DNA from: Mesostigma viride
Taxonomy: Eukaryota; Streptophyta; Mesostigmatophyceae; Mesostigmatales; Mesostigmataceae
Reading direction: 5' to 3'
NCBI GenBank assembly: GCA_009746045.1
Contig: RPFO01000027.1
Coordinates: 570,638 to 634,637, forward strand
Length of the DNA stretch: 64,000 nt
In this document: one piece after another, positions 1 through 64,000 of the stretch
Layout of the letters: each line of letters starts with the position of its first letter
Numbering within the stretch: the first letter of the stretch is position 1
Made by a program: the position numbers and the translations under genes
The notes under the pieces: model-generated
Told to the model about the DNA's origin: nothing
The model's database searches: none
What the model saw: only the letters and a program-made list of their open reading frames with translations

Positions 1-984
1 AAAGTAGTGGCGGCTTATGCATTATGCACCGTAGATTAAATCCGACAGCACTGCAGTTTAGCGTCGCTACAACCACGGAAAGAACACTAGATAATAACGG
101 CATTGCAGCCTGAAATCTATGCTCACGTCATGATAGATAGTGTGAGTGGTCTGATAGGCTCAAAGTCCTAACGCCTCCAAGGCTGCACCACTAACTGCGG
201 ACCTGATCTGATCCGGAGAGAGCTTGTAAGTTACGGCACCTGAAACGGTGCGTACAGGTAATGCTTGCTGTAATCCGAGTCACATCATTCGGATTCTAGT
301 ACACTCAAACATTGTACACATTGTTAAGACACTTAACGACCTGTGGGTGCAATTAATAGGGATGCAAACCCAACAACAAGTCGTGTAAATAAACACCTAG
401 CTGACGGCGTCAATTTCCCCGCATAATAATGCGTGACAGCATACGTGACAAAAGTAGAGAAATATAGCTAGATATTTGACATGCTATCCGGCGGCTCCAC
501 ATGTCCTAAATTGGCCAGCGCAACATTAGTTCGACCTGCGCGCCATAACTCTCAGACGGGCATCCGCGTCCATGACATTTCAACCAACTGTAGTCTTTCA
601 GGCTAGTAATAATGCCCGTGCCACTGCCGGCAATGCAGTGTTTCTCATCAAGTTTAAATTCGGCGGCCAACTGCTATCATGATGACTGGCGCGCACCCGT
701 TACGAACGTTACGTCTCCCGACTACAAACATAGAATCTCACGACTGTCAACATCAAATGCGACGTGTGGCAAAAGCACGTAACTCGGGTAATATTGGCAT
801 GTTTCGGGGTGCAACACCTGCATGGCCTGGCATAATCAGCGTCGTATGTTGAAGTCCTGCACGTCAAGTTGATTGCCAGCTCCCGAGCTCAAGCTCAAGC
901 TCAAGCTCCGGTGCCGTCACCAATTCGGTCATGCAATGCAAGCGGCAGTGGTACCGACTGATCCGTCTCCGTCGTCCAGCGCCA
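1..984. other. non-coding DNA, no gene seen
   Basis: I see no coding region, RNA gene or clear mobile element here. The only local structure is a short run of the hexamer CAAGCT near 890-905. Bases 981-984 (GCCA) are the left target duplication of the DNA transposon that follows. Confidence 0.6.
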
Positions 985-2758
985 TGTTAATCTTCCCAGA
1001 AAAAGTCCTAAATTTAGGACCACTTTGAATTAAAATATATACATGCAAACATTAAAATTTGACCCTGGCATTCGTTCCCATGACAGATAACACACTTTTT
1101 TAGTTGGCATCAAAAACCTGGGGTCAAATAATTACATTTAGTGCATGAATGGGCCCTGCCACCTGCCAGACCTCAAAGCGCGAATTTGGCCAAAATGTGG
1201 GTTTTAGGACCATTAGGACCAATTATTGTCAACGCATGACCATGCTATCCACACGGTCCCTTGAGCATCTTACAAGCGCTAGGGGACCCTACGAGGCCTT
1301 GGGATGGCGGGGCAGCGTATAACAAGGCCATACCCTGCTGTGGCTGCCTCTATATATACGCGTGATTAACGGTGTCACAGATGGTGCAGGTAATGCAATA
1401 TAGGGTTGCATGGTTGCTGAGGTTGCCCGGCTTGAACATGGCCCACCCCTTGCGGTAAACTTTCTCTAAGCATATGCCAAACCTTCTTTGACATCACGGA
1501 CATGCTGGCCACCACCCAGCGATGAAAAAACATTGCATTTGCATTGCAACTAACACATGAATGCAGCCAAATCAAGTTACAAAACAACGTTGTGCTAACA
1601 TGCAACGCTTTGTGAGCGAATTCAGCGTGCATGTAACACGTAAACCATACTGTATATACTGTCTGAGAACACCCTGAACGACTGCAGGCCATAGGACAAT
1701 GGTTTATAACTAACACATGAGTAAAACTGCTCTTACGCATGTGTGTTTTAGCTGCAGCGGACGACGAAGATAGAGACGTAAAAAATTGTATGACGTAAAC
1801 CAACTATGTGTGACAGTTATGTGCACAGAGAGCGTCCCCTCTTTTTAGGCATAGCTGGCTGACTCAAAACACCACGACAGCGTTGCCAGTTACACTCATG
1901 ATCTAGGACAACCCGGCACTTACCTGCTACTTACGTCGCCTCATTCCAGATGGTTGCAAAAAAGTCGCTGAAATCCGCAGCGAGGTCAGCTTTCCGAGAG
2001 CTGAGCGCACCAAAGCTGGCCAACCGGTTCGACAATGATATAAACCACGCTTGTGCTGCGTTCTAGGTCCAAGAAATACCAAAAGTGAAGACCTATAAGG
2101 TGCGCTCCCTGCCCAGCCTGAACGTCCCTAAAACATGGTCGACAATGGAAATCGGGCAAGAATATCACGGCCCAGGCGCTCCCATGTCAAATACTCCGTT
2201 TCTAAACTCCAGACTAAAATAAAAATCGTCCACAAAAATTTCCTGGCTTGATTCGCACCACCATTGCTAATACACTAACATGTTTGTGCCAAAATCGACC
2301 CTCCGCGAGCAGGCGATCTGCGACCCATTTGTGTTGTGCCGCTGTGATACAGCGCTACACATAAAAACTTGCGCAGAAAATATTCACAGCCTTTAAGCAT
2401 AACTAACAACCTTTCGTTTTTGCTACTGGGCGCCCGAAATGATAAACGCACGTGAAAACGCCGGCCACGATTGTCAGATCGCCATATCCACCTCACTTCA
2501 TTCCCGCACCCACTTTTTCGCTCCAAAATCGGTTATATTTTTGGTCGAGGTACCTACTTTCCCGCCATTATACCCGGTACCCGGGTACGGAATCCGGGTA
2601 CCATGTGCCGGTACCACGGGTCGGGTACATCATACCGGGTACGGTGGACATGGGGTACGGACCATATAGTGACCCCCCCTACCCGGTACCTCGGTTATAG
2701 TGACCTCTAGGACAATTTAGGACAAAGTCCTAAATTTAGGACCGTGAGTGGATTAACA
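985..2758. mobile_element. non-autonomous DNA transposon, element A (TGT...ACA ends, 4-bp TSD)
   Basis: The element is 1774 bp. It starts TGTTAATC and ends GATTAACA, giving an imperfect terminal inverted repeat of about 15 bp. It is flanked by the direct 4-bp duplication GCCA (981-984 and 2759-2762). A perfect 16-bp palindrome GTCCTAAATTTAGGAC lies 20 bp inside the left end (1005-1020) and the same palindrome lies 16 bp inside the right end (2727-2742). A degenerate extra copy sits just inside the right one (about 2709-2723). Only short spurious reading frames occur, so it needs a transposase supplied elsewhere. Element B at 5895-7679 has the same layout. The 4-bp duplication with TGT ends recalls Ginger-type transposons, but that superfamily assignment is a guess. 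Confidence 0.85.
2565..2700. repeat. GGGTAC/GTACCC-rich cluster
   Basis: Near the right end of element A, the words GGTACC, CGGGTAC and their complements recur many times in about 130 bp, making many short overlapping inverted repeats. It is a subterminal repeat cluster of the kind often found in DNA transposons. Whether it binds a transposase is unknown. Confidence 0.55.
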
Positions 2759-2762
2759 GCCA

Positions 2763-4572
2763 ACTTCAGCATGCCGACGTCGGTCACCGAGTGTTCCGCT
2801 GTAGGCACTGTATTTCTCATGCAGGCGCCGGCAAAACTCGGCTTGCTGTACGGCAGCAACTCCCCATGGACCTTGCTACAGACAGTACTATAAATCCTGA
2901 CAGTTTCTTCTGCCAGTACCTGACTCTAGTGTACGGACGACATAGCGCACATGCGTGACGCGGTCCCCAGCACGGGGCCAGATTCTGCGTACTGTTTCAG
3001 AATGGCCAGGTGGGAAAGACTTAAGCGTGCTCACTAGAGTGCGCCTCCCCAGAACTCCTACCCCTACGAGATTCGTCTGAAGATTCGGCAGAATCTCACC
3101 TACTGCTTGGGCCCCTTGTCCTTTTCGAGGCGGTTGGCGAGCTCTGCTGCGCCCTGAACCACCAGATGCCACAGCAGATTGCATCCTCCTGCAGGTGGAG
3201 CATTGCTAATGCTGCCCCCTTGAACCCTTGCATGGCATCGGCCATCATGATCGACGTCAGAATTCACATCAGGTACTCGGGGGTCGCGAATTATGTGCAC
3301 AACTGCGTCCTCCCCTTGATCCGGCACGGCAGCCATGCAGCCTAACTCCTCGTCCAGGATGCCAGCAGGGCGAGCATTTGGCGCTCCTCACCTGCCGGTC
3401 CGCTGCCTTGTGCTGCCAGCAATATCTACGTGCAGATGGACTTTGTTGAAAGAAAAATATGATTTGTGTGCTACAGGACATTGATGGAACACGATTGAGA
3501 CGTAATGATAATTGCATTGATTAAGATTAGTCGGCATCAATTTATAGCCAGGACCACATGCCACCGAACTTGTCCACCAACCACATAATGTGGATCCCGT
3601 GCATGGTGGCTACATCATGGCAAGGATAGACCAACGTAGATTGCGTCCCCCTTTTATGCACAAAGGTGCACGATTTGTGAGTGCTTGACAGGCTGGCACT
3701 GAGATTGCGTAGCTTAGTTAACGTAAAAGCTTTTATGTTAGATTGATAGGGCTTTTTTACGCTCTTTCCAACGGCACCAAGAACGCCTCATTTGGTTACG
3801 GGACGTAAAAGTTATGACGTTTCCTAGGTACATAGTGCCGTCGGTGCCGACCTCCAATATGTGTGGGCGCGTGTAGGTACCGGACGTACAAGTGTCACTT
3901 TGATAGTCGCAGGACATTGACAGGACTTGTACAGGACTTGATAGTCGATTGATAGGCCTGCTGCATGCAGAGCCTATGCTGAGTACCGTACGGGTGCAGG
4001 TCCACAGGACTGACCGTACTGCACAATTGATAGATCTGCGCGCCAAGCGCGCCAAAGGCATACGTAGTCAATTGTGTATCAGTTCAGCAGTGACCTGGCT
4101 GCTGAATACTAGGACGCGTACCTAGCTAGGTACATATGTGACTGTGCTCTGCTAGGACGCCAGTTCTTGCCTACGCATCCCACTTGCACGACGACTGTGT
4201 CGTCTGTGCTACGTGCGTGAGGAAAGGTTGACGTGTCAGACCTCTCCCACAGTTTCCATTATTATAATAAAAACCTTTTCCTGCAAGAACCATGGCGTGC
4301 TTCGGTGGTTTACGTGGTTGTGCTCTCTACAACTAGCTTATCTGAAATGCACTGAGAATGCGTTAGTAACGCTAGCCAGATTTCCGTTAACACTCCCTAG
4401 TCGAGTAGTACGACTTCAGAATAGTACGCTAGCTTTTAATAGGTCGTAGGACCCTGAACGTACAAGTCATGACATAATGTGCCGGTTCTCGTAGCTTCGG
4501 CACTAATATCTTAGTCATTCCGTGACCAAATCATGAGCCGTAAAATGACACGTGCTCACTCAGCCCCAAACA
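2763..4572. other. intergenic DNA with only weak reading frames
   Basis: Small minus-strand frames at 2888-3184 and 3100-3336 overlap in different frames. Together they could be remnants of one gene, but I recognise no domain. Short dispersed words such as TTGATAG and ACAGGACTTG recur around 3900-3960. Nothing else can be supported. Confidence 0.4.
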
Positions 4573-4749
4573 CTCTGCCGATATTAATTACGGCCACAAA
4601 ATACGGCAGCCTGGCGGGTGCGATTAATATGTAGGGACGCAACCCTAATACCTCCGTTTACAATAATTGCTCTGCCGATATTAATTACGGCCACAAAATA
4701 CGGGTGCGATTAATAGTGACGCAACCCTATAATACCTCCGTTTACAATA
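4573..4749. repeat. two-copy tandem duplication, about 80-97 bp units
   Basis: Copy 1 (4573-4669) and copy 2 (4670-4749) both begin CTCTGCCGATATTAATTACG and end with CCTCCGTTTACAATA. Copy 2 lacks an internal stretch of about 17 bp. The words GCGATTAATA and GACGCAACCCTA are shared. Confidence 0.8.
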
Positions 4750-4769
4750 GATGGCCTACGTGAAATATA

Positions 4770-5586
4770 TTAACGGCAGGCAGTTGGGCACACAGGGTGA
4801 AATTCACCTCTGACAGACTTCCCTCCCACCCTCTCTGCGTAGTAGTCCAGCATTCCCGGCAGCACTGCGTCCAGCATGTGTTGTTCAGCAGGACTGACAC
4901 TGCATTGTCGCTCAGCGCCACCCCCTTCGTGCGCCCTAGCCTCCCAGCACTCGCCGACAGCGCTGGGCTCGCTGCCGGCGCAGTGTTTGCCTGCTGGATT
5001 AAGCAGTTTGGTCATGGCAGCCAGCAAGTGCCCAACTTCTCCGCCAGCGGGCCGGCCGTTTCCAGGCCTGGATGGCTGCCTTCCCATTGGCGTCGCATAG
5101 CCGGTCTGGGTTCCCATCAACCGAGCCATGTCTCGATCTAAGCCCGCCACAGCCGGGTCTGCTCCACCCGGGACGTCCTTCCCCTCCCCATCCCCGTTTC
5201 CATCTCGCCAGGCTCGCCCCCCGCTCTCGCCAGCCGGAAGTGGAACACCCCCTGTTAGCACCCCATCCAGTGCAAGAGCATCCACCTCGCCATGCAATGG
5301 CCTCCTCCAGCTCTGCGATCACATCGACTAGATTATCCTCCCCATCCCAGTCGATGGCAAAACCGCGCGCTTCGAAAGTCGTCCTGAAATTCTTGGCCTG
5401 TCCATGGTTGAGTATCTTGACCCTGTCTATAGAGAATGGTCTGCCCCCGAGATTGATTGAACTGTCATGGCAGTCACCTTTCAATGGCGCGCATCCTAGT
5501 TTGACAGAGCTAATTAGCGTTTGAAGAAAGTTCCATACATTTCTAGCTTTTGGTCCATCGGAGTTCCTTCCCACAAAGAGAAACAT
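4770..5586 (-). pseudogene. hypothetical protein remnant, frameshifted
   Basis: On the minus strand a frame opens with an ATG at 5586 (MFLFVGRNSDGPKARNVWNF) and keeps protein-like composition for about 100 residues, to roughly 5290. After that the better-looking composition passes to another frame running to a stop at 4770. I read this as one small gene interrupted by a frameshift, or two exons. I recognise no family. The copia element at 5633 begins only about 45 bp upstream of the ATG, so any promoter has been pushed about 9.4 kb away, to the far side of that element. It could also be fortuitous GC-rich open sequence. Confidence 0.25.
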
Positions 5587-5632
5587 GTATTTTACATTTT
5601 TGTGTGCTAGGCTTTATACGTACAGCCTATAC

Positions 5633-7907
5633 AGTTGCAAATAAATGGAATGCGATGTAAATCAGAAAGCATGGAATGAACGTTCTCTTTATTGTTCTCA
5701 TACGTTATTGCTGTTGTTGCATAATTCGTCTTCGTTGCGCATAAGAACCTGTTGCGCTTGGCACCTTCATCAGTCTTACTGAATATCCTACGTGGACATG
5801 CATTCCATGTAGTTCAGTGCATGCCGCGTGTTAGATACTTCTAGAATCCTCTAGGAGGTACCAAGGCAGATGCGCATACATGATAGGCCGATAGTGTCTA
5901 TCTACCCAGAAAAAGGCCTCAATTGAGGCCTTTTTATAAATTGGGTGTTGCATGTAATTACAATGAGACAACAAACTTTATTCCAAATATGAGGATAGGT
6001 CATGCATTATTATGATTGTTTTGGGGTTCCCAGCACTTAACATCAGTCATATATGCCCAATACCTATTTAATTATGATTTAATAAAACAGGGTGTCGCTG
6101 CGGCGGCACCATGAACACAACATGACCATAGGTAGATGCAGAAAAAAGGCGCTAGTACTCAGTTTCCTCTGCCTTTAACGTGTCTTTCGGACCTTACGAG
6201 GTTTCCCCACGACACGGTAAGCATGGCATGACATGGCATGCTCGATCCAAAGGGACCACGCACACACACTTCCGACGGGGCTGTCGCGGAGCACTGCAGG
6301 CAGCATTACCCTGCCATGGGTATTGCACGTAACTACAAGGAATCCACCGCCTCTATAATCAACACGCACAGTGATCATGCATTATAATGATAGTTGTGAC
6401 CTTCCAAGCGCATAAGCGCACTCACCAAGCCTCAATACCGACGCAGTTATAATACTTTCCAACAAGGTGATGCTCTTAAGGTAGCACATGAACAGCATGG
6501 CAAGATATACAAGCATGAATGGACTCTAATAACCAGTTATCTAGACATCTAGCCTATTTGGGGGCCCTTCCAAGGCTGGCCTGTGACATGGGCACCATAG
6601 CAGGAACTACCATGCTTCTTACAGAGGGCACATACGCTTACACAACGGGGCCCAGCCGCAGAGTGCAGCACAACGTAATAACCTGCCTTGAAGTGACACC
6701 GGCCAGGTGCCGGTAAACAACAAGAAACTGGCAGCGTTACAAACCAAACGATGATACAAACCTTCTCCTACCTGGATGCGGTCAACTTTCACATGCATCG
6801 ACTCATGGCATCATGAAGTGCGCACTAACACGAGCAGTGGAGGTCGCTGCGACAGGAACGCTGGTCAAACTCGACTTCTTTAAGCTATCCGGGACCAGCG
6901 CAGGCCGCTCCTCCTGCCGGACAGTAGCTCCATGCATCGTCCTTTGACGTATGAAAACGGCTGCCAACGCCCGGGCCAGCGCTTCTTGCGTACGAGCGCT
7001 CCCATAGCCGGGCGCGCGCGCGTTCTCGCTGTCCGCAACCCAGTTTTTCCTACCTAAAAACACCCCTTCTCTACCTACGGATACACGCCAGAAGGCTCGA
7101 AAATAGCCAGTGCCCCTTTAGTCACGGCTGCCCCAACATCCCCCCCGCCGTTCCGCTAGTCTCCTTCCCAGCATATCGAAGCACCGGCCTGCTGGCAGGC
7201 GCACTATCAACGCCATCTACGCCCCATCTGAATTTCACTAACCTGGCATTCAGCACACAAATAACGACCCCACGAATTTAAAAATCGACTTTTGACCCAT
7301 TTAGCGGTCGCGCTAGCTTCACGGATAATTTATCTGTCCAACGCGCTTCATACTGGTCGAAATGATGCACGAACGTGGCCATACGGTCTATTTTACTCGA
7401 GGCCGCCATGGTCGTGCATGCGTGAAAATTCGTCGTCCGGTTGCACGAAAGTGGCCAAAATAGGTACTTTTCCACCTCACATATCTTTCAGTAACCGTCG
7501 ACCCCTGTCGACCCCAATGGGTCAGGACGCTCAGCACATATACCAGATTCGCGCCACTGGGGCCGGACGACCCATAGGACCGGTCCTTCCCGCCAAAATG
7601 ACCATCCCCAGGTGACCTTGGTGAAAAAGGCCTCAATTGAGCCAAAAGGCCTCAATTGAGGCCTCTGGGTAAATAGACAATAGTCGGCTCAGTCCTCTTG
7701 ATAGGACTACACCGGCCCTTGACCAGCCGGTGACGTGGAGGCCTGGGAGACGTCCACACATTCTACGTGGCGTTATCCCATTGGCGAGTACTAGTGAAGT
7801 ACAGCCATTGGCCCAATACTACAATAAAGTATATTGTAGTAATCTGTACACTGAGATCCTCTATCTCTGAGGACCCATGTGGACCCTAGATGGGTCTCCA
7901 ACCAACT
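5633..7907 (-). repeat. 3' LTR of the copia element, split by element B
   Basis: The LTR is 5633-5894 plus 7680-7907, 486 bp once the 4-bp target duplication of element B is removed. It matches the 5' LTR base for base on reading except for a missing GGTA near 5723. It contains a hairpin with arms TACTACAATA/TATTGTAGTA near 7817-7842, also present in the other LTR. Confidence 0.9.
5895..7679. mobile_element. non-autonomous DNA transposon, element B, nested in the copia LTR
   Basis: The element is 1785 bp. It begins TGTCTATCTACCCAGA and ends with the inverted form TCTGGGTAAATAGACA, with the 4-bp duplication ATAG on each side (5891-5894 and 7680-7683). The undisturbed sister LTR at 14846-14849 has a single ATAG, which proves the boundaries. 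A perfect 16-bp palindrome GGCCTCAATTGAGGCC sits 20 bp inside the left end (5915-5930) and 16 bp inside the right end (7648-7663). A 15-bp imperfect copy lies at 7629-7643. No transposase-like frame is present. It is the same family design as element A, with a different palindrome. Confidence 0.93.
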
Positions 7908-7925
7908 CCAGCCATTCTTTCCCTT
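7908..7925 (-). promoter_or_regulatory. candidate polypurine tract of the copia element
   Basis: Immediately inside the 3' LTR, the minus strand reads AAGGGAAAGAATGGCTGG directly before the LTR start. The position and purine content fit the plus-strand primer site of an LTR retrotransposon. The match is moderate because pyrimidines interrupt it. Confidence 0.5.
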
Positions 7926-8175
7926 GTGAAAGTGATGAGGCTTAGATGTATTCATTGATGTTCGGCCGCACCTGGCCAGTTCACTTTCACATATGTGGGC
8001 AATGGGGACTCACTTGGGTCTTATGGAGTTTGCATCTCATCATTGCATGGTTGGTGTAACCTGCTGTAGGGAAAACCCAAATCTGAAGGAAAACGTCTTC
8101 TCCAGAGAGGACAAAACCTCCAGGGGGATAAAAACCTACAGGAGGAGCATTAGGCTCAGGCTCCCAGATTACTCC

Positions 8176-11055
8176 TCATGACAAGGGTTTCCCAGCCATC
8201 ATGGACCGCAGCAACTGGTACCCATTAAGGGCCAGTCGTGGAAGCTTGGTCATAGCATCAGCAGGATTTGAATGTCCTGGCAGATGTATGGTTATACAGT
8301 GGCTGGACAACTCCTTTGCCACAAGGTAGTCCAAGTCAGTAGTAGTGGCCCTCTCATTCTTGATAAAAGAGACCACGGGCTTATTATCACAATAAACCCT
8401 GACATCAATCACAGGTTGAGGTCTTATCTGACTCAGACACCATAAGAGTAGCTCTCTTATGTATATGGCATCGCGAATGCACATGGCGTATGCCCTGCAC
8501 TCAGCGGTGTCAATGCCAGCAAACCGCCTCCTCTGAAGGTTACTGGACCAGTATACCAACGAGGGCTGTTTGCCTTCATTCCTGATGGTGATCAGGCATC
8601 CGGCTCTGGCACCAATCTTGTTGGCAGATCTAGACTCTTGGCTAGCATCTGTGTAGGCGTCTATGATGATACGCCCATGCCAGTCTACACCGGACAACAC
8701 CAAGTCAGGAGATTCATTGAGGCAGCTCTCCAGGCGCCTCCTTCCTTCTCCTACAACAACAGAGTCTGGCATCCTACTCTGTACTGCCAGGTCAGGGTTA
8801 GTTGTGGCAGCCAGCCAACCCAGTTGACCTTTAACCGTAGGGGCATTCTCCTCAGTTACTCTCTTGGGCAACTGAGTTATTACTTTTTCTTTATACCCCT
8901 TCGCCGATTGCAGCTTAAGATGCCATCCTTTGTCATCCTGGAAAAGGGTACAGCCAATGCCACAGTAAGGTACCTGGCTGTTTTTACTAAACCATGCTCT
9001 GGTACCAATAGGGGACTTGTCATTGAGCCTTTTATAGGTCTCATTCAACCATCCCTTGGGACCAATGCGTTGCATATCATCTCCATGTAAGGTAGCCCAG
9101 GTGGGTTGTCCCTTGGATTGCCCCACAAAGAGACAATAAGCAAGATGAGATTGTTGCATCTGACATCTCTCCTGGATGGCAGGAGCAATGGTTTCATACC
9201 AGATGACTGGACTGCTGACCAGTCCTTCCCAGCCCACTTTAGGCTGCATGTAGGGATGACCTACTTCAGCTATCCAGCATGCTGGGGTCTTAACACAACA
9301 GGGTCTTTGAGCTTGCCAAGTGGCTCTGGCCACCTGAGGATCACCATGCAAAAAGGCCCTGGTGAAGTCATCAATTTCTGCTCCATAATCCAAGCCATAG
9401 TCCAAAGCACCAAGGTACAGACTAAGAATAAGCCTGAGAACAGGATGTGACAGGCCAGGAGTGTACAGCTCCTCCTTATCAAAGTCTGTAGTACCATGGA
9501 ACTGGGTTACGACTGGACGTGCGTTTGGTATGGGAGGCTCACCAAGCTTGCTCTTCATCTTGCATACAAAACGCAACTGAAGCATTTGAGCATTGGGTGG
9601 AGGTTCTGAAATGCCTTCAAAAACATCCAGCGTTTGCCACTCCTGGAGCGCACGCGCCAATGCTACTCGCCAGGCCTCAAGGCCAGCGAAAGTGTGACAA
9701 TCCAGGTCTACATCATCAAAGGACATGGGGCTATGAGCAGCAAATGACCTTTTTGTGAGACCAAGAGAAGTCACACTGAGCTGGGCGGGTTCTACCAGCT
9801 CAGAAGCTGGGGGTATATCCCTTCCCCATTCTGCTCCTTTTACTGAACCGACACAGGCGGTCTTCCAATTTGCCTTCTGGAACATTTCAAGAGGCAAGAG
9901 ACATCTGAATGATTCCAGAGGAATTGGGTCACAATGGGTTTTTAGGAGACTCTTTGTGTTATTGGGGCCATCAACAATGGTAACACCGGGAGTCACCAAG
10001 AATGGCTGGCCAATGAGAGTGGGTCCCTTATAGCCATCAACAACACAAAGTGTCAAAGACTCACCCAAGAATGGGATAGTGATATTCCCAAGAACTTGAT
10101 GATCAGTGTTACCCGCAAAGTCTTGGACAATAGTCCATGGACTGGGTTCAAGGGAATACTTATCCAGCAAAGCATTAAAGGGCGAGGTGACAGAGACCTC
10201 TGCTTTGGTATCCACATCAAAGCCATCAAGGTCCATGCCCTTCTCTGGAAGAGAAGTTATTGTGGCAATCTTTAGTGAGGGCTTGAGCTTCTTTACAATA
10301 TCCCGAAGCTCTTGAGGATTGCCTCTCTTGCCGAGCTGAGTGTTCAACCTGGACAACCCCTCCTCAGCTTGTCTTCCTTGGGCTGGAATCCCATCAGTCT
10401 CCAAGGGCAATGGCTTATTACCAGGGTAATTGGATCCAAGCTTTGGCTGTTCAGACTGAAATATGTTATCCACCTGCCCAGGGGTCTCAAGCCCATGTTC
10501 CAACGGCCGGAGCTTCCGGTGCTGATCAGACACCCTATTATCCAACAAGTCAGCTTCATCCATATCATCCTGTGATATCCCAGTCAATGTCTTAGGCTGA
10601 GCTTGCTGAGTAGTAGGCTCCAGTTGATGGGAGGCCGCCCTTTCTGGTAGTTGGAGTCCAGCCTGTTCACTGGCCAAAGGTGGACAGGAAAGATTGGGAG
10701 ATCCAAGGCCTCTCAGGGGCCATATTTCCAGGGGATTTTCTTGAACGTTCATTGGATCTCTCTTCAATCTATTCCAAGCCAGATGATAAGTGGTCCCATT
10801 CCAGACCACATCAGCAGTTTTCATCTCCAGGTCAACTGAGGTTATGGTCCCTGGACCCTGCCAATAACCACGTTTACCAGGAGCATTTTCTTTGTGGAAG
10901 ATCACCTGGTCTCCCACCTTAAATTTTAATGATTCTCCTCTCTGTTTATCCTTTTCACAGAGATGAGCATACTGTGCCCACCTCTGCTTACTCCATGCCT
11001 GCATTATGTCATCAGGGTAGAGGCCACCTTGCAGCACCCAAACACCTGACAGCAA
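8176..11055 (-). CDS. copia pol fragment: integrase C-terminus, reverse transcriptase, RNase H
   Basis: This open frame of about 959 codons has no clear ATG at its start and probably continues a longer polyprotein by frameshift from the frame at 11012-11368. In order it shows an integrase C-terminal-like segment (GDQVIFHKENAPGKRGYWQG, roughly residues 47-66), a low-complexity linker, a segment around residues 320-370 that faintly resembles a retropepsin end (LIGQPFL), the reverse transcriptase and RNase H. RT motif A reads DFTRAFLHGD and motif C reads LHGDDM in place of the usual YVDDM. RNase H carries DAYTDAS, AECRAYA and YCDNKPV, and ends with LPGHSNPADAMTK, typical of copia elements. It copies element RNA into DNA in cytoplasmic particles. 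No integrase DDE core or gag is visible upstream, so the element cannot move alone. Confidence 0.85.
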   Translation of the reverse strand: MLSGVWVLQGGLYPDDIMQAWSKQRWAQYAHLCEKDKQRGESLKFKVGDQVIFHKENAPGKRGYWQGPGTITSVDLEMKTADVVWNGTTYHLAWNRLKRDPMNVQENPLEIWPLRGLGSPNLSCPPLASEQAGLQLPERAASHQLEPTTQQAQPKTLTGISQDDMDEADLLDNRVSDQHRKLRPLEHGLETPGQVDNIFQSEQPKLGSNYPGNKPLPLETDGIPAQGRQAEEGLSRLNTQLGKRGNPQELRDIVKKLKPSLKIATITSLPEKGMDLDGFDVDTKAEVSVTSPFNALLDKYSLEPSPWTIVQDFAGNTDHQVLGNITIPFLGESLTLCVVDGYKGPTLIGQPFLVTPGVTIVDGPNNTKSLLKTHCDPIPLESFRCLLPLEMFQKANWKTACVGSVKGAEWGRDIPPASELVEPAQLSVTSLGLTKRSFAAHSPMSFDDVDLDCHTFAGLEAWRVALARALQEWQTLDVFEGISEPPPNAQMLQLRFVCKMKSKLGEPPIPNARPVVTQFHGTTDFDKEELYTPGLSHPVLRLILSLYLGALDYGLDYGAEIDDFTRAFLHGDPQVARATWQAQRPCCVKTPACWIAEVGHPYMQPKVGWEGLVSSPVIWYETIAPAIQERCQMQQSHLAYCLFVGQSKGQPTWATLHGDDMQRIGPKGWLNETYKRLNDKSPIGTRAWFSKNSQVPYCGIGCTLFQDDKGWHLKLQSAKGYKEKVITQLPKRVTEENAPTVKGQLGWLAATTNPDLAVQSRMPDSVVVGEGRRRLESCLNESPDLVLSGVDWHGRIIIDAYTDASQESRSANKIGARAGCLITIRNEGKQPSLVYWSSNLQRRRFAGIDTAECRAYAMCIRDAIYIRELLLWCLSQIRPQPVIDVRVYCDNKPVVSFIKNERATTTDLDYLVAKELSSHCITIHLPGHSNPADAMTKLPRLALNGYQLLRSMMAGKPLS

Positions 11056-11700
11056 AAGTTGGTTTAAACATCTCAGGATAATCCCCAGACATTACCAACT
11101 TCTTAAGCTCCTGTATATATCTGTCAACCTTGCCTTGGGCTTGATGATCTTCACGACCCACAATCCTTAGGAAAGGCAGATCAGAGTTAGCCAAAATCCT
11201 AAGATCAATCATTAGGTGATGGCTCTTCAGGACATGGACGGGCATCCACGTTCCTGGCAGAGCAAGAGTCCAAGTTTTTATTATCAATATAACAAGGATT
11301 ATTGCTCTGAGGAGCTTGACTGTTAACAATATCAATGGGTGCTTGGCTGCAACCAGGAGCTGCACCACATGTATTGTTCACAGATATGTTGCTCACTTGG
11401 GCACCTGCATTGACAACACTGTGTGGCATCTGTCTTCAAACAGGAGCAGATCCACATGTGTTGTTTACAGAAAGAGTTCCCTCTGGGGTACTATTTTTAT
11501 TCCAGGCATGGATAGGAATGCCACAAACAGGGGCACTTTTACTGCTGCTCACTGGGGCAGCTTTACGGTCAGTAGGGGTTACTGCTGGAGCCCCTACCAC
11601 CTGGCAGCCCTCATCTGCCATAAAACCACTCTCATCAACGTCCATGAGGACGCTGTAGGGGTTATATAAACAGAGAGGATCATTAATCCGCGTTAATTAA
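11056..11700 (-). pseudogene. degraded upstream part of the copia polyprotein
   Basis: Three short overlapping frames (11012-11368, 11205-11429, 11436-11645) continue the coding trend in shifting frames. Two of them share the peptide VNNTCGxAP, which reflects an internal DNA duplication (TGTATTGTT / TGTGTTGTT contexts near 11371 and 11456). No integrase zinc-binding HHCC or DDE residues can be found. Confidence 0.45.
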
Positions 11701-11907
11701 TGGAACGAGCCTCTTGTGGGGGGCTATGCCTTGGCAGGCCTTCACTGCCAGGGGTTCCATCCCATCATACATATTAAAAATATAATTACTTACAGCAGAG
11801 TGAAATCACTCAAACCAAAGCAAACGCCCAGCTATAAACCTATATACAGAGCCATGTCAAAGCTCTATACTACGATAAGACCAATGGAAACGCCTAACGG
11901 GAGGAAC

Positions 11908-13704
11908 CTAATAGCCCTGCTGCACCGCAAAATCAGCCCGCGTACGGCGGAGCATGATGTCAGCCATGGCCCGAGTCAGCGCCACCGACAAGCGCTGACG
12001 CCAATATGACGTCCAGGTCCGCGCCGACCATGGGGCCCGCTGGCCCTCCAGGTCCAGCCGGTCCTCCCGGAGCCGGCAACACTCCTTGAAGAAGGCGGAG
12101 GTCAGGGGCCCCATGGCCCCAAACTCCTCCAGGACAAAGGGCACCACACGATGGTGCCCGACGTCGCCGTAGGCCAGGAGCTTGGCCCGCTCTGCCCGGT
12201 CCGCCGTGTAACCTGCCGTGAGGGAGGCCCCAGCCACGTGGCTAAGAGCCAAGGGCCGCGCCACCGAAACGTCAATAAGCAGATGCCGGCCACCCCCCTC
12301 AAAGTCCAGCACCACGATGTCAGGCCGGTGGTTGGGGGAATAGAAGGCAGCGCCATCCGCATCCTCGGACCGGATGTTCGCGTGGGGGAAAACCGACCGA
12401 ATCATGGCGAGCACCACCGTCAGGAGGACAGTGTGCAAATACAAATACCAATTCTGATTCTGTTGGCCCCCCATGCAGGCAAGGTAGTGAGTCCCCGTGG
12501 GATCCAGCGGCTGCCCACAGCTACCACAAGGCCGCCCGGCCGGAACAAGAGGCTGCGGAGCAAATAGCTGGTGCCGGAGCGCCACCGAGTAGTGGCTGGG
12601 AGCCAAGGCGAATGGGGGGGCCATGGGAAGAGCACGAAGGTACGCCGAGCCCACACTCCGCAAGGAAAGCGAGAACAGCCACGCACGTCCCTGGGCGTTG
12701 AGGTCCGCGAAAAGAGCAATCCAATCAGCCGTGTGCAGAATACCCGCGTAGGTTTTCTGGTGTTTATCGATGACGCGAGCAGGGAATGCGGCGGGAGATT
12801 GAACGGAGGCGACCGAGGGAGTGCCGCGAGGGAGGTGGCGCTGTACCGCCTGAGCGGCACGGACGGGAGAACAGGCCTGCTGGATCTCAGCATAGGCCTC
12901 CTGGATGGCGGTGACGAAGGGCAAAGGGCTGCTGGGGTCCAGGAGGTCAGGCGCTGCCGTTGCCAAAAGGGGCAGGAGCCGGCAGCTTTCCGCCCACGAC
13001 TGAGCGACGGAGCCCAAAAAGGCTGCTGGGGCCAGCCGGGCGGCACGAGTCAGACCGCAGCCACCCATCCGTGCAGGCAGGGAGGCAATGCGAATAGCAT
13101 GTGGCGGGAGGTCGGGGCCCGGGACCAGCTGCGCCAAGGCCGACTGGATGCGTTCGTCGTGGCCCTCGGCGGCCAGCCGGACCTGAGACGGAAGAGCGCC
13201 CCGGAGCCAGTGAACGACGCGAGGGTGAGCGCAAAACCACAGAAGCAGACCCTTGGTCTGCGAATCATGAAGGCGCGCAATCAAGGGCAGTACCTCAGTG
13301 CGTGCCTCGAGGGCGGCCCGCGGAGCATCGATGACAAACGCGGGGTCGCCAACCGGAACGCCGAGGACATCCAACCCATGGAGGCGCTCGTCCCGGCCCA
13401 AGAGCTGGGGCGGAAAGCCGGAGCAATCACCTTGGGGCGAGTACACCGCGCACTTGGCAAGGGTCAACTGGAGGTTGATGTCGGCCACCGCGGTCTGCAG
13501 TGCCAGCAGAGCCGCGGTGGTGTCCGGCACAGGGCCCAGAAGGTAGATATCATCCAAGTAGGCCTGAATAGCGACCGCCGGGTGTCCCATCATATACATG
13601 CTCACAGGGCATATATGTCCATGTACTAGGAACCTCCCCAGGGGCCCTAGACAATGACGGGATTTTAATACCGCCGTGCTCACCGGCCGGGGCACAGCTG
13701 GCAT
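11908..13704 (-). pseudogene. 5'-truncated LINE: reverse transcriptase C-part with restriction-like endonuclease
   Basis: This is a 598-codon minus-strand frame. The RT catalytic motif C appears as YLDDIYLLGP (about residue 50), followed by GLDVLGVPVG and the segment LPARMGGCGLTRAARLAPAA. A CCHC-type zinc motif CGSCGQPLDPTGTHYLACMG lies near residue 395. Further on, RPDIVVLDFEGGGRHLLIDV resembles the PD-(D/E)XK-type nuclease motif of R2/CRE-like LINEs. RT motifs upstream of C are absent, so the copy is 5'-truncated at about 13590-13700; the first 35 or so codons are probably not part of the LINE. It lies inside the copia element in the same orientation. The long plus-strand frame across 12571-13629 is its shadow. 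Confidence 0.75.
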
Positions 13705-14583
13705 CTCAATCAGGCTTTGCTCCAGCTTGGATATTCCAGCTTCTTACGTATAAGCATCACGTCACTGGGCGTGTACTTGTGTTGTCATGGCTTGTTTCCT
13801 GCAGGGTGGAAAGACAAAACATGGCACACCTGAGGCACATGTCCAGCCTTCCACGGTTTCCAACCAGCTCTTTACAGCACACACGGCCTTTCCAAAAGAA
13901 AAAGAGCCAATTAGTAACATGCAGAAAATATCCGTTACTATAGCAAAAAAGCTCGTTGAAATAAAGACAGCGTCGCTTTATGTTGCCGAGAAACCAGGCA
14001 TGATGCTGAAATCCAATCGTTCATCACTCAACCGCCTTTGCAAAACACAAAGCAACTTCCTTTTATGATGCATGATACTCGTAAGTATCCAAAGCGGCAT
14101 GATATCCAATTCAGCCTGACGGCGAGCATGGTCAACAAAAGGCATGCAGGCCGCCGAAACCAAAGCAATACAAACCGCAATTCAAACCGTTCTTGACGAT
14201 TCGATGGCTTGCGTTGACATTCCAACAGCTTGGATCCAATTCGAGGCTGAAAAAGATTCCGCTCAGAAGGGAAAATCTCTTCAACCATGTGCTATCAACC
14301 AGTTTATACACCCTACGCCTGAACCGGCTGATGTAAACTGGTTACAGCACATCAACTTGATGAAGAATCGAAACCGAATTAGATGCAGGCTGTCCGAGTC
14401 AGATTCCGAGCCTTCTAAACTCCGTCTAGCCATAACGTACGCATGGTCGCTGGCTCGAAGTTTAGTCCTGTCGTCCCTGTGCTCACCGGGGCCAGAGCCA
14501 ACAGTAATTCGGCAAAGCCTATGCTCAATCGGGCTAGGCTTTAACGGAAACTGCCCTCGGTTGTCGAAATGACAATGAATACA
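13705..14583. other. 5' internal region of the copia element, no gene seen
   Basis: This 0.9-kb segment lies between the LINE fragment and the 5' LTR, where gag would be expected. Only short unconvincing frames occur on either strand. The minus-strand sequence next to the LTR (TGTATTCATTGTCATTTC) does not resemble a common tRNA primer site, so I make no primer-binding call. Confidence 0.5.
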
Positions 14584-15073
14584 AGTTGCAAATAAATGGA
14601 ATGCGATGTAAATCAGAAAGCATGGAATGAACGTTCTCTTTATTGTTCTCATACGTTATTGCTGTTGTTGCATAGGTAATTCGTCTTCGTTGCGCATAAG
14701 AACCTGTTGCGCTTGGCACCTTCATCAGTCTTACTGAATATCCTACGTGGACATGCATTCCATGTAGTTCAGTGCATGCCGCGTGTTAGATACTTCTAGA
14801 ATCCTCTAGGAGGTACCAAGGCAGATGCGCATACATGATAGGCCGATAGTCGGCTCAGTCCTCTTGATAGGACTACACCGGCCCTTGACCAGCCGGTGAC
14901 GTGGAGGCCTGGGAGACGTCCACACATTCTACGTGGCGTTATCCCATTGGCGAGTACTAGTGAAGTACAGCCATTGGCCCAATACTACAATAAAGTATAT
15001 TGTAGTAATCTGTACACTGAGATCCTCTATCTCTGAGGACCCATGTGGACCCTAGATGGGTCTCCAACCAACT
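14584..15073 (-). repeat. 5' LTR of the copia element
   Basis: This 490-bp LTR starts AGTTGCAAATAAATGG and ends GGGTCTCCAACCAACT on the plus strand, followed by the TATAC target duplication. It serves as the uninterrupted reference for the split left LTR and shows the single ATAG at 14846-14849 where element B entered the other copy. Confidence 0.92.
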
Positions 15074-15078
15074 TATAC

Positions 15079-16808
15079 CACACCTTCGAAATCAGTGCAC
15101 ATGTTTCATTATCAAGTTGGTCATTGTAGCACCATGTTGGGGGCCCAGCATACTCGAACACCAGGTGTTGCCCCTCTTAGCAGCGTGGGTGGGTGAGTGG
15201 GTGCATGGGTGGGAGCTGAAAAGAGCCAGTCCCTACTTCCCCTACACTGTACATCACTCTAAGTTCTGACTGCCCATCACAGCTGCGCCACGCCTGGCGC
15301 AGGTACAAGGTCTAGTGATGTACGTTAGAAGCTACCTAGGCCTGCACTAAGTTCGGGATCACACTCAGCGCCGGCACCAAAAGGCCGGCCGCTGCAGTAC
15401 TCTCCGTGACAAGCGCTAGTGCTACTGTATGCTACCTACGGCAGGTCGGTCCCCTTTGCGCCCATCCGCATGTCACATATAAAATAAGCAAAGCTCAACA
15501 ATCGCTGCCAGGGTCAGTCACCGTGGTCATGGTGAGTTATACTGCGTTTGTGATCTGCCTTATGGCTTTCTGATTTGGAATGTGTTAACGTGAGGGTTCT
15601 CAGGCAAAAGAAACAGCCTGCTTCCCTATAATGGAAGCCCACCTTTTATGGCAACCACCTTGCCCAGCCAACCACTACACTATACCTAGGTGGCGTGGGT
15701 ACGGGTGCCAGCACAAAAATAAAGTTGTTGTTTTTTCCTTTGTGTGCTATACGGCTTGCAATTTCTCAGCTCAGCAGGTTAGTCATACAGAAAAAATCAG
15801 CACAGCTCACAAATTTTCTTGACATTCGTACAATGCACGTCTAAGGCGTGTGAGCCGTTTTAAACTTGTGGGGCAGTTTTCAAACTTGACTCTTTTCCTT
15901 GATCGTTGCCTGCCCCTCTTTGACCCCCCCCATTTATATATAATATTGGGCAGGCATTTCCCACGGTGTGTCAATTGTGCAGGTTTTCATGCATGGTATC
16001 ATTGGTTCTTAACACCGTGATAGATGTTTGCTATTCCATCCCCGCGTTCTTACTGCATGATTGTGTGGCCATGGGCTGCTTTTAACTGGGTTAAGGGTGC
16101 TACCAATGGCCAATTAAGCCTAGAATTATTGATATATGCATTCCAAGATCTGGACATGGCATGCTTGCCGCTGATAAATAATACGATCCCATCAATGCTT
16201 CGGTCCATCGGAGTGAGGGTCTGCCAGAGAATGCAGCTTTATTATTTATATAATTAAGTGGGAAGGCCCACGTCAAGGCCATAGCCAAACTAAGATTCTA
16301 AGGGTGCCCATCGGTATCGTGGTCTTACTGGGCTATACAACAGGGCCCAGAGCATCTTTTTACCAGTCTTACCTGCACTACGCTGTAACTACACGAAGCC
16401 AGCTAACAATTACTCATAGTCCAGCTTCCAAGTAGATTAGTGTACTGTGCACATTACACAGTCACTGAAAGCTACAAAAAAATTGTTTTCCTTTTTCTTC
16501 GCTCACTACACATATTTTTCCTATATGCCAGCTTCGCCGAAGCCTCTCGCACAAACACTATGTACATCGTGTATTTTTCCGAGGTCCCTTCTTCGCAGTG
16601 TCGGATGCGGCCTCATTTCCGCCTAGCTTCAAGAAAGGATGTTCGAAGAACCATGATTTGGCTCGCCTGCTCACCATTCACCAGCATCTTTATCACTGTG
16701 TAGAGCCCGACTGGCCTTCACCATTTCAATACTTTCTGGGACGTGTATACTTTTCTTTTGTGAACGCAGGCTAGGTATCTCAGGGACTATCGCACGCGAG
16801 CTGGGCTC
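15079..16808. other. intergenic DNA, no gene seen
   Basis: Only short frames without recognisable composition occur. The sequence directly after 15078 is the natural continuation of the locus broken by the copia insertion at 5628. Confidence 0.5.
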
Positions 16809-17056
16809 TTTGACAGCCTTGACCACGTTGTAAGTGACCCAATCCCCACTCACGGTGTGCCTGCTACGTATCCTTGCTTCTTGTTACGATATGGCTTTGT
16901 GAAGACTGTATCGGTATTGTTTGACAGCCTTGACCACGTTGTAAGTGACCCAATCCCCACTCATGGTGTGCCTGCTACGTATCCTTGCTTCTTGTTACGA
17001 TACGTCTTTGTGAAGACTGTATCGGTATTGTTTGACAGCCTTGAACACGTTCAGAA
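16809..17056. repeat. 111-bp minisatellite, block 1 (about 2.2 units)
   Basis: Units beginning TTGACAGCCTTGACCACGTT recur exactly 111 bp apart at 16810, 16921 and 17032. They contain CCAATCCCCACTCAYGGTGT and GATACGTCTTTGTGAAGACT. Because 111 is divisible by three, one frame stays open through the array, but I do not regard it as a gene. Confidence 0.9.
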
Positions 17057-17750
17057 GAATTAACTGAGTGCCAGCACGTGAGGTTCTGGTCCTCCCAGAC
17101 AGCGATGAGATAAGCCATGGTTGCAAACCAGTAGCACTTTTAACCTCTCACCACAGTTGCTTCCCACTACCCTGTGGTCACATCACCTATGGCAACACAC
17201 CCACGGACTTGTGAGGGGAAAAGATGCTCGGTCGCTACTGTGCCCGAACCTTTTATATCTTTGGTTACACCATTGCTGCTGGACCTGGCAGGTCTTGGCA
17301 GGACCGCTACAGTCAGCTGTTACTCTTGGTTGCGATGATCCAGGACGTTTATCTGTCTATGGATGACAGTAACGCTTTGGATTTATCCTTCTCGACAAGT
17401 ACCCGTACATCACAGCTAGGCCTGCAGGACTTAATTGCCAGTCATGAAGTCCTGTGACTAGCTTGGTACCATCAACCAAGACTGACCGCAGTGCCTCTTA
17501 CATGTAGTGACAGAGGTCCTGAGCTACAGTATGTGGCTGTGATGGTTCACCCGTCACTGCCACATGCCCTGCATGACCCTCACGTGCCCCTAGACCTGGT
17601 ACCACTTCGGCGCCCGGCGGCATCACTTCGGGACTTGATACTTTCAAGTTCCTTGTCCAAATGAGGCGTAACTCAACACGGCGTTGGAAAGGCCTCCTCA
17701 AGCATGACATGCTTAGCATACTACTATGGAATTACCAATATGCCGGCTGT
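17057..17750. other. spacer between the two 111-bp blocks, no gene seen
   Basis: About 690 bp of unrelated sequence separates two blocks of the same minisatellite. It could be an insertion into one array or simple spacing. I see no terminal repeats or target duplication. Confidence 0.45.
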
Positions 17751-18168
17751 ACGTGACCCACTCCCCACTCACGGTGTGCCTGCTACGTATCCTTGCTTCT
17801 TGTTACGATACGTCTTTGTGAAGACTGTATCGATATTGTTTGACAGCCTTGACCACGTTGTAAGTGACCCAATCCCCACTCATGGTGTGCCTGCTACGTA
17901 TCCTTGCTTCTTGTTACGATACGTCTTTGTGAAGACTGTATCGATATTGTTTGACAGCCTTGACCACGTTGTAAGTGACCCAATCCCCACTCATGGTGTG
18001 CCTGCTACGGATCCTTGCTTCTTGTTACGATATGTCTTTGTGAAGACTGTATCGATATTGTTTGACAGCCTTGACCACGTTGTAAGTGACCCAATCCCCA
18101 CTCATGGTGTGCCTGCTACGTATCCTTGCTTCTTGTTACGATATGTCTTTGTGAAGACTGTATCGATA
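17751..18168. repeat. 111-bp minisatellite, block 2 (about 3.8 units)
   Basis: The same unit as at 16809-17056, with TTGACAGCC at 17840, 17951 and 18062. Unit variants change CGGTATTG to CGATATTG and TACGTC to TATGTC. The open frame of 155 codons reads a 37-residue repeat. Confidence 0.9.
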
Positions 18169-18181
18169 TAGTTAGCAGAAC

Positions 18182-18291
18182 AGCCGGGCTATCTACTTTT
18201 ATACGTCGAAGGTTCACTTCGACTACTTGCGCGAATAGCCGGGCTATTTACGTTTATACGTCGAAGGTTCACTTTGACTACTTGCGCGTCT
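18182..18291. repeat. 55-bp tandem duplication
   Basis: Two units (18182-18236 and 18237-18291) begin AGCCGGGCTAT and share TTTATACGTCGAAGGTTCAC. Each contains the short inverted repeat CGAAGGTTCACTTCG. Confidence 0.85.
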
Positions 18292-18578
18292 GGGGCTAAC
18301 CCTGGAATCCCCACGGGAAAACCCCTGGGGACACCGGTCGTCTTCCAGCCGCGAGTCCGGGTTTCCACGGGATAGTTTCGAACTATCGGAAAATATCTCA
18401 AAATATCTCGGAAATATCTCGGAAATATCTCGTGCGTATCTACGGGATTCCGTGCTGATCGGGCTAACCACGGGATTCGGGCTTTGTGGCAGCCACGTGG
18501 CCTGTTCAAAACTACTCATACTTATACTAATGTGCAGTTTAGATATTTTTTCAAACTGGTTCTGCAAACATCAACATC

Positions 18579-18587
18579 TTTATTACA
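18579..18587 (-). terminator. candidate polyadenylation signal of the minus-strand RING gene
   Basis: The minus strand reads TGTAATAAA about 130 nt after the stop codon at 18713. It combines TGTAA, the usual green-algal signal, with AATAAA. Confidence 0.5.
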
Positions 18588-18712
18588 AACATCCACATCT
18601 TCTCTGGCCAAGCCCCCAGTATCTGGGGAGGCTGTTTCACCTACTACTCCTGGCATCTGTCACCTAAAAATCCCGTGGTGGGACTTGTTTATATCCTACA
18701 GGCGTATCTCCT

Positions 18713-19696
18713 CTAACCTGATGCGTTTCTGGCTGCTTGTGCTGCCAACTGTCTCCTCCTGCTGCCGGACGGGATCCAGTCGGGGTCGGTGTTGACGTCG
18801 TCGATGAAGCCGGGAGGCAGGAAGTCGTCATCTGTTGGTGAACGAGAGGGGCCTGCTTCAGCGTGACCACCGAGGCCTGGGGCGTCGCTGTCGACAGCTA
18901 TGGCTGACTCGATCGCAGTTCCAGCTCGAGGAGTGCGGCTGCTAGAGGCTGGAGGGGGGGAGGAGGAAGGCCCCAGCGAGCGTGCAATCTTCTCTGCTGG
19001 TAGGTTCATCAGCAGAGCCATGAGATTCATGGAGTCTGGACTCTCCCTCTGCAGAGCAGCAGCCGCTGTCTCCCACCTGAGGTACACACTGATCATGGCG
19101 TCCAGCTTCTTCGCAAACTCTGCATGGGGGCAGTGAAGCATGTGGTCCTCCATAGCTTTCTTGGTGCCACTCATGCAACACCCCAGCTGGTTGGAGGTGG
19201 TCTTGCCGTCCAGCATGTGGAAGGACACCGTGTTGCCGCAGATGTAGGAGTTGTAGACGCACTCGTTCTGGTGCTCCTCCATCTTGTTGGCTGGGAGAAT
19301 ATTGAAACATCCAGGGTGTTCACAGGCCCTGAAGTTCTGCTTCTCCGCAATGCTGTTGAGCTGGGGGTTTGGGATGTACAGCTGGCCAGAAGTGGACAGG
19401 CCCTTCCGGCACTGCGGGCATTGGCCTCTGAGCTGATGGAGGCTTGTAGTGGCGCATTCCTCGCAGATGATGACGGTGCAAGGATGAACAGGGGACTCCT
19501 CGATCATGAGAGTGACGAAAGACGTTCTCTCCTCTGCACAGATGGCGCACTCGATCTTCGCAGCCTCGATGAGGAGCTTTGCGACCTTGAAGGTGTTGGT
19601 GAGAACAGGGAGTGCTTCGTTGTACTTGTCGAAGTCCCCCTCCTCTGAGAACGCAGGCACAGGGAATGAAGACCTCCGGAGCGCCCGGTCTCCCAT
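18713..19696 (-). CDS. RING-type protein with TRAF/SIAH-like zinc fingers
   Basis: The 327-residue product starts at the ATG at 19696 (MGDRALRRSSFPVPAFSEEG). The frame is open further upstream, but a TATA-like box at 20024-20029 would start transcription downstream of the only earlier in-frame ATG, so the upstream exon is probably 5' UTR. Residues 50-96 form a RING-like module with pairs C50/C53, C73, C78/C81 and C93/C96. The usual RING histidine position appears to be valine (HPCTVIICEEC), so one metal ligand is odd. Next come SIAH/TRAF-like fingers (CEHPGCFNILPANKMEEHQN and MEDHMLHC) and an acidic, Ser/Pro-rich tail. RING proteins of this layout are usually E3 ubiquitin ligases; that role is inferred. 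It is divergent from the gene at 20793. Confidence 0.75.
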   Translation of the reverse strand: MGDRALRRSSFPVPAFSEEGDFDKYNEALPVLTNTFKVAKLLIEAAKIECAICAEERTSFVTLMIEESPVHPCTVIICEECATTSLHQLRGQCPQCRKGLSTSGQLYIPNPQLNSIAEKQNFRACEHPGCFNILPANKMEEHQNECVYNSYICGNTVSFHMLDGKTTSNQLGCCMSGTKKAMEDHMLHCPHAEFAKKLDAMISVYLRWETAAAALQRESPDSMNLMALLMNLPAEKIARSLGPSSSPPPASSSRTPRAGTAIESAIAVDSDAPGLGGHAEAGPSRSPTDDDFLPPGFIDDVNTDPDWIPSGSRRRQLAAQAARNASG

Positions 19697-19704
19697 GTTG
19701 ACAT

Positions 19705-19815
19705 CTGCACAATGCATGCACGGGGGGCAAAAACAAACAGAAGTGAGCACCCAAACTACAGAAAAAGAAGGATTTCGGGATTCTGGATGCAAAAAAACAG
19801 AGGAATGGGCGTTAC
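19705..19815 (-). other. candidate 111-bp intron in the RING gene leader
   Basis: On the minus strand, exon sequence GGAACAAG is followed by GTAACG, and the intron would end TTGTGCAG before ATGTCAAC. The length is a multiple of three and no stop occurs, so the frame reads through either way. If the ATG at 19696 is the start, this is a 5' UTR intron. Confidence 0.5.
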
Positions 19816-20023
19816 CTTGTTCCAAAGGCCGCTTATCACGACGCTTGTTCCTGCCACTCCCACTCGCAATCCCACTTCCACTCCCACTACCCACATTTAC
19901 CCCACGCAGAGTACTAGCTAGTGCTGCCTCCAATTCTAAGGCGGGAAGCCATATCCAGAGAGCGAATATGGTGTGTTGATGTGACGGCTGTGTTGATGTG
20001 ACGTCGTGGAGGTGACCTGCGTC

Positions 20024-20029
20024 CTTATA
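20024..20029 (-). promoter_or_regulatory. TATA-like box for the minus-strand RING gene
   Basis: The minus strand reads AGATATAAGGAC. Transcription would begin about 30 bp downstream, near 19995, placing the ATG at 19696 after a leader of about 190 nt once the candidate intron is removed. Confidence 0.45.
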
Positions 20030-20211
20030 TCTGTTTTTCGACCTCGGATGCAGCTCGATTCGGGACCGCGGGATTTCTGACAATACCGTTTCGGCTGAAC
20101 AACCACGGGGTTTTGGAGACGCGGCACGGGATTTGTGGCGCTGATTTCGTAACGCCTTACTGAATTCGCCGCGTAGATATCCACGAGATTCTATAATACC
20201 CCGCGGCCTGT

Positions 20212-20520
20212 CCACGGGGATAAGATTTCGTGGGTTACGAATCCCGTGGCAAAGTAACGTACGGAAATATCTGTCCAGAATATTCGGTTACTTTCCCGCG
20301 GCAAAGTAACGGGCGCACATTCTATCCACGGGGATAAGATTTCGTAGGTTACGAATCCCGTGGTAAAGTAACGTGCGGTAATATCTTTCCACGAGATTCG
20401 GTTACTTTCCCGCGGCAAAGTAACGGACGCATATTCTATCCACGGGGATAAGATTTCGTAAGTTACGAATCCCGTGGCAAAGTACCGTACAGAAAAATGC
20501 GTCCACGGGGACTGACGCGC
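20212..20520. repeat. 114-bp tandem array with hairpins in the divergent promoter region
   Basis: Units beginning CCACGGGGATAAGATTTCGT occur at 20212, 20326 and 20440, exactly 114 bp apart. Each unit carries an interrupted inverted repeat pairing CCACGGGGAT and TTCGT with ACGAA and ATCCCGTGG. The motif CCACGGG/CCCGTGG also recurs singly at 18300-18480, 18672 and 20520-20700, so it marks both sides of the RING genes. The 154-codon minus frame through it reflects the multiple-of-three period. Confidence 0.85.
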
Positions 20521-20713
20521 GCTACGTGGCAAACGCAAAGTTAAAATCTTATCCACGGGGATTTCAGGTCTCGAGTTTTCAGCTACGTGGCATTGCACGG
20601 GGTTAGAAATGCGCGTAACCTTCATACCGTTTCCCGTTACGAGCCTCGTGGCCAAACACGGGACGTCGATCTGCTGAATTTCGTCTCAACCACGGGAATT
20701 CGAGGCCTGCGGG

Positions 20714-20720
20714 TATAAAA
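20714..20720 (+). promoter_or_regulatory. TATA box for the plus-strand zinc-finger gene
   Basis: TATAAAA lies 73 bp before the ATG at 20793, leaving a pyrimidine/adenine-rich leader of about 45 nt. This is a textbook core-promoter placement. Confidence 0.75.
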
Positions 20721-20792
20721 ACAACACACCCACCACCTCCGAGGCACTCGCATCCACCCAACTCTCTCCACCGCCTAACCAATCCAGCTCTC

Positions 20793-22040
20793 ATGGCTGC
20801 TCTCCTTGCCGCCGGTCCATCCAGGCAGCGTGGGCAGGAAGTCTCTGTTCGCAAGCCATCGCCACCAAGGCACAGAAACATCCTCTTCCACCCAGTCACC
20901 GGGCAGCATGTTTGCGAGCAGCAAGTCCCCGAATGGACTCGCAAGGTCGTCAACGACATGATGAACCACTACGAGTCCAACGGCATCGAGCCAAGGAAGA
21001 AGCGCATCTGCTGCTCCGGCTGCGGCGAGTTCAAGGCCCCAAAGTACTTCGACGACCACGACGATGGCAGCGTCTACCGCCGTGAAGAACACAACCCCTG
21101 CGATGGCCACCTCTGCGGTTCTTGCAGGTTTCTGGAGAGGAAGATGATGCTCACCGAGGTTCCTCTCCAAGAATGCGCCAAGTGCCAGATCCCCACTCGC
21201 GTCGACCTCATCATGATCGACAGCGACCACAAGACGGAGAAGTGCATCAAGTGCTGGGACCCGGCCTTCGAGATGTACGCCTCCAAGCTGGAAGACAGCA
21301 AGAAGGAGCACCCTGAGCTCGTCTCCCTCTTCCCAGACATGGAGGACACCGAGGAGTTCATCAAGTGGCCCCAGCCTGGGACGGCTCCTGTGGTGGAGGC
21401 CAACTTCTCTCTCACTCGCCAGGACCTCAGCAGCGAGCCTGTGAAGGACAAGGGCAAGGACATCGTGCGTGACGACCCCCTCCTGCGCGGCCATGGCTAC
21501 ATCAAGTCGCGCAAGGCTGCAGACTCTGACAACGAGGACGTGGCGCGCCCTGAGAAGAAGGCCAAGCTGGAGGAGCGCAACATCCCCTATGACTTCAGGG
21601 ACCAGTTTGCCAAGGAGGCCGCGAGGGTCTGCTGGGAGGCCAACAAGATCCACCTTGGCTCCTACAACAGCTTCATCTCCCACACTCTCTGCCAGTCCAA
21701 CCTCTCCATGAGCGTCACCCCTGACACCACGGACTTCGAGGAGCTCAAGAACGAGTTCGTCTCGAGGGGGATGGGCGCAGACAGCAACCCTGTCGCCTGC
21801 GTGGTGTGCAAGCAGCAGGGGGAGTTCTTCTTCAGCGCCACGGGGCACGCCAAGGACTACAGGATCTGCTGGGGGTGCGTCATCAAGGTTCTTCGTGAGA
21901 GCAAGCCCGCTGAGGGTGTCACGTGCCCTCTCTGCGAGGGCGACTCCAAGCACACCTTGAAGTTTCCTTTCTTCCACTACAGCGTGGGGCAGTCTGCCTA
22001 CGCTGCTGTCGTCAACCAGCTCAAGGCTGACAAGATGTAA
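20793..22040 (+). CDS. protein with two RING-like zinc modules
   Basis: A single-exon frame of 415 residues. The N-terminal module (about residues 70-135) has CCSGCGEF, then CDGHLCGSC and CAKC, a RING-like C-x2-C ... C-x2-H-x-C-x2-C ... C-x2-C pattern, with a further KCIKC pair shortly after. The C-terminal module (about residues 345-395) reads CVVCKQQGEFFF, TGH, RICWGC and CPLCEGD, again RING-like. Between them is a charged region with a lysine-rich stretch (RPEKKAKLEERN) that could be a nuclear signal. The ATG follows a well-placed TATA box and the gene ends just before a TGTAA signal. It is probably a ubiquitin-ligase-type or zinc-scaffold protein, but I recognise no named family. The long minus-strand frame opposite is a codon-bias shadow. 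Confidence 0.8.
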   Translation: MAALLAAGPSRQRGQEVSVRKPSPPRHRNILFHPVTGQHVCEQQVPEWTRKVVNDMMNHYESNGIEPRKKRICCSGCGEFKAPKYFDDHDDGSVYRREEHNPCDGHLCGSCRFLERKMMLTEVPLQECAKCQIPTRVDLIMIDSDHKTEKCIKCWDPAFEMYASKLEDSKKEHPELVSLFPDMEDTEEFIKWPQPGTAPVVEANFSLTRQDLSSEPVKDKGKDIVRDDPLLRGHGYIKSRKAADSDNEDVARPEKKAKLEERNIPYDFRDQFAKEAARVCWEANKIHLGSYNSFISHTLCQSNLSMSVTPDTTDFEELKNEFVSRGMGADSNPVACVVCKQQGEFFFSATGHAKDYRICWGCVIKVLRESKPAEGVTCPLCEGDSKHTLKFPFFHYSVGQSAYAAVVNQLKADKM

Positions 22041-22068
22041 ATCTCTCTAGTCTGAATGTGTGATGGAT

Positions 22069-22073
22069 TGTAA
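22069..22073 (+). terminator. TGTAA polyadenylation signal
   Basis: TGTAA occurs 28 nt after the stop codon at 22040, followed by a T-rich run. This matches the green-algal signal. Confidence 0.6.
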
Positions 22074-22320
22074 TTTTTTATTAATGAAAGACTTTACGTA
22101 AACAATGTGTCTCAACATCTCATGCATTATAAATAAGCCAATTAATGAATTAGATAGTCACGTAGCATCCATCAAGCATTAGAAAGAGGGTGCAAGTGAA
22201 AGAATACAAAAAGACTTAGCCGTTTAGGAGCTACACTTACTAGCACGCCCCCCTTAGTGCCTAGGACTTGGTGAAATTTAGGGACTTTGCACGCGAAACG
22301 CGAGTGGCGCGGCGTAGGAC

Positions 22321-22490
22321 TACTGACAAACGTACCAACGGAGCGGCGCCAGGCACTTGGACAATTTTAATTACTGACAAAGTACCCACGGAGCGGCGCT
22401 AGGCACTTGGACAATTTTAATTACTGACAAAGTACCCACGGAGCGGCGCTAGGCACTTGGACAATTTTAATTACTGACAAAGTACCCGCT
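22321..22490. repeat. 50-bp tandem repeat, about 3.3 units
   Basis: Units with TTACTGACAAAGTACC recur at 22371, 22421 and 22471, with a diverged first unit from 22321. Each includes GGAGCGGCGCTAGGCACTTG. The array sits about 100 bp upstream of the chromodomain-like gene. Confidence 0.9.
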
Positions 22491-22590
22491 GGCCAATTGG
22501 CCCTTGGACGAACCATGCTCGGCCCGCGCCGCCATTGCACACAATTAACAAATTGCACACTTGCAAGGCGCGTACCTGTGTGTGGCAAAC

Positions 22591-23883
22591 ATGAACTACG
22601 ATCCAGTTTTAAAGAAAATACCACTGTCAGCGATTTTCATGCATGTCGGCAAGAGGCTGACTAAAATAGAGAACAAAGAGAAAGAAGAGGAAGTCGCAGA
22701 CACGAGAACCAAGCGCACAGAAGGCAGGGAGGAAAAGCGTGCTCAGATGGTTGAGGGGGCGACTGGTTACGACTCTCATCCAGAAGTCAAAGATGTAAAA
22801 TCGTGGCAGATTGCGTCCATCAAAGATGCAAAGTACATAAACGGCCGGATCTCGCTTTACATCGAGTGGGATTACACCAAGGAGCAGCTCAGGGATTACT
22901 TAATCAAAGGGCAAAAAGTCCAGATGTTCACCTGGGAGCCGATCGACAATCTGGACAGCAACTGCAGCGACGCCATCGCCACATTCGTCGAGAATTTCGT
23001 TTCCACCAAAGCCAAGTGCAAGGCCTATTACAAGGTGGACCACACCAACATCAGGAAACGGTGGAACGACCTCCAAGTCGAGCGCGGGCTGGAGCTGGAG
23101 CCTCTTCCAAAACGGCGTCGGCAGGACGACTTTGCAGAGGGGTACGATCACGAGGAGCCCATGGAGCACAACGAAGATCTCTTTCACGAATCCACTCCGG
23201 CCACGATCCCTTCCAAGCTGCGTGAGAAGGGTGCATTCGCCGACCCATCACAGGAGCTGAAGACGACGCAGGCTGAGCTCGCTGCAATCAAGGCCGATAG
23301 GGCTGCTCTGCTCGCCAAGTTTCCCCAGCCACCTGCTCCTGCTGCTCGGGTGCCACCTGCTCCTGCTGCTGGGGTGCCACCTGCTGCTCCTGCTACTGGG
23401 GTGCCGGCTGCTCCTGCTGCTGGGGTGCCCCCTGCTGCTGCTGGGGTGCCAGCTGCTCGTGCTGGTCTGGTGCCAGCTGCTCCTGCTGGTCTGGTGTCAC
23501 CTGCTCCTGGTCTTCCTACTGATGCTGAAAGGGCTGCAAGGAGGGCCGCTAGGAAGGAGGCTGCTGCCCAGGCTGCTGCCCAGGCTGCTGCACACGCTGC
23601 TGCCCAGGCTGCTGCCCAGGCTGCTGCCCAGGCTGCTGCCCAGGCTGCTGCCCAGGCTGCTGCCAAGGCTGCTGCTGCCAAGGCTGCTAGGAAGGAGGCT
23701 GAACTGGCTGCAAGGAACGCTGCACAGCAGGGTGGCAGGGGGGCAAAGGGGAAGAGGGGGGGCAAGGATGCACCACTGGAGATCCCAAACGAGGACGATG
23801 ATGAGGATGGTGGAAGTGAGGAGGGGGGCAGTGAGGAGGTGGGCAGTGAGGAGGGGGGCAGTGAGGAGGTGCATGGGCAGTGA
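22591..23883 (+). CDS. chromodomain-like protein with Ala/Pro repeats and acidic tail
   Basis: The frame gives 430 residues from the ATG at 22591 (MNYDPVLKKIPLSAIFMHVG). Residues about 72-140 resemble a chromodomain: WQIASIKDAKYINGRISLYI, then FTWEPIDNLDS and AIATFVENF, matching the usual nG..YlvkW, TWEP..nL and I..F positions with an insertion of some 15 residues between the second and third strands. Two aromatic-cage candidates (W in YIEWD, W in TWEP) are present. A basic stretch (PKRRRQ) may target the nucleus. The C-terminus has PAAGVPP repeats, an AQAA-rich helix-like run and SEEGG/SEEVG repeats. It probably binds methylated histone tails, though chromodomains also occur in retroelement integrases. 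A likely frameshift truncates the acidic tail. Confidence 0.7.
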   Translation: MNYDPVLKKIPLSAIFMHVGKRLTKIENKEKEEEVADTRTKRTEGREEKRAQMVEGATGYDSHPEVKDVKSWQIASIKDAKYINGRISLYIEWDYTKEQLRDYLIKGQKVQMFTWEPIDNLDSNCSDAIATFVENFVSTKAKCKAYYKVDHTNIRKRWNDLQVERGLELEPLPKRRRQDDFAEGYDHEEPMEHNEDLFHESTPATIPSKLREKGAFADPSQELKTTQAELAAIKADRAALLAKFPQPPAPAARVPPAPAAGVPPAAPATGVPAAPAAGVPPAAAGVPAARAGLVPAAPAGLVSPAPGLPTDAERAARRAARKEAAAQAAAQAAAHAAAQAAAQAAAQAAAQAAAQAAAKAAAAKAARKEAELAARNAAQQGGRGAKGKRGGKDAPLEIPNEDDDEDGGSEEGGSEEVGSEEGGSEEVHGQ

Positions 23884-23953
23884 GGAGGTGGGCAGTGAGG
23901 AGGTGGGCAGTGAGGAGGAGTGCAGTGAGGAGGAGGGGGATCATGATGAGTGA
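23884..23953 (+). pseudogene. out-of-frame continuation of the acidic SEEVG repeat
   Basis: After the stop at 23883 the same GGGCAGTGAGGAGGT repeat DNA continues. In another frame it encodes SEEVGSEEVGSEEECSEEEG and ends at a stop at 23953. A 4-bp irregularity (CATG) near 23873 breaks the repeat register and fits a frame-shifting insertion. Confidence 0.6.
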
Positions 23954-23979
23954 ACAATAAGCAATCTGGACAGTGTTGA

Positions 23980-24125
23980 TGAATCCATGCAGTATAATTG
24001 GGGTTCAAAGAATTGTTTGACAGGCTCTTGATGGATTCATGCAGTATAATTGGGGTACAAAGAATTGTTTGAATGGTGTTGTTTAATTCATGCAGTATAA
24101 TTGGGAATAAAGAATTGTTTGAGTC
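23980..24125 (+). repeat. three-copy repeat in the 3' flank of the chromodomain gene
   Basis: Three units share CATGCAGTATAATTGGG and AAAGAATTGTTTGA, spaced about 55-60 bp apart. Confidence 0.85.
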
Positions 24126-24332
24126 TTTATTATCATTTTAAAAAACATTCTCATGCATAACCACGTGACACCTGGTGGTAAATGTCTAAGTCCTGTGGTA
24201 CATTTGTCAACCCCCCAAAGGGGTCACTTTGGGTTTTTGTAGGACCAAAATAACTAGTCCAATTCACACAATAGCCAAGGTCCATAAAACCCAAATACAA
24301 TAGACCAAACGGCCTTAGCAATTTATTCCATT

Positions 24333-24364
24333 GTTACGTCCGACCAAAAGGGCTGGGACGTAAC
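24333..24364. other. perfect 9-bp-arm inverted repeat
   Basis: GTTACGTCC and GGACGTAAC are separated by 14 bases. The function is unknown. It lies next to a SINE-like fragment. Confidence 0.7.
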
Positions 24365-24760
24365 AGCTGGCTTACGTGTAGAGCGACTACTGGGACCCAG
24401 ATGTTGCTGGATGACCTAAGTACTGGTCCCAGCCCAGTTTGAATACCGCATCCACTCTCTCTCCCTTCTTTGGACTGCCATGCAGAACAAGACACGGTGG
24501 CAGAAGATTGTCAAGGCTCACACGCCCGACCCTGTGGGCAAGCCCCCTCCCCCCAAGAGGAGGAGGCGTTTTGATGAGTAGGGCAGTTAGGATTTTTCTA
24601 GACTAGGTAGATTAGCGTTAGGATAGTTAGATTACGCGGCTCTCTCCTTTCCACCACCCATCAAGGAATATGTGCTACATGATCTCCCAACGGAGGCATG
24701 TTATAATTTGATTTTAATTTAGAGCGACTAGATGACCTAGACGGTGGGGCCGGAAATATA
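24365..24760 (-). repeat. SINE-like repeat (minus strand) split by a LINE 3' end
   Basis: The flanks 24365-24389 and 24721-24760 together match the head of the SINE-like repeats at 25965 and 37085 in reverse orientation (TTTCCGGCCCCACCGTCTAG, CTAGTCGCTCTACACGTAAG). The interruption is the LINE fragment 24390-24720. Confidence 0.75.
24390..24720 (+). mobile_element. 5'-truncated LINE insertion with 10-bp target duplication
   Basis: The fragment is 331 bp, flanked by AGAGCGACTA at 24380-24389 and 24721-24730. It encodes the end of a LINE ORF2 (LWTAMQNKTRWQKIVKAHTP, PPPPKRRRRFDE, stop near 24580). The 3' UTR ends with a CTCCCAACGGAG stem-loop and an AATTT-type tail. Similar 3' ends are at 34310-34590 and, more distantly, 31508. 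Confidence 0.88.
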
Positions 24761-24928
24761 TGGCTGGGCTATAGCTGGTACATGGCATGTCAGCAGAGTC
24801 TGAGTAACTCCCTGCATGGGCAAAGCATGACTCGAAATTGCTACGGCTATCACGGTGCAAGGGATGATGTGGGCCCATCACGTAGGCATACATGGCCACG
24901 TCACTAAGCTTTATAGTCTACACTACTG

Positions 24929-25238
24929 CTATATATTCCCTAGGCTGGGGTGCCAGGCTGGGGTGGCTGGGGCGGCCGGGGTCGCCTGCCAGGGCTTGTG
25001 GGCGACGTAGATGTCCGCACCCTTCCAGTAGACCGGCTTCTGCCCCGCCGTCTGCCGGAGCTGGAGGTAGGTCGGCCATAGCTCCCGTCGCCGTTGTTGC
25101 TGCGTCAAGGTCAAGTCGTCGTCCAGCGTGTAGGAGGTCCCCCCAAGCCGCTTGCGACGCTTGAGGAACTCCATCTTATCCGCCATGGTGTCAAAGGTGA
25201 GGAGCAAGGGGGAGGGGCCGGCCTTACCCCGCGAGCTA
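24929..25238 (-). pseudogene. LINE ORF1 C-terminal fragment
   Basis: The minus strand encodes GKAGPSPLLLTFDTMADKME, FLKRRKRLGGTSYTLDDDLT and QQQRRRELWPTYLQLRQTAG, then VYWKGADIYVAHKPW, ending at 24929. The same peptide occurs in the ORF1-only element at 32464. The pattern (DDDLT..QQQRRREL) resembles the RNA-binding C-terminal domain of LINE ORF1 proteins. Its upstream edge joins directly to a SINE-like tail at 25238. Confidence 0.7.
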
Positions 25239-25295
25239 CCATGGTCCGGATTCTCCCGATTTCTGGCCTGCGCTGGTTGTCTCCTTGGTACAACG
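25238..25295 (+). repeat. SINE-like 3' tail segment
   Basis: CGAGCTACCATGGTCCGGAT followed by the shared tail (GGCCTGCGCTGGTTGTCTCC). It abuts the LINE ORF1 fragment without a visible duplication. Confidence 0.7.
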
Positions 25296-25964
25296 ACCAC
25301 CATGGCCGCTGCCCTGCTCCTAAATACCTCCGAAAATCCTGGCATCCATGCGCTGCCGCATTTGCCAGCAAGCCGCCTGAGGTGCAGTTAGACTGCCAGC
25401 AAAATGCTGAGCAAGTCTGTTAGACAGCCACGTGCGAGCCAACACACCGCACAGTACGATCTGCATATCTAGCTTTGTCAGATGGACTGAACATCATTCC
25501 GTCTGGACAATACAAAAGATTCGTATAACTTCCAAACGTCACGCACCGGAATATTGCGCAAGCCACCAAGGCTTTGCGCCCCAATTAAAGTCTTGCGCCT
25601 TCAGACCTAAGCCAGGTCACCTAAGACTGTCACTCTAGAAATTCAGGCCTTTCTGGCGCGGCGCTCCACACCGGCCCAAAGCCACAAAGCCTGCGGCCTG
25701 CTGAATCGGAACCAACCAAACGTCGGTAACAATTCCGATTATAACAACCGCGTAACTTCTTGAGTGCACGGACGTAAATGATCACGGACGTGACAAGGGT
25801 AGGGTGTAAACTACACCTGCTCTGGGTGCACAAAGTTTACCCGCACCACTATGAAGTGAGACCTGCACCACTATGTATTCCAGCGCCTAAGGTGCGGACA
25901 AAGGTGCTCACCACTAGACACTCCCGGCCAGTTAGACTCGAAACACACGCCCTGATCAAGAAAG
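25296..25964. other. intergenic DNA, no gene seen
   Basis: No recognisable coding region, RNA gene or repeat boundary found. Confidence 0.45.
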
Positions 25965-26180
25965 CTGTTTCCGGCCCCACCGTCTAGGTCAAATAGTCGC
26001 TCTACACGTAGTAAGCCAGCCATAATTTCAATGCACAAGGCTCCACATTTCCATCTCCATTCATATTCATCATCCTGAACGACTCGAAAACGCGGATCGA
26101 CAAGATAACGGCAGGCTCGAGCTACCATGGTCCGGATTCTCCCGATTTCTGGCCTGAGCTGGTTGTCTCGGCGGTTGATA
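25965..26180 (+). mobile_element. SINE-like repeat, copy with full head
   Basis: About 215 bp, beginning GCTGTTTCCGGCCCCACCGT and running through CCAGCCATAATTTCAATGCA, CTGAACGACTCGAA and GGCAGGCTCGAGCTACCATG to the shared tail near 26165. It is closely similar to 37085-37292. GGCTCGAGCTACC resembles a weak polymerase III B box (the 47390 copy reads GGTTCGAGCTACC). Confidence 0.75.
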
Positions 26181-26214
26181 GGGTGGAAGATCATCATGGC
26201 TAAACAATGGCTTA

Positions 26215-26900
26215 ATGGCATGGCTTCTCACTCGCTGCAGATGTGGCTTCTCCCCTCGCTGAAGATGTGGCAGGGCCTCCGTGGGCCGCACTCTGGCTGC
26301 CGAGCTCCCCGCCATGCATCTCCACCGCCACCTCCACTCTCCTCGCCTCCCCCCCCCCCCACACATCGCCTCCACCCGGACTCCATCACCGTCCAGCTCC
26401 GTGACATCGACAAGCGCCTCAAGGACAACGCCATCGCCGATCGAGTGCCTGCAAAAAAACATCGCAGGCCTCACCGCCCAGGCGGTGAAGGACATTGCCG
26501 CCAAGCCAGCCCCCGCTGGCCCAGCTGGCGATGCTCCTCCCACCCAGACCTGGGCGGACATGCTCAAGCAAAACATGCACCACCTCCACCACCTCGGCGC
26601 CGTCGCAACACAGCTCAAGCAGCAGACGCTCGACCTCCGCGAGGAGGCCGAGCTCGACAAGCTCAGCCTTAACGTCATCGTCAAGAACTTCGACCTGGTG
26701 GAAGGTGAGAATTCCGAGACGCTTGCACTTGCAGGCGTTTGAGAGAGAAATCCTTGGCCGCATGGGCCTCATTGGTGAGATGAAGCTGGAGGCCCTCCGC
26801 CTTCCCCGCTCGCGAGGTAAGGCGGGGGCGCCTCCGCTTCTGCTTATCTTTGAGACCCCGGCGGACAAGATTTCCCTAAACCCTCGGAAATCCCTCGCCC
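26215..26900 (+). pseudogene. LINE ORF1 remnant, frameshifted
   Basis: The plus strand encodes GLTAQAVKDIAAKPAPAGPA, TWADMLKQ, QTLDLREEAEL and KNFDLVEGENSE. It then shifts frame and continues with GRMGLIGEMKLEALRLPRSR and RGKAGAPPLLLIFETPADK. It is nearly the same protein as in 32464-34016 but broken by indels near 26740 and truncated at both ends. Confidence 0.75.
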
Positions 26901-27214
26901 AGGCGCGCAACAACAGTCGTTCTTCCATGCGGACAGGTCAGACACGCACTGCGTAGGCCTGAACAATTACTTACCGAGAATGGCCGAAAATGTGGCACAA
27001 AGCACCCGCTCGGTTTAAAATTCGATGCTGCCGATATTAATGCCTGCTTCACGGTCAGAACAACTACAAAAACCGCGATTTTACTGCCGCTATCATGAAT
27101 TCTATTTCATTCCGCGCGACCAAAAAATTCAGATTACCCCCCATGCCGATGGCATATAAAAACAACAGTGATATTGTAAACCAGCTTATTTCCGCCACAA
27201 ACCAACATCATTTC

Positions 27215-27340
27215 ATACACCCGTTTGCTCACCATAGTCACCAGCATCTTTGTTAAAACAATAAGTAGATGCATACAGACAGGTAGCGGTTACAGAACCG
27301 CTATTAAGAACTCCTTAGGCATGGCTCGCGATTACCCGCG
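27215..27340 (+). repeat. dispersed repeat with 8-bp-arm hairpin
   Basis: This segment (TTCATACACCCGTTTGCTCA ... GGCATGGCTCGCGATTACCC) is nearly identical to 44468-44594. It contains the hairpin TAGCGGTT-ACAG-AACCGCTA (27284-27303). Just downstream, 27373-27430 repeats GTCGCCAAAG, which also appears inverted at 37370-37435. Confidence 0.8.
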
Positions 27341-27850
27341 CAGACCAGGCCACCAAAGAGGGGAGGGGAAGGCCGGAGTCGCCAAAGAAATGGGTTCCCA
27401 GTCGCCAAAGGCGAATCCCTAGTCGCCAAAGGTGAAATCGGGCAGCATAAGCGGAATTTTTCACTGTTGTGTCAGCCAGAAGAATAAGAAAACCTGCTTG
27501 CAGACCGGCCAGCCTGCGTGACTGGCTTTGATCAGTCAGGAACTCAGGATCCTTCACCTTACTGAAAAAGAAGAGAATATAAGAGAATAAGCAATAAGCA
27601 GCTGGCGAGATGGCGGCCGGTACACTTGAGTACCTCTGTATTATTTCATGAATTCATCGCGCACTCTTTAAGGCCTTTTGCCGCGTCGATGGCTGCTGTT
27701 GTGCGAGCCTTCCTGAATACTAAGAATAGCGGATTGTGACGCCAGTGAACCGACGAAGCTCCGTAGCTTTGGCTTTTTAATGGCATTGCTGTCAGTCGGG
27801 ACATTTGCGGGCTAGAATAGGAAAGCCTACAGTACAAAATGCATCATTGA

Positions 27851-28831
27851 TGTTATGAGTGGGACGAACATGAGCAATGGCAGCACGCAGAATTTTTGTC
27901 TGCGCTGCCTCCATTAGTGGATTATGCAACGGCCAGGGAGCGGGCTGATGCTTATTATTCACGCGTGGTATCCCGCAACGGCCCTATCAACAAGAGCAAC
28001 AATCAGAACTGCACACTTTGCCCGCCAGGAGGCCCTTCCCACAAGATGCGGTATGCGACGCGGACGTGCAGCTGCACCCGCTGTCTCGATGTCATCAACG
28101 AGGGCGGCCGTGAAGCCGACCTTGCTGGCGGTGACGAAATTCCCCGTGATGGCACCGACGAACAGCTGCTTGGTGGCAGCCCCGAATCCGGCGCTGAAAA
28201 GCTGCACAGCGAGAGCCAGGATCTCGGCACTGAGGACTACCAGTGCCCGTTCCTTGTCAAGTATCTTGTGTGTCATGCCACGTTGAAGACCGGGATGTAC
28301 ACGCTGCGCGATGCTCCACACGCATTGCCGGATGATGCCCCAGGAGGCTCAGTGCCCACTCCTCAGAAGATTGTGAAATTCACCAAAGAGCTGAAGGAGA
28401 AGCTGAAACCTTTGATGGTCGACGCAGGGCTTCAACCGAGCGCTGCTCGCAATCTATTTTGAACCCAGAATCCCGACATGCCGCTGCCTTCGCTTGGCCA
28501 GTGTCAGAATGCGAGCAGGCGGATGCGCAGGGAGGATGGCAACAACAACAACGAGCTGGATAAAATGAGCGTGTACATTCAGGGCAAGCTATGCCGCGAT
28601 GATCTGGATGATCATGCCTTTTACTTCTTCGGCGTCCCCGGGCACGAGGATGGCACGCCTAGATTAGGGCTCAGAGATGGGGTCGTGTACGGTGATGGAG
28701 ACCCTGCTCGTGGCGATGACGGCGTCTTCACTCTGATGATCACCACAAAGGTAAATTGTATTGATCAGGATAACGGCATGGGAGGGAACTTTGTACATTG
28801 CTGGCATATGCTTAGGGATGATGGCTTCTAA
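27851..28831 (+). pseudogene. Mutator-like (MULE) transposase N-terminal part, one in-frame stop
   Basis: One frame runs from 27851 to 28831 and is broken only by TGA at 28460-28462. A cysteine-rich segment (CTLCPPGG, MRYATRTCSCTRCLD) precedes CPFLVKYLVCHATLKTGMYT followed by LRDAPH, resembling the FLYWCH/WRKY-GCM1-type finger of MULE transposases. After the stop, GVFTLMITTKVN and GNFVHCWH resemble the start of the MULE catalytic region (ittTk ... g..fihiDaTyk), but the catalytic residues beyond are missing. AAAG|GTAAAT near 28750 could be a splice donor, so the true protein might continue elsewhere. No ATG is clear at the start. The family call rests on pattern only. Confidence 0.5.
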
Positions 28832-28870
28832 TGATTCAGCTCTTCCTCAGCTTATCACCCACCTCCACCT

Positions 28871-28975
28871 GCCCGCCCGCCCGCCCGCCCGCCCGCCCGC
28901 CCGCCCGCCCGCCCGCCCGCCCGCCCGCCCGCCCGCCGCCCGCCCGCCCGCCCGCCCGCCCGCCCGCCCGCCCGC
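28871..28975. repeat. (CCCG)n microsatellite
   Basis: About 105 bp of CCCG units with one 3-bp register slip near 28935, immediately after the transposase remnant, followed by CCAA-rich degenerate units to about 29040. Confidence 0.97.
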
Positions 28976-29040
28976 CACCAACCAACCAACCACCTGCCCA
29001 CCAAACAGCCAGTTAACCAGCCAATCTATCAGCCAATAAA

Positions 29041-29727
29041 TCAGCCAGCTATCACGCCACTCTCTATCACCCATTGCGTCTATTCATGGCACGCTGTCGG
29101 GCACAATTTTCTTTCGTTGGCCCACTGCTGAAAAGGCAATAGTGCCATGTGTGGCCGCAGCAGTGCCATGGTCATCAGGGTAACTATGGTTGTTCTGCTA
29201 CCTTAGCAGCCAAAGTGTCTCTAAAATTGACCTCTGACATGTAATATAGGACCATGGCTATGCTAATTCTGATTTATTTTCGGATAGGAAGTTGGGTTGG
29301 TTACTTTGACTGTTATTGCTGACTGTGTTGTGCTGTTGCATTTTGTGCATTTTTTAAGCGCACATGTATGTTTAGTTATTTCTATTGAATGCAGGGAAAA
29401 GCTCCACAGTGGTATCCAAGGCTTTTCCGAAGACCATGGGCATTTTCTGTCCACTAGATAGCAAGCTTTGCACGTATTCCGAGTAGCCTTGCTTATGTGT
29501 TGCACAGGGCAGAGCTATGCTTGCACATGCGTAGTGGCAACATGTCTTGCTGTTTTCAGTTTCTGCCAAGCATAACCAGTCCCATTGTCATTGCCATATG
29601 TTACGGAGGCATCCTAGGAGTAAGATGACCAATGGCAGACTTGGAAAACAGCCGTGTCTGTTTCCTCATACAGTGATGTCATGTTAAGTGAGACAAAGTT
29701 CTATGGGTGTGGAAAATTTTAAGTCGT
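29041..29727. other. intergenic DNA, no gene seen
   Basis: No supported gene. TTGAATGCAG near 29385 could act as a splice acceptor for the transposase remnant, but the following sequence shows no transposase motif. Confidence 0.4.
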
Positions 29728-29793
29728 CCCCCCCCCCCACCCCCACCCCCCCACCCCCACCCCACCCCCCCACACACACCCACCCCCCACCCC
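29728..29793. repeat. C-rich simple repeat (C5-9 A)n
   Basis: Poly-C runs separated by single A residues over about 66 bp. Confidence 0.95.
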
Positions 29794-30036
29794 ACGGTAC
29801 CCTATTTGGACAAGTTTGCTTTTGGTACCAATTGATGTAATAGATAAACGATGTTATTAAGCATTTATTTTCTCAAACATGTCATTAATGACACATTGAT
29901 CCAGATTTCTGGCCTGTGCTGGTTGTCTCATTGATATTAAGTGATGTTTATATAACCCTATATGTCATAGAGCATAGTACTCCTACACACAGATCTCGAG
30001 TGATTTATCTAGTACCAAATCCGAAAGGCTTGCATC

Positions 30037-30310
30037 ACTCCCCGGACAGGAGAACTTTTGCGGATGACTGTAGGTGTAAGTTGGCGATGCCATGGTAACC
30101 GGAGACGTCCGTCCTATAGTCAGCAAAATTGGTGCGAGAGGTCCCCAGTTCGATTCCGGTCGGATTCATGTGCAGATCGCGTTTTTCCGCGTTTTCCGCG
30201 GCCCGCGGCACTGAACGCAAAGGTTTTCACCTTTGCGGAGTGTCTGATCAGACTATATGTCATAGAGCCCTCCAGATATCTGACCTGCGCCGACCAGTTT
30301 CCTCGTTGAT
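30037..30310 (+). mobile_element. tRNA-like SINE, copy 1 (uninterrupted)
   Basis: The copy begins GGACAGGAGAACTTTTGC. It contains TCCTATAGTCAGC and AGTTCGATTCCGG, which fit polymerase III A-box and B-box positions of a tRNA-derived SINE. It continues through CCGCGG-rich sequence and ends with a degenerate version of the shared tail (GACCTGCGCCGACCAGTTTC, CGTTGATA). Confidence 0.7.
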
Positions 30311-30588
30311 AAATCGCCCTATCGCGGAATCTATGGCATAGGTTCCAGTTGGTAGCTAGTTCGAACCCTGATTTTTCTGGCTACCGTGAGTTCTCGCATA
30401 TTTTCGCGCACAGGCCGTTGGCAGCATTTAGTCCATTTGCCAGCTTACCCTTTCTTGAGGATAACAGTTTCTGACAACTTAATTAATTACTGATAAATAC
30501 ACGTAGGCTGCGTCACATGTATGAGCATAATAACCCGGAAAGGAGAACTTTTGCAGGTGGACTGTAGGTGTCAGTTGGCGATGCCTTA

Positions 30589-30959
30589 ATTAATTAATTA
30601 ATTAATTAATTAATTAGACTCGTGCTCCCGTTGGGGAGTCACGGAGCATTAAACCCGATGGATGGATGGATGGATGGATGGGATGGATGGATGGATGGAT
30701 GGATGGATGGATGGATGGATGGATGGATGGATGGATGGATGGATGGATGGATGGATGGATGGATGGATGGATGGATGGATGGATGGATGGATGGATGGAT
30801 GGATGGATGGATGGATCCATGGATGGATGGATGGATGGATGGATGGATGGATGGATGGATGGATGGATGGATGGATGGATGGATGGATGGATGGATGGAT
30901 GGATGGATGGATGGATGGATGGATGGATGGATGGATGGATGGATGGATGGGTGCAAACA
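30589..30959 (-). mobile_element. 5'-truncated LINE 3' UTR insertion with expanded GATG array
   Basis: Flanked by GCGATGCCTTA at 30578-30588 and 30960-30970. On the minus strand it reads a CATC run, then TTTAATGCTCCGTGACTCCC, the stem-loop CTCCCCAACGGGAG and an (ATTA)n tail at the integration edge. The related insertion at 31508 has the same end but only about four GATG units. Confidence 0.88.
30656..30950. repeat. (GATG)n microsatellite, about 73 units
   Basis: About 295 bp of GATG with two register breaks (near 30680 and 30815). It lies inside the LINE 3' UTR fragment. The long open frames through it are artefacts of the repeat. Confidence 0.98.
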
Positions 30960-31507
30960 GCGATGCCTTAGGATCAGGAGACGTCCGTCCTATAGTCAGC
31001 AAAAGTTGGTGCGAGAGGTCCCCAGTTCGATTCCGGCCTGGATTCATTTGCAGATCGCGTTTTCCGCGGACCGGCACTGAACGCAAATGGTTTTCACCTT
31101 TGCGGCGTGCCAAATCAGAAATTAGAATAATCCTCAGTTATTTCTCCCTATTTCTGGCCTGCGCTGGTTGTCTCCTTGATAATCCTCAGTCATTGATTAA
31201 TAGGCACGCAAGGAGAAATGGGCTGCCATCTGCGATAAGCACCTTCCCGAGGGGTATGCTCCTGTTTTCTCCCCACGGGCCCCGCGGCCCGTTGCTAGCC
31301 AGGGTAGAAGTCCACAGGTGGAGGTTATTGGTCCTGAGGATAGCCGCTACACTACCGCCTCGTCTGCCATTACAGTAGAGGACAGCTCGGATGAGGATTA
31401 CATCCCCATCTAGTGCTTAACGGTTGGGGGATGATGCAGACGATATTTGTGTAAAAACTTTTGTGTAATTATTTTTCTAATGAGATTAGCATCGTACTCC
31501 GTGGCAT

Positions 31508-31928
31508 TAATTAATTAATTAATTAATTAGACTCGTGCTCCCGTTGGGGAGTCACGGAGCATTAACCCCGATGGATGGATGGATGGGTGCCAACATTCCT
31601 ACCGGTCTAATCTATCTACATTGGCTACATACTACATCTATCTAACAACATTCTAACTACAACATCTATCTAGGCAGCCGCACGCTGCCCTAGGGGAGCT
31701 ATCTGGCGTGCCTCCCGCGGGATTGCACACGCGGGCGCTTCCCCACTGGGGGGGGCTCGTTGTCCTCTATGACCTGGGCCCACTTGGCCTTGTCCATCAT
31801 CTTCTTCCAAATCACGGAGAGGCCTAGGCCCCCCAGGTCCTCTACTAGCTGTTCTTTGAAGGTGCGGGCCTTGCGGCGTCTAATATCACTGGGCCCAGCC
31901 CACGTCAGGAGGTGCCGGCCAGGCTGGG
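31508..31928 (-). mobile_element. 5'-truncated LINE insertion with 11-bp target duplication
   Basis: Flanked by CTCCGTGGCAT at 31497-31507 and 31929-31939. The minus strand encodes the end of ORF2 (31699-31925): HLLTWAGPSDIRRRKARTFK, GLSVIWKKMMDKAKW, VIEDNEPPPVGKRPR, stop. The 3' UTR then ends with a short GATG run, the CTCCCCAACGGGAG stem-loop and an (ATTA)n tail. The target is itself LINE coding DNA (PWHACAH), whose paralogue without this insertion is near 32395. Confidence 0.88.
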
Positions 31929-32189
31929 CTCCGTGGCATGCCTGTGCGCATGACACGCAAGTACTTACTTACTTACTTAATAGGCACGCCAGTGCGTCAC
32001 ATGGGTGCCAACAAAGGAACCTCCAACCCCCATACATTACAAGGAGGGAGCGGGCACCCCTGACTAGCGTGCACTAGCCTAGAGCTCTCATGCTGCCATG
32101 AGTGGGCAGGCCACAGAGCGCTCTCGCCGCATCATTAAGTAATTAATTGACTAATTAATATTCAGTTAGGCCCGACCCGCACGAAATAC

Positions 32190-32392
32190 ATGCGATTCTC
32201 CCGATTTCTGGCATGCGCTGGTTGTCTCCTTGACATGAAATCACGGCATACATCATATTAACGTATTAAGTGTGCACATGGTTGGTATTAAGTGCATGGT
32301 TGGGGCATGATGCAGACGATATTTGTAACTTTAATTGGTGTAATTATTTTCTAATGAGATTAGCATATAGTAGCTGGTTGTCTCCTTGATAG
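32190..32392 (+). repeat. two SINE-like tail segments
   Basis: The shared tail occurs at 32190-32236 (GATTTCTGGCATGCGCTGGT) and, as a shorter piece, at 32370-32392 (AGCTGGTTGTCTCCTTGATA). Confidence 0.65.
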
Positions 32393-32463
32393 TAGTCCGT
32401 GGCATGCCCATGCGCATAACATCCCCTTTGGTTTGCACATTAGCAATGAGGATTTGTACGCTG

Positions 32464-34016
32464 GAACGCACGCCTCGCTTCTTGCACTATGCAAGCAGCT
32501 CTTCAACCAAGGTCGCCTCTTTGACCCTCGCTGGATTCGTATCCCCTGTTTCGACACCATTCCCAGCCTCCACCGCCCCTACCTCCAGCAAGTCGCTCTC
32601 TTTTCCCTCCTCAATTGTGGACGCTCCATCGGGGAGCTTTGGCCCCCCAAGCCTCTCACCACCACCTAAACCGAATCCTCCATCCGCTCACTCCTTAAAG
32701 AGGTCCTCGAGGAGCACGTGGACCCCATTGCTGCAGATGTGGCGGCCATCGGCGGCACGCTGACTGCCGAGCTTCCCCTCCTTTCCACCGCCACCTCCAC
32801 CATCTCCACCGCCACCTCCACCCTCCTCGCCTCCTCCACCGCCACCACCTCCACCTCCGACGCCATCACCGCCCAGCTCCGTGACATCGACCAGCGGGTT
32901 AAGGACAACGCCATCGCTATCGAGGTTCTGCAGAACACCGCAGGCCTCACCGCCCAGGCGGTGAAGGACATTGCCGCCAAGCCAGCCCCGGCTGGCCTGG
33001 CCGGCGATGCTCCTCCCATCACCACCTGGGCGGACATGCTTAAGCAACATACCACCTCCACCACCTCCGCCGTCGCAGCCCAGCTCCAGCGGCAGACGCT
33101 TGACCTCCGCGAGGAGGCCGAGCTCTCCAAGCGCAGCCTCAACGCCATCCTCAAGAACTTCGACCTGGTGGAAGGTGAGAATTCCGAGAAGCTTGCACGT
33201 GCGTTTGAGAGCAAAATCCTTGCACGCATGGGCCTCCTTGGTGAGATTAAGCTGACCGCCCACCGCCTCCCCCGCGCGCGGGGTAAGGCAGGGGCGCCTC
33301 CGCTTCTTCTCATCTTTGACAGCCCAGCGGACAAGGTTTCGTTCCTCAGACGCCGCAAGCGGCTCGAGAACACTCCGTTCACCGTGGACGACGACTTGAC
33401 CCTGGCGCAGCAACAACGGCGACGGGAGCTAGATGGCCGACCTACCTCCAGCTCCGGCAGACCAAGGCGGGCCAGCCGGTGTACTGGAAGGGGGCGGACA
33501 TCTACGTCGGCCACAAGCCCTGGCACGCGACCCCCTCAACCACCGCGGCCCCAGCGACTCCGGCAGCCCCAGCCTAGGGGAATACAGCAGCAGTAACTAG
33601 TGTAGAATAGATAGACAGTGGCCTTGTACATGCCCGCCTACTACAGGCACTATACCAGCTGATGCCTAGCATTTTTAGTCATGTACATGTGGGCCTATGA
33701 TGAGCCAACCTCCAGATGATGCCTAGCTTTGCCGTGCCCATGCAGGGAGTAACTCTCTGCTGAGACGCCATGCCCTAGCTTTTTGTATAGCTATGCTGAT
33801 CTTCCCCCCATGACAGGCTCCCCCTTCGCTGGGCATAGCTTGAAGATCATGGGGATGCAAGTGCCCTGGTGCACCTAGAGCAAGGGTCCTTTACATCCCC
33901 ACCCTTGCAGGAAGTAGCTTAGGATGTATGATAGGCCATATGCCCCCCTCTCAAGGGCTATGTGCTACATATACTCCCAACGGAGTTATGTTACAATTCA
34001 ATTCAATTCAATTCAA
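32464..34016 (+). mobile_element. ORF1-only LINE derivative (HAL1-like) with 11-bp target duplication
   Basis: 1553 bp, flanked by TTTGTACGCTG at 32453-32463 and 34017-34027. It carries a gag-like ORF1 and then passes directly into a 3' UTR ending with ATACTCCCAACGGAGTTATG and a (CAATT)n tail, with no reverse transcriptase. Its 3' end matches the stem-loop of the LINE insertions, so it is presumably mobilised by their RT. This parallels mammalian half-L1 (HAL1) elements. The 5' edge shows no ATG and may be slightly truncated. Confidence 0.85.
32667..33596 (+). pseudogene. LINE ORF1-like protein of the ORF1-only element
   Basis: After an upstream Ser/Pro-rich stretch in another frame, this frame reads SLLKEVLEEHVDPIAADVAA, a Thr/Ser-rich run, AQLRDIDQRVKDNAIAIEVL (coiled-coil-like), TWADMLKQ, QTLDLREEAELSKRSLNAIL and KNFDLVEGENSEKLARAFES. 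It then reaches the RNA-binding-like end GAPPLLLIFDSPADKVSFLR, DDDLTLAQQQRRREL. A 2-bp insertion near 33432 shifts the frame; in the shifted frame WPTYLQLRQTKAGQPVYWKG and HKPWHATP follow, to a stop just after PATPAAPA. It would bind element RNA as a nucleic-acid chaperone. Confidence 0.7.
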
Positions 34017-34804
34017 TTTGTACGCTGATTTGCCCTATGTCTCCCACATTATTAGGCACAGGCGCCTGGGCCTAGCCGGGCACCGGCCTGGCCCGCACAG
34101 ATCAGGTAGACACATCAGATAGACTAGCTGGCACCAAGCCCGCCCAGCCTGGGCGATATGTCCTCACCTGACGTGCCCCAAGCTGCGCGCGGCAGGGCCG
34201 CCACCCGTGGACTTTTCGTGATAGACTCGGCATGGACATGTGCTACACTAGACGTGACGGGCTCACACCCGGGCAGCCTCCTGGTTTGTCTGTAATATGG
34301 AGGGAGATATGGGGATACTCTCTCTCCCGTCTTTGGACTGCCATGCAGGACAAGACGCGGTGGAGGAATTTCTTCGAAGATTGTCAAGGCGCACACGCCC
34401 GACCCTGTGGGCAAGCCCCCTCTCCCCAAGCGGAGGAGGCGTTTTGATGAGTAGTGTAGTTAGGATTTTCTAGATAGCTTAGAGTTAGGATAGTTCGATC
34501 ACGCGGCTTCCTCCACCCCATCCCTCATGGAATATGTGCTACATGATCTCCCCACGGCGGCATGTTATTTTAATTTAATTTTTAATGGAGGCAGATGGTA
34601 CGCAAGGATAGATGGCAAGTAGTGATGAAGGAGACCACCCCCAAGTCTGTGGGGGCTCCGCGTGTGACCGCGTATGGCGTTCATAGCGATTCGGGACGCG
34701 GTGCTCACAACCCTGTAACTAGGACGTAGATAGCTAATTCCACCGGCCATCCATTCCATCCCATATGTTCCCCTCCCACTGAGGACTTATCCTCACGTGA
34801 CGCA

Positions 34805-34850
34805 GTCACGTGTCTATTAATTAATTAATTAAAATCATTAATTAATGACA
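34805..34850. repeat. ATTA-rich simple repeat
   Basis: Two short (ATTA)n runs in a row, similar to LINE tails, near TACTTACGTACTTATTAAG. It may be the tail of another LINE remnant. Confidence 0.6.
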
Positions 34851-35017
34851 CGCAAGTACTTACGTACTTATTAAGTGCAAGACCTTGAAGTAGACTTGTC
34901 CCACTTAATTTTGAGTGATCTTGACAACTATTACTTGATAATGGATATTCATTAACGGCTCATGCAACGATTTTGTTGAAATAGATTCATTGTAAAGTCC
35001 ATCACTATAGTCTCTCT

Positions 35018-35110
35018 TTGATAGATACAACCAGCGGAAGAATTCGGACCATGGTAGCTCAAACCTGCCGTTATCTTGTCCACAATTCTAGAGTCGTTGA
35101 GGAATATGGA
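35018..35110 (-). repeat. SINE-like repeat fragment, reverse orientation
   Basis: The minus strand reads GACAAGATAACGGCAGGTTT, GAGCTACCATGGTCCGAATT and a degenerate tail (CGCTGGTTGTATC). It is homologous to 26100-26170. Confidence 0.7.
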
Positions 35111-35305
35111 AGTGAGTGTCCACTCTATGTTGTACATACGAGCATACAGCCCTATTCAGGGTACATCCCAGTTGGCATCATCAAATACCATACCATGTAA
35201 ACTTGTGCCCCAAAATGCAAATGACCCAAAGGTCGCTTAAACAAAATTGCGGCATTTATAAACCGGAGTAGGCAGGCACGGCCTTACCATCCGGCAAGTG
35301 CAGGC

Positions 35306-35527
35306 TCATCTCAGGATTCTTTGCACATGCCTTGCTGGAAAAAAAAACGGACCTGGGTTTCTTTTTGACAGCTTATCATTAATCTTTACCCAGGTACTGC
35401 AATCAATTGCAAGGTATGTGTACCCATTCTCAAGTTTCACCTGACAATGGTGACTAGCGTTCACGCCCTTGCCGCCGCAAACCCTCTTTCTGCTGTCCAT
35501 CTTCGCATTCGTCCAGCCACCCACCTG
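35306..35527 (-). CDS. possible exon of an unknown gene
   Basis: After a good acceptor (TTTGCTGTTGCAG, intron side at about 35528) the minus strand encodes VGGWTNAKMDSRKRVCGGKG, VNASHHCQVKLENGYTYLAI and DCSTWVKINDK before a stop at 35306. The composition is protein-like, with clustered Cys and His, but I recognise no family. The upstream ORF at 36680-36904 is on the same strand and could belong to it. Confidence 0.3.
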   Translation of the reverse strand, partial: QVGGWTNAKMDSRKRVCGGKGVNASHHCQVKLENGYTYLAIDCSTWVKINDKLSKRNPGPFFFPARHVQRILR

Positions 35528-35542
35528 CAACAGCAAACGCAA

Positions 35543-36679
35543 TCATGACACAATCAAATTTAGACACTGATGTTCTTGTACACGACTGAATCCTAAATCA
35601 AGCCCTAAGCATTTAAAGGAAATGAGAGAGGAAATAAAAGAGGGCGGCAGCTAATGCCTGCATGGCGAAATAAAGAGGGGTGGAGGAATGGCAATGCAAG
35701 TGGCATCATTGTGCACAAGCAAGGGCGCAAGTCAAGCGATGGACAAGACGGATGTGGGGCACGCGAGAAAGTAGCCAATTTGTCACAAAGAACAACACCA
35801 TTATGAAACTAGACTGACATGTAACAAGAATGTCTCCCCATAACGAAGAGAAATCCAATACTGGCGATACCGACCCATGGCAGGTGTGCACACTTGCTTC
35901 CCCCTCCAAGTGACTCATCATTACCACAGTCCCATGTGACATCACAGCAATGCAAACCAAATTGCCCCACACCCAATAGACATCTCTGAGAAACTTCGCC
36001 AAGTGTCTGTAAACATGTAAACAGAACAAAAAACCCGCAAGTTTCCAACAGATGAAGGTGGGGTGTAAACCATGGTGCGGCATGGGCACACCCACTTTGG
36101 GAAAACTCATCGACTCAGCCTTGATGCATACCTGCTCACTTTACATGCTCTCAGTGCCCCCCTAAATTCATAATGCAGAGTGAAAATACCCGCGAACCAT
36201 ACTCCTTAGCAAGCGATGCGAGCATTATTGGTATGGTAAAATGCAATCTTGCCATCACACACAGAAAAAATGAACGATGTAGTTGAGATGGACTGTAGGT
36301 GCGAATGATGGGCAACCTATTATTGAAACAGGCAGAAGAGCATTGCCTTCAAAAAAACAAGTGATGGTCATCTCTTACAAAGGCTGGCCAATCAACCACA
36401 TGTAACATTTAGCAATGCATGTGTAAATGGCTGATGCAAAGTAAACCCAATTGCAGAAAAGGCCTACAAAGACAAGCACAGTTAACCGCCAGTAAGTCAC
36501 CACGATACCATCACAGCTGGCAGCTCGGTAGACGTCGCTCGGGACACCGGCGGACCACGCTCTTCCTTAACACACCAGTGCGATCCCTCAAAGGCCCTTC
36601 GAATTCTCCCTGAAGTACGAATGCCACGCAAAACAATGTCGTTATGTTAGACGATGCTTTCCAAAAAATGCTACCGACA
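35543..36679. other. possible intron or intergenic DNA
   Basis: Only weak frames (for example 35706-36110 minus) with hydrophobic, cysteine-rich composition that looks fortuitous. If the exons on either side belong to one gene, this is intronic. Confidence 0.35.
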
Positions 36680-36904
36680 TTAAGAATACAGGCGCAGACT
36701 CGCACTTGCTCGATCCGCCTGAAGAGGAGGCAGGGTCCTCACAAGCCGCGGCTTGCTCGCGGGGGAAGAGCGCTGAGGCGAGAAATCCAAGCATATCGGA
36801 GAGGCCGCCGAATTCCCCGATCCTCTTTTCTTGCTTTGTTTCTTCGGTGTGGAGGGGTCTGGCAACTCCGCCGAGGCCCTCCTCCAGCGTGTTGGCGTCG
36901 ACAT
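36680..36904 (-). CDS. small hypothetical protein or first exon
   Basis: The ATG at 36904 opens MSTPTRWRRASAELPDPSTP, followed by KKQSKKRGSGNSAASPICLD, FSPQRSSPASKPRLVRTLPP, 74 residues in all. It is basic and Ser/Pro-rich, like a disordered nuclear protein start. CTTGTGAGG within it could be a splice donor. No family is recognised. Confidence 0.35.
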   Translation of the reverse strand: MSTPTRWRRASAELPDPSTPKKQSKKRGSGNSAASPICLDFSPQRSSPASKPRLVRTLPPLQADRASASLRLYS

Positions 36905-37084
36905 CGTGGAGTTGAGAGGGGAATGGGAATCTGTTAGAAGACGCAGAGAGCAGCGACCAAATTAACGAAACAAGCCAGAGCACCGTTGCATTATACGTTC
37001 CGTGAAAAATGGATGCTTATGATCGCACGGTCATGATCGCACAGCAGCTGGCGTCGCCCAACGCAGGCTATAAAACCCAACGCA

Positions 37085-37292
37085 GGCTGTTTCCGGCCCC
37101 ACCGTCTAGGTCATCTAGTCGCTCTACACGTAAGCCAGCCATAATTTCAATGCACAAGGCAACACATTTCCATCACCATTCATCTTCATCACCCTGAACG
37201 ACTCGAACACGCGGACAAGATGACGGCAGGCTCGAGCGACCATGGTCCGGATTCTCCCGATTTCTGGCCTGCGCTGGTTGTCTCCTTGATAA
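37085..37292 (+). mobile_element. SINE-like repeat, copy with full head and tail
   Basis: About 208 bp, matching 25965-26180 throughout: GGCTGTTTCCGGCCCCACCG at the start and GGCCTGCGCTGGTTGTCTCC then TTGATAA at the end. Just downstream (37370-37435) TTTGGCGACCGCAATCCATC is repeated. Confidence 0.8.
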
Positions 37293-37710
37293 AACTCCAT
37301 CGCCAAGGTGCAGGAAACTAATGTTTTTGTGCTGTAACCCTCCGCCCAGCACCACAAACTAACTTCTGGCGACCGCAATCCATCCTTTGGCGACCGCAAT
37401 CCATCCTTTGGCGACTCGGAAACCAGTTCTTTGGCGAGGCCGCAACTTCACTCCCAAAGAGGGTGGGTGGGTGGGACAAGAAAAAAGACCACAACAATGT
37501 CACTACGCCGCCAAAGTAGTCAAACTGCCCTAGCACGAGGCTGACATCAGCAACCGAGCTTAACTTAACACGCCAACCTGAGAATGTAGCGACACCTACC
37601 GTACCACAAAAACAACAACCAATCAAATACCCTTTCCGAAAGGTTCTAATTATCATTCAACAAACCGGTTCAACAAACCCGGCCTTGTCAAACTTTAAGC
37701 ATAAGATTGT

Positions 37711-38294
37711 TGTAACAGTATTTTCTGACAGCGTGTATACTGTTACATCCAAGTACGCGAACTTGGTGTTCAGCGTTCAGTGTAATCTGACTGATGTCAT
37801 ATAGGATCTTTCTGACGTAAGGGGTGTAAAGCATATCTAGAGAGAACCTTACCGGTTCGTCTGTGTTCTGATTGGCTGAGACCTGTGAGATTGCGTTGGA
37901 CTCCTCTGTGTCGAAGGAGACATAAGCTTTGCCTGTTTGTCACCATAGCCATCAGGCGGATACCCCCAACAATGTGAAGTTATTTCTAATAACCAAACAT
38001 CCTCACTTCAGGCCCTGTTATTGGACAGCCATATCCGATAGACAGGAAGTCTTGTGTCTGTATGAGCAAGCAGAGAGACGCCCGACCAAAAGGGGACCAC
38101 CGCTCTCTACCGACGGAGTAAGGTCTTGTAGGAAACTCCTCTAGACAAGAAACGACCACCCTCTAGGATTCCTGGAGAGTGCTAGGGATTTCCCCTGTCT
38201 CTCGGGATTTGATAAGTCCGTTCTGTCTTCAATGACAGGAGGTAAAAGATCTGTGCATTTAGTGGAGCAGAGGCCACCATTTTATTCTGTTACA
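37711..38294 (+). repeat. 5' LTR of the LARD
   Basis: 584 bp. On reading, I found one difference from the 3' LTR (T at 37973 versus C at 43963), which implies very recent insertion. The ends are an 8-bp inverted repeat TGTAACAG/CTGTTACA. Confidence 0.93.
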
Positions 38295-38295
38295 T

Positions 38296-38312
38296 TGGTA
38301 ATCGGAGGTTTG
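38296..38312 (+). promoter_or_regulatory. candidate primer-binding site
   Basis: TGGTAATCGGAGGTTTG starts one base after the LTR. A leading TGG is what a tRNA 3' CCA end pairs with. The tRNA type is not identified. Confidence 0.6.
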
Positions 38313-41300
38313 ACCTCTGAACTGACTTATCAAAGCATGGGACGAGTTTCCGTGTACTGACTCTTTCAGTATACATCAACCATTTCCGCCTACCTACGTT
38401 TTTTCTACCGAGGGAAGAACAAGAACGATAGCATTCGTCCTGGTTGAGACATTTAGAAGAAAGCTTTCTATCTAGCTCAGCGGCCAGTCACCTGGCGGTT
38501 TCACTAACCCTGCTGAACTGTATAGAGTGCATTCTTCACTTGGCAGCGAATTTCGTTTTGCAGTCTGTCAGTGTTGCGGAACAGGCTATGCGTCTGGCAT
38601 GGGACGTTCTCATGAACAAGCCGAGCCAGACCACATTTTCCTGAGCCCAAGCTAACGCACCAGACCAGCCAACTCAAGTGATTCTGCTGCTGTCGCCTAT
38701 TCGACACTGCGTCAATCTGCCCGACCCGCTGAAACGGCAATGAGCTCTGCACGACAACAACAATCAGCCGACGCAGTGTGGTGGTGGCAACGAGTTCTTC
38801 CAATCGTGTCAATGCCTTCTTTTTCAACGACTACATCTGCCAGTTTTAGTGACAATATCTTAATGTTTCGGCAACAACCTTTCGCTCTAGCGCCGACGTT
38901 TTGCTGTAGCAGCGACATCTGGTTGTGGCGACAGCGTCGTCTGCTGCAACGGCATCTGCTAGGCCAACATCTCGAAAAGCAGGTGGGCACCTGGTGATCT
39001 CTTTTGGTTGCAGAAGAGATGCCTATAGGGTATGAGACATTTTTCTTACTGCTCACCACCATGATGCTAGAATGGAGAAGACCCAGTCCTGTAAGCAGTT
39101 TGGAGGAAGGTCTTTTCCCTGTTCTAGTCATGGCCTGTAAAAAGGGTGACAGTCCCATGTCTCTCAAGGTGTGCTGTCATACTGCTGACACCTTGACGGT
39201 GTTGTGCCTAACACCTGCGTGCCTAGTTAGAGAGTGCTGGCTTCTTCCCCCATAGGGTGGGAGGAGAACAACCTAGTTGTTCCCATCATTACATTATTCC
39301 ATGCCTGTGATGCTGTTTTAGCATTGCTGTGTGAGTCTGAGCTTTTAGCACTCACCATAGGCTTGTGGGGAGTTGATGTTTTGATTGGTGCTTGTCACTG
39401 CCCTCTAGTAGTGTATCTGGTACATTGTAGGGTCTCACCCACCGTAAAAATTTTCTGGGAGGGTGTGGATCTGACCAGACACCTTGTGCATGGTTCTGGC
39501 ACGTACCAGCACACAGACAGATAGTTAGTAATAGAAAGGCTATCCATTCCAGGATGGTTTTGATAGTCAGTAGTTTATTTAGAATACAACCAGGACTCGG
39601 GTCAGCCAGCATTCAATGTTATTTCTTGGTGCAGGCTGAAAAAATTGTACCCCTGTCCTGGGTAGTCACGGGCACTTGTATTATCTATAGATGGTGTGCT
39701 CTATTGCATCTATGGCTTGGCTTGCCTCTGTAGATGTGATAGTGTACTGCACTCTATAGATAGTATGACGTGCACCTCTTCAGTTGCATAGACATCTTGC
39801 AGCTGTAGGTAGCTCTACTGCGGTGCCTCTTTTGAGTGCATCCTTCTGCAGTGCCCCCTTGGGCGCATCTCTGCATGTTCTCTGGTCTTGCACACATATG
39901 AGGTGCCTTGATTGCGTGAACTAGCTATTTTGTTCACTGCTGAGAACATTGTAATGGGCAGGGTCAAGTATTTTCTTTTCTTCTTTTTTAGTAGAAAGGA
40001 TGCTTGTTCACTGGGTCCCATAAGGAGTATGGTCATCAAGTTCGCTGCATAGGACGTACTTTACGTCTGCCCTTGATGACTCAGGTTGGCAATAATTAGT
40101 TAATTGCCATGCCTTTTAGCAATCAGCTATAGTCATAGTTTTACAGCTGGCTTGTCCTAGACACGTGGGCTGTGACGTGTTGACTCTTGTCACCCTGTGT
40201 CTTGGTTAAGACCTGCTGCTTAGGGGAGCCACTAACACCCCCTGTCACCTGATTTAGGCCATACAGTAATATATAGTATTATAGGCCACCTGTTGGGAGA
40301 AACAGTTTGTTTGTCTCCTGACCCTGCCAAGGTTGCCTGTACTGTTTAGTCCTAGTTTTAGGTTGCCTGTATTTTCTGTACCAGTTTTGGGCTGCCTGTT
40401 GGGAGAAAATAGTTTGTTTCTCTCCTAACCCTGCCAAGGCTGCCTGTAGATTCCAAGTGCCTAACTCTTACGTCAGTCACTCAGGTTTACATCTTTCTTG
40501 TGGCCATTGGGATGGTGTAGACGTTGTGCTTATCATGGATGACGTCTATACAGTTGCCCCTGGTTGCCTTATTATGGAAAGATGTACAGTTGGTTGATAG
40601 ATGCGTGACAGTTGTTTTCAGTCGTGAAAGCAGTCACTAGCATCTGTCCCAGTGTTGGATATACCAGAATCCCCACGTGGTTTTGGTTGTTTGCAGCGGT
40701 ATTAGAGCTTGCCCGAGGATATATGCTGTGCCAGTACGCCATGGCTGAGTTTTAATTATTATGCTTTTTCCTTAGTGATCTGGACTTCTATCACTTGGGC
40801 TTTCTCTTCATGTAAGCCTTTCTTGTTAGCTCTCTGCTGACAACTGATGAAGTTCTTATGGTCAGAAACAGTGGGACTCATACTTCGCATGTGCTTCCCT
40901 GTTTTCAAGCTCTCTCTCTCTCCGTGTGCAGTCTGTGACTCCAGTGCACCAGATATACAGACTGTGTGCATACCTAGAGTACTCATCTTCTTCGGTTCTC
41001 ACGGTTATGAGAGCTTTGAGTATTCGCAAGGCCTATGGAGTGGCCTAATGGTGTGCATCTTTTGGAGCAGTGGACATCATGAACAGAGTTGCTAGGGTGT
41101 GTCAAGGACGTTTTGTGGCTATCATAACAGGGATGCAGACGAGCATTCATTAAGTGTGGAGTTTACCGGTGACTCTTGTTGCTCTAACTCCCCACTGCTT
41201 GTCAATTGCTTGCCTTTGTTATTGATCCTTGTCACTGTCCTCTTGACCACCTTCTGATCTTTCCTTGCTTGCTAATCCTTGTCTTGGGAAGCTCTCACCT

Positions 41301-43689
41301 CTCACCTCTGTTCATTTCTTTGTCTATCTTGCTGCCTCCCATGAGTGGACCTTGTGGTATCCTCTCCTGTCTGTCTGAGAGCCTCTCTCTGATAGAGTTT
41401 TAATTAGGTACAACAGTATGCTGGCATCTGTACCCTGAGTGCCTACTCACTCACCTTCAGTTGTACATGATGCAGGGGGTCTTGCTACAGCTCTTGAGTA
41501 TTTCTCTGTGCTGACGGACCCTTCCGCCCTTGAGCTGCCCACAGTTCAACAGTGTTCTGGATCAATGGACAATTCTTGTACCTAGGATGGGTTGTGATAC
41601 TGTTGCTGAGAGTCGTAACCTAGGAGCTGTGAGCTCTCTTTGTGTTGACCTCGTCAGCCTTACCCGCTGCTTGACATCAATCTGCAACCTTATGGCTGTC
41701 AAGGATTAATCCATGTTGTGTGGTCTCACAGGAACATCTTATGGAGGGAACCTGTCACCTTGTTGTCTTGTGGGTTTGAGATGCCCTCACCCCTACACCT
41801 TGACAGGGTTGGCTGGCCCCATCCCCCTTCCTGTGACTAACCCATGACTGTCCTGTGACCACGCCGTTGGCAGATTGTTGGCAGTAGGCCTGCTGATTGC
41901 ATCCAGTTAATCAGTGGCAGATTTGGGAACGAGTTTGTCTGCTGGTGGTATCCAGTTCACCATGCAGAGACAGTACCTCTGTTTGGCCAGTGCCTTCTGG
42001 TTGTTTCCTGTTTACCCGAGGCGGCCAGATGAATGAATACGCTTACGTGCTGGTTGTCTCCAGTTTACCAGCTGTTGAGTACTTGGACCATGGCGCTGCG
42101 TGATCAATGATGTGCTTATTTGCCTTTACAAGTCTAAGGTGTCACTAACACTTGGCACTGAGTGATGCATTGCGCCTTGATGGTCGCGGTCTTGGGTGAC
42201 CTGAGTCGTTCCAAGACCGTTGGTTGCTCTCACCATTCCAGTTGCGAGAGACTGATGAGTGTGCCTTGTTCATTTAGGGCCACTTGTTTGTGGGTTGAGA
42301 TGTGGCTTCAGGCTTTCCCTCACCCTCGCCCCCTGAGTCTTGTCTTAGAGGGGAGGAGATCTATGAGGTCTATGGCAAATGGACATCACTAATTGCCTGT
42401 GAAACTGATAGGGATTTTCAGTTTCTTATTTTGTTACCTCATAGATCCCATTCTGTCCTGGTGACCTGTGCCTTCTTGGCAGATTTGCTGTGGTCACCTG
42501 AATGAGGGCCTTAGGACATTTTCTGTCTTCCAGTTCTGGGCCTATGGTCTACATGAAAGCTGTGGTCAGCGTGCTTTGGTCAGCAAGTTGTGCTTCCAGT
42601 GGTTGACATCCAGAGACGTCTTTCTGCTGCAGTTTTCCTTCTTGGAGCTGATCCAGTGTTTGACCTGCAATCCAGATTGTGGACCTTGGATGGAGAATCT
42701 GGAGTGGCCAGATTTGCATGGGATGGAGAATCTGGAGTGGCCAGATTTGCATGGGATTGATAATCTGGAGTGGCCAGATTTTGGAGATCAGTTTTCACTA
42801 CGTGCTTGCACTGATCCAGTTTTGGGAGACCTTGTCTTGCACGCGTGGACTTGGTGCAGTCTACCTGCTTTCTATGGATCCAGTTTGGGATGTGCAGATA
42901 TGGCACAGTCTTTGCTGCTAGTAGTGGGAGAGGCAGAGAGAATCTGCTATGTTGCTTACTGTGATGGGCATGGCGGATTCCATGAGTGAGCCCTCTTAAC
43001 ACTGTGGTTCCTCATTCTCTGCTTATGTGTCTTTTGAGGCCGTACTTGCCTTTCTTTAGAAGACACTTCCTGTACCAGCAGATGCAGTTCCAGTTATTTT
43101 TCCAGTTCCAGATTTGCTTCCAGTTGCTATTTCCAGTTCCAGTTCCAGTCCTGTTTGCAGAATGTTTCAGTCTTCATGACTTTAAGACGCTTGTTCCTTT
43201 CAACTGCCTTGATTGATACCAGTTGTGATGACAATGAATCTGCAGAGTACTATGGTCTTTTCTTCGTTAGGAGTCAAAGATGAGACCAGTACTGTACCCG
43301 TTAGTCTTTTCTCTGGCTGGAGTCCCAGGAGAAGACGGTAGATGATTTAGAGTTTTGGGTTTTATTTTGTTTGATTTATGTGTTTTTGAGTTTTGTGTTA
43401 GCGTGACAACTTCCTCCCCAGATAGGTTGTGTGTTATGTGTTCAGGCTGTGAGTCTTGCCCATGAACTCAGTTCCCAAGAGGGTTGATGACGCCTTTGTG
43501 GTCGAGACTTAAGGCCTGGAGGGATGACTGGGTCATGCGGCCAGCCTGTGATTTGCAGACCATTTCCTATGTCCATAGACTCAGATCCTTGCAGGGTCAA
43601 TGATGTCATGTTGGCTGAGACTTGAGGCCTGTGGGGATGCTGGCAGTCATGCGACTGGTCTGTTTGGCAGAGCTGGTAGCTCTGTTCTT
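38313..43689. other. non-coding interior of the LARD
   Basis: T/G-rich, pyrimidine-rich sequence with repeated words such as CTGTTGGGAGAAA (40280-40400), CCAGTTCCAGTT runs (43085-43150) and CTGGTTGTxTCC. None of the short frames show retroelement motifs. Confidence 0.75.
42690..42788 (+). repeat. 33-bp tandem repeat, 3 units, inside the LARD
   Basis: Units of ATGGAGAATCTGGAGTGGCC followed by AGATTTGCATGGG at 42690, 42723 and 42756, the last one diverged. Confidence 0.9.
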
Positions 43690-43700
43690 GGGGGGAGGAA
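43690..43700 (+). promoter_or_regulatory. polypurine tract of the LARD
   Basis: GGGGGGAGGAA directly precedes the 3' LTR start at 43701, an ideal plus-strand primer tract. Confidence 0.85.
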
Positions 43701-44284
43701 TGTAACAGTATTTTCTGACAGCGTGTATACTGTTACATCCAAGTACGCGAACTTGGTGTTCAGCGTTCAGTGTAATCTGACTGATGTCATATAGGATCTT
43801 TCTGACGTAAGGGGTGTAAAGCATATCTAGAGAGAACCTTACCGGTTCGTCTGTGTTCTGATTGGCTGAGACCTGTGAGATTGCGTTGGACTCCTCTGTG
43901 TCGAAGGAGACATAAGCTTTGCCTGTTTGTCACCATAGCCATCAGGCGGATACCCCCAACAACGTGAAGTTATTTCTAATAACCAAACATCCTCACTTCA
44001 GGCCCTGTTATTGGACAGCCATATCCGATAGACAGGAAGTCTTGTGTCTGTATGAGCAAGCAGAGAGACGCCCGACCAAAAGGGGACCACCGCTCTCTAC
44101 CGACGGAGTAAGGTCTTGTAGGAAACTCCTCTAGACAAGAAACGACCACCCTCTAGGATTCCTGGAGAGTGCTAGGGATTTCCCCTGTCTCTCGGGATTT
44201 GATAAGTCCGTTCTGTCTTCAATGACAGGAGGTAAAAGATCTGTGCATTTAGTGGAGCAGAGGCCACCATTTTATTCTGTTACA
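43701..44284 (+). repeat. 3' LTR of the LARD
   Basis: Near-identical partner of 37711-38294, preceded by a polypurine tract and followed by the ATTGT target duplication. Confidence 0.93.
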
Positions 44285-44467
44285 ATTGTTTCGAGATTGT
44301 AGCACAATAGGGCCACTGCCCCTACTAAGAATTCCAGGTCGCCAGCCATTAGCCAAATCCGGTTACATCTGCCAAACCCGCCCGGTTCAGCCGACCATCC
44401 AGGCGGCTCCCGTGAGCGGCCTTATTCCCCGCCTCACTTCGAGAAACTCTTTTCAAAGAAATCCGAT

Positions 44468-44594
44468 TCATACACCCGTTTGCTCACCATAGTCACCAGC
44501 ATCTTTGTTAAAGCAATAAGTAGATGCATACAGACAGGTAGCGGTTACAGAACCGCTATTAAGAACTCCTTAGGCATGGCTCGCGATTACCCAA
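44468..44594 (+). repeat. second copy of the hairpin-bearing dispersed repeat
   Basis: Matches 27215-27340, including the TAGCGGTT/AACCGCTA hairpin (44539-44558). Confidence 0.8.
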
Positions 44595-44968
44595 CCTCCC
44601 CTTCCTGGCCCTCCGGTCCGCTAAAGAAGCACCATTTCCTTTCCCGTCAAAAGCTGTCCTGTCGCGATGGGCGCTCTCCGTTGCCAGAAAACAGATTTGA
44701 TTCCCAGCGACTGTGAATGCACAAAAATTCATGCACTGTCGATCGACACAGCTCGCATTTTTGACCCCACTCGGGGGCCCCCGCTGACCTCCTTGCCGAC
44801 CTCTTCTCTGGTCCGCTAAGGGGTGCTGTCGCGGAACACAAAGTCAAAGCAAAAGCTGCTGACTGGCACCGCTGATTCCAGCCGACGCCCAGTTTACAAC
44901 TTTTTTGAAGAGCAACCAACCTAGTGCCGAGCACATAAACACTCCTTCCGTACAAAAAAGTGGAAATA

Positions 44969-45031
44969 CCACTCGAGCTACCATGGTCCGGATTCTCCCG
45001 ATTTCTGGCCTGCGCTGGTTGTCTCTTTGAT
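44969..45031 (+). repeat. SINE-like tail segment
   Basis: CTCGAGCTACCATGGTCCGG then the shared tail ending GGTTGTCTCTTTGATA. Confidence 0.75.
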
Positions 45032-45529
45032 ACCACTGAATACGAAATCAAGTTGGTTTTCAGCCCTTGCCTCCTGCGCCGAGGCTCCGTGTCCCACAAC
45101 GGTTTTTACCCCCCCGAGCCGCGGCGGCCCTCAAGCCAAGCCCAACCCGGAATGCAAGCATTTCCAGGTACGAGACAACTCAAAGGCAGGCCAGCCTGCC
45201 GACAGCCCAACCCGAGGCGCAAGCATCCCCAGGTACGGAACCATCAAGCAAGCTAGCCCTTGCCCAACCCGGCCAGCTGGCCGTTTCTTTCAAACAAACC
45301 AGCCATTAAATAATGCATCAGCCCCCGCTTCGCATTTAAACCCCGATCACCCGGACATTAATTCCGGGCCAGTGGCAGCCATGAATCCCAACCGCCTTAA
45401 GCAGCCAGGGTTCATGGATGCCGGAAATTTGGTTAACAAATTTTAGCCCCGCACCCATGCTGAGCGCAAGGCTGGTGAGGCACTTCTTGTACCGCCATAG
45501 CCTCAGCCGCCGGCGCTCAGCCAACGTTT
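45032..45529. other. intergenic DNA with a partial duplication
   Basis: CAAGCATTTCCAGGTACGAGA and CAAGCATCCCCAGGTACGGA occur about 70 bp apart near 45157 and 45220, a small diverged duplication. The plus frames here are Pro/Arg-rich and unconvincing. Confidence 0.4.
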
Positions 45530-45941
45530 ACAAGAAAAAAGACCACAACAATGTCACTACGCCGCCAAAGTAGTCAAACTGCCCTAGCACGAGGCTGACA
45601 TCAGCAACCGAGCTTAACTTAACACGCCAACCTGAGAATGTAGCGACACCTACCGTACCACAAAAACAACAACCAATCAAATACCCTTTCCGAAAGGTTC
45701 TAATTATCATTCAACAAACCGGTTCAACAAACCCGGCCCTGTCAAACTTTAAGCATAAGATTGTTTCGAGATTGTAGCACAATAGGGCCACTGCCCCTAC
45801 TAACAATTCCAGGTCGCCAGCCATTAGCCAAATCCGGTTACATCTGCCAAACCCGCCCGGTTCAGCCGACCATCCAGGCGGCTCCCGTGAGCGGCCTTAT
45901 TCCCCGCCTCACTTCGAGAAACTCTTTTCAAAGAAATCCGA
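45530..45941. repeat. intact 412-bp repeat with unoccupied LARD target site
   Basis: Begins ACAAGAAAAAAGACCACAAC and ends TTCAAAGAAATCCGA. The sequence AAGATTGTTTCGAG at about 45761-45774 shows a single ATTGT where the sister copy carries the 6.6-kb LTR element. Confidence 0.92.
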
Positions 45942-46503
45942 AAAGTCATCGTCTTTAAGATTCGAGTAACTATTTTGCATTTCGCTTGCCCTATTGTGGT
46001 AATTTCGCCAGAACGCAGTCGCCATGGCCACTTCCGCAAGGGGTGCGCGCACCGTGCACCCACTTTTCACGGTACGGACGGTACCTCGGACGGTGCCGCA
46101 AATTTTTCGGCGCCAAAAATTCGGGCATGTCCTTGTCCCCTTAAGGGCTGATCACTAGTTGTCTCACTAAATGAAAACATTGTTATTGGTGCAGTCACAT
46201 TGGGGATGCATGGAACGCTATCTTTCTCGTAACTGCGCCACAGAGAGTTGCAAAGACTCGATGGAATGGATGAGTAATGGGAGTCTAATGAAGTGGTATA
46301 AGTGCAACATTGGCCACGGCCCGCTCGAGTCACATGGAGCAAACCCTCCACACACACCATGCCTGTGGCACAAGCCACATGGGCAGGATTGAGAATGCAC
46401 GTCAGGCTATCGAAGGAAGACCACCTTATTTGAATTTCCTTAGCAGTACGGTGGACGTGGCATGCCAAATCCCTTGCATACCTACCATGCACCTATGAGA
46501 CAT
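45942..46503. other. intergenic DNA, no gene seen
   Basis: A short stretch rich in GTGCACCGTACGG-type words (46040-46095) but nothing that supports a gene or defined element. Confidence 0.4.
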
Positions 46504-47073
46504 TCACTTGGTCGTGCTCAGGTGCCTCTCAGGGGCCTTGCACGCGTCCCTAAGCGCATTTACCAGGTCCCTCAACCCATCCTCGGTACAGGCAAACGTA
46601 ACCGCGTCATCCTGCCCACCCGCCGGGCAGACTCCCCTCATCGCCGCCATACGCCCATTATCCGAGAACGCCCCACCTGCAAGACCTACGCCTCCAGGTG
46701 GCAAGACTAGGGGCGGCCCAATATGGCCAGCTACACTCGATGGGCTTATGTGGCCAGCTGGAACTCCCCCGAGTCCAACACGGCCCTTGCTAGTGGTGAG
46801 GTCCCCTTCCAAGGCGTTGGCAGGCCCGCCCTTGGTCAGCAGCCGTATGTGGAAAATGGGCTCCGGCCCAGTCGGTTGCTTCATGGCAAACGCTGGCTGT
46901 GGGTGGTCGCGGGACGTCCCTGGCGCGCCGACCTGGCAGGTTGCGCCGATGCTCTCGGAGCTCTTTGCCCGCAAGTCCAGTCTGTCCACTCGCATCAGGA
47001 AAAAAATTGAAGCAACAATCGGTACACATACCAAGGAGACGCAGTGACGTATGGCATCGGGGCATCTGGCCAT
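46504..47073 (-). CDS. hypothetical open reading frame
   Basis: A 189-codon minus frame. A second ATG gives MRVDRLDLRAKSSESIGATC, and the end reads DAVTFACTEDGLRDLVNALR, which looks protein-like and helical. The plus strand is also open across the same interval (46508-47047), so coding status is uncertain. It could be a gag/ORF1 remnant. No motif recognised. Confidence 0.25.
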   Translation of the reverse strand: MARCPDAIRHCVSLVCVPIVASIFFLMRVDRLDLRAKSSESIGATCQVGAPGTSRDHPQPAFAMKQPTGPEPIFHIRLLTKGGPANALEGDLTTSKGRVGLGGVPAGHISPSSVAGHIGPPLVLPPGGVGLAGGAFSDNGRMAAMRGVCPAGGQDDAVTFACTEDGLRDLVNALRDACKAPERHLSTTK

Positions 47074-47317
47074 CCAACCCGTCCCACTCCGGACTACGGG
47101 GAGAAGTCAAGGACAAAATACTACCGTAATGATAACATAACAGCATAATAGTTACATAGCGATGAGACAAATTCGGGTACCGGAAAAAAATTACATACGG
47201 ATGAAACAAGTGTTAAATAAGAACCGGACAAGGGCCACGTTTGAGAGTCCAACCTGCCACACCCCTGGAGGTGACAAGGAGCAGTTGCAAGTACTGCAGT
47301 GTGAACAACACTGTAAC

Positions 47318-47392
47318 ATCAAGGAGACAACCAGCGCAGGCCAGAAGTCGGGAGAATCCGGACCATGGTAGCTCGAACCTGCCGTTATCTTA
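47318..47392 (-). repeat. SINE-like segment, reverse orientation
   Basis: The minus strand reads AAGATAACGGCAGGTTCGAG, CTACCATGGTCCGGATTCTC and the tail ending GTTGTCTCCTTGATG. GGTTCGAGCTACC is B-box-like. Confidence 0.8.
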
Positions 47393-47523
47393 ATACTACC
47401 ACTGTAACATAGAGAAAATCGCATTCAGTGAGACACGGATGAAATGGGTTGCATCACTAATGCGCTCCCCGCCATTGTCCTTCGTGAGACACGGGGACAG
47501 CCGCTAAAAGATCGTCACGGCAA

Positions 47524-47610
47524 GTGGCCTGCGCTGGTTGTCTCGTTGAAATCATGGTCGCTATAGTATATAGTGATGCCATGCCTGCGCTGGTTGTCTC
47601 ATTGATATAT
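47524..47610 (+). repeat. two SINE-like tails in tandem
   Basis: GCCTGCGCTGGTTGTCTCGT at 47527 and GCCTGCGCTGGTTGTCTCAT at 47584, separated by unrelated sequence, without heads. Confidence 0.75.
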
Positions 47611-48551
47611 CCCGCCCACTGGCCTGTATATCTGCTGCACAGTCATATCCTGCCCACTCCACCGCTTGACTTGCGTGCCCCTCGCCACCATCATGCATCC
47701 ACCCAGTCACGATCACAGCTTTGCAACCCATAATCACAAAGGCAACTCCTATTCAGTCTATTTGGAAGCCAGCCACACGTCGCTCACCTCCATGACACGC
47801 CCGCAAGCCGAGGCCACGGCGCGTGCAGCGAGTACCCCGCCAGCTGTCCCTCACGAATCGCGGCCTTTCGGGACACGTACTCTTCCGCCAGCGCGGTCGC
47901 GTACTCTTCTGTCAGCGCAGTCGCATGGGAGGTACGGACATGAGGGCCCGCGGTCCCACCCTCATTGGCACCACCCTTCCCCGGGTGGGTACCTTTGATG
48001 TGAGCAGCGCCTGCTCTAGCACTACTATGATCGCTGGCTCTAGCACCATCACCCTCGCCGCGATTATGGCTGCCTTCCGCCTGGCTGCCCTCGCACACAT
48101 TTCCGCGAAGTTGTGAGAGGAGAGCCTCCCTGGGGGGGTGTACACGCCCATATCCAAGAACGTGGCAAGCACCATCCAACAACAAGGCAAGCACATGCCA
48201 GCCCATGGAAGCGCAACGCAGCAACGCCACATGTCAGACGGCACATGCCCGCACCCTCGCGGGGTCGTGAGAGGAGAACCTACCGTGGGATCATGCCACC
48301 CATCGCAAGAAAATCCCAGGAATATAGTTCCCTGGGACCCTGCGGACCGGCTCACGTTAACAGGTGGTACCCCGCGCCACCACGGGCCGTGCACGTCTCC
48401 TGTTCACCACCCAGCTGGCCCACGTCACCACAGGCTGGCTCACGTTAGCATCACATCTGTCCGTAAACCCACCGCCTGTCTGGTACTGTGAACGAGACAC
48501 CACGACTCCACCGGTCTTACTACGATGACCCGCATGCAGTCAACCACCTAC
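47611..48551. other. intergenic DNA, no convincing gene
   Basis: GC-rich with overlapping open frames on both strands (47784-48491), none with recognisable motifs. I treat them as fortuitous. Confidence 0.4.
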
Positions 48552-48978
48552 AGTGACCCACTCCGCTCCAAACAGCAGTGACCTGCCGCATCATTAACTA
48601 CAGTGACCCACCTACAGCAACCCACCCTGCTCCTAACTGCAGTGACCCAACTACAGCAACCCACCCCGCTCCTAACTACAGTGACCAACCTACAGCAACC
48701 CAGCTCTCTCCTAACTACAGTGACCCACCTACAGCAACCCACCCCGCTCCTAACTGCAGTGACCCAACAACAGCAACCCACCCCACTCCTAACTACAGTG
48801 ACCCAACAACAGCAACCCACCCTGCTCCTAACTGCAGTGACCCAACTACAGCAACCCACCCCGCTCCTAACTACAGTGACCTACCTACAGCAACCCACCC
48901 CGCTCCTAACTACAGTGACCCACCTACAGCAACCCACCCCGCTCCTAACTACAGTGACCCACCTACAGCAACCCACGT
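48552..48978. repeat. 39-bp minisatellite, about 11 units
   Basis: Units such as ACAGTGACCCACCTACAGCA followed by ACCCACCCCGCTCCTAACT. Since 39 is divisible by three, two plus frames and one minus frame stay open through it, encoding 13-residue repeats. I regard these as by-products. Confidence 0.93.
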
Positions 48979-49260
48979 ACCGCAACGCCGCCCCCGACAG
49001 GTCCAATCGCGCGGCGTCGCATGCCACCACCGTGACGGCCGCCCTGCCATCCGCCTCCATGGAAGGCCCTCCCATGGCATCTGCCGTGGCACCAGCGTGG
49101 TCTGCAGCATGGGAGGGCGCATGGCATACACCGATACAAGGCACGTATATTGTAGATCACAGGAATATAATTATTAAAATAGAGTAAGAACATCGCCTGG
49201 TGGTCGGCAACATGTGGGCATGAAGATGTAAAGCAGAAAAGTATGAGTGCGAGGATAAAG

Positions 49261-49390
49261 CAGGAAGACGCCAGGAAAAGAAGACGTAAATATGAAGAAG
49301 AGCTCAAACACTAAGCAGGAAGACGCCAGGAAAAGAACACGTAAATATGAAGAAGAGCTCAAACACAAAGCAGGAAGACGCCAGGAAAGT
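49261..49390. repeat. 55-bp tandem repeat, about 2.4 units
   Basis: CAGGAAGACGCCAGGAAAAG starts at 49261, 49316 and 49371; units include GTAAATATGAAGAAGAGCTC. Confidence 0.9.
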
Positions 49391-49484
49391 CTCTTATTCC
49401 CTTCTTTCTAGATCTGGGCCATCCAACCCCCTGTCATCTAGTCAAGATGTCACTTTCCGTTTCTGTTTGCACGAGGGAGGGCAG

Positions 49485-51120
49485 AACAGGGGAGGGGGGA
49501 GCGGGAGAGAGCGCACGGTGGGCAGGTACCAACACGATAGTGAGCCAACCCCTTCTGGCCCAACGGGAGGCTTCCAAAGCTGTAGAAGAAGAAGAAGAAG
49601 AAGAAGAAGAAGAAGAAGAAGAAGAAGAAGAAGAAGAAGAAGAAGAAGAAGAAGAAGAAGAAGAAGAAGAAGAAGAAGAAGAAGAAGAAAAGAAGAGAGG
49701 AGGAGGAGAGGAGGAGGAGGAGGAGGAGGAGGAGGAGGAGGAGGAGGAGGAGGAGGAGGAGGAGGAGGAGAGGAGGAGGAGGAGGAGGAGGAGGAGGAGG
49801 AGGAGGAGGAGGAGGAGGAGGAGGAGGAGGAGGAGGAGGAGGAGGAGGAGGAGGAGGAGAGGAGAGAACAGGGGAGGGGGAAGCAGGAGAGAGCGCACGG
49901 TGGGCAGGTACCAACACGATCGTGAGCCAACCCTTCTGGCCCAACGGGAGGCTTCCAAAGCTGTAGAAGAAGAAGAAGAAGAAGAAGAAGAAGAGAAGAA
50001 GAGAAGAAGAAGAAGAGAAGAAGAAGAAGAAGAAGAAGAAGAAGAAGAAGAAGAAGAAGAAGAAGAAGAAGAGAAGAAGAAGAAGAAGGAGAGAGGAGAG
50101 GAGGAGGAGGAGGAGGAGGAGGAGGAGGAGGAGAGGAGGAGGAGGAGGAGGAGGAGGAGGAGGAGGAGGAGGAGGAGGAGGAGGAGAGGAGGAGGAGGAG
50201 GAGGAGGAGGAGGAGGAGGAGGAGGAGGAGGAGGAGGAGGAGGAGGAGAACAGGGGAGGGGGAAGCGGGAGAGAGCGCACGGTGGGCAGGTACCAACACG
50301 ATCGTGAGCCAACCCCTTCTGGCCCAACGGGAGGCTTCCAAAGCTGTAGAAGAAGAAGAAGAAGAAGAAGAAGAAGAAGAAGAAGAAGAAGAAGAAGAAG
50401 AAGAAGAAGAAGAAGAAGAAGAAGAAGAAGAAGAAGAAGAAGAAGAAGAAGAGGAGGAGGAGGAGGAGGAGGAGGAGGAGGAGGAGGAGGAGGAGGAGGA
50501 GGAGGAGGAGGAGGAGGAGGAGGAGGAGGAGGAGGAGGAGGAGGAGGAGGAGGAGGAGGAGGAGGAGGAGGAGGAGGAGGAGGAGGAGGAGGAGGAGGAG
50601 GAGAGGAGGAGGAGGAGGAGGAGGAGGAGGAGGAGGAGGAGGAGGAGGAGGAGGAGGAGGAGGAGGAGGAGGAGGAGGAGGAGGAGGAGGAGGAGGAGGA
50701 GGAGGAGGAGGAGGAGGAGGAGGAGAACAGGGGAGGGGGAAGCAGGAGAGAGCGCACGGTGGGCAGGTACCAACACGATCGTGAGCCAACCCCTTCTGGC
50801 CCAACGGGAGGCTTCCAAAGCTGTAGAAGAAGAAGAAGAAGAAGAAGAAGAAGAAGAAGAAGAAGAAGAAGAAGAAGAAGAAGAAGAAGAAGAAGAAGAA
50901 GAAGAAGAAGAAGAGAAGAAGAAGAAGAAGAAGAAAGAAGAAGAAGAAGAAGAGGAGAGAGGAGGAGGAGGAGGAGGAGGAGGAGGAGGAGGAGGAGGAG
51001 GAGGAGGAGGAGGAGGAGGAGGAGGAGGAGGAGGAGGAGGAGGAGGAGGAGGAGGAGGAGGAGGAGGAGGAGGAGGAGGAGGAGGAGGAGGAGGAGGAGG
51101 AGGTGTGTGTGTGTGGTGGT

Positions 51121-51152
<32 letters not shown>

Positions 51153-51375
51153 GAGCAGAAGAAGAAGAAGAAGAAGAAGAAGAAGAAGAAGAAGAAGAAG
51201 AAGAAGAAGAGGAGGAGGAGGAGGAGGAGGAGGAGGAGGAGGAGGAGGAGGAGGAGGAGGAGGAGGAGGAGGAGGAGGAGGAGGAGGAGGAGGAGGAGGA
51301 GGAGGAGGAGGAGGAGGAGGAGGAGGAGGAGGAGGAGGAGGAGGAGGAGGAAGAGGAGGAGGAAGAGGAGGGCAA
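49485..51375. repeat. composite macrosatellite: unique core + (GAA)n + (GAG)n, 4 units
   Basis: A core of about 105 bp (AACAGGGGAGGGGG ... GCACGGTGGGCAGGTACCAA ... GGAGGCTTCCAAAGCTGTAG) repeats at about 49485, 49868, 50252 and 50724. Each core is followed by a GAA run that changes into a GAG run. Unit lengths are about 383, 384 and 472 bp, then a longer last unit with a GTGTGT break near 51102 and a second GAA-GAG cycle. One strand is almost entirely purine. Confidence 0.95.
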
Positions 51376-52371
51376 CGCTGAGTGGCGGCTCTGCGCCGTT
51401 AAGTGGAGGCTCGCGTGAAGTTTAAGTGGAAACAAGGTGGGAAGAAGGGGGAAGTAGTTTAGATAGCTTGGGTAGAGTGCGGTGAAAACTCTGTGCATTC
51501 TGTGTATAATCTGTGTAGATTCTGTCTATTTTGTGTAGCTTGGATTGTCTAGCTTGGGCGTGCTGAGTATATTCTTTGTACATTCTTCATCATTGTCTCT
51601 TTGAAACCTGTACATGTATCAGTTGATGAACTAAGTTAGGCGCAGATCATTTTCCTAGTGGCTGCGCTTGAAGACGAATCCCCACATACAATACAGCTTG
51701 GGTAACATGCTGGGTAAACATATACATCAGGACTCGATATACCTCAGTGGATGATATACCTCATATCAAAGTTAGATAGGGAACATGTTCTGGCTGCCGT
51801 TGTTTTGACCCCACACAGAATAGCACACATGTAGGCTGGCCGCACTTGACTACCCCCCCAATTGATTGGATCAGTATAGCATTTGTATAAACCCCACATG
51901 AGTGGATCCGTAATTTATTTGCATTACCCCCACATGACTGGATTAAGAATGCGCTTTCAGTGCCCACACATGTTCAAATTAAAAATACCCTTACCCTCCA
52001 CATAATACAGATTACCCCACACATAATGGGATTGATAAGGATTCGACGCCCGCTTCCGTTGGGAGGTAAAAGGACTAGCACAGACAAGAGATGAGCACGA
52101 GCAGTATTAACTACCTACTGACGAGGCCGTCCATTAAGCCTCTACACCGTGTGGGACAGTATGCGGCAAGCTAGAATGTGGGGCAAGCTAGTAAAGCTAT
52201 TCTTGAATGCTCAAGTGCGGGGCCCAACCATCAATCCAGGCTCCCCACACAGTTTACCCCACGTTCATCATATAGTTAGGCTGACTCGAACTACCAGCAC
52301 AAGTGACAGCAATTCCAGGTTGGACAATGGACTCCGATTTTTTCGGCTGCTTGAGGAAACCCTGCACTTGC
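51376..52371. other. intergenic DNA, no gene seen
   Basis: Short repeats of CTGTGTA/TCTGTGTAGATT around 51490-51530 and of CCCCACATGAxTGGAT around 51890-51990. No coding region supported. Confidence 0.45.
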
Positions 52372-52516
52372 CTGCTGCGCTGGATGGCGCGCCGCCCAGC
52401 AGCTCGTCGAGGGCAGAGCCTGCAAGCCTCCGGAAGTCATCCTCCGTGAGCTGCGCCGCACATGAAGCCAGCGCGCGCCAGGTAGGTTCCCCGATCTGCA
52501 GCTGCGGCTCCCCCAT
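52372..52516 (-). CDS. possible first exon with GC-AG type donor
   Basis: The minus strand starts at the ATG at 52516 in a good context (TAAACATGGGGG) and encodes MGEPQLQIGEPTWRALASCA, AQLTEDDFRRLAGSALDELL, GGAPSSAA. It is then followed by CAG|GCAAGT, a typical GC-type 5' splice site. The sequence looks like helical repeat protein. No downstream exon was found. Confidence 0.35.
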
Positions 52517-54080
52517 GTTTACGGCTCTAGTTCCCTAAGTGCCAGCAATGCTCGGCTTGTCCTTGGATGCAGTCGGTGAGACTAAAATGTAGGAACACAG
52601 ACCTAGTCTTTACACAAAATCAACAACATATTGCATGGCACAGAAGGCTGCCATTATGTTATAAGCAGACCTACATGAGGAGAGTTCACGCATAGTAATT
52701 GCTGAGAATTGCGACAAAATGGTGCCAAATACATATCCCGCCCTCTAGTAGAGTCGAGATACCATAACCGCAAGCGAAATTAGCTCGAAAATTCGACGCA
52801 TTCACATTGCTATCCCCATGCAGCGACAAGAGACTATTAAGAGTTTGTCCGTGGTCCAACTTGGCGAGTGAAAGCCACGCTAACAAGGAATTTGCTCCGA
52901 GCTCGAGCTGTTCTTCCGGTTAAATAATTTTTCTGTAAAGAATGAAAAGACAAGGCACTTTCACAATATTCCGGAATCCCGACGTCGAGGATCGTAGTTC
53001 GTACTCACGTACTGTACTCACGTGGCTCGTTGTTCATGAAAGGTTAAAAATTTTCTGCCAGCGTCTGACACAAGCGCCGAAGTCCGGTACTTCGCACTTC
53101 TGACCTGAGGTTCTACCGTCATTCACGCCTTAAGTTGGTGTTCACGCAGGGCAGAGGGGCTTCACGCCCATAATTTGGTCGGACCACCGGCGCGGGAATA
53201 AACTTTTTTTTCGGGAAAATGGGTATCTAAACTTATTAAATATTTATTATTATCCCTACCCTGTCCCCACATGTCAAGACCATCGGACCAGAGAGGTGAA
53301 ATGGGAAATGAGCGCGGGAATAAACTCAACTCAACTCACCTCAATAGTGGTCGTACAGGATGTCTGCATTCTAAGTTTCAAGTAGTTCTTAAGAGTAGTA
53401 TATATTTTAGTTTATTTAGTGAAAATGATTACAATTTAGTATATCCATTTACCACTAAAGCTTCACACGCTGGAAAACCCTCGAACCCAACTTAAGGCGT
53501 GAATGGCTTTACTGGTACCTACGGATACCCAGTGCTAAGGCAACCGTATACAGACCAGTAAGAGAACACTGTACGTACTTACAAAACGTCTGCAAACCGT
53601 GCAATCTTGTTGGGTGGTGGCACCTGCACTACAACACGTGACACTGCTGCAGAAACGCTGCACAAAGACGCTGGGCGAGTTGGGCAGCATTTTCCCCATA
53701 TTCAACGAAGTGTGCGGACAAATATTAATGGATTTTATTTACAATCGATTATTTGTGATAGTAAATGAGTTCCTCAATGGATAACGTACAAGCAGATGAA
53801 GAGTGAATGTCTAGGTGTGTTGAGTGCAGGAGTGCTGCAGGAAACCCTGTTGAGGAAACCCTACCTGCTGCGCGATCGCGAGGCAAACGTATTCTGTCAC
53901 TCACCGCAACTGGTATTTTCAGGTAGCCGGATGCAAGAAATTCGCTGACAATGATTGGTTTACTTGACCTAGGCTGATATCTGGCCTGGCTAACGTGCGG
54001 CTAGCCTGGTTAGGGTACCGTCTGCGCGTCGTGACGAGATAATTCGGCGAGATACTTGACATCCGTGTTCCTTCATCCAG
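52517..54080. other. intergenic DNA, no gene seen
   Basis: No convincing frame. CAACTCAACTCACCTCAA near 53328 and TTCACGC words around 53120-53165 are the only repeats noticed. Confidence 0.45.
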
Positions 54081-54335
54081 CCCCCATTTCCGTCACCTGG
54101 ACAGCCAAGGAGGAAAACCCTTGCACCTCTGAGAGGGGCAGCCAATTATTCGTCCGAATGGTGCCTGGGGAGGCGACCTCGGGCAGTTATCTAGCAGCCC
54201 TCAAGCGCTTGGCATGGCCCACCAACCAGGAGGATGCGTGTACGCTGGCTCAGCTGCTTTTCCAGGGTCCACTCGCCGAGAAGCATGCCAAATCGACACA
54301 GAGATTTCAGGCACTGCGCGCCTTAATTAAGCTAG
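54081..54335 (+). CDS. possible exon, helical-repeat-like protein
   Basis: Between an acceptor (GTTCCTTCATCCAG, to 54080) and a strong donor (CTAG|GTAAGC after 54335), the frame reads ENPCTSERGSQLFVRMVPGE, SYLAALKRLAWPTNQEDACT, LAQLLFQGPLAEKHAKSTQR and FQALRALIKL. The composition is helical and Leu-rich. The exon ends in phase 1. The possible exon at 56639-56891 is on the same strand but needs a different phase, so another exon would have to lie between. Confidence 0.4.
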
Positions 54336-54402
54336 GTAAGCTCGTCATGAGCCCCCTTATCACATCCTCCTCATCGTGCTCCTCCTCCTCCTCCTCCTCC
54401 AT

Positions 54403-54860
54403 CACCACCACCACCACCACCACCACCACCACCACCACCACCACCACCACCACCACCACCACCACCACCACCACCACCACCACCACCACCACCACCACCA
54501 CCACCACCACCACCACCACACCACCACCACCACCACCACCACCACCACCACCACCACCACCACCACCACCACCACCCCACCACCACCATCACCCCCCCCC
54601 ACCCCACCCCACCCCACCCCACCACCACCACCACCGCCGCCGCCACCGCCGCCACCACCACCACCGCCGCCGCCGCCACCTCCACCGCCGCCACCACCAC
54701 CACCACCACCACTGCCGCCGCCGCCGCCGCCGCCGCCACCACCACCACCACCACCACCGCCGCCGCCGCCGCCGCCGCCACCACCACCACCACTACCACC
54801 GCCGCCGCCGCCGCCGCTGCCACCACCACCTCCACCACCACCACCACCACCACCACCACC
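54403..54860. repeat. (CCA)n / (CCG)n microsatellite
   Basis: About 460 bp of CCA units grading into CCG-interrupted CCA, with a CCCCA segment at 54590-54625. It lies in what would be an intron. Long open frames in all phases are artefacts. Confidence 0.97.
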
Positions 54861-54875
54861 ATGACGACCGCCACT

Positions 54876-54922
54876 GCACGCCTTTATCAAGCTATGTACG
54901 CTCGTCACACGCCCCCTCAGTA
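54876..54922 (+). repeat. diverged duplicate of the exon end across the CCA array
   Basis: TTTATCAAGCTATGTACGCTCG here corresponds to TTAATTAAGCTAGGTAAGCT at 54324-54343, and CGCCCCCTCA to AGCCCCCTTA. The duplicated donor is destroyed (GTACGC). Confidence 0.65.
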
Positions 54923-55084
54923 CCCTTAACTATCAATCATTAGGGTCATCACAATTACTAGATTACGACGATTGCTACAACGATGGCCCGTCTCTTCCTG
55001 TTTAGCTCCTGACTGTGTGACTGTGCGTCTTCTCACACATTCCTTGTCGACTTGTTATGGCGGGTCACCTGAGTTTTCTTTTTC

Positions 55085-55400
55085 ACCTGAGTTTTCTTTC
55101 TATATATACTACACTATATATTCATTGAGAATGATAAGTTACTACAATATATATTCATTGAGAATGATAGATTACAGAGGTGAGATGGGCATACTACAAT
55201 ATACATGCATTTACTGCAATATATATGCATATACTACAATATACATGCATGTATATATACTACAATATATATTAAAAAATATAAGTACTTACATCAAAGT
55301 AAAGGCACCCACGTAAAAATATACAAACCTACGTACATATATATCAAAAATATATAAATACTTACATCAGAGTAAAGGCAGGTACAATATATATGCATAT
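55085..55400. repeat. AT-rich tandem repeats
   Basis: ACTACAATATATATTCATTG plus AGAATGATA is repeated near 55110 and 55143, then ATATGCATATACTACAATAT-type units and two copies of TACTTACATCARAGTAAAGG. Confidence 0.8.
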
Positions 55401-55965
55401 ACTACTATATATGCAAGGCTGGTTGGGAGTTTGTGCCACCTCACTGGTAAGGACCTATCCATGTGCATAGGCCCCACCCATGGTTACATCCCATTCCAGA
55501 CCTGTCGCCTATGCTCAATATGCCTTTAGCTGAGTGTGGATTGTAATTAATAAGTTAGTTTAGTGAGAGTAGATCCTCAACGAGATGGAAATGGAACGGG
55601 ATGGGTGTCTGTCTAGCCTCTAGCTGCAGGGTCGTGGGCGCCAAGGCCCGAATCACTATCTTTACCGAACTTTGTCACGCGCCAAGTGGTTGATTGGAGC
55701 CTATTTCTAGACCAGGCAAAGCGTCAATACCCCATGTCTCGTCGATATCCCGTCCGCCCCAAGTCCCCCTGCTCCAATCTCATCGTTCCAAAATAAGAGC
55801 ACTTACTGCGTTCCAATCTCATCGTTCCAAGACAATTTCATCAGACACCGCCCCATATCAGTATTCCCTGTGGCTTTGCATGGCAATACCCTACATTCCG
55901 CAGATACCCTGTGCGCTATGCCCCGCTCATCCATTCCAGCTTGCAACCAACTGGGTTGCGTCGAC
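55401..55965. other. intergenic DNA, no gene seen
   Basis: TTCCAATCTCATCGTTCCAA occurs twice (near 55771 and 55811). No coding region supported. Confidence 0.45.
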
Positions 55966-56108
55966 CCTAAACCTTCAACCCTACACCCTACAGCTTCAAC
56001 CCTACACCCTAAAACTTCAACCGTAAACCTTCAACCTTCAATCAACCCTAAACCCTAAACCCTTAACCCTGCACCCTAAACCCTTAACCCTGCACCCTGT
56101 ACCTTCAA
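55966..56108. repeat. degenerate interstitial telomere-like repeat
   Basis: Imperfect units of CCCTAAA mixed with CCTTCAA and CCCTGCA over about 140 bp, with two perfect CCCTAAACCCTAAACCC words near 56045. The plant/green-algal type sequence is set internally, not at a chromosome end. Confidence 0.75.
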
Positions 56109-56396
56109 CCCTATATACTCTCAAGCCTGACCGTACACGCTGAACCTTCAACCCTACACTCTTGTATTCGTGCGCGGGGTTGCTGTTGTATTCGTTCGCT
56201 TCTTGTATTCGCGCCTTCCCCTTCAGAGCAGCAGCATTCCGCGTTCACCGCGCTCCTGTCCCGGGGACCCGATGGCACCGCGGGCGCTGCTGCTGCTGCC
56301 CGGGGTGATGCCGAACCGGTACCACGTGCAGGTGATGTCAATCGCGCAGGTGATGTCAAGCGGGGGCGAGATGTGGCTAAGGGTGACGCCCGCTTC

Positions 56397-56534
56397 TCAG
56401 ATGATGTCAAACACGAGCAGACGGAAGGTGGTGCCCACTCCTCGGGTGATGTCGAGCGGAATCAGAGCCAGCACGGCGTCCAGCAGGCGAAGCCACATCT
56501 CCTGGGTGGAGTTTTGTCGGAGCCAGCGCAGGGC
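56397..56534 (-). CDS. possible terminal exon, 45 residues
   Basis: After a branch-point-like CTGAC and acceptor CTTTCTCCGACAAG, the minus strand encodes ALRWLRQNSTQEMWLRLLDA, VLALIPLDITRGVGTTFRLL and VFDII before the stop at 56397. It looks like an amphipathic-helix (HEAT-like) segment. It lies on the opposite strand from the candidate exon at 56639-56891; both may not be real. Confidence 0.35.
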   Translation of the reverse strand, partial: ALRWLRQNSTQEMWLRLLDAVLALIPLDITRGVGTTFRLLVFDII

Positions 56535-56638
56535 CTTGTCGGAGAAAGGTCAGGGTCGGGGACGCGAGAGAATGGGGACCGGGGCACAGAACACAGGCAA
56601 TCGTGGGGCCGGAAGCGGGGTGTGTTGACGGCGGGCAG

Positions 56639-56891
56639 GATCATTCTCCGTCTCCTGCGCCAGCTGGCGCACCGCCACCCCGACGTGCGGCGGTCCGCGC
56701 TGAGGCTTCTGGCATACGTGGCCGCGGCGCCCCCTGCGTGCTCTGTCTACGTGCACAGCACCTCGCTGACGGCGCTGACGTGGCGCTTCACGAGGGATTC
56801 TCACGTCGCCGTGCGGGGGGAGGCGTGCGCGCTGCTGCTGTGGCTGCATCGTGACAACGGGAGGCCTGTGCAGGCGGACGAATACCCACAG
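56639..56891 (+). CDS. possible exon, HEAT/armadillo-like
   Basis: Between GACGGCGGGCAG| and CCACAG|GTGAGT the frame reads IILRLLRQLAHRHPDVRRSA, LRLLAYVAAAPPACSVYVHS, TSLTALTWRFTRDSHVAVRG and EACALLLWLHRDNGRPVQAD. Repeated helical units with D-V-R-x-x-A/E-A-x-x-L spacing resemble HEAT repeats. Both splice sites look good. Confidence 0.5.
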
Positions 56892-56973
56892 GTGAGTATC
56901 CTACTGTGCAGGTGGGTATGCCGTCCAATGTGTTTAGTGGGGGTCACAGTATTAGCTGTATGAGTGTGCTAGG

Positions 56974-57014
56974 CGAGAGGCCTGTGGAGGCGGGGGAATA
57001 CCCACAGGTGGCCC
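56974..57014 (+). repeat. duplicate of the exon end and donor
   Basis: GAGGCCTGTGGAGGCGGGGG then AATACCCACAGGTGG repeats the last 35 bp of the candidate exon at 56860-56896 with a few changes. The donor copy reads GTGGCC. Confidence 0.7.
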
Positions 57015-57049
57015 GTGGGTTAGCCCAGGTTGCTGATCCCTTGAGGCAG

Positions 57050-57238
57050 GTGGTCAAGTAGGGCTCGACCACCAGACCGACAAGCAGTTTGGGCAGTGGA
57101 CCATCTTACGCAGGTTATCTATCGGGTAGGTCTCGACCACCAGACCGACAAGCAGTTTGGGCAGTGGACCATCTTAGGCAGGTGATCAGGTAGGTCTAGA
57201 CCACCAGACCGACAAGCAGTTTGGGCAGTGGGCCATGT
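57050..57238. repeat. tandem repeat of about 65 bp, 3 units
   Basis: Each unit contains CGACCACCAGACCGACAAGC (third unit AGACC...) and AGTTTGGGCAGTGGACCATC. Confidence 0.9.
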
Positions 57239-57744
57239 CAACCATTTCCATTCCCCCGATGTTCAATTTTTTTAAATCCTGCTCTTCTCTAACATTCTCA
57301 TTTCAATTCATGATCAGGCAGACATCGAATGGTTTTTCATTGGTACAAGTAGGGCTGATTGCTGATGGTCATTATGTGGTCTTTCTGCTTGTTTTTTAGT
57401 GCAATACGTAAACCTATTGCTGCCTACACAACCTATTTCTGGTTTCTCCTTGACATAGGCATACACGCTGCTGCGCCAATCCCCTCTGTTCTGGGTGCCT
57501 GTGTGCCGCTTCATGTAAGCTTTATTGCCCCATTGTTCCTGAGAGCAATACCCACACATAAGCACACACGCTTCTGCGCCAATCTCTCTGTTCTGGATGC
57601 CTGTGTGCCGCTTCCTGTGTAAGCTTTATTGCCCGATTGTGACCATCGCATAGCTGCCCAGCTTTCTTCGCTGACGACCCCTGATCAGCCCCATTTGGTT
57701 CTCACGGCGATTCCATGTCGTTTTCATGTCGTCTTCATGTCGTT
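57239..57744. other. intergenic DNA leading into the minisatellite
   Basis: A duplicated segment with CTGCGCCAATC, CTGTTCTGG and GCCTGTGTGCCGCTTC occurs near 57470 and 57572. The last 30 bp contain CATGTCGTTTTCATGTCGTC, a probable degenerate start of the 31-bp array. Confidence 0.6.
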
Positions 57745-60700
57745 TCATCTTCACCACCTTTGGTTGGTCATGGCGTCATCTTCACCACCTTTGGTTGGTC
57801 ATGGCGTTGTCTTCACCACCTTTGGTTGGTCATGGCGTTGTCTTCACCACCTTTGGTTGGTCATGGCGTTGTCTTCACCACCTTTGGTTGGTCATGGCGT
57901 TGTCTCTACCACCTTTGGTTGGTCATGGCGTTGTCTTCACCACCTTTGGTTGGTCATGGCGTTTCATCTCCACCACCTTTGGTTGGTCATGGCGTTGTCT
58001 CCACCACCTTTGGTTGGTCATGGCGTTGTCTTCACCACCTTTGGTTGGTCATGGCGTTGTCTCCACCACCTTTGGTTGGTCATGGCGTTGTCTTCACCAC
58101 CTTTGGTTGGTCATGGCGTTGTCTTCACCACCTTTGGTTGGTCATGGCGTTGTCTCCACCACCTTTGGTTGGTCATGGCGTTGTCTCCACCACCTTTGGT
58201 TGGTCATGGCGTTGTCTCCACCACCTTTGGTTGGTCATGGCGTTGTCTCCACCACCTTTGGTTGGTCATGGCGTTGTCTCTACCACCTTTGGTTGGTCAT
58301 GGCGTTGTCTTCACCACCTTTGGTTGGTCATGGCGTCGTCTTCACCACCTTTGGTTGGTCATGGCGTTGTCTCCACCACCTTTGGTTGGTCATGGCGTTG
58401 TCTCCACCACCTTTGGTTGGTCATGGCGTTGTCTCCACCACCTTTGGTTGGTCATGGCGTTGTCTCCACCACCTTTGGTTGGTCATGGCGTTGTCTCCAC
58501 CACCTTTGGTTGGTCATGGCGTTGTCTCCACCACCTTTGGTTGGTCATGGCGTTGTCTTCACCACCTTTGGTTGGTCATGGCGTCGTCTCCATCACCTTT
58601 GGTTGGTCATGGCGTTGTCTCCACCACCTTTGGTTGGTCATGGCGTTGTCTCCATCACCTTTGGTTGGTCATGGCGTTGTCTCCACCACCTTTGGTTGGT
58701 CATGGCGTCGTCTCCATCACCTTTGGTTGGTCATGGCGTTGTCTCCACCACCTTTGGTTGGTCATGGCGTTGTCTCCACCACCTTTGGTTGGTCATGGCG
58801 TCATCTCCACCACCTTTGGTTGGTCATGGCGTTGTCTTCACCACCTTTGGTTGGTCATGGCGTCGTCTCCATCACCTTTGGTTGGTCATGGCGTTGTCTC
58901 CACCACCTTTGGTTGGTCATGGCGTTGTCTTCACCACCTTTGGTTGGTCATGGCGTCGTCTCCATCACCTTTGGTTGGTCATGGCGTTGTCTCCACCACC
59001 TTTGGTTGGTCATGGCGTTGTCTCCACCACCTTTGGTTGGTCATGGCGTCATCTCCACCACCTTTGGTTGGTCATGGCGTCGTCTTCACCACCTTTGGTT
59101 GGTCATGGCGTCGTCTCCATCACCTTTGGTTGGTCATGGCGTTGTCTCCACCACCTTTGGTTGGTCATGGCGTTGTCTCCATCACCTTTGGTTGGTCATG
59201 GCGTCGTCTCCATCACCTTTGGTTGGTCATGGCGTTGTCTCCACCACCTTTGGTTGGTCATGGCGTCATCTCCACCACCTTTGGTTGGTCATGGCGTTGT
59301 CTCCACCACCTTTGGTTGGTCATGGCGTCATCTCCACCACCTTTGGTTGGTCATGGCGTTGTCTTCACCACCTTTGGTTGGTCATGGCGTTGTCTCCATC
59401 ACCTTTGGTTGGTCATGGCGTTGTCTTCACCACCTTTGGTTGGTCATGGCGTTGTCTCCACCACCTTTGGTTGGTCATGGCGTTGTCTCCACCACCTTTG
59501 GTTGGTCATGGCGTTGTCTCCACCACCTTTGGTTGGTCATGGCGTTGTCTCCACCACCTTTGGTTGGTCATGGCGTTGTCTTCACCACCTTTGGTTGGTC
59601 ATGGCGTCATCTTCACCACCTTTGGTTGGTCATGGCGTTGTCTCCACCACCTTTGGTTGGTCATGGCGTTGTCTCCACCACCTTTGGTTGGTCATGGCGT
59701 TGTCTCCACCACCTTTGGTTGGTCATGGCGTTGTCTCCATCACCTTTGGTTGGTCATGGCGTTGTCTCCATCACCTTTGGTTGGTCATGGCGTTGTCTCC
59801 ACCACCTTTGGTTGGTCATGGCGTCATCTTCATCACCTTTGGTTGGTCATGGCGTTGTCTCCACCACCTTTGGTTGGTCATGGCGTTGTCTCCATCACCT
59901 TTGGTTGGTCATGGCGTTGTCTTCACCACCTTTGGTTGGTCATGGCGTTGTCTTCACCACCTTTGGTTGGTCATGGCGTTGTCTCCACCACCTTTGGTTG
60001 GTCATGGCGTTGTCTTCACCACCTTTGGTTGGTCATGGCGTTGTCTTCACCACCTTTGGTTGGTCATGGCGTTGTCTCCACCACCTTTGGTTGGTCATGG
60101 CGTTTCATCTCCACCACCTTTGGTTGGTCATGGCGTTGTCTCCACCACCTTTGGTTGGTCATGGCGTTGTCTCCACCACCTTTGGTTGGTCATGGCGGTG
60201 TCTTCACCACCTTTGGTTGGTCATGGCGTTGTCTCCACCACCTTTGGTTGGTCATGGCGTTGTCTCCACCACCTTTGGTTGGTCATGGCGTTGTCTCCAC
60301 CACCTTTGGTTGGTCATGGCGTTGTCTCCACCACCTTTGGTTGGTCATGGCGTTGTCTCCACCACCTTTGGTTGGTCATGGCGTTGTCTTCATCACCTTT
60401 GGTTGGTCATGGCGTTGTCTTCATCACCTTTGGTTGGTCATGGCGTTGTCTTCATCACCTTTGGTTGGTCATGGCGTTGTCTCCACCACCTTTGGTTGGT
60501 CATGGCGTCATCTTCACCACCTTTGGTTGGTCATGGCGTTGTCTCCACCACCTTTGGTTGGTCATGGCGTTGTCTTCATCACCTTTGGTTGGTCATGGCG
60601 TTGTCTCCACCACCTTTGGTTGGTCATGGCGTTGTCTCCACCACCTTTGGTTGGTCATGGCGTTGTCTCCACCACCTTTGGTTGGTCATGGCGTTGTCTC

Positions 60701-63700
60701 CACCACCTTTGGTTGGTCATGGCGTTGTCTCCACCACCTTTGGTTGGTCATGGCGTTGTCTCCACCACCTTTGGTTGGTCATGGCGTTGTCTTCACCACC
60801 TTTGGTTGGTCATGGCGTCATCTCCACCACCTTTGGTTGGTCATGGCGTTGTCTCCACCACCTTTGGTTGGTCATGGCGTTGTCTTCACCACCTTTGGTT
60901 GGTCATGGCGTTGTCTCCACCACCTTTGGTTGGTCATGGCGTTGTCTCCACCACCTTTGGTTGGTCATGGCGTTGTCTTCACCACCTTTGGTTGGTCATG
61001 GCGTTGTCTCCACCACCTTTGGTTGGTCATGGCGTTGTCTCCACCACCTTTGGTTGGTCATGGCGTTGTCTCCACCACCTTTGGTTGGTCATGTCGTTTC
61101 ATCTTCACCACCTTTGGTTGGTCATGGCGTTGTCTTCACCACCTTTGGTTGGTCATGGCGTCATCTCCACCACCTTTGGTTGGTCATGGCGTTGTCTCCA
61201 CCACCTTTGGTTGGTCATGGCGTTGTCTTCACCACCTTTGGTTGGTCATGGCGTTGTCTCCACCACCTTTGGTTGGTCATGGCGTTGTCTCCACCACCTT
61301 TGGTTGGTCATGGCGTTGTCTCCACCACCTTTGGTTGGTCATGGCGTTGTCTCCACCACCTTTGGTTGGTCATGGCGTTGTCTCCACCACCTTTGGTTGG
61401 TCATGGCGTTGTCTTCACCACCTTTGGTTGGTCATGGCGTCATCTCCACCACCTTTGGTTGGTCATGGCGTTGTCTCCACCACCTTTGGTTGGTCATGGC
61501 GTTGTCTTCACCACCTTTGGTTGGTCATGGCGTTGTCTCCACCACCTTTGGTTGGTCATGGCGTTGTCTCCACCACCTTTGGTTGGTCATGGCGTTGTCT
61601 CCACCACCTTTGGTTGGTCATGGCGTTGTCTCCACCACCTTTGGTTGGTCATGGCGTTGTCTCCACCACCTTTGGTTGGTCATGGCGTTGTCTCCACCAC
61701 CTTTGGTTGGTCATGGCGTTTCTTCACCACCTTTGGTTGGTCATGGCGTTGTCTTCACCACCTTTGGTTGGTCATGGCGTCATCTCCACCACCTTTGGTT
61801 GGTCATGGCGTTGTCTCCACCACCTTTGGTTGGTCATGGCGTTGTCTTCACCACCTTTGGTTGGTCATGGCGTTGTCTCCACCACCTTTGGTTGGTCATG
61901 GCGTTGTCTCCACCACCTTTGGTTGGTCATGGCGTTGTCTCCACCACCTTTGGTTGGTCATGGCGTTGTCTCCACCACCTTTGGTTGGTCATGGCGTTGT
62001 CTTCACCACCTTTGGTTGGTCATGGCGTTGTCTCCACCACCTTTGGTTGGTCATGGCGTTGTCTCCACCACCTTTGGTTGGTCATGGCGTCATCTCCACC
62101 ACCTTTGGTTGGTCATGGCGTTGTCTCCACCACCTTTGGTTGGTCATGGCGTTGTCTCCACCACCTTTGGTTGGTCATGGCGTTGTCTCCACCACCTTTG
62201 GTTGGTCATGGCGTTGTCTCCACCACCTTTGGTTGGTCATGCGTTTCTCTTCACCACCTTTGGTTGGTCATGGCGTTGTCTCCACCACCTTTGGTTGGTC
62301 ATGGCGTTGTCTCCACCACCTTTGGTTGGTCATGGCGTTGTCTCCACCACCTTTGGTTGGTCATGGCGTTGTCTTCACCACCTTTGGTTGGTCATGGCGT
62401 TGTCTCCACCACCTTTGGTTGGTCATGGCGTTGTCTCCACCACCTTTGGTTGGTCATGGCGTTGTTCACCACCTTTGGTTGGTCATGGCGTTGTCTCCAC
62501 CACCTTTGGTTGGTCATGTCGTTTCATCTTCACCACCTTTGGTTGGTCATGGCGTTGTCTTCACCACCTTTGGTTGGTCATGGCGTTGTCTCCACCACCT
62601 TTGGTTGGTCATGGCGTTGTCTCCACCACCTTTGGTTGGTCATGGCGTTGTCTTCACCACCTTTGGTTGGTCATGGCGTTGTCTCCACCACCTTTGGTTG
62701 GTCATGGCGTTGTCTCCACCACCTTTGGTTGGTCATGGCGTTGTCTCCACCACCTTTGGTTGGTCATGGCGTTGTCTCCACCACCTTTGGTTGGTCATGG
62801 CGTTGTCTCCACCACCTTTGGTTGGTCATGGCGTTGTCTCCACCACCTTTGGTTGGTCATGGCGTTGTCTCCACCACCTTTGGTTGGTCATGGCGTTGTC
62901 TCACCACCTTTGGTTGGTCATGGCGTTGTCTTCACCACCTTTGGTTGGTCATGGCGTTGTCTCCACCACCTTTGGTTGGTCATGGCGTTGTCTCCACCAC
63001 CTTTGGTTGGTCATGGCGTTGTCTCCACCACCTTTGGTTGGTCATGGCGTTGTCTCCACCACCTTTGGTTGGTCATGGCGTTGTCTCCACCACCTTTGGT
63101 TGGTCATGGCGTTGTCTCCACCACCTTTGGTTGGTCATGGCGTTGTCTCCACCACCTTTGGTTGGTCATGGCGTTGTCTCCACCACCTTTGGTTGGTCAT
63201 GGCGTTGTCTCACCACCTTTGGTTGGTCATGGCGTTGTCTCACCACCTTTGGTTGGTCATGGCGTCTCCACCACCTTTGGTTGGTCATGGCGTTGTCTCC
63301 ACCACCTTTGGTTGGTCATGGCGTTGTCTCCACCACCTTTGGTTGGTCATGGCGTTGTCTCCACCACCTTTGGTTGGTCATGGCGTTGTCTCCACCACCT
63401 TTGGTTGGTCATGGCGTTGTCTCCACCACCTTTGGTTGGTCATGGCGTTGTTCACCACCTTTGGTTGGTCATGGCGTTGTCTCACCACCTTTGGTTGGTC
63501 ATGGCGTTGTCTCCACCACCTTTGGTTGGTCATGGCGTTGTCTCCACCACCTTTGGTTGGTCATGGCGTTGTCTCCACCACCTTTGGTTGGTCATGGCGT
63601 TGTCTCACCACCTTTGGTTGGTCATGGCGTTGTCTCCACCACCTTTGGTTGGTCATGGCGTTGTCTCCACCACCTTTGGTTGGTCATGGCGTTGTCTCCA

Positions 63701-64000
63701 CCACCTTTGGTTGGTCATGGCGTTGTCTTCACCACCTTTGGTTGGTCATGGCGTTGTCTCCACCACCTTTGGTTGGTCATGGCGTTGTCTCCACCACCTT
63801 TGGTTGGTCATGGCGTTGTCTTCACCACCTTTGGTTGGTCATGGCGTTGTCTCCACCACCTTTGGTTGGTCATGGCGTTGTCTCACCACCTTTGGTTGGT
63901 CATGGCGTTGTCTCCACCACCTTTGGTTGGTCATGGCGTTGTCTCCACCACCTTTGGTTGGTCATGGCGTTGTCTCCACCACCTTTGGTTGGTCATGGCG
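57745..64000. repeat. 31-bp minisatellite, about 200 units, continuing past the window
   Basis: The unit is TTGTCTCCACCACCTTTGGT followed by TGGTCATGGCG. The half CACCTTTGGTTGGTCATGGCG is nearly invariant, while the other part varies (TTGTCTTC, TCATCTCC, TCGTCTCCATC). Rare length variants are TTTCATCTTC (longer) and TTGTCTC, TTGTTC and TCTCC (shorter), the shorter ones concentrated after 62460. No frame stays open because 31 is not a multiple of three. Confidence 0.98.

Follow-up and report, generated by a model that had tools for sequence, protein, structure and literature searches.

Elements A and B, which lie in a stretch of 64,000 nucleotides (here called the window), are two families of non-autonomous DNA transposons in the streptophyte alga Mesostigma viride. 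Their ends combine a tip with a family-specific palindrome, and we put the probability at roughly 60% that the palindrome is read by a dimeric domain of a putative transposase while the tip is held by its catalytic part. What is observed is that the palindromes stand at set distances from the tips and are of a single type in each element, that the right end alone has an additional site, and that the target duplications are mostly 4 bp long, with a preference for nTAG. The palindrome probably serves as the docking site for a paired DNA-binding protein and hence may be an address of the family.

Elements A and B in the window

The features of the two elements are as follows.

985-2758, + strand: element A, non-autonomous transposon, 1774 bp (from the sequence and 28 copies examined in its own genome, the window copy included)
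981-984 (left) and 2759-2762 (right), no strand: A target duplication GCCA
985-1004, + strand: A left tip, 20 bp, TGTTAATCTTCCCAG followed by AAAAA
1005-1020, no strand: A left palindrome GTCCTAAATTTAGGAC, exact in 27 of 28 copies
1203-1219, - strand: two more A-type half-sites (TTTAGGAC, ATTAGGAC) within A
2706-2723, - strand: second A site, degenerate, with two directly oriented half-sites and the dyad lost
2727-2742, no strand: A right palindrome GTCCTAAATTTAGGAC, exact in 26 of 28 copies
2743-2758, - strand: A right tip, 16 bp, ending GATTAACA
5895-7679, + strand: element B, non-autonomous transposon, 1785 bp
5891-5894 (left) and 7680-7683 (right), no strand: B target duplication ATAG
5895-5914, + strand: B left tip, 20 bp
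5915-5930, no strand: B left palindrome GGCCTCAATTGAGGCC, at the centre of a perfect palindrome of 26 bp (5910-5935) and exact in 19 of 21 copies
7629-7643, - strand: second B palindrome, GGCTCAATTGAGGCC when read on the - strand, lacking 1 nt through a fixed deletion that makes it the same in all 21 copies
7648-7663, no strand: B right palindrome GGCCTCAATTGAGGCC, within an 18-bp perfect palindrome (7647-7664), exact in 20 of 21 copies
7664-7679, - strand: B right tip, 16 bp, ending ATAGACA

The coordinates and letters that a preliminary description gave for both elements proved correct, as did the degenerate extra palindrome that it placed near the right end, which is present in A and in B as an altered copy at that end only. 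The outermost A tips are TGTTAATC (left) and GATTAACA (right), giving the TGT...ACA form. The interiors of A and B are not alignable, their best match being 29 bp at the left end, and each element is the main local home of its own half-site (six of the seven window occurrences of GTCCTAAA fall within A, and five of the eight of GGCCTCAA within B). The preliminary description also took the symmetric differences between the two palindromes (positions 2, 6, 11 and 15) as evidence; since two perfect palindromes can differ only in mirror-paired positions, these differences are not independent evidence and add nothing beyond both palindromes being perfect.

Positions 1-24000 of the window hold five centres of perfect palindromes 16 bp or longer vs. 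0.32 expected (maximum 2 in 100 runs of first-order Markov resampling of those positions); four of the five belong to A and B, and the fifth (4118-4133) lies outside both. A strict scan, run on 264.6 kb made up of the window, 200 kb of neighbouring contig and 638 N, required two identical palindromes near TGT..ACA tips and a matching 4-bp duplication, and it matched only A and B. A relaxed scan of the same 264.6 kb for palindrome pairs gave 32 hits, with B accounting for two of the 30 printed, and the other loci inspected from it were inverted repeats without the A/B plan. No tRNA was found in positions 1-12000 of the window.

Ends and copies across the genome

When the end pattern was searched genome-wide, permitting a palindrome offset of 15-22 and leaving four palindrome positions free, 512 ends were recovered vs. 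0 in a reversed control, which upholds the earlier view of DNA transposons with a common plan, TGT...ACA ends and fixed palindrome offsets. Offsets, palindromes and pairings were counted in 100 listed ends of the 512. Among these, the palindrome lay 20 bases from the tip in 51 and 16 bases in 49, and palindromes at random distances, which the preliminary description had named as the sign of a chance pattern, were not seen. Of these 100 ends, 99 bear a single perfect palindrome of one type or the other (85 A and 14 B), and in the remaining end it has a lesion. All 34 end pairs among them combined one 20-offset and one 16-offset end of the same family; the two palindromes were identical in 33 of the 34 pairs (the exception being one substitution), and mixed A-type/B-type pairs numbered 0/34. 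The claim that the same palindrome stands at both ends and is kept as a unit is thus borne out in the listed ends, and both palindromes are intact in 25 of 28 A copies, the other three having broken or altered ends; the B palindromes are kept as well, in the numbers of copies given in the feature list. Most ends start with TGTCC or TGTCT, or else with TGTTA as in A1, and one tip, TGTCCATTTACCCAG, is common to both palindromes (with B in 5/100 and with A in 1/100 listed ends).

The copies of A are 97.97-100% identical within A1 and 99.66-100% within A2, and such near-identical copies say little on constraint. The constraint argument rests on the B groups; these diverge by up to 16% across the element, and their copies are not independent. 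Between these groups, tip identity is 60.5% vs. 98.9% for the palindrome at the left end, and 68.5% vs. 97.5% at the right end; in two B subgroups the tips differ at both ends in parallel. That the palindromes persist though the B subfamily tips diverge points to a changeable tip joined to a fixed, family-specific palindrome. The palindrome is not the sole group-specific part of the end, as the B subfamily tips vary more.

An exact 4-bp duplication flanks 40 of the 48 fetched copies (21/28 A, 19/20 B). Of the seven A copies that depart from this, three have broken or altered ends and the others show 3, 3, 6 and 2 bp, and the one remaining B copy has a 3-bp duplication, the other 19 being perfect. 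The target preference is nTAG-like; among the 40 exact duplications there was no TTAA (0/40) and no CCGG or CCGT/ACGG (0/40), and duplications of ~15 or ~25 bp were seen in none of the 28 A copies (2-8 bp checked) or 20 B copies (2-30 bp checked).

How the ends may be read

We propose that the tip, 16 or 20 bp long and starting with TGT, would be held by the catalytic part of the putative transposase, and that the 16-bp palindrome directly inside it would be bound by a dimeric DNA-binding domain. The binding protein would be a dimer and part of a cut-and-paste DDE transposase acting in trans; its binding domain would differ between the A and B systems, and the catalytic part for TGTCCATYTACCCAG-like tips may be common to A and B or closely related. 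The ends are asymmetric, the left having a 20-bp tip and a single site and the right a 16-bp tip and two sites, and this may aid left-right end pairing, as with the unequal ends of piggyBac.

We consider it unlikely that the palindrome instead binds a regulator encoded by the element or the host (a VANC-like anti-silencing protein or a host factor), with transposition guided by the tips alone. A VANC-like role would suit the extra half-sites in the interior of A (1203-1219 and, with one mismatch, 1902), and the available text on VANDAL/VANC describes proteins that bind short element-specific motifs co-evolving with them, motifs that, like the A/B palindromes, evolve together within an element; however, the strict 16/20-bp offsets in 100/100 listed ends and the palindrome adjoining both tips argue for end-pairing machinery, and the VANC motifs, unlike those of A and B, are described in that text as tandem arrays in noncoding regions, without mention there of a fixed distance from the tip. 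Still less probable is that the palindrome forms a single-stranded hairpin for a single-strand transposase of the HUH type (Replitron or IS200/IS605-like). Three of the four ends do fold better than shuffles (A right, -7.5 kcal/mol, z -2.7; B right, -18.2 kcal/mol, z -6.8; B left, -12.6 kcal/mol, z -4.3), the strands can fold and may thereby give the palindrome a hairpin role, and the IS200/IS605 transposase is described, in the portion of its literature available, as recognising subterminal secondary structures. The A left end, on the other hand, folds no better than shuffles (z -1.0), and the second right site of A has kept its half-sites while losing the dyad, so a protein that reads half-sites fits better than a hairpin. 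In addition, double-strand cut-and-paste agrees with the inverted tips, the duplications of mostly 4 bp and the matching end palindromes, whereas a review characterises Replitrons by a lack of TIRs and by short direct repeats at the termini.

An origin of A and B as solo LTRs, left by LTR retrotransposons with TG..CA ends and a 4-bp duplication, we regard as extremely unlikely: Gypsy LTRs also have TGT tips and no coding capacity was recognised in A or B, but among 40 scored A copies (of 699 candidates) 0/40 had one of the others as a same-strand partner within 15 kb, despite identities of up to 100%, and inverted tips combined with identical end palindromes in inverted orientation are unusual for LTRs. 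It is about as improbable as the hairpin that the end structure was merely inherited, without function, by copies of a few recent source elements. The 98-100% identity of the scored A copies is what such descent would give, yet B groups up to 16% diverged keep their palindromes while their tips differ, and the plan and offsets are common to A and B despite interiors that do not align.

The preferred reading, a tip plus a palindrome bound by a dimeric transposase domain, has a precedent, although the preliminary description knew of no described family with this feature. In the parts of the published accounts available to us, piggyBac carries identical palindromic 19-bp repeats at both ends at unequal distances from the tips, and at its left end bp 17-33 form a palindrome read by a dimer of C-terminal (cysteine-rich) domains while the first 16 bp are read by other domains; the native enzyme requires unequal ends. 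The palindrome of piggyBat is, in the same body of text, unrelated and read by a domain of a different fold. Against our reading stand the piggyBac structure, which has the dimer on one end only, and the fixed 1-nt deletion in the second B site, which shows that not every dyad has to be perfect. A and B resemble piggyBac in having a subterminal palindrome at both ends, but differ from its TTAA target and CC..GG tips in their TGT..ACA tips (in the intact copies examined) and nTAG-like target; because TTAA targets and CC..GG tips are absent, A and B are not piggyBac members.

Other families share the tips. According to the available text, IS481EU elements, known from parabasalids, resemble A and B in TGT..ACA tips, 4-bp duplications (the only kind in several IS481EU families) and short TIRs (in IS481EU mostly under 50 bp); they also make ~15- and ~25-bp duplications, of which the A/B copies checked showed none, as would also be the case in those IS481EU families that make 4 bp only, and the word palindrome is absent from the paper describing them. 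Ginger1 and Ginger2 likewise have TGT tips, and Ginger1 a 4-bp duplication, in the parts of the literature at hand, which give Ginger1 CCGG or CCGT targets, not seen in A/B, and TGTNR tips, which fit the TGTTA of A1 and of the right end of A2 but not the A2 left end (TGTCC) or B (TGTCT/TGTCC). The Ginger1/Ginger2 description, too, does not contain the word palindrome.

These elements bear on the open question of how transposases distinguish their own ends from the ends of closely related elements. Two families within a single genome have a common plan, common offsets and even a common tip sequence, with no mixed palindromes in the examined pairs, and the palindrome is therefore testable as a specificity element by swapping it alone. 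Our reading would extend a piggyBac-like tip-plus-palindrome architecture to other tips and targets, in a streptophyte alga. More tentatively, and with more doubt than confidence, the ends may form a modular address, with exchangeable tips and a family-defining palindromic plug-in, such that one catalytic machinery could be re-targeted by swapping the dimeric reading domain together with the palindrome.

Candidate transposases and further loci

The preliminary description had called for an autonomous relative with a transposase, and none was found in five long end-to-end spans, each partly covered by three 250-bp probes, which hit pieces of A, other repeats or sequence resembling retroelements. 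Three of these candidates (C1:1259076, C1:13528655 and C558:11047) were rejected since their probes consisted of A sequence plus other sequence, and two (C125 and C220) since they had no A match and a translation that looked retroelement-like by eye. Pfam searches of 10 of the 37 listed A/B frames gave nothing above the cut-off (best E 0.0091), and the A/B elements were not found in the titles or abstract openings of the Mesostigma transposon and transposase literature.

In viral contigs, the two palindromes occur at 13 loci, none of which (0/13) has a TGT or ACA at either of the offsets 16 and 20, and the combined end pattern had 0 matches in these contigs. One of the loci (L006) has TGT at 11, 19 and 21. 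Finally, two A copies lie 6 bp apart inside a repeat of 96.5% identity, and when the flanks of each neighbouring copy are joined and one copy of the duplication is removed, the same uninterrupted site results.

Ends of A and B in the window and genome-wide

The preliminary description of two transposons agrees with the window sequence, which occupies C335:570638-634637 in the 440-Mb assembly:

985-2758, element A
5895-7679, element B

Nothing in their interiors could be aligned (best match 29 bp, at the left end), and no coding capacity was recognised in the 10 of 37 frames scanned. Palindrome half-sites are element-specific and enriched within their own element, which holds 6 of 7 window occurrences for A and 5 of 8 for B. 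The interior of B carries a direct duplication (5942-6040 and 6317-6415, 68% identical), and CGGGTACC-like repeats cluster by eye at 2571-2660, near the right end of A.

The shared plan goes beyond chance. When 264.6 kb were scanned by structure for TGT..ACA tips flanked by a matching 4-bp duplication, with identical palindromes close by, only A and B came back. Genome-wide, the pattern TGTNNATYNNCYCA-N(1-8)-GNCCTNAATTNAGGNC gave 259 + 253 matches, and the same pattern backwards, as a control, gave 0. Among the 100 listed of these 512 ends, the palindrome lay 20 bp from the tip in 51 and 16 bp in 49, with no other value. The palindrome was of type A in 85, of type B in 14 and lesioned in 1, a two-palindrome result that applies to four free positions only; with 12 of the 16 palindrome letters prescribed, the pattern cannot reach unrelated palindromes, and since part of the tip is prescribed too, B2-like ends (see below) are missed. 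The listed ends formed 34 adjacent inward-facing pairs (span 1.7-1.8 kb in 29), every one joining a 20-type to a 16-type end; palindromes were identical within 33 of the 34 pairs, only 3 were B pairs and none mixed A with B. The earlier claim of one palindrome at both ends at fixed offsets thus holds among these ends. Tip TGTCCATTTACCCAG occurs among them with the A palindrome and with the B palindrome.

Conserved palindromes and variable tips

A first look with the A query gave 699 candidates; 40 were scored, at 98-100% identity, and 28 of the 40 were examined. Two subgroups, A1 (left tip TGTTAATC, n=14) and A2 (left tip TGTCCATC, n=13), are 98.3% identical to each other; a single copy with altered ends (L025) falls outside both. 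Both palindromes were intact in 25/28 copies, and exact 4-bp duplications surrounded 21/28; the others had 3, 3, 6 and 2 bp, or none in three with broken or altered ends. Two A copies, L016 and L020, occupy sites 6 bp apart in copies of a single repeat; once the element and a single copy of its duplication are taken out, the flanks match at 96.5% over 805 bp and give one uninterrupted site common to both. Two right-truncated copies, L026 (query position 1755) and L028 (1750), both break within the right palindrome, a pattern with n=2 from a search that favoured near-full copies.

For B, 698 candidates yielded 40 scored copies in three groups, B1 (93-100% identity), B2 (89-90%, outermost 11 bp unaligned) and B3 (84-85%). 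Ends were fetched from 20 copies (4 B1, including 2 with B1b tips; 9 B2; 7 B3), two of which share a common flank and represent one event. A perfect 4-bp duplication flanked 19/20, and 3 bp the other. Together with the window copy, the palindrome was exact in 19/21 left and 20/21 right ends, and the second right site, an altered palindrome copy with a 1-nt deletion, was identical in 21/21. Left/right tips were TGTCTATCTACCCAG/TGTCTATTTACCCAG in B1, TGTCTATTTGTCATG/TGTCTATTTGTCAAG in B1b and TGTCCCAATGTCCAG/TGTCTCAGTGTCCAG in B2; B1b and B2 differ from B1 in parallel at both ends. Parallel change is not a rule, because B3 varies mainly at the left tip (ACCTAG or ACCTGG in place of ACCCAG) and A2 has dissimilar tips, with TGTCC on the left and TGTTA on the right. 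The two B1b copies (C1801:840244 and C1879:22077), 93-95% identical to B over the element, differ from B1 in tip letters within positions 8-14, five at the left and three at the right.

Between B groups, ungapped identity, with copies within a group not independent, was 60.5% (left) and 68.5% (right) for tips vs. 98.9% and 97.5% for palindromes. In what would be a two-part address, the palindrome is preserved within a family and sets families apart, and the tip sets subfamilies apart. The 'symmetric, dyad-preserving changes' originally put forward as evidence add no weight, since two perfect palindromes necessarily differ in this way. Across 40 exact duplications (21 from A, 18 independent fetched B and the window's B) the target leaned towards nTAG: position 2 was T in 26, position 3 was A in 31 and position 4 was G in 24.

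Possible mode of end recognition

The nearest worked-out precedent found for this end plan is piggyBac (PMC7351741, PMC11707139). As described there, catalytic, insertion and DNA-binding domains hold bp 1-16 of the piggyBac left end, and a dimer of C-terminal cysteine-rich domains binds a palindromic repeat at bp 17-33; in A and B the right palindrome spans bp 17-32 and the left spans bp 21-36. The same papers report that the palindrome dimer is present at one end only in the structure, that the native enzyme requires unequal left and right ends, and that piggyBat has an unrelated palindrome read by a differently folded domain. From this precedent and the palindrome positions, we infer that A and B would be moved by cut and paste, by a transposase that reads their ends through a dimeric domain. 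Its catalytic domain may belong to integrase-type families such as IS481EU, whose tips and duplication length resemble those of A and B.

The palindrome might instead act as a hairpin, and three ends do fold better than shuffles (B left, z -4.3; A right, z -2.7; B right, z -6.8), but the A left end does not (z -1.0) and the second right site of A keeps its half-sites while lacking the dyad, which makes a hairpin the weaker reading beside recognition by a dimer.

The preliminary description knew of no described family with this feature, but dimer-bound subterminal palindromes are already known in piggyBac. A and B depart from piggyBac in their tips and target, in having perfect palindromes at set distances from the tip, and in that a single genome holds two families which share a tip sequence but have separate palindromes. 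No description of these elements appeared among the literature matches listed.

The autonomous relative with a transposase that the preliminary description proposed to seek was not found among the 100 listed of 512 ends or in five spans, each exceeding the length of one element and sampled with three 250-bp probes; as 100 of the 512 ends were listed, an autonomous copy may lie among the rest. By these probes, three of the five hold A sequence plus other sequence. The other two, one of them on C220, gave no A match, and their translations look retroelement-like by eye.

Other features in and near the window

8179-11055, minus strand, Copia-like polyprotein ORF (by eye; no Pfam match at E 0.001)
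11908-13743, minus strand, retroelement-like ORF (by eye)
49351-51525, long low-complexity trinucleotide-type tracts, several frames open on both strands
57624 onward, 31-bp satellite (~196 overlapping register copies per repeat finder)

The translation of 8179-11055 is 100% identical to a Mesvir1 protein across the whole searched region (residues 420-955), which assigns the window to the streptophyte alga Mesostigma viride, and that of probes L111 and L112 on contig C220 is clearly related, by eye, to the ORF at 11908-13743. Outside the window, C335:542680-555161 is a ~12.5-kb stretch between 0.86-kb inverted repeats (78%) that carry the palindrome CCAGGAATATTCCTGG, and C335:568737-569210 is an inverted-repeat element of ~470 bp with palindromic arms. 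On viral contigs (L001-L003), the B palindrome sits between A and T runs and resembles an intrinsic terminator, with no relation to the ends of transposons.
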